DNA of 64,000 nt from Scatophagus argus. Taxonomy: Eukaryota; Chordata; Actinopteri; Scatophagidae. Location: contig NC_058515.1 of assembly GCF_020382885.2 (NCBI RefSeq), forward strand, positions 5,253,223-5,317,222, written 5' to 3'. Numbering within the stretch: the stretch's first letter is position 1; each line of letters begins with the position of its first letter. This document shows, piece by piece, positions 1 through 64,000 of this stretch. A model generated the notes under the pieces. It ran no database searches. It had not been told where the DNA came from and saw only the letters and a list, made by a program, of their open reading frames with translations. The position numbers were made by a program, and so were the translations under genes.

Positions 1-610
1 GCACATCATCAGCCCAGTGCTGAATAAGCAGCAGCAGCAGGGAGGCTGTATGCACGGAGACCAACCAGAGTTCAACCGAGCTCCCTTTCATCAGCAGGCT
101 ATTCTGATTCAGCTCAGAGCACACAGGTGGGGGGAGAAAGAAAGAAAGAAAGAAAGAATGCCTTTTGCCTTTAGGCTGTGGTTGGATGAAAAAAGTTAGA
201 AATGTGTAATCTACCACTCTAAAACATCTTCAAATTACTCCCAAGGATTGCTTTTTGATTTTTGTGACTGTCTGAGACAGCTGAAAGAATCTCGCTGCAC
301 TGCAGAATGAATCTACGAGAAATGTTCTCAGCACAATGGTCATTTACACATTCTTCTAGTCTGATTTCATAAGCAGTGCGGAAGCATGGTTAGTGACTTT
401 CAAATGTGCTATAAAATCCCACAAATATGTAGAGCTTCAGCATTGGGATATGAGCCACACAAGTCCTTTCATAATAAAGGCTCGCAACAAATCATATTTT
501 TCTTCAACAGCAAAAGTATTGCATTTTGTTCTATCTCAAACACCACAAAACAGATCACTCAATCACATTTAAATTCATAAGTGAACTTCCTCACTACTCC
601 CTTCACTCAC
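1..610. other. Left-edge non-coding stretch (probable tdrd7 intron)
   Basis: No coding exon recognised. The stretch lies directly downstream, on the minus strand, of a tdrd7 splice donor at 609-610, so it is most simply part of the next tdrd7 intron. A short AAAG-type simple repeat sits near 137-158. Confidence 0.5.
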
Positions 611-3600
611 TTTTCTGAGGGTGGGTTCCCTTTCCTGCTGGGTGTATTCTGACTGGACATTTTGTTCGGATGGACCCCAGTCTTGCCTTCTGACTGGCCA
701 TCCCTCATGTCCCTCGCCTGTCTGAAGTCTCCATGTCCCGCACCTCGGACACCACCTCCTCCTCCTCCTCCTCCTCTACCCCCACCTCGCCCACGGTGGT
801 TCGGCTGCCTCAGTGAGGTTTGAGGTTTGGCTGTGCAGAACAAGAGAAAGAAAAAAGCAAACAAAGGCAGTAAAAGTAGGGACTTACACATAACATACAC
901 ACAAGCCTGTACACACACACACACACACATCCTGACTTGGCTAAACCCGATGCTGGGACAGGACAGTGTGTCTGTCTGGAGGACACATAGATATGTGTCA
1001 TAGATATGTGTAGACAGATCTGATGAACATCACAACTCCAATCCATGAGCCCGAAAGAGCAACAACGCAATGTCACGAGGTTAAAATGACATGATTTGGG
1101 GAAACTCTCCTATACCAACACTCTTGGATTTTTTTTTTTGTTTGTTTGTTTTTGGTTTAAATTCTCAGTTAGATTTTGTAATAAATAAACAGGGAAGGTC
1201 AAGGAAATGTGCCTATTTGTTTGTTTGCCAGGATTTAGATGAGATGATCAATACCACCCCCCGATGTCACTGCATTAACTATGCAGTTGGGGCAGACAGT
1301 GGATTAGCTTAGCTTAGCTCCAGGAAGTTGCTGTACTTAAAGAATAGCTTTTGCATTCCTGAATGTGTACAGATTAAGCTAACAATTTTATGTTAATTAC
1401 TGGGCCTTAAAGGTGTTACTATTTTTGTTGTCTTACTTTATTGTATAACTGATTTGCCTTCACAGTTATGATTAATTTTCATAAACTATTATTATTGATT
1501 AAAGACTGTGAAAATCTGTACTTGCTGAAAAGAGGACATAACACCAAGTAGCAGAATTATTCTGATATGATTTAAAGAAAAAAGTCAGAGTGCATCCTAA
1601 CACAGCATCCACAACAGTCTGATGTTACATCATTCAAGCAGACCATGACATCACATTTCTGCTAAATGACATCACCAATATACCTTGTTGTGAATAACCC
1701 TTAGTCATTTCCACTCCCACACTCCCTCTTCTTTTTCAGTTCTTTCTCCCACGGCCTCTTCTTTCATCTTCATTTGTTTCTTCATCTCTTTTTTCCTTTG
1801 TAAGATCTAGAGCTTTCTCCTGCTCTGTCATTCTCTCCGTTCTCGCTAAATCTCGTGAAATGTCTTCAGTGACATGACACAACAACAAGCAGCCTCATCA
1901 GCCTACACCTTCAAAAGTCACCAATAAGGCAATTTGGGTTCCTGGATCTTGTTTACTTTTCTCTCTGAGAGGATTTGCTGTTTACAACCTATGAGCAACT
2001 GGCAGTCAATCAATTCATAAATCAGCCTATTATCCATAAAACTTCCTGACACGTATACATTACAGAAACTCAGTCGCACAGACAGGCAAGAGCTTATATC
2101 CACATGCAAATGTAGGCAAGGACAAGCACACACACACACACACAGTCAGAGCAGACGCCGCGTCACCTCACCGGCATGGACACACAGTCCCTGGTCTGTC
2201 TCTGCCTGAATATCAATATCCTGGTGAGGCGACGGAAGAGAGAATATGAGGGAAAGAGAGAGAGAGAGAAAGAGAGAGGGATGGAGAGGATGAGGTTTGT
2301 GAATCAGCTGCTCTTCGCCAGCAGCTGAGTCTCAGTTGCTATAGGCTGCATCAACCTCAAATCTCAACACCCCACCCGCTCTCTCCCTCTCTGACACCCT
2401 CCTTCGCTGTCATCGGTCCACCCCCCCCTCCCATTTCACCATCCCTTTGCTTCCCTTTTCCTCCGACTCTCTCGCTGCCACGCTGCCTCCTCTCCCTGTG
2501 CTCGCTGCACTACCACCTCCCACCTCCTCCTCTGACTCTTTAAGAGCGTTCTGCAGCATCACACTCTAGCAGAGGTGTATGCGCTAAAAAGAAACCCGGG
2601 CACATGTTTATTTTTGTGCACGTGCATATGTGGAGGGATTTATGTGACAGCATGTTTGCATATGTGCATGCACTTTTGTGTGTTTATGTGGACAGACTAA
2701 AGTCAGAAAAAGATGACATCTTTGTACATACATAAACCTGACACACATGTGAGTGAGATGTTCTTAGTACCTACGGGACTGTAGGTCTCCATAGAGCAAC
2801 AGTTAAAACAGGTCAGCCATTCATCCCTAAAATTGTCACAGTACTGATACAGGCACCGGATGCTTTCTAGTATTCTCTTTCTGCAGTGCTGCTGCACTGT
2901 GGCACTAACCCCAAGAGAAGCCTGGAAAAGGTTTGAAAATATTCAAGAAATTGAGTGGTTGCTGTGGATGGAACTAACATATATACATATCTAATATATA
3001 TCTATACATGTATATTTTCAGGTACAGCTACAGCTAATTTTTCTTTTGTAAAAACATGTTTAGTTAGGATACATCAAAAAATACATTATAAGACATAAGA
3101 CAAATACATATAACATCCAGACATTGTTTACTAAAGAGAATTATCAACACAAGGGAAAGAAAAGAAAACTGTTACGTCATCACCATTATGCCACAGGAGG
3201 AATTTTATGCGGTGGCAAAATCCAAGGCCTGTTGTTATTTGTTCCAACTTTTCTGCAGGACCATAGCTAACATGCTTTATTTAGCTCTGAGAAAGAAACA
3301 TGTAGACATGTAGTGAACCCACACTGGCTACAGCAAGTTCTTATGTTCTTTGCATTTCTGAATTGTTACATCAGTTCCCCAAACACAAGACTGTAAAGAT
3401 CATAAAGGAACTGATGGTGACAAAAGAAAACTGCACAGCTGGGGGACAAATTGGTTTGGGACCGTGTTTCTCCCATGCAGTGAGACAATTATAAAGACAT
3501 AACAGGACTTCATGGGACATTTTGCGCTGCACCACATGCCCTGCATATGACTTGCTAAAGTCTTACCATTAAGGACGAGAGGGGCAGCTGGTTTGACCCT

Positions 3601-4171
3601 CATCTGGGTGTTGACCAAGTGGGGTCGGCCTGTCTTCTTGGAGCTGCGCTGACGAGCCACAACCTTGGCTATATGGGCCATCTCATTGGCCCCTGAGGGA
3701 AAACACGCTGTCTGCAAAGAGAGAAGAACAGACAGACATAAATACTAATATCAATACAAGATTCATCACGAGCTGGAATTATTATCTCCTATTCACCAAA
3801 AAGTGTGCATCTTATCCATATCATGGATACACTGTTGCATTGTAAATGGTACTTTTTAACTTCAGCCATGTGACACCAATATACCGCATTGAAAATATAA
3901 AAAGGAAAATTTGTGTACACATCTATCTTTCAAAGCAAGCATCCTGCGATAGCAACACACCCACCTCTCCAGAGCGGTGGCGCTCCATGCGGACTAAAGA
4001 GGGCATGCTGGCTAGCAGCGCGTCCAGGTGGTCGTAACCCAGCTGTTTGTGTGGTATCTGCTCCCCGGTCAGCTCCTTGTACTCTGACTGCAGGCGGGAC
4101 AATGACACTCCGCCTTTGTTGGCCTGGAGGACGGCCCGCAGCATCTTCTTCACCAGTTCCACGTCAGCCAT
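611..4171 (-). CDS. tdrd7: Tudor domain-containing protein 7, 5' coding exons (partial, continues off the left edge)
   Basis: TDRD7 is a germ-granule (chromatoid body/nuage) protein with N-terminal LOTUS (OST-HTH) and C-terminal Tudor domains that controls RNAs in germ cells and lens. Three exons are supported: 3965-4171 (ATG at 4169-4171, directly after the acceptor), 3567-3711 and 611-830. Phases join in frame. Residues 1-70 form a LOTUS domain with LVKKMLRAVLQANKGGV and KQLGYDHLDALL, very close to vertebrate TDRD7 as I remember it. The second exon carries VARQRSSKKTGRP, a family signature. The third begins AKPQTSLRQP, matching the mammalian GKPKATLRQP, then enters a Gly/Arg-rich run encoded by repeated CCT/CCA on the plus strand. 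A 2.7-kb intron (831-3566) separates exons two and three. The remaining LOTUS and all Tudor domains lie outside the window. Whether this is the a or b paralogue cannot be told. Confidence 0.88.
831..3566 (-). other. Long tdrd7 intron
   Basis: This intron has a GTAAGA donor (minus, at 3566) and a pyrimidine-rich acceptor ending at 831. It holds short CA/GA simple repeats near 907-929, 2127-2141 and 2257-2275. I saw no further exon or RNA gene. Confidence 0.6.
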
Positions 4172-5969
4172 CTGAAAAACAGGGAAAAAAAAAAATAAAT
4201 CAGAAAATAAACAAACAAAACAAAACCGGTGGCAAAAAAGATTAGCTGAAAGGTAAAAATGGGAAAAAAATACAGCCATCTAAAAACAGCTAAACAGGTC
4301 AAATCTTGTATGTAGAGATGAAGAGATTTTAAATAATCTGTACGTTCACAAAAGCTATGCAGACAAATGAACAATAAAACAGACAAAACATGCTAAGAAT
4401 TCATTCCAACCAATTCACTACACTTTACTATGGCCAACTCATTCTGAAACAACCTTTTTGTTTGTTTTGTTTTCACTGACAAATTAAGGCAGGAAAGTAA
4501 GTCTAAGAGTGACTGCTGCAGCTGATGAGGACTTAAATCCATTTAAATTCGCAATCGTCTGCACATAGATTGAATTCATCTCATGTGCCAGTGGCTGACT
4601 GGTTAGGCAGGTTTTTATAAACTGCTGATCAGATTTCGAAAGCAAACCTTTTTCAGTCAGGCTAAAACTCTATTACAGACTGCAATGGCAACTAGCAGTG
4701 TTGGCTTGCAATGTATTTTAATGGAGATAGTTTTTAATGTACAGTCCATGTATAATGCTATTGGTTTGTTAATTTATAGTGATTATTTATGATAAAAGCA
4801 AGCACTTATCCATCATACCTATTTTTCTTATGGGAAAGGAAAGGAAAGCTATTGTTCAATAGCTATGCAATAATAGCATAATAACAGCAGCATATATTTT
4901 TGATTTAATTCCCTCTTAAATTCTGTCTTATCACACAAAGTATTACTGTAGCCCCACAGACACATTTTGATAAAGAGCTTTATCTTCAAGATGACTGATT
5001 TTCCCCATTTAATCTCACTGCAGAAAAACACATTGATCTTTTTCTGCAGCCAAACCAAACCACCCTACACGGGAATTTACAAAACGTTGCCGACGTAGCA
5101 ACAACTCCTGAACCATTAGGATCTCCCGTGAAAAGTTTAACACCGACTAACAACTCTCAACAAATTTTGGGTGTAATATTTAAAAAAAAACAAACACCAC
5201 AATCTCTACTCTTACGGACGTGGAGACACACCCTCAACAAACAGCTTCGCAAAGACGTCGGTTCAACAACACCGCAGTTCTTCACAAGTTCCAAACTAAA
5301 ATGTCTCTAAATTTTGTACTTGCTCGGTGTACAGGAATGCGCAAACTGCCGGAGTCCAATCTCATCGATTCTGCATTAAGTATTTCTATTATTTTGGGCA
5401 CCTTTGTTTGTAATGCGCTGCCACCCTTTCGGATATTCTATTGAGATTATATACGTGTAGCCGACCGGTCAAGTATTCCATGAGTCTGGATGGGTCTACT
5501 GTAATAAAAGAAAAGATGAAAAGTTGTGCTGGAAACAAATAAAATGATCCTGTCGAATGTACTTGACTGGTTTGATAGAAAATATTGCAGCATTGGGTGA
5601 GTTTTGACCACTTATTGATACGGCCACTTTCTGCAGCGCAGATAAACAGACGGGACAGGGAAACTATGAATGACGTAACGCGTCACACTTCGACTCCACA
5701 CCCTCCATCGGGACCAACTATTTGAATTAAGTTTGGCTGGGTTTTTTCGGTTTTTTTTAACAAAACTGTACTGAAATTGTCCTGACGTACTGAATGACGC
5801 CGGTGGAATACACCGGTCCCGGTGTACAGTCCGTACAGGCAACGATATTGCGCGTAACATCGAGTTAAATCCTCCTGCCACCTCCGGCTCGTCAAGCTCG
5901 CTGGGGACAGCGATCAAAAGACCGGAAGCACACAAATGTAGCCTTCATAATAAAACTACAGAGACTTAC
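4172..5969. other. Probable tdrd7 5' UTR intron
   Basis: The acceptor at 4172-4174 abuts the tdrd7 ATG, so untranslated exon sequence must lie further right. A strong minus-strand donor (GTAAGT) lies at 5969, making this stretch the likely first intron. No other gene seen. Confidence 0.45.
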
Positions 5970-6060
5970 CGAATACTTTGAATCAGGCATATTAGTCACC
6001 CAAACTAACACTTTGAGTATTACTACCGGAAGTACACTTTTGCATACTAACAAACTTTCA
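5970..6060 (-). other. tdrd7: Candidate 5' untranslated exon of tdrd7
   Basis: A minus-strand exon end at 5970 followed by GTAAGT fits the splice donor of a non-coding first exon that would join to the acceptor at 4172. The upstream (right) limit is not visible. An alternative donor (GTAGAA near 6175) would follow an open frame at 6176-6320, but joined to the tdrd7 ATG exon that frame meets a stop at once, so it could only be untranslated too. Confidence 0.35.
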
Positions 6061-7085
6061 AGTCATCCACGCCGGGAGTACAGAAAGAGACAAAACTGAC
6101 TCTCAGCGAAACTTTTTCCGGGGGTAATTGTTATAAAACACCAAGTCAGTATGAAACCTACGGTAAACATTCTACCTTGCTCTAAACCGACAGTGATGCT
6201 GAAGTCAGGACCTGGTCCAGTCGCTGTCAGTGCTGTCAACGCCACAGGGCTGAGCTGCGGCCGGAGGTCTGTCCCCGGAGTGTCTGCCAGCCGGTCCAGG
6301 CACAGCCTCTCCTCCGCCACCTGATTGGTCGGCTGTGTATGGGACTTTGGCTAATTACATGTCAATATGCACCCTGAGACCGAAGCACGAGACAAGGGAC
6401 ACAACTCCCATCCAACCTCAACCAATGATCATTGACGTTACTTTTTCTGCAATAATATTTACTAGACCCGAATGTCTACTATATTCAGTTTTATCACACA
6501 GTTTGCTCCTCTGGTATTCCTAAAAATACGCATAAACAAACAAATATTTTAAATATATAAATTAGGTATGAATCTAAAAATTGTTTACCTCGCTGAATAA
6601 CCCTTCCTTTTCTTCTCTCTTCTTGTAAAGGAGTCTAGTTAGTAATCCAAAGGCTGCTTTAAAAACATCAGATAATATTCATTAATACCTTCATGTGTTA
6701 CTTTTATCTTTGCCTCTGATCAACAGTGTTGTTTTGGCCACTGTTTATGTCTGTTCTTCTCATCCATATATAAGTTCCAATCTCAGTAAACAAACAACTG
6801 CAGAATTGCTTCGGGTATGTATAAAGTCAGAAAGTCATAATGACAATATCTGACTTAAAAAAACAAGCTTAGATTCTCAAGAGGAAGAAGAAACTCTCAC
6901 GAAGACTTGCAAAAGAATAATGAAATGTTCAAAAAAGGAAGAGGGCCCTCTTCATCGCAAATGTGGAATGGGCTCCAAGGTTGATTAAGTAAAATATACC
7001 GTTTAATTAAAGAATATTTCTATCCACCAGGGGCGCTAATGTACATGTACACTTGTGGTCGGTCAGGCAGCCGGAAGTGATCTGT
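6061..7085. promoter_or_regulatory. Probable shared (head-to-head) promoter region of tdrd7 and dctn1
   Basis: This interval separates the left-going tdrd7 5' exon from the right-going dctn1 5' exon. The part around 6180-6320 is visibly richer in CpG than its surroundings, as expected for a broad vertebrate promoter. No TATA box can be assigned with confidence. The call is inferred from gene orientation. Confidence 0.35.
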
Positions 7086-7213
7086 CAAATAACGGAAGAC
7101 AATACCGGATTTCTAAGCTGGGAAACCAGAAAATAACAGAAGGATCATTGTCTGTATGAGCATCTCAAGTAGCTAACGTTACATTTAAAGACAGCAATCT
7201 CTGTGTATGCCAG
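7086..7213 (+). other. dctn1: Candidate 5' untranslated exon of dctn1
   Basis: A stretch with no long frame ends in CAG followed by GTAAGATAA at 7214, a good donor, about 0.9 kb before the dctn1 ATG exon. The left limit is approximate. An in-gene transcript would be needed to confirm it. Confidence 0.4.
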
Positions 7214-8143
7214 GTAAGATAAATTGCAAAGTACAGATAGTTTATGTTAGCTTCTTTCCGACTTGCTTGCTGTTCAATTTTAACGTTAGCTACAAAGCTA
7301 ATCTAGCTAGTTGGCTAGCTAATTTGTGCTGTTTTAACTAGCCAAGTTAAAGGGCAAAGTAAAGCTTAAGTTATTTTAAATTCATTTTGCCTAAAGCAGT
7401 GTTACTATTCTTTTTGAACAGTTTAACAATGCGGAAACGTTAAAGCACCGTATCTTACAGATGTTTCATGACATTTCTCCCTATTGCACTTTGTCCACCC
7501 TCTTCTGACGTAAAGCTGCTGGGTCCTTGGAATTGAAAATTGACATGTACTGTTTGCAAGTGTCATATATGTAGCGTATATATTGTTTAATATAGCTGTT
7601 CAACTGTTTAATCGTGAAGTAAATTTAGCACCCCGTTCTCGCTAATAATAATGTTATTAAAAGATGAAATATTAATTATCGTTAGCCAGTGTTTGCTGGT
7701 GACTGATTGCTGAATAAACGAGTTAGTTTGTTACATGTTACGCTGTGTAACTCTGGGGAATGGGGATAATATATTAAATGAAGGCAGAAACACAGCAATT
7801 TGTCTATAATAGAAGTTAGCGCTACTCAATGGAGTGTTGTATAAATATATAAATGTGGGTCAGTAAATTGATTATCACATCTCTCTTTAAAAATGCTCCA
7901 TGTAAACTATCAAACTAATGTCCATGTGTTTTCCTGTGGGAAGGCAAGAACTAGATATTCCCCTCCCTCTCATTTCAAATCAGCTGTGACGCTTTGTGAT
8001 GCACCACATTTGATCCCTCCCTGAAATCACGGTCTTGTGTTGCCCTTTCTCTAAAAAAAAAGAGGAAGGGATGGGACAGTAGAGAAAAATTAGTACTTTA
8101 GCCTTATCTTTGTACTGGAGGTGAAACCATCTAACTTGCTATT

Positions 8144-10679
8144 ATGGCTTTGAACAGGCGACATTCTTATACCCCCAGGGTGAGTAACATTCATTATCAA
8201 CTAGTACAATAATAATAATAATAATAAAATATAATACATCAGTGTAATTTTGATGCAGGTGAACCTATAAAAAGTTAACAAATTGTGGCACTCACCATAC
8301 AGTAGATGTAGGATTCGCCTTGTTGCATATTTGTTCCTCATCAGAAAAGTGATTAAAATTTGGCTGAATGTAAATATCCTGTAGAGAAGATGAAGTTTGT
8401 GTCCTCACAGGAAAACTTTTGTTCCCTTTCCATTGAATTTATTCTGGATAATTCTACAAATCATTCTCTCTATTTCTCTGAAAATAACAGATCATCCTGT
8501 ATTATCTATTATAACACTTTGATGAACCTTTTCAATTTTTGCCCTGTGGTTTAAAACTGTGAGGCAGCATGAATTCACATGTCCCTACAGCTCTGCAGCC
8601 CTAGTTTGTCTTGAATGAGCATCTTTGTGTGAGCAAGACAGGGATATGACTTGCTTATTAGGAAGACTATTATAGTCCAGGACATATGACTGGGTGCATG
8701 AGTGTGTTTCTGTGCTTTGCGGCTGTAAGACTCTCATCATTGAATATTATTAATTCCTAAGACTGTTTTTAATAGTTGGAGCGGGGAGAATGATGGGAGA
8801 CTGTTTTTACACTTAAAACAGTGCTGTTTGGGTCTTTTGCAGGTCTGGTGGACAATATTATAAAATTCTTTGTCAAACATAATCCTTTTTTTAAGATATG
8901 TGTCTATTTGACCAAGGTTAAAATAGAAAAATCCTGAGGAATTCTGAAACTTAAACATTCTCTGTTATGCAGTAAGCTTCATATTTCTCCCCACATCTCC
9001 CCATCTGTATTTCCCAAATCTTCCAGCTGACCAGCCCACTGATCAGCAAAATGAGCAGCGCAGGAACACTGGAGAGTAGTAGACCTCCAAAGGTGGGTCA
9101 CTTTTCCAAAAAGAAACAAGCAATTAAGAAATGCGGGGGAAAAAAAACAAATGACTTATCAACTTGTTTGTGATGACTCACCGTCCCTCATCCTTTTGTC
9201 TCTCCTAGATTGGCTCTGTAGTGGAGGTGATAGGGAAGGGTCAGCGGGGTACTGTTGCCTATATTGGGGCAACACTCTTTGCCTCTGGGAAATGGGTGGG
9301 CGTCATACTGAATGAGCCCAAAGGCAAGAACGATGGCACCGTGCAGGGAAAACGCTACTTCACCTGTGAGGAAAATCACGGGATATTTGTCAGACAATCC
9401 CAGGTTGGTGACACAAATGTGTTGTAATGTTAAGATGAATGTACATTGTGCACGTGAGGGTTGGATGATTGTGTAGAGCCTCCTATTACTCTGGTGTATT
9501 TTACTCAGTGACTTGAATGGACGGGGGTGGGACAGAGTCACTGTGTCGATAGACCCATCCCTGTTTTTAATGTCTGTTTTGTCCTGATCACAGCCCTGTG
9601 TTTCTCTGCCCATCTGCACAGATCCAGGTGGTGGATGAGGGCTCCAGTGCCACCTCACCAGAAACTCCTGACTCAGGCCTGGCAAAGACACTCAGACAAA
9701 AAGGTAAGTTTGTACCACAGCTGTGTTTGAAATTCATACTACTGAAACAGAGCAACCCAGTTAATAAAAACAGTATATAATAATTCTGAATTTGTTTCCC
9801 TCCAGACATTCCTGAGACTCCCAAAACATCCAAGCAGGTAGGCAGCCATTACTTGGATCTCACTGCTTTTTTTTTGGTCCATTGTCGGTTTCTTAATTGT
9901 GTGTTGTTTACATGACTTAGCTTTGAAGATGGTTTAATTACTGTGGATCGTTGAATATGTACTACAAATTTTCAAAAATGTGCTTGTTCATGTATTCCCT
10001 CTGCTAAAGGGAATTACTGACAACTTAAGTTAAAAATTTTGGAAATTTCCCCAAATGTTCCTTTTGTTTCTTTTCTGCACAATGCAAATGAATTTCTGTT
10101 TTGCCTCATTTTTGTTTTTCTAAACACTTTTTGCAGACACCTGCGAACGTTAAGAAGGTAGAAATATTTAAATTCAGCACATTTGCTTTCACCTTGGTTG
10201 TTAATCCCACTAACATGGCTACTCATCTTTTGCATTCAAGTTCGCCTTTTACCTGTTGATGTTTGCACAGGGCATAAAGACATCACTTTTCATTGATAGG
10301 TGTCATTTTCACAGTATTTTCTCTTGATTTTCTGTGGATGCACTCCCATTTTGGACATTAGATGTTGTTTATTTGCTCACTGCCTTCTGGTTCAGGTATC
10401 CAGCCAGCATATTTAGAGGTCAACATTTTAAGAGTTTTGAGGTCATGATAGTGTCTTTGTCACTCCTCACAACCCAGTGATGTTTGCACACTCTTTTAAC
10501 GCTGTTGCATGAGTTCACATTTTATTCTGCTCCTATGGCTTGAGTCATCTCGTGTAACATTTTTTTTAAAATCGTGCATGCAGCAGTCAAAAGCTATGAT
10601 CAGTGGATATAAGCTAACAGTGGTTCTTAATGTGCTGCTAATCTCTTATCATGCTTCACCACTGGGCTGTGTGTGTGTA

Positions 10680-10720
<41 letters not shown>

Positions 10721-13700
10721 ATCCCTCTCTTTGCAACTCACCTCTTCCTGTCCTCCAGTCCTCTACCCGCCGCTCTGCCAAGGTGAGCTTGTTAACAGCT
10801 GACAGGGGAGGTCAAATGACTTTAAGACAGCAACTGATTCCAAAAAGTTCTGTTATTTAAATGTTCCAACTTTTTGAGGATGCTAGCCAGTCAAATTAAA
10901 TCAAGGGCACATATTCAGGCGTTTGAACTGTTTTCAAAGGCCATACATTTTGGTGTAGCAAGATAAGAAGTGCATAGTTGTCCTCAGACTATGGCAGAGA
11001 GAAGGTATTCAGTCTAAACTGGCCTTAAGACTGTAATAAGGATATCAAAAGTGTTTTGATGGTGGCAATTATGCCTTGTGATGCATAATTTTTTTTCTAA
11101 CTTATTTCTAAAATGCTGGTTGTATTCTCTACACTTGCACAAATGTCATGTACAGTATGAGAATGATCTCAATAGGATGGTGGTATAACTGACTTGTTAC
11201 TTACTGGTTAATTAAAGAATATTAATAAAAAACAGGACCACCAAGGTTTGTTTCTGTAGCATCAGGATAACTTCCTGCAGTTGAGCTTTCTGAATATCTC
11301 CTGAGAGTCCTAACACGGTCTTTATGATCGCACTATGGCAGTGGAGCACTCCGAGCCGCCTGATGCCTGCCACCTCCCTCCCCTCCCTCTTGGTACGACC
11401 CCCCGGCCGCATCAGCCTATCGCTTATGGTACGCTCTGTCACATAGGGGTACCTCACCTGTTACCTCAGAGGGAGTGATGATTTCATTTGTCACTGAAAA
11501 CTGGTGGGGGTTTTTTTCTGCCCTTCAGTGCACGGGTGCAGAGTTCTTCCGCATACACAAACTTAAAATGGCGCCTGTGAGGGAAACTAAGAGCTGAAAT
11601 GTGTGGTCTTCCTGGAAGATACTTTCTATTCAAGCTATGACAAGATGAATCCGGCAGCACAGCATATAACACGGCATGTTCACACTCTTGTGTTGGGTTC
11701 ACAAGCACGCGTTTTAATTATGGGATTGTTTACTGACACTCAAATACTTAGCACCACAACATCTCACCTTTCTTCCTCTGTTTCTTACCTCATTTTCTCC
11801 CTCTCCAAAATATGCGCCTGTTGGTCAAAAGGCATCTCGTGAGAGCCTGTCGTCTTCTCTGTCCGGTGATGTCAGCGAGGCGGGCCTCTCCTCCATCCAG
11901 GGTGCACTGGGAGCTCCTGTCATGCCTCAGCCCAGTGGGTCACCAGCAGCAGCGGCAGCCCCGGTCCCAGCTACACCAAGCAAGGTGGGTCACTCGCAAT
12001 CAAGAGAGACAATTTTCATGTTAGCACAACTGTAAATATGCCCATAAAGACCTATGACCGAAAGGTTTTTAGTCTCACATTCCATATCGTCATGTGGAAT
12101 TCATTACAATATCGCCAGTACAAAAGCACAACATTTCCATCCTGTTCGTCATTTTAATGAGCTTGTCCCATTTCATCCATGTTGTCATTGTTCGACCAGG
12201 TGGAATCTGCCATTTCCAAGCAGGTAGAGTTTTCCAATGGCTACATGCATGCTGATGGTACCTGGCATGAGTTTACTAACAAACTCATAACATCCAAGGG
12301 CAGAATGACCTTCAGCACACCCTTTCATGGTTAAATGTGCTTTTATAATGTAAATAGTGGTGTTGATGCATGGTTTTACCTTCTGAGACACTGAATGAAT
12401 TACTCAATTGCAACATTCCAGGGAATGCATTAATCTTTCTTCACTGCTCTGTTTTACCCTGAGGTTCCTGTTGAGGGGGGTTAATTCCCAGGTTAAAATC
12501 AACTGAAAAAATTATGTGGATTTGAATTTGGCAAAAAATTTCAAACATCAGCGTTTTAGTTCCGTTTCTTAAAAACGTAGGACATAAATAAAGTCCAGTT
12601 AATTCTATGCATTTGCTGAAGGCACTGCATTTAAACTGTCCTCTCGCTTCTTCCATCCATCCATCCATCCATCCATCTATCTCAGGAGGAGGAATCACTG
12701 CGAGCTCAGGTCAAGGACCTGGAGGAGAAACTGGAAACGCTGAAGATGAAGCGGACGGAGGACAAGGCCAAGCTGAAGGAGCTTGAGAAACACAAGATCC
12801 AGCTGGAGCAACTTCAGGAGTGGAAGAACAAAATGCAGGAGCAACAGGCTGAGCTGCAGAAACAACTCAAAGAGGCCAAGAAGGTACACAGAAAATAAAG
12901 TGCTAGTCTGAGTTACAGAGTTATCAAAGTATGAAATGAACAATATGAAATGACTGATATTTTACAAGCCTGTAAGAATGAAAGAAGCAGCTCAACTGTC
13001 ATGATTTTCTTGAGTTTGAATTCCTACATTCTCCCCTCAGGAAGCCCGTGAGGCACAAGAGGCCAAAGACCGCTACATGGAAGAGATGTCGGACACGGCT
13101 GATGCCATAGAGATGGCCACATTGGACAAAGAAATGGCTGAAGAGCGGGCGGAGTCCCTGCAAGTGGAGGTTGACACTTTGAAAGAGAAAGTGGAGGAAC
13201 TCTCCATGGACCTAGAGATCCTTCGACATGAGATTTCAGAGAAAGGTTTTTACTTAAATCAGGCATCTGTAATATCTCTCCCTCTTTCTGTGTTCTTGTC
13301 ATGTCTTCAGATTTCACATCTTCTTTTTATTGTATAATGTTTTGCTTTCTCTCACTACATTGCCTTTTCTTTCTTTCCTCCAGGCTCAGATGGTGCCGCC
13401 TCAAGTTACCATGTCAAACAGTTGGAGGAGCAGAATAGCAGACTAAAGGAGGCACTGGTTCGGTCAGTCAAATGTCTAAAAAGTGTTGTTTCATTATAAA
13501 GAAAATTAAAAAAAGAAAAAAAACATCCTCAAGAGGGTCCTTGAAGAACATGTCTTGACTGGAGTTTCAGCAGTTTTAGAAAAAACAAAAAACATAGTTG
13601 TTTTATTTGTCCTTTTTCTCCACAGGATGCGCGACTTGTCTTCTTCAGAGAAGCAGGAGCATGTGAAGCTGCAGAAGCACATGGAAAAGAAGAACTCAGA

Positions 13701-16700
13701 GCTGGAGACTCTGAGGACTCAGATGGAAAAACTGCAGGATGAGGTCAAGCAGGCGGAGGCCACTATAGATGAACTGAAGGAGCAGGTAAAGTCAGCGAGA
13801 AGGACAAAAAAAAAAGGATGAATATGATTAAAGAGAGGAAGTCTCTGAAGCACCTGCAGTGCTACCTCCAGAATGAATATAAATATAAAAGAAACAAAGT
13901 CAAATATAGTTATTAATAGAAAAGATTAAGACTGAGGCTCGTAGTCTGGACATTTAAAAGAAACACTAGGATGTTCTTGTTTGTTTGCCATCTGAGAATT
14001 TAACCATCGATATATGCTTGCCTTGTGTATGTGTGTATTTATATCAGGTGGATGCCGCTCTGGGGTCAGAAGAGATGGTGGAGACACTGACAGAGAGGAA
14101 CCTTGACCTGGAGGAGAAAGTCAGAGAACTAAGAGAAACAGTCACTGATTTGGTCTGTACAGCTGTATTTATGAACCCTATCTTCATTATAAACAACACA
14201 GATGCTTCTATTTCCTAAGCAATGCAAACGTTGTTTGTACTGTGGAAGTATTCAAAGAAAAGTACAAATTTAATCAGAAAATTACCTCTAACTTTCGTGC
14301 AACAACAGGAGGCCATCAATGAGATGAACGATGAGCTCCAGGAGAACGCCCGGGAGACTGAAATGGAGCTGAGGGAGCAGTTGGACCTGAGTGGAGCAAA
14401 GGTCAGAGAGGCTGAGAAAAGGGTGGAGGCTGCTCAGGAGACTGTTGCTGATTACCAGCAGACTATCAGCAAATACAGAGATCTCACTGCTAGACTGCAG
14501 GTGGGTGGAAAGTAGAGAAACACACACAGGAAAATAGGAAATAATCAGAAGATGTACCCTGGATGAGGAAGCACTGTGGGGCTACATTTTGTGACACCAT
14601 GTGTGCTTTTTCCATGTGCACCAGGAGGCCAACAGGGAGCTGATCAGCCAGCAGAATGCAAATGCTGAACAAATTCAACAGCCTCCCGCTGAACTATTTG
14701 ACTTCAAGATTAAGTTTGCAGAAACCAAGGCTTACGCCAAGGTAGGAAACCTTCATATGTTACTGTGCCAGGAATGGTGACCGCTAAGAGTTTTTCACCT
14801 TTGAGGCTTATAATCTTTGTGCCTAGGCTATCGAGATGGAGCTGAGGAAAATGGAAGTGGCTCAGTCAAAGAGACAGGTATCCCTCCTCACCGCCTTCAT
14901 GCCGGACTCCTTCCTTCGTCACGGCGGAGATTATGACTGTATTCTGGTCCTTCTGCTCATGCCTAGGCTTATCTGCAAGGTATGACGCCATGTATGAGGG
15001 CATTTGTGAGTGATACATAAGTGAGTACGACCCAGTTTTGTTTCTCTAACCAATTCTTCTGTATGTATGTGTCCTTTACCTGGTAGGCTGAGCTGATCAG
15101 TAAACAGGCACAGGAGAAGTTTGACTTGAATGGGAACTTGGCCCAGGGGGCAGGGCTGAGAGGACCTCCAGGAGAGCAGCGCAGCTTTGCCTCAGGACTG
15201 GTGTACTCGCTCAGCCTGCTGCAGGCCACTCTGCACAAATATGAACAGTGAGCACAGCAGCTTCATTCATGTGTCAGAAATAAAATGTGGTCACTGAACT
15301 TTTGAATTGTGTCAGCTACAAAATATAGTTAAAAAGTAGTATATTTCTCAAGAAAAAAAAAATTCAAACTGTTGCTGTGATATTGTAAACCTAATCTTTT
15401 CCCTCTTCGTTGCTCTGGTTGTAGGGCTCTGAGTACCTGCAGCGTAGAAGTTTTCAAACGCATGGGTACACTGTACTCTGAAATGAGCTTCCACGAGCGC
15501 TCTCTGGATTATTTCATCGACCTGCTGCATAAAGATCAGCTAGATGAGACTATTCAGGTGGAACCTCTGACTAAGGCAATCAAGTACTATCAGGTAACAA
15601 TATAATGTGGTATTATATTTAAACTAGAGTTTTAACTAGAGCTTTGTCTCAATACTCAGGCTCAATCAAGTGTATAGATTCACAGTCTAAACTAAAAAAG
15701 GAAAAATAAAAACGAGTCCAGTCTATCTCCTGAACATCATTATGTCTTCAGATCTTTCATTGTGCAATTTTGATTGAATAGAATCTTTTCTTAAAAATGA
15801 ATGTTTTCTCACTGTTTTGGCTTCCAGCAACTGTACAGCGTCCATCTGGCAGATCACACTGAAGATTGCACAGTGCAGCTGGCCGACCACATTAAGGTAC
15901 TTTGAGCTTCTTCTTCCTTACTGACTCAGAGCTTAAAGAATCCTGGGTTCTTACTTTACATCTGTAAATAGAAGATACATTTCCATGCAGTTATCAATGT
16001 CAAAATCTCGAAGAAATAAGCAACAATTTGATTGCTTAAAATCTTTCATGACATTTTTTTTCTCAAAGAAGAAATATTAAATGCAGAAAAGCACAAGGCA
16101 AAGTGAAACCTGAATGAGAATGTGGTAATAAAGTTTCCGAAACTTGCCACCCTCTCACCTCCAGTTCACCCAGAGTGCCCTGGACTGCATGGGAGTGGAA
16201 GTGGCTCGTCTGCGGGCATTCCTTGCTGCAGGTCAAGAGAGCTCTGGCCTCACTATCCTTCTGAAGGACCTGGACACTTCCTGCTCTGATATCAGACAGT
16301 TCTGTAAGAAGATTCGCCGTCGCATGCCTGGAACAGATGTAGTTGGAGTTCCCGCTGCTCTCAATTTTGAACCACAGGTGTGGGATACAGAAACAAATAT
16401 GCAGACAACTTGGAAGCTTTTGCTTTTGTCTTACACAATGATCACTGATCCACAAAGGCGCATACAAATTGACTGACCTATAATGTATATATGTTTATAC
16501 ATGACTTGACAGGTGTCTGAGATGCTGACGGAGTGCAGGCGCCAGCTGACCCGTGTGGTGGCTGTGCTGCAGGAGGTTGCTGCAGCTGGAGCTCAGATGA
16601 TCGCTCCACTAGCAGAACAGGAGGGACTCAACGCTCTAAAACTGGAGGATATCGCCTGCAAAGCTGTTGAACAGGTAGGCATCGGTCAATAATCATGCAT

Positions 16701-19117
16701 TACTTGCCTGACAAGTCTTGACACAGAAACAATGGCCCATTTGTCACTGACAGTTTTAATTTGTTTGGTTTAAATGGAGCATGATAGTCACGAATGCTCT
16801 CAGCAAAATTTGTGAATCAATAGTTGGAGATTATTCTCATAATTTCCAGACTCTCATATACGAGATACAAATTGTGAAAACAGCATGTTCTCTGTTCTGA
16901 GTATTCCTTTTTTGAGAAGTCAGCATAGGTGGTTCGTTTACAGCACTATTAGTATCTAAATCTACACTCTTTTCTCCAAGATGTATGGTTCTCATGCCCT
17001 GAATGGCCCAGAGTGTCTGCGTCAGTCCTGCAGCTCCATCATCACCACCATGAACAAAATGGCCACAGCCATGCAGGAGGGAGAGTATGATGCCGACAAA
17101 CCACAGGGCAAGGTACATGTATTTAACTTCCTCGCATTGATGTATCATATAGTTCACTCACTGAAATCCAAGCATACTTCTGCCTTTATTATTTCTTCCC
17201 TGATCCAATACTTACTATTCAATCATGTCCCTCTCAGACTCCTCCAGTGGAGATGAGAGCGTCCACAGTTAGGGCTGAGATGACTGACGCCGAAGGTCTA
17301 GGAGTGAAGCTGGAAGACAGAGAGACGGTCATCAAGGAGCTCAAAAAGTCACTCAAGATCAAGGTGTTGCACTCAAACACCTCTGACAAAAACCACTCAA
17401 TGTTTTTCCATTAAGTGAAGAGTTCTAGATAAGCATGGCTCTCTGTTCCAGGGCGAGGAGCTGAGCGAGGCCAACGTCCGTCTGAGCCTGCTGGAGAAGA
17501 AACTTGACACCTCCACCAAAGACGCAGATGAACGGGTGGAAAAGATTCAGACCAAACTGGACGAGAACCTCGCTCTGCTTAAGAAGAAAGAAAAGTAAGA
17601 ACAGCAAAGAAGGAAACGGAAGAAAAGAATACATTTCAACATTGGAAACAAATTTCACATCTTGCTTTTCATCACTCACCATCCTCTCTGCTGATGTGTA
17701 GGGAGTTTGAGGAGACGATGGATGCTCTTCAGGCCGATATCGACCAGCTTGAGGCCGAGAAGGCAGAGCTAAAACAACGCATTAATAACCAATCAAAGGT
17801 GACCATTGAAGGCCTGGTATCGAGAGGCCCACCTGGCTCGGGAATTGCTTCCATTGTTCAGGGATCTGCAGGAGGTGAGCTAGTGTGTGGCTACGGTCGC
17901 TTTCTGAAAGCAGATCATAGTATTGTCATTTTATGTTCATCCACAGGATGTGATGAATTAAACCTTCTGAAAAGAAGTTTGAACCAGCTGGTAATGAATG
18001 TTTTGACTGTATAAGGTGTAATCATACTACAGCAACAGCAGCAAATGTGTTATTCATACCAGAAACCAGTGTGACTTTGGGAATACCATATCTCCAGGTT
18101 TCAGGCATGTCCAAATGATTGAATGTCTCACCCTTCTCTGCCCAGCAGGTTTGCCTCCATCCATGGCAGGACCAGTCCAAGTAGTGGACTCTCCTCTCCT
18201 CAGGCAGCAGGTTGAAACACAGAGACTGGGCATTAAACACCTCAAGAATGAAAACAACAGACTCAAGGTGCCACCACTCTTGGTATTTTTGTCTTGGGGA
18301 AATTATGCTTGCTGACTAAAACCTGGTAATACTAAGAGACTATATTTGACTTATAGGCCGAGAAGATGAGAGCCCAGCTAGCCTCACTGCCTCCACTCTG
18401 CCCTGCTAAACTACCACAAGTGTCCAAAGAAAGCTCCATGCCACCCGAAGGACTGAACACAGGCATCTATCGGAGGACGGACCAACTGCTGGCAACCCTT
18501 CTCAAGCTGAGTGCGGAGGTTAAAGTAGTGGACGTCACCGGGAAGACGTCGGGTGTGTTTCGGTTTCAAGATTTCCTCATCTTTACGTGTGTGTGTGTGT
18601 TTATTGCAGTTCTCAGCTGGCTCACTTTCTATCTTTCTTCCAGTCAGTGCCAGCGCTCAGCTACTGGAGCAGACAGCTCGACTGCAGAACCTCAGCGATG
18701 CTCTGGACAAACTCAAGGTAACAACTTCAGAATTCTATCTATTCTCCTTGCCATGTCAGTAAACTGACACCTATTTTTTTTTGTTAACTTTTCCATTTCA
18801 GGGAGAAATAGCTGAACATGTAGTCTCATATCAGCCTGGGGCAAAGGCTTCATCTGATTTCGCCACCTTCCCAGTCTCCTCATTCATTAAGGTAAAACCA
18901 CACAGGATACTGTATGTTGGCTCTACATTTTCTCTTCTTTACTACGTGTTCTTACACGTACAAATGTGTTGTTTCCTAGGCTAAGGAAGAGAAACAGGGA
19001 AGAACAGTGTTTGTAGGCCGTGTTGGTATTCCATGCACTCCTGGACAGGAACAAGTCCACCGCCTCGTCCTGTCACAGCAGCAGCTGCAGCAAGTGCACC
19101 ACCTCCTCTTGGCCTAA
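8144..19117 (+). CDS. dctn1: Dynactin subunit 1 (p150Glued), complete
   Basis: Largest dynactin subunit; it links cytoplasmic dynein to microtubules and cargo. Exons: 8144-8179, 9027-9092, 9209-9403, 9622-9703, 9806-9837, 10137-10157, 10759-10782, 11832-11984, 12200-12223, 12686-12883, 13041-13245, 13384-13462, 13626-13785, 14048-14152, 14309-14500, 14625-14741, 14827-14979, 15087-15247, 15425-15593, 15828-15896, 16165-16377, 16513-16674, 16981-17112, 17238-17363, 17452-17594, 17702-17874, 18149-18267, 18357-18552, 18644-18717, 18802-18891, 18980-19117. They total 3807 bp (1268 aa), against about 1278 aa in human. Residues 35-99 are the CAP-Gly domain, with GKNDG at 73-77, which binds EEY/F tails of tubulin and EB1. 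A Ser/Thr/Lys-rich linker follows, then coiled coil 1 (from [12 protein letters not shown]), the intercoiled domain, coiled coil 2 and a short C-terminus. The 12200-12223 microexon is the least certain. Confidence 0.95.
10668..10718 (+). repeat. (GT)n microsatellite in a dctn1 intron
   Basis: Near-perfect GT dinucleotide run, interrupted near 10679-10683, about 40 bp before a 24-bp dctn1 microexon. It lies at the polypyrimidine/branch region, so length variation could affect microexon use. Confidence 0.9.
12656..12680 (+). repeat. (ATCC)n tetranucleotide repeat
   Basis: Short ATCC/CATC run immediately before the acceptor of the dctn1 coiled-coil exon at 12686. Confidence 0.8.
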
Positions 19118-19538
19118 GACAGCACGCCATCGGCCCACAGCCACGATTGACATGAAGAAAAGCTTTCGGTCTTTGTTTTCATTCCAGCTTTCATTTCCTT
19201 TCATTCTTTATTTATCACTTTTGCTTTTCACTATTCTCAGGAAACTTTATCCAATATTTGTTAACAATATAGCACTAATAAAACCGAGGCACAGCAATGT
19301 CTTTCTATTGACGTAAAACTGATCAGTGTTTGATAATTTTGAATGAAGTCCAAATGGATTTGACTCCTGAATGTCACATTATGAAGGTGTCCAGTTTTCA
19401 TCACTGAAACAGTTTGTATGCACCAATATAACAGCATCTTTGTGGAAAGGGGGAAAACTAGCAGCTTTACTTTATACTGCCCTGCCCCGGCCCTGCCCTG
19501 CCCTGCCCCCCCTGTATCTTTTGTATTTGTAGTCAACC

Positions 19539-19544
19539 AATAAA
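19539..19544 (+). terminator. dctn1: dctn1 polyadenylation signal (AATAAA)
   Basis: Canonical AATAAA 422 bp after the dctn1 stop, followed by a GT/T-rich stretch including a long T run at 19605-19624. A weaker candidate AATAAA occurs near 19276. Confidence 0.6.
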
Positions 19545-19674
19545 AGCCAGCAGTTCAATTCGGAGCAAGAAATGTCTGTTTTGATTTATCAGTGTCAAAG
19601 GTGATGTTTTTTTTTTTTTTTTTTACTTTAAGTCAAAAAAAAAAAGAGTCTGTTCTTGAAATCTTAGTATCAAC

Positions 19675-19680
19675 TTTAAT
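19675..19680 (-). terminator. Candidate polyadenylation signal of the PC-esterase gene (ATTAAA)
   Basis: The minus-strand ATTAAA variant lies about 255 bp beyond the stop of the PC-esterase gene. It faces the dctn1 signal, so the two genes converge with their 3' ends about 130 bp apart. Confidence 0.35.
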
Positions 19681-19933
19681 AGAACACGGTACCTGACATA
19701 TTTAAAGCGCAGGATTATAAAAGCTTTGAAATCAAAAATATTTACTTTTTTTTTCTTTTTTTTTTAGTATCAAAGAACAGATTCAAAACTAGAAAGTTCA
19801 AACAACTAAAAAGTTAACCTGCTGATTACAAGTCTGTTTGAACATAGACAACTGCTATGAACACAATGTACCGCAGATGTACACAATAAGTGGACTCTGA
19901 CCATGTGAAAATTCTTGCACAACACCCTGCGCT

Positions 19934-22900
19934 TCAGTAGTAGCGGCCATGACGCTCGTACTGACTGGGTCTGTGATGGGTGTATGGAGCGTAGTGGTGT
20001 CTGGTGTGACGGCTCCTCATCACATCGTAATGATGGCGCTCTTTGTAGGGCTCAAAGTGGTGGGGAGGCCTGTAGTTGAAATCTGCAGAACATACAGAGC
20101 GTGTTAACAGGCTCTAGAGCAAATACAGCACCTCAAAGACACTCTGGGTAACCAGAATAGAGGCCTGTACTACAAAACAGGACTTAAGGTTAGTGAGGCT
20201 GTTTCAGGGTTAGGATGGTGGTTCACTTCCTAAATGGCTACATTACTGTGGTGACATCTGTTTGGGAGCAGGTTATGTTTGAAATAACAAGCCTGCTAAC
20301 CAGTCAGTTCTCAGGAAAATTATACTTCAATTTATAGAAGATCCAGCTCAATGTTCAGATCATGAGAGGTGTAGTCTTGTGTAGACTGAAGGAACTGATT
20401 AAAGCACTAAAGCCATGTTCTTGTTGTATAAAAGTATCTATTTCTATTATGTATTGTTCCTTTTGCCCCCTAAGTCCATTTGACGCTGTTAGACAGCTGA
20501 AAGAATAAGGCTAAAATCATCATAAACAACATTACTGTAGCCTGCGTTTAAGCAACACATCAATTTACTGGAATGCACATTATATATAGTTAGAAATAAA
20601 ACAGGCTGTTTTGCTGCCAATAGACCTGTCTTATTTACAGTCATTTGCTCCAAACACCACCTGTTTTGTGTGAATGTGCTCATGGAGAAGGAAAACCCAG
20701 GATAATCTGCTGATACCCTGGCTATGCTGAACTTGCTTTGTAGTGCTAAGTCTAAGGGTCTTGATTTTGAATACTTTCACAGCAGTCCAGAGTGAAATTT
20801 GACTGTGATGGTCTGGTTTAAGGAAAAAAAAAAAATATTATCATCTCAAATCCGTATTGTCACTTTGCCACATTCACACCACTGTCTACACACTTACCAT
20901 TTCCAACCCATCCGTATGCATGTTTATGTCTGTGGTATGGCAGGTGAAGCAGTGGTGGGAGAGCAGGTCCGCTAGGTCTAGCAGCCTTACGGTGATATTT
21001 TCGTGACTTCCGGTTGTCCTCATCGAAGTCCAAGTAGCCAGAACAGAGGGAATCACTGACGAACTCCTCGCTGTAGCCGTTGTAATATCCCCTTGATGGG
21101 TGTTCTGAGACAAGAGAGGGATGGAGGGAGAGAAGGATTTTTTTAAGTTATTTTATTTCCATCTGCAAACAAAACAGTTAAATATGAAGCAAATACCTTT
21201 AAAAAAAGGTGAGGGTGCAGATGTTTTACATCTTACCTTTGTTGGACCAGCAGCTGGTAACACGAGGGTGGACATAGTTGGACACGCTCTCCATGCGACA
21301 TCCTCCTAGAAAAGCAGCATAACTTGTATCAGTAAATGGTGAGAACCGAGGGAAAGACTGACACTGATTTACAAACTAAACTACTACTACTGACCTAAAG
21401 TACAAAATAAATAAAATGCCAACATTCCACATGAGAATCTCAAACATCAGTTGAACACTGCGCATTATGTTGCTACACAATTCTAACTGTCCAGTAATTT
21501 TAACAAGGCTTCGTTCAAATATTATGAACAGATATGTAACTGATTTGGTACTACAGATCGATAATGAAGACACCTCCAAACACAACACTGCAATGGTAGG
21601 AAAGCCAACCACGCTTGCCAATGCCAAGTGGTTATTGTGATTTATTTGACCCACATTTCCAAAACAAATTATCAGCATCTTCTGTTTTCTTACCTGCATG
21701 TTTAGCAGCATGTCTGTGAGGTGGTTGCTTATCAGCGACTTCAGCATACTCTAAAAACCACAAACTTGTGTCAGCCTAATTTAATCAAAGAAATTCCTTT
21801 GACAAAGGTCATTATTTCGGTATGCCTCAACAGCACCAAGTCCTGTCTTAAAGTCTATATTTAATTGTCTGTGTGTGGTTTTCATCCTCACCAACAGTCA
21901 CTGGACAGGGCATGATGACACCCCAGGCCTGTGCAGTGTGCTGTAACAGCAGAGAGGTTATCCGGCGGTGGGCGAGGGCGTTCCAGTGGACTCCATCCTT
22001 GGTGCGATGGCGCAAGGAGAAGCGGAACTGGAAGTGAAGGTCTAACACATCTATCCCGTAAGAGTCAGCCAGATTCCCGCTGTAGAAGTTGGCTTCAATC
22101 ACGTCGTGACGCAGCTGGGGAGCCTTGTGCTCAATCTGAGGTGGTGAATGCAGAGCAAAAATGACAATGTTTGCCCTGGCTGGCACAAAACAGCACACAA
22201 GCGGAGCCAGTAAATGTCAGTGCTCAAGGGGACGAGTGTTGTCCATGACCACAGTAGCAAACAAATATGGCATCTGTGGAAGAATGTGTACTGCCATACC
22301 TGCTGCACAGAAGAAAGAAGTCAAAGTTTTGTAAGCATGCCAGTGCACAAATTTGAACATGTAGCATCGCTAAACTGGTTAGTCATGGTTGTTTTGAGTG
22401 GAAATGAACCAAAATAGAAGGGGCTAGCTTTTTCTCTGTTTTTTATCCACAGGTTTTGTTTTCATCCACCTGTTCAAATAACACAAATCTCCTGTCTGAA
22501 TTTCTGATTCTAGAGAGCCCAAAGAGGACAGTTTGTCCACCTGGAGACCTTTCGGCTCCTTTGGTTGCTGTGCTGCTGACAGGACAGCTGGTTCTGAGGG
22601 TGGCGACTCTGCTACCGAAAACCGAGTCAGTGTGGACTGAACTAGTGTACGCCTCAGTAGTGGTCATGCAACACTGACGTCTCATTACTTTTTCAAAATA
22701 ATCAGTAGTGATAGTTTTATGAAAGACTGCGAGTCAGTTTGACCCTACAAGACCAAATGACCATGTTTAATTATGATGCACATGGGTGGGGATGGCATAC
22801 CTCAGGCACCAGGAAACCACCTTTAATCCTCTCTGCTAAGGGCATGGTGAGGTTCCATATGACCAGGGTCTCCTCAGGCAGAATCCCATTGAGCTCGACA

Positions 22901-24332
22901 AAGAACTTATGCAGGTTCTCCTTGTAGACATCAATCCAATTGGAAGAGTATCTACAAACCGAACACAGATAGAGACATACCTGTGAGACCCCAGAGGTGT
23001 GGATGAAACATAGCTTTGGCCTACCCAAACACACACCTCAAGCCCTTGAGTTACTTAGCTATCTCATCATACTAAATCACTTTAGATTAGATAAACACTT
23101 TATACAAATTCAAAAATCTGGACCCACCTTGAAATATCCCAAACACAGGAGTTGACAATGACTATATCTGGTGTCAAGCCGCGGCGAAAGTCTTCCAGGA
23201 TGCTCTGCATGTAGCGAGAGTAGATTCGCGTCACAAAGTAGAAGCGGACAAGGTGGTGGGCGGACTGGAACTGACGAACCTCCCGGTACTCCGTTCCGTT
23301 GTGCATATGACCTAGACAACCGCCTTCCACCAGGCTGTCCTGTTCGAAGCTCATCTCACCCTGAAGGAGAGAGTGAGGACAACAGGAGCAAAAGATTAAA
23401 GATAAAACTAATAACTTCAATATAGTTTAACTTGAGACCCAGCGTAAACAAGTCAAATGATGAAAACATGTTCCAAGTGGAGTAATGTTGCAACACTGAA
23501 CTTCTTGAGATCACGACTTTTAATATAGTAAACAAAAACAACAATTTCACCTTATTTTTTATCAGCGTGAAGATACTGGCCCCCCCGAACATCACTTACC
23601 TTGCTTTTGAGTTGATGTACATTAAGATATTTCTCCTTCTGCAACAGCAGAACAAGGTCTTTATACACAGACCGCTGAACTGGGGATGAGACACAGACAG
23701 CGTTACAAAGGGCAGCATAAAAAGCTGACCCATGCTCACAACCGAGCGATCCAGTTCCAATAATGCTCACAGATCAGATTTCTCCTGACTGTAGAAAATC
23801 AACAAATGGATGGTCAACAAAACCAGCCAAAAGGCAACTGGAGGAGTTAACCTGCCTGCAAACTCATTCCACAGCAATGAGATGAAATTTCGATTTTGTT
23901 TTTGTTTATTTATTAAATGGACTGTCGTTAAACTTTTAAAACATACTTACTCGAAAATGAGAAAGTGACCTGAAGTGATTACTCACTGGAGTCTCCCAGC
24001 ACCACAATGAACTTGTTGTGGAGCAGCTGACTGGCCTGCTGCTGGCTCACACGCTTCATTATCTCCTGCTGTTAAGTACAAGGCCAAACTTTTTGATTAA
24101 AATATCGTGAAAGGTTAAGGTCCACCTAAACATGACATTAATATGGTTGCTTTTACAAGGGGAGCATCACTAAGCTGAGATGGCCTCTGATGGCCACATC
24201 AGCTTTTAGCCTTAAGTTAGCAATTGTGGCTTTGATATGAGCTTTTATTACTTCATTAGAATCGGTATACTAATAAACCAGCCAATTAATTAGCTGGTTT
24301 TAGCTTTGGTTAAGATGACATACACTTACCAT
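19934..24332 (-). CDS. pced1: PC-esterase domain-containing protein 1 (FAM113 family), complete
   Basis: SGNH/GDSL-fold esterase-like protein of the PCED1A/PCED1B (FAM113) family; its substrate is unknown. Exons on minus: 24330-24332 (ATG only), 23987-24068, 23600-23679, 23128-23360, 22801-22951, 21892-22135, 21694-21750, 21237-21305, 20898-21104, 19934-20082. They total 1275 bp (424 aa, family about 430-450). Block I is FIVVLGDS with the catalytic Ser. [12 protein letters not shown] and [12 protein letters not shown] are family signatures. DGVHWN supplies the Asp-x-x-His of block V. The last about 150 residues are low complexity, rich in His, Tyr, Arg and Pro, as in the human proteins. Translation may instead start at the in-frame ATG at 24057-24059, giving MKRVSQQQ. 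The A versus B paralogue is not resolved. Confidence 0.88.
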
Positions 24333-25378
24333 TGCTGAATTTAAGGATAACTTTCAGAGGTCAACTACTAACGCTAGCTATTCGTCTGTCCTGATGATGA
24401 CACCTTGAGTTTGTTTTTAAATCTCGTTGTTGTCCGACACTTTGAAAAAAGGTATCATTGCTGTTAGGATGTTTTCTAGGACCAGCGAACAAACTCCTAT
24501 TGCAACTCGAAAAAGCCAAAAATTATAGTACTTGTTTCATTTTGTGAGATTAGCATAAAAATTTGTACTAATTCCTCCTCTCTGCCGCTATTTGTACAGA
24601 CAGGTGGTTCCCATTTAGTGATACTTTTAAAGACCCGTCGGAAAAATTACAATGTTCGTGCGCGCTTTGAATCACAGTCTCGCGAGGTTATCCCACACGA
24701 CAAAAGAAGTAGTAATCACGAATAGCCCATATGATTTAAATGTTATAGTTACATTTCCTTTAAAAGCTATAACTGCAAAAATGTAATACAATTCCAACGG
24801 CATTTGTTTAATATAATAATGTTTAATATTTTGCATACGTCTTTAAATGATCAATCAATAATTTACTTAGAATTGAATTAGAATTGCTAAATTAAGCCTT
24901 TTCAGTGTAACTTTTTGCCTTTACTTGTGTTTCATACTCTCTGTGATATTGTATGTGTCATCAAATTTATTTTAATGGCACCTCCTGGGATACCTTACAT
25001 TTTACATTATGAGTTTTTTTATTATTATTTATTTTATGGTAATTTGTTTAAACACATCAGAATTGTATAGTATTATAATTTAAGTCCTTCACATATCATA
25101 AACCAGGACTGATAACTTAAACTTGATCATCTGTTTAATACCACTCTGACAGGGGAGGAACAATGCCTTTACTCATACATGCAGTCTGCTCGTATTGCCC
25201 ATGTCTACACAAATGTTTACTTTCAAAAATGATTTCAATTACATACATGATAAAGATATACTGAACATATTTGTGAATTAAAATACCTGGACATCAAGCA
25301 TACAAAAGCCATAAATAAACTTCCAAAAACATAAATAAACTTCAAAAAACAGCCTCAAATGTCTATGAAAAATGCGTC
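24333..25378. other. Intergenic region and probable 5' end of the PC-esterase gene
   Basis: A GTAAGT donor at 24329 shows that transcribed 5' sequence lies just right of 24332. CpG density rises around 24590-24700, a likely promoter. From about 24720 to 25378 the DNA is AT-rich with no recognisable gene. Confidence 0.4.
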
Positions 25379-25384
25379 TTTATT
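25379..25384 (-). terminator. rpgrip1: rpgrip1 polyadenylation signal (AATAAA)
   Basis: Minus-strand AATAAA about 44 bp after the rpgrip1 stop. It would give a very short 3' UTR; other AATAAA-like sites lie a few tens of bases further on (about 25313-25340). Confidence 0.45.
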
Positions 25385-25427
25385 GGAGGATAACACAACT
25401 TTTCTGTTCATCTCATACAAACTGCTT

Positions 25428-28400
25428 TCAGTAGAAGTCGCTCTCCTCATCATCATAATCCGTCATTTGAATCTGATCTTTTGTCTTCTCTTCCTCTTGC
25501 TTCACGACTTCCTTCTCCTCCTCTTCCTTTTCCTCTTCCTCCTCCTCCTCCTCTTCATCTGTCTCATCTTCTCTCTTGGTCTCGCTTTTCTGGTGAAACT
25601 CCTGGTAAATCCCAGTGAGAGCTTTCGCTGCTTCCAGAGACACTTTAAGATTTCCAATCACTTCCTTGTCTTCATCCACACTCACGACTAGAGGAGACAG
25701 AGACACACAGAAAAAGTATAAATGTGTTTTCCACTGTCTGAAAGTGAAGGAAGACAATAAGAAAGATACATAACATTGGACAAAATCTTTACCTAAATCT
25801 CTGTTTTGACTACTCTTCCTATGGTACCAGTTACTGAATGATTTTTCATTTACAGCTATAGTATGCATAATACTGTACCGCATTTATACCGCATTTCATA
25901 ATATATATACATAATACCGCATTTCTTGTTCCACACTTGGTTGTTTAATTGTTTGGTTGTTTAATTAACACACAACATAATTTCCAATTTTTCTTTGAAA
26001 AAAACACAAACAAGCGCCACACAAGTACAACACCTACTGTCAATTTGTTGTTCGATGACATCATTTCCTGTGAGGAGCAGTTCCTGTAGGTCCAGAAAAG
26101 CATGTCCAACATCCACACAGTCCTCGTCATCGTCCATCGGCTCGCTGACCACTGTGAACTTTAACCTACAGCCAAGACACACAGACAAGGTGATTTGGGC
26201 TTTCCCATGAAGTGCAGAGTCGGGATGTCTTCACTCATACTAACACACACACACAAGCAAAAAAAACCCCACTAAAGACCCTACCTGCCCTGGTTGGGGT
26301 CACTGCCCTCCAACATGGTGTAAAGATACTGTCTGAGAGGCGCTGACTGTGAGCCATCCACATAAATCACTAACAGAGACAAACAAAGAGGTTTGGGGTT
26401 CACCAAGGAGTTTTGAAATGAAGCCTTTCTAGAAACAAACCTACACAAAGCTCACCCACTCTCACCTCGTGTGAAGTTGTAGTGAATCTCCTCCCCCTCT
26501 GTGGGTTTGCGGAGGGACATGGGCGTTTCCGTCGTCTCCATCGGGACGCCAAACAGCCGATATTCCACATAAACACGCTGCACTGACTTGTCCAGCGCTA
26601 CGTTAGAGGACGGTTCAAGCGTCAGGGACAGAATCTCGACCCTCAGCTTGTCTCCCTGTAATACAAGAGATTCTGTTCGGTTCACAGACCTTTACTGTGG
26701 CAGATGAAACACAGCGACCGACATATCGATCTATTCATATCATGAGCAGCTCGTTTAAAATGAAAGGTCAAACTACTTAATCCACAGATATACAAATGAC
26801 AAAAACAGGACAAGTTGATACTAAAATTTTCCCTTTTCTCTCTTTTCTCTTTCATACGTCTTCTCTCACCCTCCTAGTTACTTTGTTCATACCTTTCTCA
26901 TTTTTTGCTTCGGTGGAATGATGATAATGTCGCTTTGTGAGGAACCTGACTCAGAAGACTCCGGGGCATCACTGTCTGCTGCAGCAGCTGCGTAGTCAGA
27001 AATGCAAAGCTTCGTATGTGTTCCAAGTATATTTTGTACAGTGTCTAGATTTTATTTAGGTTTGCATAGGTTATTATACAATCCTTTTTGCATAAACAGC
27101 GAGCAGTAGAGTGAGGCTTCAAATTACTGAAAGAAACTAAGGTGTTTATGCCTCTTATGTGTGCATGAATAGTTACCGCTCTCACTCTTCTCCTCTCCCT
27201 CCTCCTCTTCATCCATTGACACCTGATCCATGGAGGGAAGGTCCTGAGAAGAAGAAATGCGATATGAACACATTCACTAGCAGTAGTTCCAATCTGGTCT
27301 TGTTTATGAGAGCTCCTACCTGAATCTTGGCATCACTGTCCGAGCTTCTTCTTGACAGCGTGGTGGGTGATTGTCTGGAAGATGTTCCCACTGAAGATCT
27401 TCAATAAGATTACATCATTTTTACAATATATTTTTATTATTTTAACTTGATTTACCTTGAAAATATTTTATGACAGGTGAAAATGAAAAATATACTACTA
27501 ATAATAAATTTAAGAGAAGTCCACCCAATCTTTTCAATAGAAAATATACAACTAACCTTGTTGTTGGCAAATAAGAGGGCGTGGCTAGTCTTGGCTCAGG
27601 TGTCAGAAGGGGTGTGCGCTGGTGAAGGTCAGGTGACCTCTTAGTGGATCTCTTCCTGTCTGTGGACTGGCGAGGAGCCACAGAGGTGCTTTTCTCTGGT
27701 TGTGTTTTCTCTGAACTTTTCTGTTTGGCAGGAGGAGGCTGAGGCTGTAAAAAGACAATTATAGCATAAACAAAAGAGTTTTTATACTTAAATTATTTTG
27801 ACAACCCACAATTAAGCCATGAGTTCGCTCCTTCTGCAGGAGCTTAAAGCCTTACCCAGGCTTTAGTCTCTTTCTGCACTACTTTGGTTTCTCTCTCAAG
27901 CAGCTTCGTCTGTGTGAAAACCGCAGAGGAAAAGATTTTAGGCTCAGGAATGGGGTGTGTCCTTGAACACATCATACATTTCAGCATTTACACAGTGATT
28001 TTTCAACATATTTACCTATTAATATTAATCTTGATGACAAAATATTTGTAATTTCTATTCAGAGAAGGTTGTTGTTTGTTGTACTTGAACAGTTCCACAG
28101 AGCTTTAATGGCAATTCCCAAAACTTCTGTCACAATAGACAAAACAACATTACCTTCACTCTGGGCTTGGCTATGGGCCTCTGTGACACTTCAGCTTTCT
28201 CCCTCCTCCTCTCCTCCCTCTCAGTGTCTTCCATTTCTCTGCCCTGTCTTCCTTGTGTACCCAATAAAGTGTCCACCGATGAGTGGAAGGGGTATTTCCA
28301 TTTCATCATGATCCTGACCATGCCTCGAGGTCCACCAGCTGGATCTCTCAGGACATAGTCACCTGGCAGGACAGAAAGAGTGCTGACTGGGTAGCTTGGG

Positions 28401-31400
28401 TATAGCTGTTCTGAGTCTTGAATGAAGATATAATACCGGCTCTGAAATGCAGAGGGGTCACTTTGTCCCGTTGTGTTACTCTCCCTCCCTCACCTCTGAT
28501 CTCCCTGCCTGTAGCCAGGGCTCGCAGTGGTACAGGGGTCTTGGCCAGATAGGCTGGTGGTATCTGGTCGTCACCGTCATCAAACACATAGACCCACAAG
28601 CTGCTGGATCTGGGTATGAGTAAGGCAAAAAGCGCTAACTTTATAGGACTGCAAAAACTGAAAAGGATACATGTTAAATTGGTCAAAGCCTTAAGTGTTA
28701 AGAGGCAACACACAAAAAAATATTGAACATATAATTTTCTGTTTCTACATCATACCTCAGGTAGTGCAACACGTCAGCTGTTACCGCTAGCGGGTAGCAG
28801 GTGGTGTCATTGAACACCGGGTCAGCAGTGCATGGGGCTGTTTGAGAGACGTGAGGCGGCAGGTCGTAGAACCTGTACGTCAGGTAGGCATCAGGAAGAA
28901 GTCCAGGCCAGCGAGCACTAAGGCCCACACAGTGTTCCAACGTAACCACCAACTCATTGGGGATCCCGCTACCGTAGTCATGTAACTCCTGTGAGTAAAT
29001 ATGTTGTTTTTTTCTTTGCAATTCAAATGATGAGATATATTCCCATAGACCAGTATAGAATAGTATAACCCAGATTTTTTAAAAAAACAAAACAGGATGC
29101 TGTGTAAAACAAAAAAACAGAATGCAATCATTTGCAAATGAGCTGTGTTTACACACTACAGTTTTACAGGGTGTCTCTGAGCCCACACAGTAATATCCTT
29201 TATACATTTGTGTGTTTCACAAATTGGTAACACAGACAGTACACAGTACACAACTTGACCCAGCTTGTTTTAAATGCATTGCTGGCATCAAAATAAGCAT
29301 GTATTTCCAAAAAAGAACAAATGAAGTTGATGAGGTGAAACTTTTATTATATAGTCTTTGTACAGTTTTGAGTTGAGTACGTGTCAAAATGGATTAGCCA
29401 ATTATTACATTCTGTTTTTATTTTACGTTTCGCACAGCTTTTCAAGTCAAATCAGGGTTGTACAAGCTGACAGACTGAAGTCATGTTTACGCATGTTAAA
29501 TCGTTCCCTTTTACCTCATGTCCATTGTCTTGCCAGCCAAGAGAGATCTGCACAGGACTCTTCTGTGCAGCTGTTCTCCTGTCAGCTCGTCTTTCTACCA
29601 CAGGGTCTACTGGCACTGCAGGACTGAACAGTCGCACCCAGAAATCCACAACACCAACGATTTCACCCTCAGAGCCTTGGAAAGAGACAGACTTTTTTAG
29701 GCAAGAAGCAGAAAAGAAGTGTAAAACCGAGTTTCTTTATACATCATTACATAACATGGCTAACCTGTGATATTGATGTGTCCACTGATGCGCTCCCCTC
29801 TCATTTCCATGGCATTCATGAGGGACATCTGCCCACTTCCATGTGTCACAAACCTGACCCCCCCTAGTGCCTGGTGGAGCTCCACTCCGACCCTTGACCC
29901 CTGACCTCCCAGCCTGCCCACATCTCGAGGTGTTAGAGCATAGCGGGAAGTGAAGCTGTAGTTGGGTTGGCTGCCTGACACCAGAGGAGTGGAGTGCACC
30001 TCAAAGTCCAACAGGCTGTACGTGCAGAAGGTCACAATGTCTTCACGTCCATCCACTCCAGGACGGATGCTGCCCATAGTACGAAGCCCTGCTGGGGTGA
30101 AGGTGGCAGCCTGAAGGTACAAAGAAAAAAGAAACACTGAAATGATTTTGAATGAAAAACAAAAAACAAAACATCAAATTCTGGTACAATGTCTGAGCGT
30201 TTTTGGACCTTAAGGTGGATCTCCAACAGCGACTCCCCAGCCCTCAGCTGGGAAAAGGGCATGTCATCTTCAATGAGCTGTACCATCTCCTGGTCTCCAG
30301 CTGGCCATGTGTACTGGATTGGTATGGTCCGTTTGTAGTTCCTGGGTCTGTATGCTAACTCCTTCAGCTGAGCTTTAGGGCACGAACAGAAATATGAAGA
30401 GTTTTAAGATTCTGAAGATTGCTCTTTTTTGCTGCTCATGCTAACTACCCAGCTGTGTTTTTTTTGCATCCCATCACTTAGTAATCGGTGACTAACAGAA
30501 CAGAAGTCTCTACATGGGAATTATAATGGGTTCTTTTTACCTCTACTGAAATGAGTGTTATCATCCATACCTTGTAAAGTGTTGATCTGAAGAGCTCTTT
30601 TTGATAGAAGTTTGTCTTTCTCTGCCATCCTCCGCTTGGCCTCCTCCCTCTCACTCTCCATCTTTTGGTTGACTGTGTTCAGCTCTTCCTTGGGAAGGAA
30701 AGTTTGATTGAAGTTCAGTCAAAATATGAAGAGAAACATTTGCAGAAAGCTGACAAATGCGTTTAATGTGCCCGTGTGTGTACCTGCAAGCCATTACTGA
30801 TCTGGTGCTCCAGCAGTAGAAGGTTTCTGGTTTTCTGTAATTCCAGCACAGTCTCAGCAAGAGACGCCTGGATGTTTGCCAGGTCACGAGGTGAATCCTC
30901 CACCTTCCCCTCAGCCCAGACAAAAGGAAGACCCATCTTGCTCTCCTGCTGCAACCTAAATGCCTGCAGTTAAAGGCAAAGCATGAAACAAGGTGTTAAA
31001 GTGACAAATTTCACCTTTTAAAACAATCCTAACAGAGGTGAAAAAGTGTGCAAACCTTGATCTGCAGAAGAGTTTCACTGAGCTCCTCAACACTCATGTC
31101 AAACTCCTAGAAGCGAGAAAAAAAGATGATCGGTACTGTGTCAAGATAGCAATTGAGAGACAGATGTGTGAAACAGCTGTTGAGAAGTATATTATTCAGC
31201 CCATCATCTCTGACCTTAGTGACAGCATCCAGTCTTTCCTGCAGAGATGAAACCTGCTCCTTGTACTTGAGAACATCCCGTTCAAGATGCTCTTGTTTGT
31301 CTCTCGTCATCAGAGAAAACTCTAAATGAAAGAACACAGCACAGATAAATAAGTAAACAGGACTGTAAATTGATATTCTCTTTTATTTTGTTACTGTTTT

Positions 31401-34125
31401 CATTGACTAACTTCCTCATACTCCCACCCCTTTCTCTCTCCTTTTGCTCCTCCCTCTCTCGTCTCAGTTTTTCCATCTCCATCTCCAGCCTCCCTCTCTT
31501 TTCCCTCTCCGCCTGCAACCTCTCCTCCAGTCTCTGGATGTCCAGCCCGTCAACATTTTCCCCCTGTTTCTCTCTCTTCTCATACACTTCCCCATGTTTG
31601 TCCATCTGACCATCATGGTTGGTTTGCACAGATAGAGTACTAGAAAAGAAAAAAAAGGCAGATATAAACCAGATGAAAATAAATATAAAATTTTCAATTG
31701 TTAAGAAACTTCACTGACTTCCTCAAGTCTTATTCATCTGGTTAATCTGCTCCATACATGACACATGGATTTTCACTGTTACCTTTCCAGCAGAGTGTCA
31801 TAGTTTTCTTTAATTAGATCCCTCTCTCCCTCCAGGTCTGATATCCTTTCCTGTAGCTGCATGAGAAAAAAATATCATTTTAAAAAAACCTGACATCACA
31901 TTACTTGATCTCTCCAAAGTCTAGACTTATCCATGCAGACGCAGAACCTTGTCCAGGGTCTGTAGAGACAGGGTAGAGGTGGTAAGCTGTCCTTCCAGAG
32001 CCAGGGCTCTCTGTCTCTCCTGCTTCAGCTGCTCAGTCAGCTCCTCCACCTTCTCCAGCAGAGCTCCCTGGCTCTCCTTTAGCGATCTCTGACTCTGAGA
32101 TGAGCACATAACACTCAAAATTAACATCTCAGACTACTTGCCTTGAAGAATTCATTGAGTTTCTTGTGTAATGTTACATTTACCTCCTCTAGCTGATTCT
32201 CATACACCTGGAAGGAAGGAAGAAAGACAACTGATAAGTGATAAGTGAACAGTGTAAAGGACTCAAGTGCTGAACTTAAATTAATAAGCTAATGTGATCA
32301 AAGTATAAAATAACAAAAGAAGAAATTAATGACTTAAAGACAGATAAGGTCATTTAACCTCTTGCAGGTTGTCGAACTTCTGCTGGGTGACTCTAAGAGC
32401 AGTACTCTTTTCTGAAAGCTGCTTTTGTAGACGGATCAGATCCACGTTCTCTCTGATTGTTATTCTGACGGAGATAAACAGAATATATTATTATTTATAT
32501 TGGCGTGCTTGTTATATAAGCATTACTAGCTGTAACATTTATAGCCACCTGAGCCTGTCAGCCTGTTGCTTCTTGATTTCTCTCACAGTTCCCTCAATCT
32601 CCTTCTCTTTGTCTCTCATCGTATCTCTGAGCGCCTGAGCAGTCAGCTCCAACTCTGCGATCCTCACCTGTTCTGTCACACTGGACCTGCTGGGAGGGAG
32701 AGATGAGGAGGGGGGAGAGGGAGGCCAGGGTGGAGTCATGGTGGGTGCAGGCAGTAAGGATGGCATAAAAGAGAAAGAAAGCGTCAGATGCCAAAGAGAA
32801 CAAGTAAAGGACTGGTAAAAACTTGCTTTTCTCCCACAGTTTCCTAACATCATTTATTTTATTAACACACATCAGTCCCAAACAAACCTTATAGCATAAT
32901 TATTACCAGAATTTTCTGAATGTATTGTTCTACTCAACACTATATCATGCACTTACAATCTCTCCATCTCTGTCCTGGTGTCTTCCAACATAGGGCCATA
33001 GCGGGGCGGGGCAGTCTGTGCTGCCCTCCTAATTCCTCCCTCCATTTCCATATTTTTACCTGTCAGGAAGAAAAAGATGAAGAAGAAGAAGAAAGTGAGG
33101 AAGGTCAGAGATGGAGGAAGAAGAAGAAGTCATTCTATACTCCGCTAATATGTAGATTCTGTAAAGGTGAGTGTGTTTAACACTCACCTTTACAGAATCT
33201 GTACGGCGTGCGCCCCCCAAGGTCCATGATGTGCTGCTTGGCCATGCTGAGTTTGTTCTGTAGTGCTCCTTTCTGGCTCTCCAGCAAAGTCACACGGGCT
33301 TCCAGCTCCTGTATGGTGTCCTCCATGTCCCTCTCCTTCAAACCGCTGGACCCTGGACAGGTCTGACGAAGACGCATCAGTCTGGTGGACATCCTAAGGC
33401 GTAATAAGGTGGTCGTATTAGGGTAGTTAGTTTTTACCATGTACATCTTTAAATGACATAACAGGGCTGCAACAGAGATGACTGTCCCAGCTATTCACAG
33501 CTGTGCCACACCGGCGAGCCCCAGTGTCTGTTGCTAGGTGTCTTTCAGGTGTTTGTCGGTGTTTCAGGGCTATTGCGTGTTACCTGCGTAGCCTTTGCTC
33601 CTGTGTACGTGTGTGTTGCCTCAGCACACTGTTTTCCTCTTGCAGTCTGAGACACAGGTCTTCCAGGTGCTCTCTGGGAAACCGAAACAGGCGCTGAGGA
33701 TCTACTGAACAAAGAGACAGACAGACAGATAGAAAGAAAGAGAGAGAGAACAGTTTATGCACGAGGAGGAAAGGTACTTTTGTATGTTTTTGACTGAAAG
33801 TATGACTATCCGAGTTGAAATCTGAAATCTAAAAGTGCTTTTACCCTTTGTCTTCATGACATGGTGCTTCTTCCATGGTTTCACATCACGTAGAGTATCT
33901 GGGGAAAGCAGCACATACATATACATTATGTGTGTTTACAAACACAAAATCTAAACAAATGAAGAAGACCTGTTTAGCACACATCTCATAAATTTTCATC
34001 TTGCATGTTCATTAATAGAACTGTTACACACACAAACCTGGAGCAGTTGGCATCAGTCCACCCCTCATCAGTCCCACATCTCTGACCGGGAGATCCCCAG
34101 CTGTCTCATCCACCACCTGCGGCAT
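25428..34125 (-). CDS. rpgrip1: RPGR-interacting protein 1, complete
   Basis: Scaffold that anchors RPGR in the connecting cilium of photoreceptors. Exons (minus): 34038-34125, 33845-33898, 33584-33704, 33188-33393, 32957-33059, 32549-32686, 32359-32464, 32184-32207, 31948-32094, 31783-31856, 31428-31639, 31215-31321, 31056-31106, 30784-30963, 30571-30688, 30209-30372, 29765-30110, 29515-29675, 28756-28988, 28494-28609, 28154-28362, 27856-27909, 27557-27744, 27320-27398, 27177-27243, 26893-26987, 26466-26655, 26285-26369, 26038-26165, 25428-25687. They total 4104 bp (1367 aa). The N-terminus has DETAGDLPVRD, as in RPGRIP1/RPGRIP1L. Long coiled coils run to about residue 580, then C2-type domains at about 632-746 and 800-920. 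The C-terminal RPGR-interacting domain has VEYRLF and TPMSLRKPTEGEEIHYNF, closer to RPGRIP1 than RPGRIP1L. After the usual end (GIYQEF) there is an unusual Glu-rich acidic tail. Confidence 0.9.
33154..33200. repeat. Perfect 21-bp inverted repeat spanning an rpgrip1 splice donor
   Basis: Arms 33154-33174 and 33180-33200 are exact reverse complements with a 5-base loop. The right arm contains the end of the 33188-33393 exon and its minus-strand GTGAGT donor, so the left arm is an inverted copy of the exon-intron junction. In the pre-mRNA the two can pair into a hairpin that covers the 5' splice site. Confidence 0.95.
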
Positions 34126-34640
34126 CACGACTCTTCACTGGGACTCGGTCAATCATAAACCTTCAGTCTTAGAAATGTCATAACAACAAACACGTCATAA
34201 TGATATCCACTGGCCTCCAGACAAGAAACTGCAACGTGGACTAAAAATCATGATATGAAAGTATAATTAAATCTTGTTACATTTGTAACAAGTTTTTGCA
34301 ATTCTGATGAATGGCTTCAGTGCTCATTTGCAGGTATAATTTGCTCAAGCTTGGAGAATCTTTCAACTTCATCTGCAACAGTTTCAGCTTTAATATACAT
34401 TTTTAATGAAGAAGGCCAGAATGTGGCAATTAAGAAAGATTCATCCAAGTTATCCTATAAAAGGCTGTACAATTAATCGTAAACACCAGGAGTCATACAA
34501 GAAAGTCAATGGTTTGCACATGAACACTGAATACTATATTAACAAAATATTTGACTTACCCTCGTTTGTTGGCCGTCCAGAGACATTTCACTTCCGTCAC
34601 AGAAATGTGTAGTGTACTTGCTTTAGGCTGGTGTTTAGTG
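34126..34640 (-). other. rpgrip1: Candidate rpgrip1 5' untranslated exon and leader intron
   Basis: The ATG exon is preceded by a usable acceptor (CCCAG, about 15 bp upstream). A minus-strand GTAAGT donor sits at 34559, implying a non-coding first exon beginning at 34560 and extending right for an unknown distance. No coding potential seen. Confidence 0.4.
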
Positions 34641-35393
34641 TAAGTATGTGTGCTTCCTCTCAGGGCTCGATCCTGGTGTGTGTCTCCATATGCTCCATCT
34701 GCCTTCAGGCTAATCTCATCTCTGTGCTAATCTGATTAGCAACCCTCAGGCCGGCACGGTCTAAAACGTGGTCTGAAGTCAGTTTTGTGGGTAGCCTATA
34801 ATGGCTGAGGATGGTTATTATTGGAGTGAGGCTGGTCTAAGAGCTGTGCTCAAGGTGTTGTGTTTTAAGATTGTTTGAACAAGGGAAGAAGAAAACAAAT
34901 GAGGAGGAGGAGGAGCGGGAGGAGGAGGAGGGGGAGAGGTGAGCATACGTAACAAATACAACAATTAAAAGTTTACTGATGAAGGGGGGCATGTCAAGAA
35001 CAGGATATGTATGATCCATGATATGATATATAAAAGCAATCACTGTGAATGAATCATCAAATAATTCATTCTTTAATATAAAAAAAAGATTTCAGAAGAC
35101 TGTGTGTGAGACAACAAATGAACTATTTATTTTACAATATGTATAGCTTTGTCCCAGAATTGCTTATGTAGTATATATTAATTTCTGGCAATGATGATAC
35201 ATACTTTTGCTTGCTAATGTAGTTTAAAGTCATAATCCGACTACTAGCTCTGCATATTTGCTCTTTAACACTAATTTTATGATTAATTTCTGTTCACAAA
35301 TGTAAACTGTAGTGTAATTAATACAGTGAGCACACAGAACAGTTGTATGCTGTTTAAAATAAAATATCACGAATCATGAATAAGCATTTCACA
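34641..35393. other. Intergenic stretch between rpgrip1 and the TRIM gene
   Basis: No gene recognised. It contains a short GGA-rich run at 34901-34935. The minus-strand AATAAA at 35126-35131 is a plausible polyadenylation signal for the TRIM gene. Confidence 0.45.
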
Positions 35394-37688
35394 TCATATT
35401 GTGATGTCATCTAAATCTCCACCTTCACTGACAGGGCGGATGATAAGTGGTGATTTGTTGCTGTTGTTATCACTCATATCTGGGTTAAAAATTGGAAACA
35501 TGGCCTCAGTGAATTGGAAGTGTGTAAAGGAATAGATGTGTGACTTGGCCTCTGCATCATAGAAGGACACTGTCCCGTCCTCATAATCCAAAAACACCCC
35601 AACAACCTGCGGCCTCTGAGAGAGCCACAGAAGCTCCGCCTGTCCCGCACATGCCCGGTACTCACTGCCCTTCCTCAAACAAACAGTCCAATAGCCGTCA
35701 TCTGGGCTCAGTGTGACCACTCCTTTCCTCTTGACAGACTGTCGAGCCACACCCAAGTCCCACGCTGTTTTGTCTCCTACGTCCACCTCCCAGTAGTGCC
35801 TCCCCGTGGTGAAACCCTGCATAACAGGAGAGAGTTAGGTCACAGGGCTGATTCAGTTCTTGGAGAGTGAAACAGAAAGACACAACATTTGGACAACGAT
35901 AAAAGCAGATAAACAACATCTTTATTTACCCTGGTGCCGAGGACACAAGGTGCTGTGTCAAAACGCTCTGGTATGTCTGTCAGGTCCTGTTCAACATCTC
36001 CATCCCATACCTGTCTTCCATCTTCTGACAGAACCAGCCATGGATTGGCTGTCCTGGGGTCCAGATGAACATCAGCTGGTAAAGAGACAAAGTTTATATG
36101 GAACTCCTTCCCCCTTACATCTTTTTTTATTTGTGGTTTTCAGCATTAAAGGCACTCAGAAAAATACAGATGAAAAAGAACTAAATCACAGTCTCAAAGT
36201 TGGCAGTATTTCTCAGTATTCTGTGGCATAAATTGAGATGATAAACACCAGATGATTTTCTGATGGCTCTATGAAAAAGTAGGGATTATCAGCCCAACTT
36301 TCATAGTTGACAAAACAATCCATTGATCAGCAAAACCAATTATAGTTTAACCAATTAGTTAATTGTCAAAAAATTAATCTGCAAGGTTTTGGCAAAGCTC
36401 TGTTAGCAAGCAAGCAAACAACAAAAAATCAATTGAGAGTGAAATAAATCAGATTCACAGTCCTTTTCCAGGGATAAACTTTTCTAGTAAAACATTTTCA
36501 GTCTTATATTGTTTTATCATTTAGTCTACTCATTCATTAAGTTTTCATTTTGTGGAGATACAGGAGAAAGTATATAACAAAGAGAGATTGTTTCACTGTC
36601 TAAGTTTGTCAATACCTGCATACTGCTGCACCTGATCATGCTCTGTAAGTCAAGAAGAGTATACGATCAGAAATGAAACAACGCTCATGTATTCGATATG
36701 TGATTATGACACCGGATTGAAGTAGCAGTTTTGTCACAGAATGAGGCGATGCTGAAGCTGACCTTGACTGGAAAGTTTCTTCAGGGCCGATCGAAACTGC
36801 TGTTCCATGTTGGCCACCGCTCTCCTTACAGTCCCCAGACATGTGTCTGAATGCACAATGATGTCAGAGCAGGCTTTGACAGACGGAGGAGAACTCAGAC
36901 CTGGAAACCTCTGACACAAAGATGTCAAATAAGGGAGAAATAGCTTTAGAACAGTGTAGACAAGAGGTTTCCTTTAAGACAAAAGACAATAACAACTTTC
37001 TCCTATCTAGCAAATCCACTTTTTCAATTCCTTCCTTCAATTCCAATTCCTTTCAAAGGTCCGTTTTCTGCAGTGGGAGAACTCCTGACCTGCAAAAGGA
37101 GGAGGTGATCCTCAGTATTAGAAAGCTGCTCCATCTCACTCCTCCTCTTCTCCAGCTGAGTGATTTCCAGCTCCAGCTCTGCGACGAGCCTCTCCGCCCT
37201 CTGCTCTGCCGCTGCCTGCTTCCTCTCGATCATCTGCAAGAGCTCAGTCTGACTTCTCTCCATGGAACGAAGCAGTGCGGAGAACATCTCCATACTTTCC
37301 ACTATGTCCCTCTTTGAGTTTTTCTGAAGACATCAGATAACAGAAAAGTTTAATGCCTCCCTCCACTCAAAAATGTTTTGCTTATTGTTCCTTAGCCTGG
37401 ACAGCTTCACTGTGCAGAATGCTGCACGTATTTGACATTAAAATTTGTTTTCACATTCAATTCAATTCAATTTATTTATATAACTCTAAATCACAACAGC
37501 ATCTGTCTCAAGACACTTTCCAATTAGAGCAGGCTAGACCAAATTATTTAACTTGATTTTTATAGAGACTCAACAAAACCCCCATGATTAAGCAGTTGGC
37601 GAGAGTGTGAGGAAAAACTTCCTTTTAGAAGGCAGAAACCTCTGGGCAGATCCCAGCTCAATGTGAGTGGCTATCTGCCGTGACCGGT

Positions 37689-37749
<61 letters not shown>

Positions 37750-38681
37750 CTTAAGGGCTTAAAGGGGGAAGTTTCACTGTGATACATTCAAAATTACATA
37801 TAAACGTTGGTCAGCCTTTTCTGCTCTCTCCATTCTGATACCTTGACTGATTTAAATGCTCCTGCAATGGCCCAAATTTCCATCAGGAAACATCCTATTG
37901 AGCGGAGCCATTATCTTATGTTAACTCACTTTGCTGAGCTCCACGGAGTGTTTGATCTCCTGCACTTTCCGTAGTCTTTCCTGGATCATCTGCCGAACAT
38001 CAGCCTCGATCGTTTTCATCTGAGCCTGGACATCAAAACAGGAATCACACCCAAACTGGAATTAGAGTGCAAATGCTGCCAGTGTGTATGTGGAAGAGTC
38101 TGGGACCTCACCTTCTTTTCTTCACTCTCTCGCTCCACTGGGACGACGTCGTGACGATGGTGGTCCGTCTCGGTGCACAGCACACACACACACCTCTGGT
38201 CGCTCCTGCAGAACAGCTCCAAGAGCCTTTCGTGCCTTTTACAAATCCGGGTCTCCAGAGTTGCCACAGGTTCAATCAGCTTGTGAATTTTCAAGGTGGC
38301 AACTCTCATGTGTGGCTCCAGGTGACTCTCACAATATGAGGTCAGACATACAAGGCAGGACTTTAGGGCTTTTGTTTGCTTTCCCATGCACACATCACAA
38401 TATATAATTCTTCTTTCTGTCGACGTCACACTGTTCTGCCTTCTCGCTCGGATCTGCTCTGACATTTCCTTGGCGAAGGAGTTTTCACAAAGCTCTGGGC
38501 GACCCTCGAAGACAGTGTGACATTTTGGACAGTTGACGGTGAGGCTTTGGTCCCAGTGCGATTTGATGCAGGTGAAGCAGAAGCTGTGACCACAGGGGAT
38601 GGAAACGGGTTCAGAGAAAACATCCTGACAGATGCAACACTGAAACTGCGCCTCTGACAGCAGCACACCCGGGGCAGCCAT
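35394..38681 (-). CDS. Bloodthirsty-related (btr-type) TRIM E3 ubiquitin ligase, complete
   Basis: RING/B-box/coiled-coil/PRY-SPRY protein, a predicted E3 ubiquitin ligase of the expanded teleost TRIM group; many members are linked to innate immunity. Exons (minus): 38112-38681, 37930-38025, 37090-37323, 36763-36910, 36616-36642, 35930-36075, 35394-35816. They total 1644 bp (547 aa). The 96-bp and 234-bp coiled-coil exons are the classic sizes in this class. RING (about residues 15-56) has [16 protein letters not shown] and CPKC. The B-box region has [18 protein letters not shown], and [12 protein letters not shown] then [13 protein letters not shown]. The PRY starts [14 protein letters not shown]. 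The SPRY holds [16 protein letters not shown] and [23 protein letters not shown] plus [10 protein letters not shown] point to the btr subgroup from memory. The member number cannot be assigned. Confidence 0.88.
37458..37694 (+). mobile_element. Dispersed teleost interspersed repeat in a TRIM intron
   Basis: Starts with repeated TTCAA and ATTTATTTATATA. It continues with the 'AGGAAAAACTTCC' and 'CTGCCGTGACCGGTTGGG' signatures that I recognise from very abundant repeats scattered through percomorph genomes. The family name cannot be given safely from sequence alone. Confidence 0.65.
37695..37747 (+). repeat. (GA)n microsatellite
   Basis: Perfect GA run directly after the dispersed repeat, as is common at the tail of that element. 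Confidence 0.95.
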
Positions 38682-38759
38682 GACCTCAGAAATGAAAAAA
38701 AACAAACAAAAAACAAACAAAACACAAAACCGATCATGGAAAAGAAATTAATCATTTAC

Positions 38760-40481
38760 ACTCAGAGCAGAGGAAATGTGTTTTGGTAACATTTACAAAA
38801 CATATAGCATAGCCTACACAAATATTTCCAAATCATTCATTCTCTTTAATGCAGAAATTATTCAGTGCTTTTACTGCTGCCAGAAAAATCTGAACTTCCT
38901 TATCAGCTTTCAATAGCTTTCAAACAATTCAACGCTGGCCACTGGCCAAAGTCCAAGGTCACATGACACAGCCTCTCTTTTGGTAAGCTTAGTTTGAAAC
39001 ATGGACTGAATATACCTAATAAAATCCAGAGACTAGCATGCATGCTTCTTCATCCACAAGTGTTCTTATGTACCACACTCACATAACTCAGCGCAAACCC
39101 CACAGGAGGATGAAGACTAATGGCTTCAAATAGTAGTCCCTCCAATATTCCTTTTTGACCACGACAAAGCCACAAGCAGAATCATCATTTGAACAATTGT
39201 ATCTCTAATCAAAACGCTGACACATCCCCATCTTGTTATGTTGCCTTGGTCTTACCTTGTTGCTGAATCTAAAACGTGACCTACGAGGTAGTGAAGGCAA
39301 ACACTGGCAGTGCAGTTGTGAAGCCAAAGTCCTCCCCGTCGTGCCGTTACCACTCCCTCTGGGTCTTTTATTCCTCCAGAGCTTTTCAACTACGATGTTG
39401 TTCCAGGGTGGGAGGAGTAATGTTTAGACCAGGTGCCTTACTGGGTTTGTATTGTGCAGACTGTCTTTGTATTGTATTAAAAATAGTATTCTATTTGCAT
39501 TGTTTTGTACTGGGCTAAGCAACAGTGACGGAGCATTTGAATAAAACTCAGTCACATTCGTCACTTCACCATTCCCAGGCTCTTTATTTCAACCGAACAG
39601 AAAGATACTAAACATTTTCTTAATACTGTAAAAAAATAAATTAAAGTGAACAGCATGTGCATTTAGGTTTTCCATACTTTACTGGCACTCTCATGGTGTG
39701 TCCAAAATCCATACTATACACTTTAAGCAGGTTTGGTTCACAAAAAAAAGACTAAAAGTATGCTCAGCCAAACACTGAGGACTAGAAATACAATAGAGTT
39801 TGGACACTGTTTTCCCATAATGCAATTCACAAAGGAAAGCGAAGCACAATTCACATCTGGACAAGTTTAAAAAACATGAACGACGGTTAAAGAGAAATTT
39901 TGCTTTCTCTTTGTAAAAGTTTGAGGGTTTTGAACACAATAACATAGCAGCAAACCACTATTTAACCGTGATGTCATACTCTTTCTGTGTGCGTGTTGTA
40001 ATCTGCTGGAATCTGCATGTTAATGAGTCGCCCCTCAGTACGCTGGGGACGACCAATCAGCACTGGCTCATTTTACAGTTTGATCAGAGACATGTAATCT
40101 TCTGTGTAAAAGCAGGCCACAAAATGACAGCAGTTATAATCTTTCTGATTTTGACAGCAAAAAATGGACATGAAACAAATGTTGTATATTCCACCTTTAA
40201 ATAGCAGTGAATTCTGAATTAACAGTTTTAATGGAATATGTATTGTGCAATTTACCAACAGCACAAATGGTAATGCTATGTTTTTTCATACATGTGCTAA
40301 AATAGTATAATATGATGATTTGGGATGTGCCATGTCTACATTTAAGAACAGTTTACTAAAAAAAATCACTTTCACTGTAATCTGACAAATCTGATTTCCC
40401 ATCATCATTTTGTCCCCATTCATTTCAAGGAAAAGCAATTCAGACCATGACTATGTCCATTCCGTCTTTCCTCCACAGGTG
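38760..40481. other. TRIM upstream region and 3' flank of the lectin-FN3 gene
   Basis: A minus-strand donor (GTAAGA) at 39255 marks the end of a probable TRIM 5' untranslated exon (39256 to about 39400). A minus-strand AATAAA at 39583-39588 lies about 0.9 kb beyond the lectin-FN3 stop and could end that transcript. No coding exon was seen in between. Confidence 0.4.
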
Positions 40482-43400
40482 TCATGTCTTAACAGAATGA
40501 AGCTTCAAGGAAAATAAATGCGGGGATAATCCGTGTTCAACCAAAAGCTAGATAAAAAAAAAAGAGAGAAGAAGAAAAAGAAAATAAAAATCCCGCCACA
40601 CACACAGCAGAAAGAAAATTGTTAATACTGAACAAAATTATTATGCTGATTTTTGAGTTAAAATGAATAAAAACTATTCATGATATTGAAAAAAATGAAC
40701 TGAAACAGCAGTTTGTCTCACCTCCGTCAACAAATCCTCCAGGTCTGAGGCTGACAGCTGAACAGATGACTTTAATCTGATGTTTAATCCAACCACATAT
40801 TCTGTTTACACAAATATATGAAATAAAAACACATGACTATACACTCTAAATGATTACATCATCTTTTAGTATTTGTTATTGTAATGAACATAGGTCTAAT
40901 TACTGAATGATGTTACAATTACGTACGTCAAATATACAATGTGTCAATGTCTGACATGTATTTTCTGAGCACAAAACGACTTTAAAAACTTGTTAAATCA
41001 AATTTAAATTTTATTCTTGATTTTTGTAATGATTTCTTGTGTGCATAGCTGTGATTAGGATATCAGTTATAATTACAATCATACAACTGGACACTCAAAA
41101 GCAATGGCTCAGACCATGGAATTCATGGACCATGAATTTAATAAATACTTATACTTACGAGACCCTGTTGCTGTAGGACGCAGAGTCAAACACATTTTGG
41201 GAAGATTGTGTTTGGTCACATGGAGAGAAAGAAAATGTTAAGATTCATAAATGAAAAATTCATAATTTCTTCATAACTCTTGAAAATCATATACATAAAT
41301 TTCTCTATAAGGTTATTTAAACAAGTGTTTTTTACACTAAAGATAAAATGAAAATTTTTAAATTACATGACAAAGAAAAGTAAAAAAAAAAAGAAGGCAA
41401 TGAAAGGTGGGGTTGTATTAACAGTGGCCTTTCAAATGTGCCTGGAACAGCAGTAAGAAAAAAAAGAATAAAGAAAGGAATAATGAAGTTGAAGGGCAGC
41501 TCTATGTGAAAGAGCAAGGGGGATTGTCACACATAATGGGACAAATAATTACTACTGACTGTCCAGTAGCTCCCCTAGTTTCAAGGTGAAAACGAACAAA
41601 CATTTTGTTCAATTAATCTACTGCTGCTGAAAACTGATGTCGTGAATGTTACCTTATAAAAGTCATATAAAAAGTCCTGCAAAAGTCATGAAACCATTTC
41701 TGTACTACAGTAGGGAATGAGATGTATATTTGAACATCCAATATCATGCCTGGTTAAATACACAAGTCAACAAGAAGCTGAGTTAAATTAACACGGCATC
41801 AAAATGTTTGTTTTGAATTTAAAACAGTGAAAATAATACCAAGCGTATATCCACTTGAACACTGGTTGAACGCCATACGCAGCATGTATATATCATGTTT
41901 ATAATAGTGCTCAAAAAGCACATGACGACCAGCATAGGAGATACAGTGTGCAGAAATGAAGTGACATATCTTACCAGTGACAGCAACAGCATTTACTCCA
42001 CTGCTTCTGACGCTCTCAAACACAGAGAAGAGAGTGAAGGTGTACTGAGTCCCAGCAGCGAGAGATGACACTGTGTGAGTTACTGGTCCATCTCCATCTG
42101 GTGCACTGATGTTTATCTCTGCACCATTATACTGGAGGATAAAGCTGACATTGCTGTTCACTTTGTCCCACTGCAGAGTGATACTGCTCTCATCTTGTCC
42201 TGTTGGTCCAAAGTTTTCTGCATTTGGAGGGGCTGAGAGAGGAGAAGGATCAGCAGAAAACAATGGATTAAGAAAAGGAATTTTGTAAAAGTGGGCAGTG
42301 TTCTATCTAGCAGTTAAAGGTCCATTTTGCATCCCCTGAAGAGTAACAATGAATGCTGTTTGTAAGAGGCAGAGCAAGTGAAAATTCTTTCCATTAAATA
42401 AGACTTATTTTCTATTCTGATTCCAGCTGTCACATTTGATGATATTAACCATCACACTTTGACAACAGTGTCATCATAAATGAGCAGTCAAAACATAATA
42501 AAGGATTTTGAAATAAACATTTAGAGCCCAAAACTGATATTAACGTATTGGCCAAACAATACTGGATTCAATTAACATGCCAACAAAGTGGTTGCTGTTA
42601 AATGAACAAAATACTGAATATTATATCCACCATGTCCATATGTTTTCTATACTAGTGCAGTGAGACGCACGTGATGACCAGCATAGGAGATACAGTGTGC
42701 AGAAACGAAGTGACATATCTTACCAGTGACAGCAACAGCATTTACTCCACTGCTTCTGACACTCTCAAACACAGAGAAGAGAGTGAAGGTGTACTGAGTC
42801 CCAGCAGCGAGAGATGACACTGTGTGAGTTACTGGTCCATCTCCATCTGGTGCACTGATGTTTATCTCTGCACCATTATACTGGAGGATAAAGCTGACAT
42901 TGCTGTTCACTTTGTCCCACTGCAGAGTGATACTGCTCTCATCTTGTCCTGTTGGTCCAAAGTTTTCTGCATTTGGAGGAGCTGAGAGAGGAGAAGGATC
43001 AGCAGAAAACAATGGATTAAGAAAAGGAATTTTGTAAAAGTGGGCAGTGTTCTATCTAGCAGTTAAAGGTCCATTTTGCATCCCCTGAAGAGTAAAAATG
43101 AATGCTGTTTGTAAGAGACAGAGCAAGTGAAAATTCTTTCCATTAAATAAGACTTATTTTCTATTCTGGTTCCAGCTGTCATATTTGATGATATTAATCA
43201 TCACACGCTGCCAACACAGTCCGATTTGACGATAAATGAGCAGTCACAACATTATAAAAGTTTTTGAAATCAACATTTAGAGCCCAAAAATTATATTAAT
43301 GTGTTGGCCAAACAATACTGGATTCAATTAACATGCCAACATTGTGGTTGTTGTTAAGTGAAAAAATTCCTGAATATTATACTCACTGTGTATAGATGTA

Positions 43401-46400
43401 TTCTATACCAGTGCATTGAGAAGCACATGATGACCAGCATAGGAGATACAGTGTGCAGAAATGAAGTGACATATCTTACCAGTGACAGCAACAGCATTTA
43501 CTCCACTGCTTCTGACGCTCTCAAACACAGAGAAGAGAGTGAAGGTGTACTGAGTCCCAGCAGTGAGAGATGACACTGTGTGAGTTACTGGTCCATCTCC
43601 ATCTGGTGCACTGATGTTTATCTGTGCACCATTATACTGGAGGATAAAGCTGACATTGCTGTTCACTTTGTCCCACTGCAGAGTGATACTGCTCTCATCT
43701 TGTCCTGATGGTCCAAAGTTTTCTGCATTTGGAGGAGCTGAGAGAGGAGAAGGATCAGCAGAAAACAATGGATTAAGAAAAGGAATTTTGTAAAAGTGGG
43801 CAGTGTTCTATCTAGCAGTTAAAGGTCCATTTTGCATCCCCTGAAGAGTAAAAATGAATGCTGTTTGTAAGAGACAGAGCAAGTGAAAATTCTTTCCATT
43901 AAATAAGACTTATTTTCTATTCTGGTTCCAGCTGTCATATTTGATGATATTAATCATCACATGCTGCCAACACAGTCCGATTTGACGATAAATGAGCAGT
44001 CACAACATTATAAAAGTTTTTGAAATCAACATTTAGAGCCCAAAAATTATATTAATGTGTTGGCCAAACAATACTGGATTAAATTAACATGCCAACATTG
44101 TGGTTGTTGTTAAGTGAAAAAATTCCTGAATATTATACTCACTGTGTATAGATGTATTCTATACCAGTGCATTGAGAAGCGCATGATGACCAGCATAGGA
44201 GATACAGTGTGCAGAAATGAAGTGACATATCTTACCAGTGACAGCAACAGCATTTACTCCACTGCTTCTGACACTCTCAAACACAGAGAAGAGAGTGAAG
44301 GTGTACTGAGTCCCAGCAGTGAGAGATGACACTGTGTGAGTTACTGGTCCATCTCCATCTGGTGCACTGATGTTTATCTGTGCACCATTATACTGGAGGA
44401 TAAAGCTGACATTGCTGTTCACTTTGTCCCACTGCAGAGTGATACTGCTCTCATCTTGTCCTGATGGTCCAAAGTTTTCTGCATTTGGAGGAGCTGAGAG
44501 AGGAGAAGGCTCAGTACAAAAAAAATTAATTAACCAAGGAATTTTGTAAAAGTGGGCAGTTGTCTATCTGGAGATTTAAGAAGGTCCATTTTGCATCCCC
44601 TGTTGAGTAACAATGAATGCTGTTTGTAAGAGACAAGACTAAGAGTTGTTTTCTATTCTCGTTCCAGCTGTCACATTTGATGATATTAACCATCACACTT
44701 TGACAACAGTGTCATCATAAATGAGCAGTCAAAACATAATAAAGGATTTTGAAATAAACATTTAGAGCCCAAAACTTATATTAACGTATTGGCCAAACAA
44801 TACTGGGTTCAATTAACATGCCAACAAAGTGGTTGTTGTTAAATGAACAAAATACTGAATATTATACCCACCATGTCCATATGTTTTCTATACTAGTGCA
44901 ATGAGATGCACATGATGACCAGCATAGGAGATACAGTGTGCAGAAATGAAGTGACATATCTTACCAGTGACAGCAACAGCATTTACTCCACTGCTTCTGA
45001 CGCTTTCAAACACAGAGAAGAGAGTGAAGGTGTACTGAGTCCCAGCAGCGAGAGATGACACTGTGTGAGTTACTGGTCCATCTCCATCTGGTGCACTGAT
45101 GTTTATCTCTGCACCATTATACTGGAGAATAAAGCTGACATTGCTGTTCACTTTGTCCCACTGCAGAGTGATACTGGTCTCATCTTGTCCTGATGGTCCA
45201 AAGTTTTCTGCATCTGGAGGAGCTGAGAGAGGAGAAGGATCAGTACAAAAAATGGATTAACCAAGGAATTTTGTAAAAGTGGGCAGTTGTCTATCTGGAG
45301 GTTTAAGAAGGTCCATTTTGCATCCCCTGAAGAGTAACAATGAATGCGGTTTGTAAGAGACAGAGCAAGTGAAAATTCTTTCCATTAAGTAAGACTTGTT
45401 TTCTATTCTGGTTCCAGCTGTCACATTTTATAATGATAATCATAACACGTTGATGACAAAGTCACATTTGACAATAAAAGAGGAGTCACAACATTATAAA
45501 AGTTTTTGAAATCAACATTTAGAGCCCAAAAATTATATTAATGTGTGGGCAAACAATACTGGATTCAATTAACATGCCAACAAAGTGGTTGTTGTTAAGT
45601 GAAAAAATTCCTGAATATTATACTCACTGTGTATAGATGTATTCTATACTAGTGCAATGAGAAGTACATGATGACCAGCATAGGAAATACAGTGTGCAGA
45701 AATGAAGTGACATATCTTACCAGTGACAGCAACAGCATTTACTCCACTGCTTCTGACGCTCTCAAACACAGAGAAGAGAGTGAAGGTGTACTGAGTCCCA
45801 GCAGCGAGAGATGACACTGTGTGAGTTACTGGTCCATCTCCATCTGGTGCACTGATGTTTATCTGTGCACCATTATACTGGAGGATAAAGCTGACATTGC
45901 TGTTCACTTTGTCCCACTGCAGAGTGATACTGCTCTCATCTTGTCCTGATGGTCCAAAGTTTTCTGCATTTGGAGGAGCTGAGAGAGGAGAAAGATCAGT
46001 ACAAAACATGGATTAACCAAGAAATTTTGTAAAAGTGGGCAGTTGTCTATTTGGAGACTTAAGAAGGTCAATTTTGCATCCCCTGATGAGTAACAATGAA
46101 TGCTGTTTGTAAGAGACAGAGCAAGTGAAAATTCTTTCCATTAAGTAAGACTTGTTTTCTATTCTGGTTCCAGCTGTCACATTTTATAATGATAATCATA
46201 ACACGTTGATGACAAAGTCACATTTGACAATAAAAGAGGAGTCACAACATTCTAAAAGTTTTAGAAATGCACATTCAGATCTCGAACAAGACTTCAATGT
46301 GTTGGCCAAACAACGCTGAGCTAAATTTACATGCAAACAAAGTGGATGCTGTTTACAAAAAATATATATATATATATATTATACTCGCTGTGTATAGATG

Positions 46401-49400
46401 CATTCTATACTGGTGCTCTAAAAAGTGGAAGATGATCAGCATAGGAGATACAGTGTGCAGAAATGAAGTGATATGTCTTACCAGTGACAGCAACAGCATT
46501 TACTCCACTGCTTCTGATGCTCTCAAACACAGAGAAGAGAGTGAAGGTGTACTGAGTCCCAGCAGTGAGAGATGACACTGTGTGAGTTACTGGTCCATCT
46601 CCATTTGGTGCACTGATGATGATATCTGTACCATTATGCTGGTGATTAAAGCTGACATTGCTGTTCACTGGATCCCACTGTGCAGTGATGCTGGTCTCAT
46701 CTTGTCCATCACCGCTGAATTCATCTATTCCATATAGATCTGGTGCACTGATGTTTATCTCTGCACCATTATACTGGAGAATAAAGCTGACATTGCTGTT
46801 CACTTTGTCCCACTGCAGAGTGATACTGCTCTCATCTTGTCCTGATGGTCCAAAGTTTTCTGCATTTGGAGGAGCTGAGAGAGGAGAAGGCTCAGTACAA
46901 AAAAAATTAATTAACCAAGGAATTTTGTAAAAGTGGGCAGTTGTCTATCTGGAGATTTAAGAAGGTCCATTTTGCATCCCCTGTTGAGTAACAATGAATG
47001 CTGTTTGTAAGAGACAAGACTAAGAGTTGTTTTCTATTCTGGTTCCAGCTGTCGCATTTGATGATATTAACCATCACACTTTGACAACAGTGTCACCATA
47101 AATGAGCAGTCAAAACATTATAAATTTTTTTGAAATAAATATTTAGAGCCCAAAAATTATATTAATGTGTTGGCCAAACAATACTGGGTTCAATTAATAT
47201 GCGAAAAAAAGTGGTTGTTGTTAAGTGAAAAAAATCCTGAATATTATACTCAATGTGTATAGAAGAGAGAAGAATCACTTCATTGACAGTATATATATTT
47301 TTACATATACACACTGAATTTGTCTTCTGCATTTGACCCATCCTTAGTTGAACACACATGCAACACCCGGCAAATTACATGCAGTGAAACACACAAAGGA
47401 GCAGTGGGCAGCATCAAGCACCCAGGGAGCATATTGGGGGTTAAGTGCCTTGCTCAAGGGCACATCAGCCAGCTAATGGAGGGGGGGGAGCAATTTTTTC
47501 GCATTAATCACTCCACCACACTCAAACTTTTCCTGCCTGTCCGGTGGGGGAATTGAACCTGTGACCCTCCGATCACAAGCCGCTTCTCCAACCTCTAGGC
47601 CACGGCTGCCCCCATAGATGTATTCTATACTAGTGCAATGAGACGCACATGATGACCAGCATAGGAGATACAGTGTGCAGAAATGAAGTGACATATCTTA
47701 CCAGTGACAGCAACAGCATTTACTCCACTGCTTCTGACGCTCTCAAACACAGAGAAGAGAGTGAAGGTGTACTGAGTCCCAGCAGTGAGAGATGACACTG
47801 TGTGAGTTACTGGTCCATCTCCATCTGGTGCACTGATGTTTATCTCTGCACCATTATACTGGAGGATAAAACTGACATTGCTGTTCACTTTGTCCCACTG
47901 CAGAGTGATACTGCTCTCATCTTGTCCTGATGGTCCAAAGTTTTCTGCATTTGGAGGAGCTGAGCGAGGAGAAGGATCAGTACAAAAAATGGATTAACCA
48001 AGGAATTTTGTAAAAGTGGGCAGTGTTCTATCTGGAGACTTAAGAAGGTCCATTTTGCATCCCCTGAAGAGTAACAATGAATGCGGTTTGTAAGAGGCAG
48101 AGCCAGTGAAAATTCTTTCCATTAAGTAAGACTTGTTTTCTATTCTGGTTCCAGCTGTCACATTTTATAATGATAATCATAACACGTTGATGACAAAGTC
48201 ACATTTGACAATAAAAGAGGAGTCACAACATAATAAAAGTTTTTGAAATAAACATTTAGAGCCCAAAACTTATATTAACGTATTGGCCAAACAATACTGG
48301 ATTCAATTAACATGCCAACAAAGTGGTTGTTGTTAAATGAACAAAATACTGAATATTATACCCACCATGTCCATATGTTTTCTATACTAGTGCAATGAGA
48401 CGCACATGATGACCAGCATAGGAGATACAGTGTGCAGAAATGAAGTGACATATCTTACCAGTGACAGCAACAGCATTTACTCCACTGCTTCTGACGCTTT
48501 CAAACACAGAGAAGAGAGTGAAGGTGTACTGAGTCCCAGCAGTGAGAGATGACACTGTGTGAGTTACTGGTCCATCTCCATCTGGTGCACTGATGTTTAT
48601 CTCTGCACCATTATACTGGAGAATAAAGCTGACATTGCTGTTCACTTTGTCCCACTGCAGAGAGATACTGGTTTCATCTTGTCCTGATGGTCCAAAGTTT
48701 TCTGCATTTGGAGGAGCTGAGAGAGGAGAAGGATCAGCGGAACACAATGGATTAAGAAAAGGATTTTTGTAAAAGTGGGCAGTGTTCTATCTGGCAGTTA
48801 AAGGTCCATTTTGCATCCCCTGATGAGTAAAAATGAATGCTGTTTGTAAGAGGCAGAGCAAGTGAAAATTCTTTCCATTAAATAAGACTTGGTTTCTATT
48901 CTGGTTCCAGCTGTCATATTTGATGATATTAATCATCATATGCTGCCAACACAGTCCGATTTGACGATAAATGAGCAGTCACAACATTATAAAAGTTTTT
49001 GAAATCAACATTTAGAGCCCAAAAATTATATTAATGTGTTGGCCAAACAATACTGGATTAAATTAACATGCCAACAAAGTGGTTGTTGTTAAGTGAAAAA
49101 ATTCCTGAATATTATACTTACTGTGTCCACATGTTTTCTATACTAGTGCAATGAGACGCACATGATGACCAGCACAGGAAATACAGTGTGCAGAAATGAA
49201 GTGACATATCTTACCAGTGACAGCAACAGCATTTACTCCACTGCTTCTGACACTCTCAAACACAGAGAAGAGAGTGAAGGTGTACTGAGTCCCAGCAGTG
49301 AGAGATGACACTGTGTGAGTTACTGGTCCATCTCCATCTGGTGCACTGATGTTTATCTCTGCACCATTATACTGGAGAATAAAGCTGACATTGCTGTTCA

Positions 49401-52400
49401 CTTTGTCCCACTGCAGAGTGATACTGGTCTCATCTTGTCCTGATGGTCCAAAGTTGTCTGCATCTGGAGGAGCTGAGCGAGGAGAAGGATCAGTACAAAA
49501 AATGGATTAACCAAGGAATTTTGTAAAAGTGTGCAGTTGTCTATCTGGAGACTTAAGAAGGTCCATTTTGCATCCCCTGAAGAGTAACAATGAATGCTGT
49601 TTGTAAGAGGCAGAGCAAGTGAAAATTCTTTCCATTAAGTAAGACTTGTTTTCTATTCTGGTTCCAGCTGTCACATTTGATGATATTAACCATCACACTT
49701 TGACAACAGTGTCATCATAAATGAGCAGTCAAAACATAATAAAGGTTTTTGAAATAAACATTTACAGCCCAAAACTTATATTAACGTATTGGCCAAACAA
49801 TACTGGATTCAATTAACATGCCAACAAAGTGGTTGTTGTTAAATGAACAAAATACTGAATATTATACCCACCATGTCCATATGTTTTCTATACTAGTGCA
49901 ATGAGACGCACGTGATGACCAGCTTAGGAGATACAGTATGCAGAAATGAAGTGACATATCTCACCAGTGACAGCAACAGCATTTACTCCACTGCTTCTGA
50001 CACTCTCAAACACAGAGAAGAGAGTGAAGGTGTACTGAGTCCCAGCAGTGAGAGATGACACTGTGTGAGTTACTGGTCCATCTCCATCTGGTGCACTGAT
50101 GTTTATCTCTGTACCATTATACTGGAGAATAAAGCTGACATTGCTGTTCACTTTGTCCCACTGCAGAGTGATACTGCTCTCATCTTGTCCTGATGGTCCA
50201 AAGTTTTCTGCATTTGGAGGAGCTGAGAGAGGAAAATAGCAGTTACCAGTTTTATCAGGAAAGGACGGTCTGCAGAATAGTCCTGATTCCGATTAGTCAG
50301 AGATATCTGCATAACATGGCCGGTCCATTCATCTGTTGCTCTGGTTGAATGTTAAAGCTAGTAAGTAAAATTTATTCCCCGGTAGCTGGCCCAAAGATGA
50401 GATTAAGAAAAAAGGCCATTTTACCGACATATCCTGACCAGTTATCTTGCTGCCACTGATCACTGCTTGCAATTATGGATGCTAATAGTTAGAGCTGCTC
50501 CTAAAGTGTATTGACTTGCTATTTGCTGTCACATCATTCCAAACTAAACCGCAAACCAACAGACAGTGGTGAAACGTTCTCTATTGCCCAACCAGTTAAA
50601 CATGTCTTTTGACATTTTCTATTATGTCATGTACATTTTTAATAATGTTATGCTTATTCAAAGACACTGAGAAAGACAAACATCTCACCAGTGACAGCAA
50701 CAGCATTTACTCCACTGCTTCTGACGCTCTCAAACACAGAGAAGAGAGTGAAGGTGTACTGAGTCCCAGCAGCGAGAGATGACACTGTGTGAGTTACTGG
50801 TCCATCTCCATCTGGTGCACTGATGTTTATCTCTGCACCATTATACTGGAGAATAAAGCTGACATTGCTGTTCACTTTGTCCCACTGCAGAGTGATACTG
50901 CTCTCATCTTGTCCTGTTGGTCTGAAGTTTTCTGCATTTGGAGGAGCTGAGAGAGGAAAAGAATCAGTGGAAAAAACGTATTAACCAAGGACTTGTTGTA
51001 AAAGTTGTTTGTATTCTATGTGGCAGTTTAAGAAGGTCCATTTTGCATCCCCTGATGAGTAACAATGACTGATGTTTGTAAGAGACAAAACAAGTGAAAA
51101 CTCACTGCATGAATTAAAACTTGCTTTCTATTCTGGTTCCAGCTGTCACATTTTATAATATTAACTGTCAAACATTGACAATAGAGTCACATTTGACAGT
51201 AAATGAGGAGTCACAATATTATAAAAATTTTCAAAATATACATTCAGAACTTAAAAAAGACTTACATATGTTGGTCAAACAATGCTGAGCTAAATTTACA
51301 TGCAAACAAAGTGGATGTTGTTCAGTAAAATAAAAGAAAAATTGAATATTATATCCACTGTGTATAGATGTATTATATACTGGTGCATGAAAAAGCAGAA
51401 GATGACCAGCACAGGAAATACAGTGTGCAGAAATGAAGTGACATATCTTACCAGTGACAGCAACAGCATTTACTCCACTGCTTCTGACGCTCTCAAACAC
51501 AGAGAAGAGAGTGAAGGTGTACTGAGTCCCAGCAGCGAGAGATGACACTGTGTGAGTTACTGGTCCATCTCCATCTGGTGCACTGATGTTTATCTCTGCA
51601 CCATTATACTGGAGAATAAAGCTGACATTGCTGTTCACTTTGTCCCACTGCAGAGTGATACTGCTCTCATCTTGTCCTGATGGTCCAAAGTTTTCTGCAT
51701 TTGGAGGAGCTGAGAGAGGAAAATAGCAGTTACCAGTTTTATCAGGAAAGGACGGTCTGCAGAATAGTCCCGATTCCACTAGTCAGAGATATCTACATAA
51801 CATGGCCGGTCCATTCATCTGTTGCTCTGGTTGAATGTTAAAGCTAGTAAGTAAAATTTATTCTCCGGTAGCTGGCCCAAAGATGAAATTAAGAAAAAAG
51901 GCCATTTTACAGACACATCCTGACCAGTTATCTTGCTGCCACTGATCACTGCTTGCAATTATGGATGCTAATAGTTAGAGCTGCTCCTAAAGTGTATTGA
52001 CTTGCTATTTGCTGTCACATCATTCCAAACTAAACCGCAAACCAACAGACAGTGGTGAAACGTTCTCTATTGCCCAACCAGTTAAACATGTCTTTTGACA
52101 TTTTCTATTATGTCATGTACATTTTTAATAATGTTATGCTTATTCAAAGACACTGAGAAAGACAAACATCTCACCAGTGACAGCAACAGCATTTACTCCA
52201 CTGCTTCTGACACTCTCAAACACAGAGAAGAGAGTGAAGGTGTACTGAGTCCCAGCAGCGAGAGATGACACTGTGTGAGTTACTGGTCCATCTCCATCTG
52301 GTGCACTGATGTTTATCTCTGCACCATTATACTGGAGAATAAAGCTGACATTGCTGTTCACTTTGTCCCACTGCAGAGTGATACTGCTCTCATCTTGTCC

Positions 52401-55400
52401 TGTTGGTCTGAAGTTTTCTGCATTTGGAGGAGCTGAGAGAGGAAAATAGTTTTATCAAGAAGTGTGCAGAATAGTCTTGATTCTATTATTCAGAGCTATC
52501 TATATACTTGCCTGCTCTTTTAATCTGTTGCTCTGTTTGAATGCTGCGAGTACAAAGTAAAATTTAATTGTCTAGGAGCTGGTCCCATTTAGAGATTAAA
52601 ATATAAGGACATTTTTCAGACATGTTGTTTAGTTTATGCTATTGATTATTGATTGCTATTGATTATGCTACTGATTACTGCTTGGTTTTACGACCTGCAA
52701 TTATGCTAATAGCTAGGACTACACTCGTGGGTTAAAATGACTGCTTCCTCAGTTGCCTATTTCATTTTGTATTTGTCGCCTTTTTATGTTTGCTTGCCCC
52801 GCCCTGAATGTTTTCAACCTTCTCGTGTCTTTAAGCTTTGTGTGAGCGTACTGCTTTGCGTTTCGAGTTTTGTTGTGTTTTCAGCAGTGTTATGCTTGTT
52901 TAAAAGACATCGATAAAGACAAACATCTTACCAGTGACAGCAATAATGTTTACTCCACTGCTTCTGATGTCCCCAAATACAGAGAAGAGAGTGAAGGTGT
53001 ACCGAGTTCCAGAAATGAGAGATGACACTGTGTGAGTTACTGGTCCATCTCCATCTGGTGCAGCGATGGCCACCTCTGCTTCATTATACTGGAGAATAAA
53101 GTTGACATTGTTGTTCACTTTGTCCCACTGCAGAATGATAAAGGTCTCATCTTGTCCGGTTGGTCTGAAGTTTTCTGCATTGGGTACAACTGAGACAGAG
53201 AGGAGAGCATAGGAAACAAAAAATTACATAAAATGGTAAGAATGGACTGGTTACACAGCAGACATTCTGACGTATTAATGACGCATTCCACTTCAAGGAG
53301 ATCGTGCTCTTGTGTGTGCTCACATCCATCCACACTGAATGGAGCCGAGCAGTTTATTGTATTAAAATCCAACTGTGTTTTTCATCCTGTGAAAGGTCAA
53401 AACGTGCTGAGCAACCAATCCACTGTTAGTTTGCCTGACTGGCTGTTTAATGTAAAAAATAATGTGTCAATATCTTTCACACTTTTCATTCAAACAAACT
53501 AATAAACACCTTAATGCATGCAGTCCATGATGGTTAATGCTGTTTCATCCATTAGTCCTAATCAATCACCTTTGTGGTATAAAACACAATTTTCTTTGTT
53601 TCTGTTTTTCTTTCACTTACATTTGACCCACTTGGCCATGTGTGCAAAATCACACTAGATTCAACTGCTTCTGGTGTCAACTTGATCTTGAAGGTATGAC
53701 ATATAGCATATTTGTAAATAAGGTAGATTGCGTGATATCATGCATTACTTGTTTGGTGACAAATGAATGGAAAACTGAGGGAGCAGTCATCATCTGACCA
53801 ACGCCCTGAGTCATTGAACGCTGCTGTGACACACTGCTCTGCGCCAATGTCTGGTTGCCCATCAGCCCAGTGTCGAAAAAGAGACATGCTTCCATCAGAC
53901 CACAGTTTTTCCCGGTACAGACCGATCCACACAAAGAACCCGTTTGCAAGGTTTGTGATGATCTCATTCTCTGTCTGATTTCGAATACTGGAAGAGAAAA
54001 AGTAGCATATACATATCATTCTATGAAATGGTTGATGAAGAACTGGAAAAGTTAATCACATTGTTAGTGATTGTTAGGCAGGGAGGTATTGAAAGGAATG
54101 AAAGGACAAAATCCAACAATAGCGCAGATATTAATAGAAAGAAACAAATCCCTGTGTGCGGTACCTGGCTAGATCAATATGATTCTCCCTGCAATATCTC
54201 TGAGCTTCAGTCCAATTCTTCGACATGCTGAGGTAGCTGACAAAGGTTGCTGTGCCATTTACTGTCCCTGGAAAAATATGGATGAGGAGAAATTATGAAC
54301 ACTGTCAGGGTGGACTTGCACACAACACTCATCTTGCTATTATGTATGCAGTAGTATGATGTATCAGTGAAAGAAAGCAGAAAGATTTAAAGACGAGTGA
54401 AATAAAATGCTATGTAGAAGATCTACTTGTCGTTTGTTAATTCTTATGCTCTGTGAAAACTCACCGTTGTAGCACACAAAGGGTCGCAGGAGGCTGCATG
54501 AAGAGTCACCCCATGTGCCAAAGTATGGACTCCCACTAAATAACTCTACACAGTACTGCTCATCTCCAAGATTGTTAGGCTGTTGAGTATACCAGTTTCT
54601 AAACTCTGTCTCTCCTTCACCATAGTAGCTGTTGTCAGTCAGGGACCATCTCCAGCTGTTGATCAAATCATCATAAAGACCTATCCAAGCCTTGCCTGTT
54701 CAGAAAGATATCCATTACATAAATCAGTGGGAGAATAAGATCAATGAAAGGAATAAAAATAATAAAAAGAGTTAAAAAGACAACATCACAAATATTTATT
54801 CCAATATTGAGAACTTGCCTGTGTAGTTTGATGTGCTGACAGCAGCACTGACATCATCTGTGTTTTCTAGGGTGGCCAGGTCAGTGTAGACCTGCCTGCA
54901 GAAGCCCTGAGCTTCAGTCCAGTTCAGTGCTGTATTTACAAAGTAGTACTGACGGGTTTGGGCAGAGCCAACACTGAACAGTGCTCCTAAAAGCAAAGCA
55001 TATTCAGTTTTAATTACTGATTTAAGTATGCAGTTCTTCTCCTATGCTCTTTCACAGTGAATATCAAGTGGGTTCAAAAACATTCCTGCAGGATACGACA
55101 AAACGTCTTCCTCATTGATGAGATTTCTAAAATCTCCTCAGAATGCAGTTTGACAAGAACAACAAAGAGCAGCAACAACAGTTCAGATGTTTCTGTATAT
55201 TGCAGATGGTCACTGGAATTACTTTATACCTATCTAAGTTTCTAATTTATTCAAATTAAATGCACTGTGAAAAAAATTATAACCCTCACTCCCACACAAT
55301 TTCTGGAATCATACACTGACTGGGTTGAAACCTGAACCAAACAGCTGTGGCAAATTCTAGATCTAATGCCTTAACAACTTGTCCACTACAAATGAGGCCA

Positions 55401-55832
55401 GATCAAGTTTCAGCCTATGAGTTGAATTACCAGTTGAGGCTGAGCAGAAAAACACATAAAAAGTAATTGTGTGTGTACTTACATTCACTGTGTTCAAAAT
55501 AAGCTGAGCCATAAAGTTCAAACCCTCAACTTCTATTATCTATTCACTGAGTCTCTGAGTTTCTTTCCTGTGCCGTGAATTTCATTTGCAACTACTATCA
55601 AAAATCCAGTTACTCTACCGAAAATGTTCTCTACAGGAATATATGTGTCATTAAAAAACACAATTATTACAATAATTCAAGGCAATTTCTGTTTTAAAAT
55701 GTGTCCTCTTTGTCTCTGTTCCACCTAATGCAAACAGTTTAGGTTGTCATTGCTGTAAAAAGACAAAACATAAGAAAAATCCAACAACAGGCACCAACCT
55801 GTGAGGATGAAGATGATCAGCGCATAATCCAT
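40482..55832 (-). CDS. Secreted protein with two C-type lectin domains and a 15-exon FN3 array
   Basis: I do not recognise an orthologue. Exons (minus): 55799-55832, 54819-54986, 54465-54695, 54165-54267, 53749-53987; FN3 exons 52932-53189, 52175-52432, 51452-51709, 50689-50946, 49965-50222, 49215-49472, 48459-48716, 47702-47959, 46482-46874, 45721-45978, 44965-45222, 44236-44493, 43480-43737, 42724-42981, 41975-42232; then 40722-40801 and 40482-40547. They total 4926 bp (1641 aa). MDYALIIFILTGALFSVGSA is a signal peptide. CTLD1 has WIGLYDD, a QPN motif and CYN. CTLD2 has WIGLYRE, a QPD motif (galactose-type in the family) and a WSDDDC in the Ca2+-site region. All but one FN3 exon are 258 bp (86 aa), phase 1-1. 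Most FN3 domains carry two N-glycosylation sequons (NVS, NIS). The tail is VGLNIRLKSSVQLS then LHSVKT and stop. No membrane segment was seen, so it is probably secreted. Lectin or adhesion function is inferred. Confidence 0.8.
46482..46874 (-). other. Hybrid 393-bp FN3 exon (one and a half domains)
   Basis: The first 48 or so codons follow the array consensus up to NISAPD. The frame then enters LYGIDEFSGDGQDETSITAQ and a second, diverged A-to-C' strand region (QWDPVNSNVSFNHQHNG) before rejoining consensus at GDGPVTHTVSS. The extra 135 bp (45 codons) keeps the frame. The inserted half is too different from its neighbours to be a fresh local duplicate, so it looks like a recombination between a consensus unit and an older variant. 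Confidence 0.9.
47263..47613 (-). mobile_element. tRNA-derived SINE
   Basis: Read on the minus strand, the element opens GGGGCAGCCGTGGCCTAGAG, with an A-box-like TGGCCTAGAGGTTGG and a B-box-like GGTTCAATTCC about 40 bp later, the internal Pol III promoter of tRNA-type SINEs. It interrupts the array intron text 'GTGTATAGATGTATTC', intact in other units, with a short ATAG-type flank on both sides. This explains the 1220-bp spacing of this unit. Confidence 0.8.
49965..52432 (-). repeat. Duplicated two-exon block within the FN3 array
   Basis: Block 49965-50946 (FN3 exon, distinctive intron, FN3 exon) recurs at 51452-52432, about 1487 bp away and only 1 bp different in length. The intron inside each copy (50223-50688 and 51710-52174) is nearly identical and unlike every other array intron, showing that two units were copied together. 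Confidence 0.9.
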
Positions 55833-56402
55833 GAGTTAAACCTCTGAAAAAATGCATTTGAAAAAACATATAATGTTACTTCAATCCCTCTTAAAAGCGT
55901 AAACTAACTCCACGTTAAACGTTTATAGGAGTGCAGATATGTGCCAGAATATAGATGCCAATACAATTCCCTACAAAATATGGTACACTGTTTGATTCTA
56001 CTCACCATTATCTCTTTAGCCGTTCCCTTCTTAAAATGCAGGACAGCCACTGACTGTCTATGTGTCGCTCCTACAGCAACTAGGATGTGCACTGGAGTGT
56101 TAGCGTCAGACGTCTTCAGTCACAAAGACAACCTTATAAAAGAATCAGGAAGTAAAAGCTTGCTTTCTTGTTTCTTTTTTTGAAATGCATTGATGCAAAA
56201 GAATGCAGACACGGTCATACACAACCTGTTTAAGTACGCTTAATCTTACTGGTGTCTGACTATAATCACAGAACAATGACTTCTGTCACCAACAATAACT
56301 GGTTCTTATGGGTAAAAGCAACAGGTACACAGATTTATTAAAGGAAAGATATGCAGCAATCTCTTAAAGAAAAATATATAGAGTAATGTCTCTCTCTCTA
56401 TC
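55833..56402 (-). promoter_or_regulatory. 5' leader and probable promoter of the lectin-FN3 gene, with an upstream ATG
   Basis: An acceptor at 55844 precedes the main ATG by 11 bases. A minus-strand GTGAGT donor at 56005 ends a leader exon whose last three bases are ATG (56006-56008). Spliced to 55843, that ATG opens a 9-codon frame (MRFNSWIMR) that overlaps the main start out of frame. This is consistent with translational damping, but is inferred from splice signals only. Confidence 0.4.
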
Positions 56403-57886
56403 TAGAATTCTGCCATAACCTGAAACTGAAAGAAAATGTTTTGAAACCTCCAAAGTCAGTGTTTGAAAATTTAAAACCTGAAATAAAGCTTTGCAAGTTT
56501 TGAAACCTTGTATTTTTTGTACATTGTATTTTGAAAGTCTGAAAAAAAAAGTTTGAATCTCTGCAAGCATCATTTTGTACTTGAATTTTTATTTTCCATA
56601 AGTGCAACATGCATATTACAGAGTTTTAGCTTCACATTTTCAGAGATTCAAATATGGGATTGTTGTTCCACCACATTAGTTTGCAAAAAAAAAAATTGAA
56701 ACTTTGTAATATGAGATCTAAAAACTGCTGTGTGCATGTTTGCGAAAAATGTTTTTTGAAACCTTGAAACTTGAATGTTGAAATGTTAAAATCTTCTGCA
56801 AACATCATTTTGTATATGAGCTCTGGGTGCAACACTGGTTTTTATTTTTGCAGTGTTTCAAACCTCCCATTAACAACAAACCGTGCTGTTTTCACTCTCT
56901 CGTTTTCAAGGTTTCAAATGTGTCACTGTTCTCCCACTCCATTAGGTTTGCAATAAAAGCGCTGAAATGGTGTAAACCTGAGGCCTTTCGGAGTTTCGTC
57001 CACGCCGCTGCGAGGTTGCGATCGCGTGATTTTTGGCAGCGTTCTTTCTCGCTGCTTTGGTCTGAAACTCTGACTCTCACGCTCTGAAAAAACTAGAAAA
57101 AAAACGGCTACCGTGGAGGGACACCTGCCTCTTCTAACCAATCGTTTCTCTGGTGAAGTATAGTCCAATCACATGTAAGGTCGGGTGGGATTGGCAGCGT
57201 CTTGCGCCAATGACTGACAGAATGCGCGGTTCTTGTCACTATTGCCTGGTGCCGAGGGAGCCTCTGTTGGAAGTTCGGTGGGCCGTTTTGGTTTTTTGTG
57301 GGGGGTTTTTCTAGCTTTTCAGAGTGTGATATTCAGAGTTTTAAACCAAAGCAACAGCAGAACAGTGACACATTTGAAACCGTCAGGGTGAAAACAGTAC
57401 GGGTTGTTGTTAATGGGAGGTTTGCAACTCTGCAAAAACAAAAACCAGTGTTGCACCCAGAGCTCATATACAAAATGATGTTTGCAGAAGATTTTAACAT
57501 TTCAAAACTTTTTTTTTTTTTTGCAAACACAGCAGTTTTCAGATCTCATATTATAAGGTTTCAAAAGTTTTTTGCAAACTAATGTGGTGGGACAACAATC
57601 TCATATTTGAATCTCTGAAAATGTATATTTAAAAACAGCAAGGGTGCAACAAGAGGTTTGAATCTCTGAAAATGTGAAGCTGTAACTCTATAACATGCAT
57701 GTGCACTTATGAAAAATAAAAAGTACAAAATTATGCTTGCAGAGATTCAAACTTTTTTTTTCAGACTTTCACAATACTTTTCAAGGTTTCAAAACTTATT
57801 TCCAGACTTGCAAAAAGGCAAAAGGCAAACACTGACTAAAGGTTTCAAAACGTTTTCTTTCGGATTCAGATTATGGCAGGATTCTA
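56403..57886. mobile_element. Fold-back DNA element with long inverted arms
   Basis: The left end reads TAGAATTCTGCCATAACCTG. The reverse complement of the right end reads TAGAATCCTGCCATAATCTG. Similarity between arms continues inward for several hundred bases (for example 56765-56920 against 57360-57510) and nearly to the centre, where 57045-57100 pairs with about 57290-57350. The arms also contain repeated GTTTGAAACC/TTTGAATCTCTGAAA motifs. No transposase frame is present, so it is a non-autonomous element or MITE of about 1.48 kb. The flanks share only ATC, so the superfamily is unassigned. Confidence 0.85.
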
Positions 57887-57949
57887 ATCCCATAAAACTC
57901 TGTATGAATTTAAAGGAGCATTTCATTGTAACCTTGCATAAAACATTTA

Positions 57950-57953
<4 letters not shown>

Positions 57954-58031
<78 letters not shown>
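57954..58031 (+). repeat. (AT)n microsatellite
   Basis: About 39 perfect AT units just outside the right end of the fold-back element; likely length-variable and able to extrude as a cruciform. Confidence 0.97.
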
Positions 58032-58033
<2 letters not shown>

Positions 58034-60800
58034 CAAGCAAAAGCCAAGAAATAATGGTGTCTGAATTAGCAATAACTTAAGCAAAATTGGAAAACAGGCC
58101 TAAGCAGAAGAAACAATTGTGTAAATTGTCTATAGAAAATTATTAAATGTAAAGTGGAAAATCCCCAAGATGTCCTAAGAGTAAAGCACCAGCTGATCCA
58201 GAGTGATGAAATATGACACTTGGGAAGCCCCTAGCTAACCCAAGTTGAAGAAATATTTAATGGTGTAATGAATGAAGAGTGAAGTAATGTGTAAGGGGAT
58301 GGATAATAGGCATGGAGAAGTCCAAATCCCAAAGGTATAGAAGCAAGAGACACCAGCCATTCTAGTCAGAGCTCTTCCTGTGTACCCACCGTGCATATCG
58401 TGCATTCTCCTTTTTTTGTCGAAATTAAAGACTTTGCCGCTCAGAACTCTGTCTCCTGTTGATGATTTTACTGGACCTCAAGAAGAAGATTTTCCTGAAC
58501 AACTGAACACAGCTAAAACGTAGAGTTTTTGATCTATGTGGCCTGGAGCCTCAGCTCTAAGCCATCACACTAGTTATGTCCCTCTCAAAATACTATGCTT
58601 CAAGGAAGTAGTTGCCAGCTCAGGCCACGGGACTGCCCCCTGTCAATCTTTTATAGATCTGAATGAGCAAAGGGATTTTCCATTGTTCCAGTATGTCAGC
58701 CTTTATACAATTATCATTATTATTCCACTAATTAGATTAAAAAAAATGTAAATTATTTTGCATTTTTAAGGTTGTGTGCATTCCGTTCCTCTTGCCTCTG
58801 CCTTCACTTCTAGCACTTTAACCTCCATGACCTGCATGACCAAGAGTCTACATAGACAAGAATTTTCAGTCCGTGTCAGACGTTGTACACATTTTTAAAA
58901 TCTGATGCACACTTGTGTTTTTGTGGTTTTAGTCATTCTTCCAAGTCTGATGTGACTTACTGTATGTATTATGGTGTCTAACCATAGGCACCTAAGTAGT
59001 AAAGAAAATAAAACCAGGATAAAAAATCTATCATCTCTTCACTCTAAATTATGCAAGACTTTGTGAGTGAGGTGAAATAAATGCAGTCAATAATCTGATC
59101 TTTCCAACATGTGTGCTGTTATGCTCTACTGCCCCATGTGGTTAAATGAGGGACTACCGTTTAACCAGAAAACTTTTTAGGGATATAATGTGTTTGTCCA
59201 GCACCACTGCTACTGTCGGTGTGACAAAAGGAAGAGGAAAGTCCCCCTTTCCTAGTCTCATAATGTGAAAGGTCAGTCAGAAGTTTGCCCTAAAGCTTGA
59301 GAGGATTCACTGACTAAAAAATGGTCTGTGAAGGCACCTGACCACTCTACATCCTAATGTTGTCTTGATGTGTTTTCCACTTTCTATGTCTGTTCTGTAC
59401 ACACCCTTGTGTTGTTGGGAGGATGCTAAGCCACTTCTCCTCATTCTCCTGCTTCTCTGAGAGCGGGCTGGCCTGCAAGGCAAGACAAGGCAATGCATTT
59501 TAGTCACATTATCAACAAAGGGGGAGGTGGGGTAGCATCCCATTCAAGTGGCCTACTGCATATAGCAGCTACCCCACTCACACACTCCTCACATCACAAT
59601 TTTTTGCGTGTGATTAAAACATTAAATATTTATTAAATATAGACTAATTATAAAGCTACTCACTCACAAGCACACACAGAAACAGAGAAGCGCGCGCACG
59701 CACTCGCACACACACGCACCTTGCACATCTTTCTTGCAGGAGACCAGTGCGCCTGTGCAAAACGGAGACTGGAAGGAGAGGCTGATGCTGCCTTCACGTC
59801 TACCGGAAAAATCCGCATTATCTGTAAAAACACTGAAATGGCAGGTAGAAAATGCAGGTTCAGTGCAGCTGCTCGGTCAAACTAGCTGACATATAGGAGC
59901 GCCATCGCAGACACTAAATTGAAAAGATGTAGCATTACTTCTATAATATACTTTCGGAAGCACTTATGGCTATGTTTATTTTATTTCTTATGTCATGAAA
60001 GAACTACTGTATCAGTAAAACACATATTGGGCTCATGTCAAACATGCATATGAAATGTTGCACGGAGCTAAAATCTATTTATAGAAAATTATATATATGT
60101 TTTTAAAGATATTGACAACATTATATTTCAAATCATCTTGAGAGCGAATGAATGCTTATTACCATACGACATTGGTCACAAAGAAAGTTTTGTTAACTGT
60201 ATTATATATTTATTTGTAAGTTCTCTGTACCCTGTAGTATTGGTGTAGTGTTACCTTCTGATTTGCTTTGGCCTACACGTTTCTTCGGTGAACTGCTGCT
60301 CCCGATCTTGCTCACAGTAGGAAACTCACAGTTGCTGAGAAGTTAATTAATAACATGAACGACAGCCTTTATAACATTATAGCTCTGTCATTTTTGACCT
60401 TTGAAAATACTAAAAACACAATTTAAATAATAATATACTTTTCATTTTAAGATATATATATTTTACAAATGACAATTAACTTTTTTTACACTTTTACTGT
60501 CAAATTGTCTTTTTATTTTTATTTTATTTAGAGTATTGCTTCACTCTGCAGTTTTATTGCAAAGAAAAGTAACTTTGTTTAGATAACTTAAGCAATACAC
60601 AAATGTAAAAAAATGAAGGTCATGAAGGTCTGTCACCGTATTATAATGTAAAATAGACTTAACTCTGTCATAATTTTGGCAAATAAACAAAACGACCTCC
60701 TTTGCAGATCACGTTTGTTATTAGTTTTTTCTCTTTTTTTTCTTTTATTTTTTTTTGGTTTGTTTTTGTTTTTTTGTTTTTCTCCTGAGCGTTAAGTGGT
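58032..60800. other. Intergenic region, no gene recognised
   Basis: Short frames only, none with family features or credible splice structure. It contains CA-rich patches near 59670-59720 and a T-rich tract at 60720-60785. Confidence 0.5.
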
Positions 60801-61000
60801 TGAAAGTAGGAGCTTCCGCTGAGCCCCTAAACGCAGCACGAGAGCTCCTGCGATGTAGAGAGGGAGAGAGAGAAGAGGAGGTTGAGGCAGATCGTGGAGA
60901 AGCATGAAGCCCATCTCTGGTATCTAAGCTGCCATTTCATCTTCCCTCGGTTGTTAGGGGCCGACTGGAAGCGGAGGGAAGCAGCGGGGCAGAGGACAGG
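60801..61000 (+). promoter_or_regulatory. Probable 5' UTR/promoter of the O-GlcNAcase gene
   Basis: G-rich, GA-rich and locally CpG-containing sequence directly upstream of the ATG at 61001. No TATA box seen; the transcription start cannot be placed. Confidence 0.45.
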
Positions 61001-62012
61001 ATGGAGGAGAAGAAGCCGTTTCTTTGTGGGGTGGTGGAAGGTAAGAAAGGCCGACTTCTTAACTGACCTCCTGTCAGATCATGTGATTCTTCTTTCTACC
61101 TCGGGGGTGTGATTTTCAATAGACCACCGTTTGACCTAGATTTCACCAATGTTTTGTCACATACAGTAGGTGAAGGGAGGCGTTAATATGTGTATGAACA
61201 GTGCTGTAGGCCCAATGTAAAGGTTTTTATGAGATGATGCGCTGGTGAGCAGCCAAGCTTAAAGTGGAGATGAAAGAGCAGGCGGTGAAAAGACTTCAAT
61301 AATGTCTGGTTCAAAGGCTGCAGCCTAGGGAAAGCACACTAGCTGTATAAAGCTGGTCCTAATGAAGATGATGATGATAACGGTAAGGAAGTGTGCAGAT
61401 GCTCTTAGAGAGGATGTGAGGAAGAACACTGTAATGAGGATGATGATAGTGGTAATAATGGTTAAACAATGGAAAGAGGACAAAAAATACAAATGAGGTA
61501 TACTGATGATGTTGGAAGTGATGTGGATAATAATATAAGATACAGACTGATTAGTGCACACAATGGTCAGGAAGAAACTGATGCTGATAACAAGACATAC
61601 CTGTCCCTTCCTAAGAGCAAGCCTCACAACCAAATCATGCTGCCATATGCATCTGATTACATGCTGCAGGTAGTGGCCATCAAACTAAAACAAAAATCAG
61701 TGCGTGTGCCACCTCTGAATCTGATGCCACACAGTCCAAACTGATGGTGGTAGTCAGACCAACTCTATGAAGCAGCAAACGTTTGGCATTTTTGCTTGTT
61801 AAATGACCATTATTGATTATTGAAATTGTTGCCAAAGTGATTTTCCGCCATTTGATGAATCCTTTCAGCTGGTCTAGTTGTCCTCTGTCTCAGTTTTCCA
61901 ACTTTATTCTATAATTCTCAGCTAGTCTGGTTTCGCAGCCTTTTGGGAGATTGGAAAATTATATTGCAGTGATAACAAAAGTGTGACACATCTTGCAGCT
62001 CAAGCACAAACA

Positions 62013-62080
<68 letters not shown>

Positions 62081-63015
62081 TGCACACACCTTATTATTAA
62101 TTCTTGGAACCTCTCAATGCTGTGTGGTGGCATCCAACAGAGTTAGTAATTGGGTTCTGTCTTAGTGGGGAGCACCCCACAGGACACACGTACACACACA
62201 CACATAAACATCCACATACATGCACACAGGTACATATGTCATACATATCGCACATCAGCATTTACATTCTCCATGCTGGAGAAAGTATTGAGGAATTTTA
62301 GTGGGTCTGATTTAACAATGACCCACTTACTGCACATACATATATTACACACACATACTGCAGACTTATTAAAACAAAAAACACACATACACACACACAA
62401 AGGCGGGAGAGGGACACTGGAGATGCTCCCATTTCTAAAAATAGAAAATGTGATGGAGAGTGTAGCTGGAGATGAATTATGCCTCTGCTGAACACGGAGG
62501 ATGTGACCAAGGAAGCAGTGGAAGAGTTCATAATCTTTTATGTGCCCATGAGGTTCAGGAGCTGTAACATCCACTGACAGTGTCCACCAGCTGATAACCG
62601 TCCAGTCTGTGATTAATTATGGCAGAGCTAAAAAAAAATATTACAGAAAACCATTATGATATATTCTGTGTAAAGCTATTTTATATAGTCATTATAATGC
62701 ACATGTCAGAATATGAAAAGTGTGGGAAATTGACATTTACAGCAAAGATACCAGCATTAGTCAGGAATACCACACTTTCTGAACTTGCACAGTGATTTTC
62801 AGCTCATTTACAAGAATTTTAATATATCAAAAAGGATTTCCACAAACCATCAAAACCTATACAGTAATTATAAACAGTTATGGAAGCATTCAGTAGATGT
62901 GTAATAATGTCAGTGATCAGCTGACATGTATGCACTCATTTTATTTTCATTTATCCTTTGCAGGTTTCTATGGGAGGCCTTGGTCTATGGATCAGAGGAA
63001 AGTTCTCTTCCAATG
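61001..63015 (+). CDS. oga: Protein O-GlcNAcase, first two coding exons (partial, continues off the right edge)
   Basis: O-GlcNAcase (OGA, formerly MGEA5; GH84 family) removes O-linked N-acetylglucosamine from nuclear and cytosolic proteins. Exon 1 is 61001-61040 (ATG in AGGACAGGATGG, then GTAAGA). Exon 2 is 62964-63015 (acceptor TTTGCAG, donor GTATGA). Joined in phase they read MEEKKPFLCGVVE then GFYGRPWSMDQRKVLFQW. FLCGVVEGFYGRPW is the invariant start of the GH84 catalytic domain in vertebrate OGA, and the intron falls after VVE/G as I recall for that gene. Catalytic aspartates lie beyond the window. Only about six residues precede the domain, against some 60 in human OGA, so this may be a fish paralogue (mgea5-like) or an alternative first exon. 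Confidence 0.85.
62017..62080 (+). repeat. (CT)n(CA)n compound microsatellite
   Basis: CT run to about 62057, then a CA run to 62080, in the first O-GlcNAcase intron. Further CA-rich patches follow near 62190-62230 and 62345-62400. Confidence 0.95.
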
Positions 63016-63439
63016 GTATGAACTATGGTGAACCTGGTGTCTGCAAGCTTGCATGCATTGTATGTATGTGAGCACAGGTGTCACACAAGTCAGGTTACCT
63101 TGGTCAGAGGGGATGCCTTTGTGTTGTTGTTGTTGTGAATTGGGATGAATAGCGTGAGCTCAGGTGCTACTGACCTGACGCCTGTGGGCTGAACCCAGTT
63201 GGGCTCCTCTATTTCAGTGCCAGGCAGACTGGAGTGAAGTCACTGATGCAGAATGGCTCTGTAGCAAAGGACAGGCTCATCCTCAGTCCTGAGGCTCAGC
63301 CATGGATGACATGAGGGGAGAGAGTGAGATTTGTTATAGTGAAAAGACAGAGGAACAGAATCAAAGATTGCATGCAGACGATTTGGTTCCATAGATACTT
63401 CTTTCATGAAGGGAATGGCAATGGTCATCTGACAGTCGG

Positions 63440-63900
63440 TCTATCACTTCTTTCTAGACTCAAAAATCTTAACAACTACTGGATAGATTGCCATGAAATT
63501 TTGTTTTTTTTGAGGATGAATCCTAATGACTTTTTTTCAGGTGGCAACATTAGGTGAATAGTTATGAGTTTATAAGTAAAATACCTTAATGGTCATTGGA
63601 TGGATGATCCCCTCAGGATGAATTGTAATAACTTTGGTCTAACTTCAGACGGATCTAAAGTTCTATACCAATAATTTTCGGGTACAATAATCTTTTTTAT
63701 CACCTGTACACCTACTTTGTGTATAGTGCCACTTAGCAAATGTTGACACGCTTAACTAAGGTGGACATGATAAAGATTACAACTGCTCAATATCAGCATA
63801 TTTGCATTGTCACTGTGAGCATTTTAACATGCTGACATTAGCAGTTACCTCAATGCACCACTCAGTGCACTCTCGCAGAGCCACTACCGCTAACATGTCA
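63440..63900 (+). mobile_element. Dispersed fish repeat remnant
   Basis: Text such as 'GGATAGATTGCCATGAAATT', 'GAGGATGAATCCTAATGACT' and 'CATTTTAACATGCTGACATT' matches a degenerate, very common non-coding repeat of fish genomes as I remember it. It lies in the second O-GlcNAcase intron. The class is unknown and the ends are approximate. Confidence 0.5.
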
Positions 63901-64000
63901 GCACTACTAGTTCAAAAAATCTTTGAATTTAATGACCCAAAAAACTCAAATATTTACCGTCCTCCTCAGAATGTTATGCACATCACATTTTCTTAAACTA

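Follow-up and report, generated by a model that had tools for sequence, protein, structure and literature searches.

A dual-CTLD lectin gene model with a tandem array of fifteen FN3 exons in the fish Scatophagus argus

Fish lectins with two C-type lectin domains (CTLDs) form a family whose first description, from pufferfish, dates from 2004 (Zelensky & Gready, BMC Genomics 5:51, PMC514892). In the available text of that survey, soluble fish proteins with two (or three) CTLDs make up group F1, with FDC-F1 to F7 in Fugu; no mammalian orthologues were found for the group, and its description mentions neither an FN3 array nor a signal peptide. The same text lists the protein-tyrosine phosphatase PTP-GMC1 among the CTLD-containing proteins and includes Fugu CFN3, a "protein with CTLD and FN3 domains", as a gene-table row in the unclassified group. 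Since CFN3 stands in the 2004 Fugu table, the pairing of CTLD and FN3 domains had been predicted before. CFN3 belongs to the lowest prediction quality group there, and the available main text names it once, giving neither the number nor the order of its domains nor a tail. We found nothing on a CFN3 lectin in the literature beyond this survey, and no description of a dual-CTLD FN3 protein in a literature whose subscription papers lay mostly beyond coverage.

We investigated a 64,000-nt stretch of the Scatophagus argus genome (the window; C23:5253223-5317222 in our contig numbering); the genome searched comprises 570.7 Mb in 48 contigs. A gene runs along the minus strand from 55832 to 40482 and consists of five head exons, 15 FN3 exons and two tail exons (Table 1). 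Our reading of splice sites and phases gives a model protein of 1641 aa in a single frame that stays open and in phase up to the stop; from the N- to the C-terminus, the protein consists of a signal peptide, two CTLDs, the 15 FN3 exons and a short tail. A first-pass annotation of the same DNA had proposed these coordinates, this exon count and a 1641-aa frame on the strength of splice signals and phase; all were reproduced, and the model ends exactly at 40482. An optional 12-nt micro-exon (41170-41159) would raise the length to 1645 aa. An initial tail model, in which a 12-nt micro-exon was followed by PVSLRPGGFVDGAFG and a stop, was dropped, as the longer exon A reaches the stop given by the first-pass annotation. 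The FN3 exons are all phase 1 to 1 and stop-free (15 of 15), and 14 of them measure exactly 258 nt, the ninth being 393 nt long. This regularity is far beyond chance. The intron within CTLD1 is of the GC-AG type. On a rough donor scale, a matrix drawn from general knowledge, the donor after CTLD2 (exon 5) scores 0.74 versus 4.4-5.2 for the FN3 donors, and the exon 4 donor is also weak (0.46). The locus is probably a real gene.

Table 1. Exons of the gene model, in transcript order (positions within the window)
Feature	Description	Positions	Strand	Basis
Exon 1	Start codon and start of signal peptide (MDYALIIFILT), phase 0 to 1	55799..55832	-	hydropathy
Exon 2	End of signal peptide and 5' half of CTLD1; GC donor CAG/GCAAGT	54819..54986	-	
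Exon 3	3' half of CTLD1 (QPN ... WGD)	54465..54695	-	
Exon 4	5' part of CTLD2, phase 1 to 2	54165..54267	-	
Exon 5	3' part of CTLD2 (QPD ... WSD); weak donor CAA/GTAATG	53749..53987	-	
FN3 exon 1	DNA ~85-87% identical to that of the remaining 258-nt exons; no sequons; under Pfam cut-off	52932..53189	-	
FN3 exon 2		52175..52432	-	
FN3 exon 3		51452..51709	-	
FN3 exon 4		50689..50946	-	
FN3 exon 5		49965..50222	-	
FN3 exon 6		49215..49472	-	
FN3 exon 7		48459..48716	-	
FN3 exon 8		47702..47959	-	
FN3 exon 9	393 nt, ~1.5 FN3 domains, in-frame fusion	46482..46874	-	
FN3 exon 10	Exon used for folding	45721..45978	-	
FN3 exon 11		44965..45222	-	
FN3 exon 12		44236..44493	-	
FN3 exon 13		43480..43737	-	
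FN3 exon 14		42724..42981	-	
FN3 exon 15	Outside the initial FN3 pattern match, placed by gene model	41975..42232	-	
Tail exon A	Phase 1 to 0, 80 nt, EYVVGLNIRLKSSVQLSASDLEDLLTE	40722..40801	-	
Tail exon B	LLVEHGLSPHLFSLKLHSVKT, then stop	40482..40547	-	

We then examined the domains. Pfam finds Lectin_C twice (E=6.8e-34), in agreement with the earlier claim of two CTLDs in one frame, and the PDB sequences closest to the CTLDs are those of the PLA2 receptor, mannose receptor 2 and selectins. Three of the 15 FN3 exons (1, 3 and 9) were submitted to Pfam, where exon 3 scored 26.5 bits, exon 9 25.4 and exon 1 19.8 against the fn3 cut-off of 25. FN3 exon 10 is predicted by AlphaFold2 to form a seven-strand beta sandwich (pLDDT 95), and its top Foldseek neighbours in the PDB are FN3 structures, many of them engineered. 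FN3 exon 9 was modelled at pLDDT 73.5 and may fold poorly. The count of fifteen FN3 exons is a count of phase 1-1 exons, with the qualification that exon 9 holds about one and a half domains and that exon 1 misses the Pfam cut-off. These exons contain no cysteine. The protein has 38 N-glycosylation sequons, 31 of which lie in the FN3 exons, so that heavy N-glycosylation of the stalk is predicted; a glycosylated stalk had been suggested before. Past the signal peptide, no 19-residue stretch of the model protein has a mean hydropathy above 1.15. This bears out the earlier statement that no transmembrane (TM) segment is visible; a candidate TM exon (41501-41367) lies outside the model. Pfam and the predicted fold thus place CTLD and FN3 in one model protein, as in Fugu CFN3, with the likeness to CFN3 drawn from its table description alone. 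The architecture had been thought to lack a known name. This holds in part: F1 and CFN3 have been described, the latter as a one-line table entry.

The lectin head has many relatives in this genome. A search with CTLD1 gave at least 50 matches at E<=0.001. We built a FastTree phylogeny of CTLDs from single open frames, with 34 rows (the two CTLDs of the window plus 32 taken from fetched loci, two of the rows being repeats, since L007 and L015 are the same place); the tree was midpoint-rooted and printed without branch supports, and the split CTLD2 of L016 was left out. With the first and second CTLDs of the siblings assigned by their order on the contig, the CTLD1 of the window groups with the first CTLDs of dual-CTLD loci and its CTLD2 with the second ones, while seven rows from other CTLD loci (L001-L006 and L008) make a separate clade. 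Because both CTLDs group with their siblings by position, descent of the head from a dual-CTLD gene is most likely. CTLD1 has as its tree neighbour L016 (C23:12.68 Mb), which also shows the top identity (53%, versus 49% for L015); in the genome search with CTLD1, L015 slightly outscores L016. The siblings L013, L015-L021 and L023 share with the window gene the two CTLDs, akin by position, and a model without a TM segment. On the other hand, no FN3 match lies inside any of them in the genome search at E<=0.001, unlike in the window gene. A head belonging with the fish dual-CTLD lectins of group F1 is the best explanation of these sequence relationships, the kinship being judged against same-genome siblings that were classed as F1 by their two CTLDs.

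Alignment of the sugar-site regions separates the two CTLDs. CTLD2 has QPD, a Glu that precedes the following Cys, and W-S-D, in which the Asn of WND is replaced by Ser. CTLD1 has QPN and W-G-D, and thus lacks the canonical motifs. QPD is the galactose-type motif. From these residues, the sugar-site motifs look near-canonical in CTLD2 only, and the number of working sugar sites is likely to be one, perhaps two.

The tail also points to L016. Past its CTLDs, L016 has three Ser/Thr-rich exons (one from a scan and two read by eye), followed by a tail of two exons, the first 86 nt long, whose phases, 1 and 0, equal those of the window gene. Such a two-exon tail is a feature observed in the present analysis rather than one taken from the 2004 survey. 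The joined tails of the two genes align with a score of 57, which was reached by one of 20000 shuffles of the window tail; L016 had been chosen as the tree neighbour of CTLD1 and was the twelfth sibling tail examined. Tail exon A alone scored above all shuffles (0/20000 reached its score), and exon B alone gave a weak result (339/20000). Profiles of the other sibling tails gave the window tail only 4.3-8.5 bits, versus 36-65 bits in a leave-one-out control on 10 true siblings; the score was equalled or exceeded by 15 of 20000 shuffles with a five-tail profile and by 24 and 364 of 50000 with larger ones. In a profile scan of 2797 ORF fragments from the window, the two tail exons came out 8th and 6th rather than first. 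Tail kinship with the eleven siblings other than L016 is therefore at most suggestive. With L016 itself, head and tail both appear akin, since it is the tree neighbour of CTLD1 and has a matching two-exon tail. The two genes differ in the stalk: the 15 FN3 exons occupy the position where L016 has its three Ser/Thr-rich, mucin-like exons.

We then looked for the source of the FN3 exons. One 86-aa domain, used as query at E<=0.001, matches two places in the genome: the window (16 rows) and C21:9603635-9608748 (nine rows, eight at 48-55% identity and the ninth at 32%). Other FN3 proteins that the genome must have score below this limit. Unlike the array of the window gene, that on C21 leads, on its own strand, into exons of a receptor tyrosine phosphatase (RPTP), the gene with its FN3 stalk lying at C21:9.599-9.609 Mb. 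The top scorers in the C21 phosphatase search were receptors with two phosphatase domains, the best with a single one being PTPRB and PTPRJ. Like the window gene, the C21 gene has one FN3 domain per phase 1-1 exon, and seven of the eight C21 exons given a splice check have equal borders and phase. No CTLD match is listed near the C21 array on its strand, one of the searches having scored 150 of 320 candidates. As the sole other match, with the same exon borders and phase, an RPTP-type FN3 cassette would be the most economical source, although the cassette could have come from another FN3 source beyond the reach of the search. The first-pass annotation had named splicing from the array into a phosphatase exon as a result that would overturn its model. 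This finds no support, since four C21 phosphatase exon peptides have no match near the gene or past 40482 on its strand in a search of the window. Their one window hit (E=0.063) lies at 1480-1635 on the plus strand, far from the gene, and in a control the peptides recover their own locus at E<=4.6e-16.

The FN3 exons are much alike. Leaving out FN3 exons 1 and 9, the 13 ordinary exons show 98.1% identity over 78 pairs (96.5-99.6%), with a pN/pS of 0.41. The introns of the array fall into classes, some of which are only ~40-52% alike in alignment. Within seven units of one intron class, synonymous divergence is 3.2% versus 8.9% in the introns, and lower in 20 of 21 pairs. At the upstream border of the exon, divergence across eight units drops from 10.5% to 2.2%; downstream, it stays low for ~43 nt into the intron and then reaches 9-23%. 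Because purifying selection on the protein alone spares synonymous change, exon-centred homogenisation or synonymous constraint is likely.

Starting from the computed exon structure, domain identities, predicted FN3 fold of exon 10 and kinship of head and tail, and from a model without a TM segment, we favour, with moderate confidence, a single gene for a secreted, soluble F1 dual-CTLD lectin that took up an RPTP-type FN3 cassette, expanded it in tandem and could act as a long-reach lectin or agglutinin. The cassette would have entered the phase-1 intron between CTLD2 and the tail and then expanded to 15 tandem exons, the coding parts of which were kept nearly identical. If the transcript is spliced throughout as modelled, both CTLDs would bind glycans, with a QPD-type calcium site serving CTLD2, and the FN3 rod, extended and N-glycosylated, would keep the lectin head distant from the tail. 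An FN3 unit measures ~3-3.5 nm, so that about 15 units would give a rod of some 50 nm, which N-glycans would shield. The small tail may serve assembly. A physiological role in agglutination or opsonisation is a guess by analogy with the family, and the mucosal or serum role proposed in the first-pass annotation is likewise conjectural.

Alternatively, the locus might make two products: a short soluble dual-CTLD lectin ending in TSNA, the FN3 array then belonging to a minor isoform at most or to a separate gene. This is unlikely in our judgement. The weak junction donor (0.74), a score equalled by 6.9% of the GT sites on the minus strand of the window, is consistent with it, as is the read-through past the exon 5 donor, which adds TSNA and then a stop. 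Yet the exon 4 donor is weaker still, and CTLD2 needs exon 4. A scan of 53740-53190 for a start exon (ATG, open frame, phase-1 GT donor above 1.0) gave no candidate, and the control site gave one, the true exon 1; a more distant first exon would lie outside this range. The one-gene model gains from this result, as no alternative single start exon was found, and from the tail beyond the array, which matches a sibling lectin tail. The earlier proposal of a single gene for a probably secreted dual-CTLD protein on an FN3 rod is the best-supported reading.

A membrane-anchored receptor, for which the model would have overlooked a TM exon close to the 3' end and the FN3 rod would bear a cell-surface lectin, seems improbable. 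The candidate exon mentioned above is phase 1-1, lies between FN3 exon 15 and the tail and encodes a 19-mer with a mean hydropathy of 2.04. The window contains 13 such acceptor sites (six on the minus strand, including the candidate, and seven on the plus strand), so that ~0.13 would be expected in the 1.27 kb searched here, and the available text of Zelensky & Gready (PMC514892) cautions that TM exons had often gone undetected in Fugu CTLD genes. However, chance alone does produce open hydrophobic runs in T-rich introns, our reading of the L016 tail reaches its stop without a TM segment, and no TM exon was found from the stop of the window gene to the next gene (38760-40481).

Instead of a glycan-binding lectin, the protein could be a matrix or adhesion adaptor whose CTLDs bind protein and whose rod is structural; we consider this about equally doubtful. 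The analogy is with lectican CTLDs that bind tenascin FN3 domains: in the solved complex 1tdq a lectican CTLD is bound to tenascin-R FN3 domains, and its chains were matched by our FN3 unit and head. The motifs of CTLD1 would suit an adaptor. Those retained in CTLD2 (QPD, the following Glu and W-S-D) argue against it, as do the sugar-site residues reported for at least one CTLD in the F1 family in the available text of PMC514892. Decay of the gene or a faulty assembly of its repeats, suggested by the long run of near-identical tandem units, the fused exon 9 and the weak donors, is very improbable given that none of the 15 FN3 exons has a stop or frameshift, that pN/pS is 0.41 over 13 exons and that no two of 14 exon-plus-intron units are identical.

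The single-gene lectin with an FN3 stalk that we favour can be extended, more tentatively and at somewhat less than even chances, to the family. The fish dual-CTLD lectins may be a modular platform, in which the phase-1 intron between the head and the C-terminal mini-domain takes interchangeable stalk cassettes: RPTP-type FN3 exons in the window gene and, in its sibling elsewhere on that chromosome, mucin-like exons. The cassette would then lengthen, and homogenisation limited to exons would keep the coding units alike while the introns drift. Stalk length may therefore vary between individuals. If transcripts confirm the model, a domain combination that we met in the literature only as one line of the 2004 pufferfish table would gain a complete gene model, a place among its relatives and a likely origin. 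It would also offer an example from nature in which sister lectin genes differ by a stalk swapped at one intron, allowing predictions on secretion, glycan binding and variation in repeat number.

Within the window gene, the first C-type lectin domain (CTLD1) is interrupted by a 123-nt intron of the GC-AG type, and ACAGGCAAG is present at each end of it. The CTLD1 of the sibling dual-CTLD gene L016 (C23:12.68 Mb) reads as a single open frame without this intron. The GC-AG borders and the ACAGGCAAG copies at both ends are compatible with a recent intron gain. The stalk of L016 consists of three Ser/Thr-rich exons, and its tail resembles that of the window gene. The TRIM-type gene sits downstream of the window gene.

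Features and their coordinates (window positions unless stated)
Feature	Position	Strand	Remark
L016 dual-CTLD gene	L016 positions 5000-6950	minus	
OST-HTH/LOTUS domain exon	3923-4279	minus	
TRIM-type gene	35394-38747	minus	RING, B-box and SPRY exons
FN3 exon array	41975-53189		exon-versus-intron comparison
FN3 exon 9	46482-46874		in-frame fusion exon
Intron inside CTLD2	53988-54164	minus	window gene model
Intron inside CTLD1	54696-54818	minus	window gene model
Receptor tyrosine phosphatase	L010 and L009, C21:9.599-9.609 Mb		

The C21 receptor tyrosine phosphatase carries its own tandem array of similar FN3 exons, and a dual-CTLD gene (L013) lies about 23 kb from it on the opposite strand.

In FN3 exon 9, approximately half of one unit is joined in frame to a diverged, nearly whole unit, and the predicted structure has low model confidence at the fusion point. 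Across FN3 exons 2-8 and 10-15 of the array, exon likeness is 96.5-99.6%, even beside flanking introns that are only ~40-52% alike. This contrast probably reflects exon-centred homogenisation or synonymous constraint.
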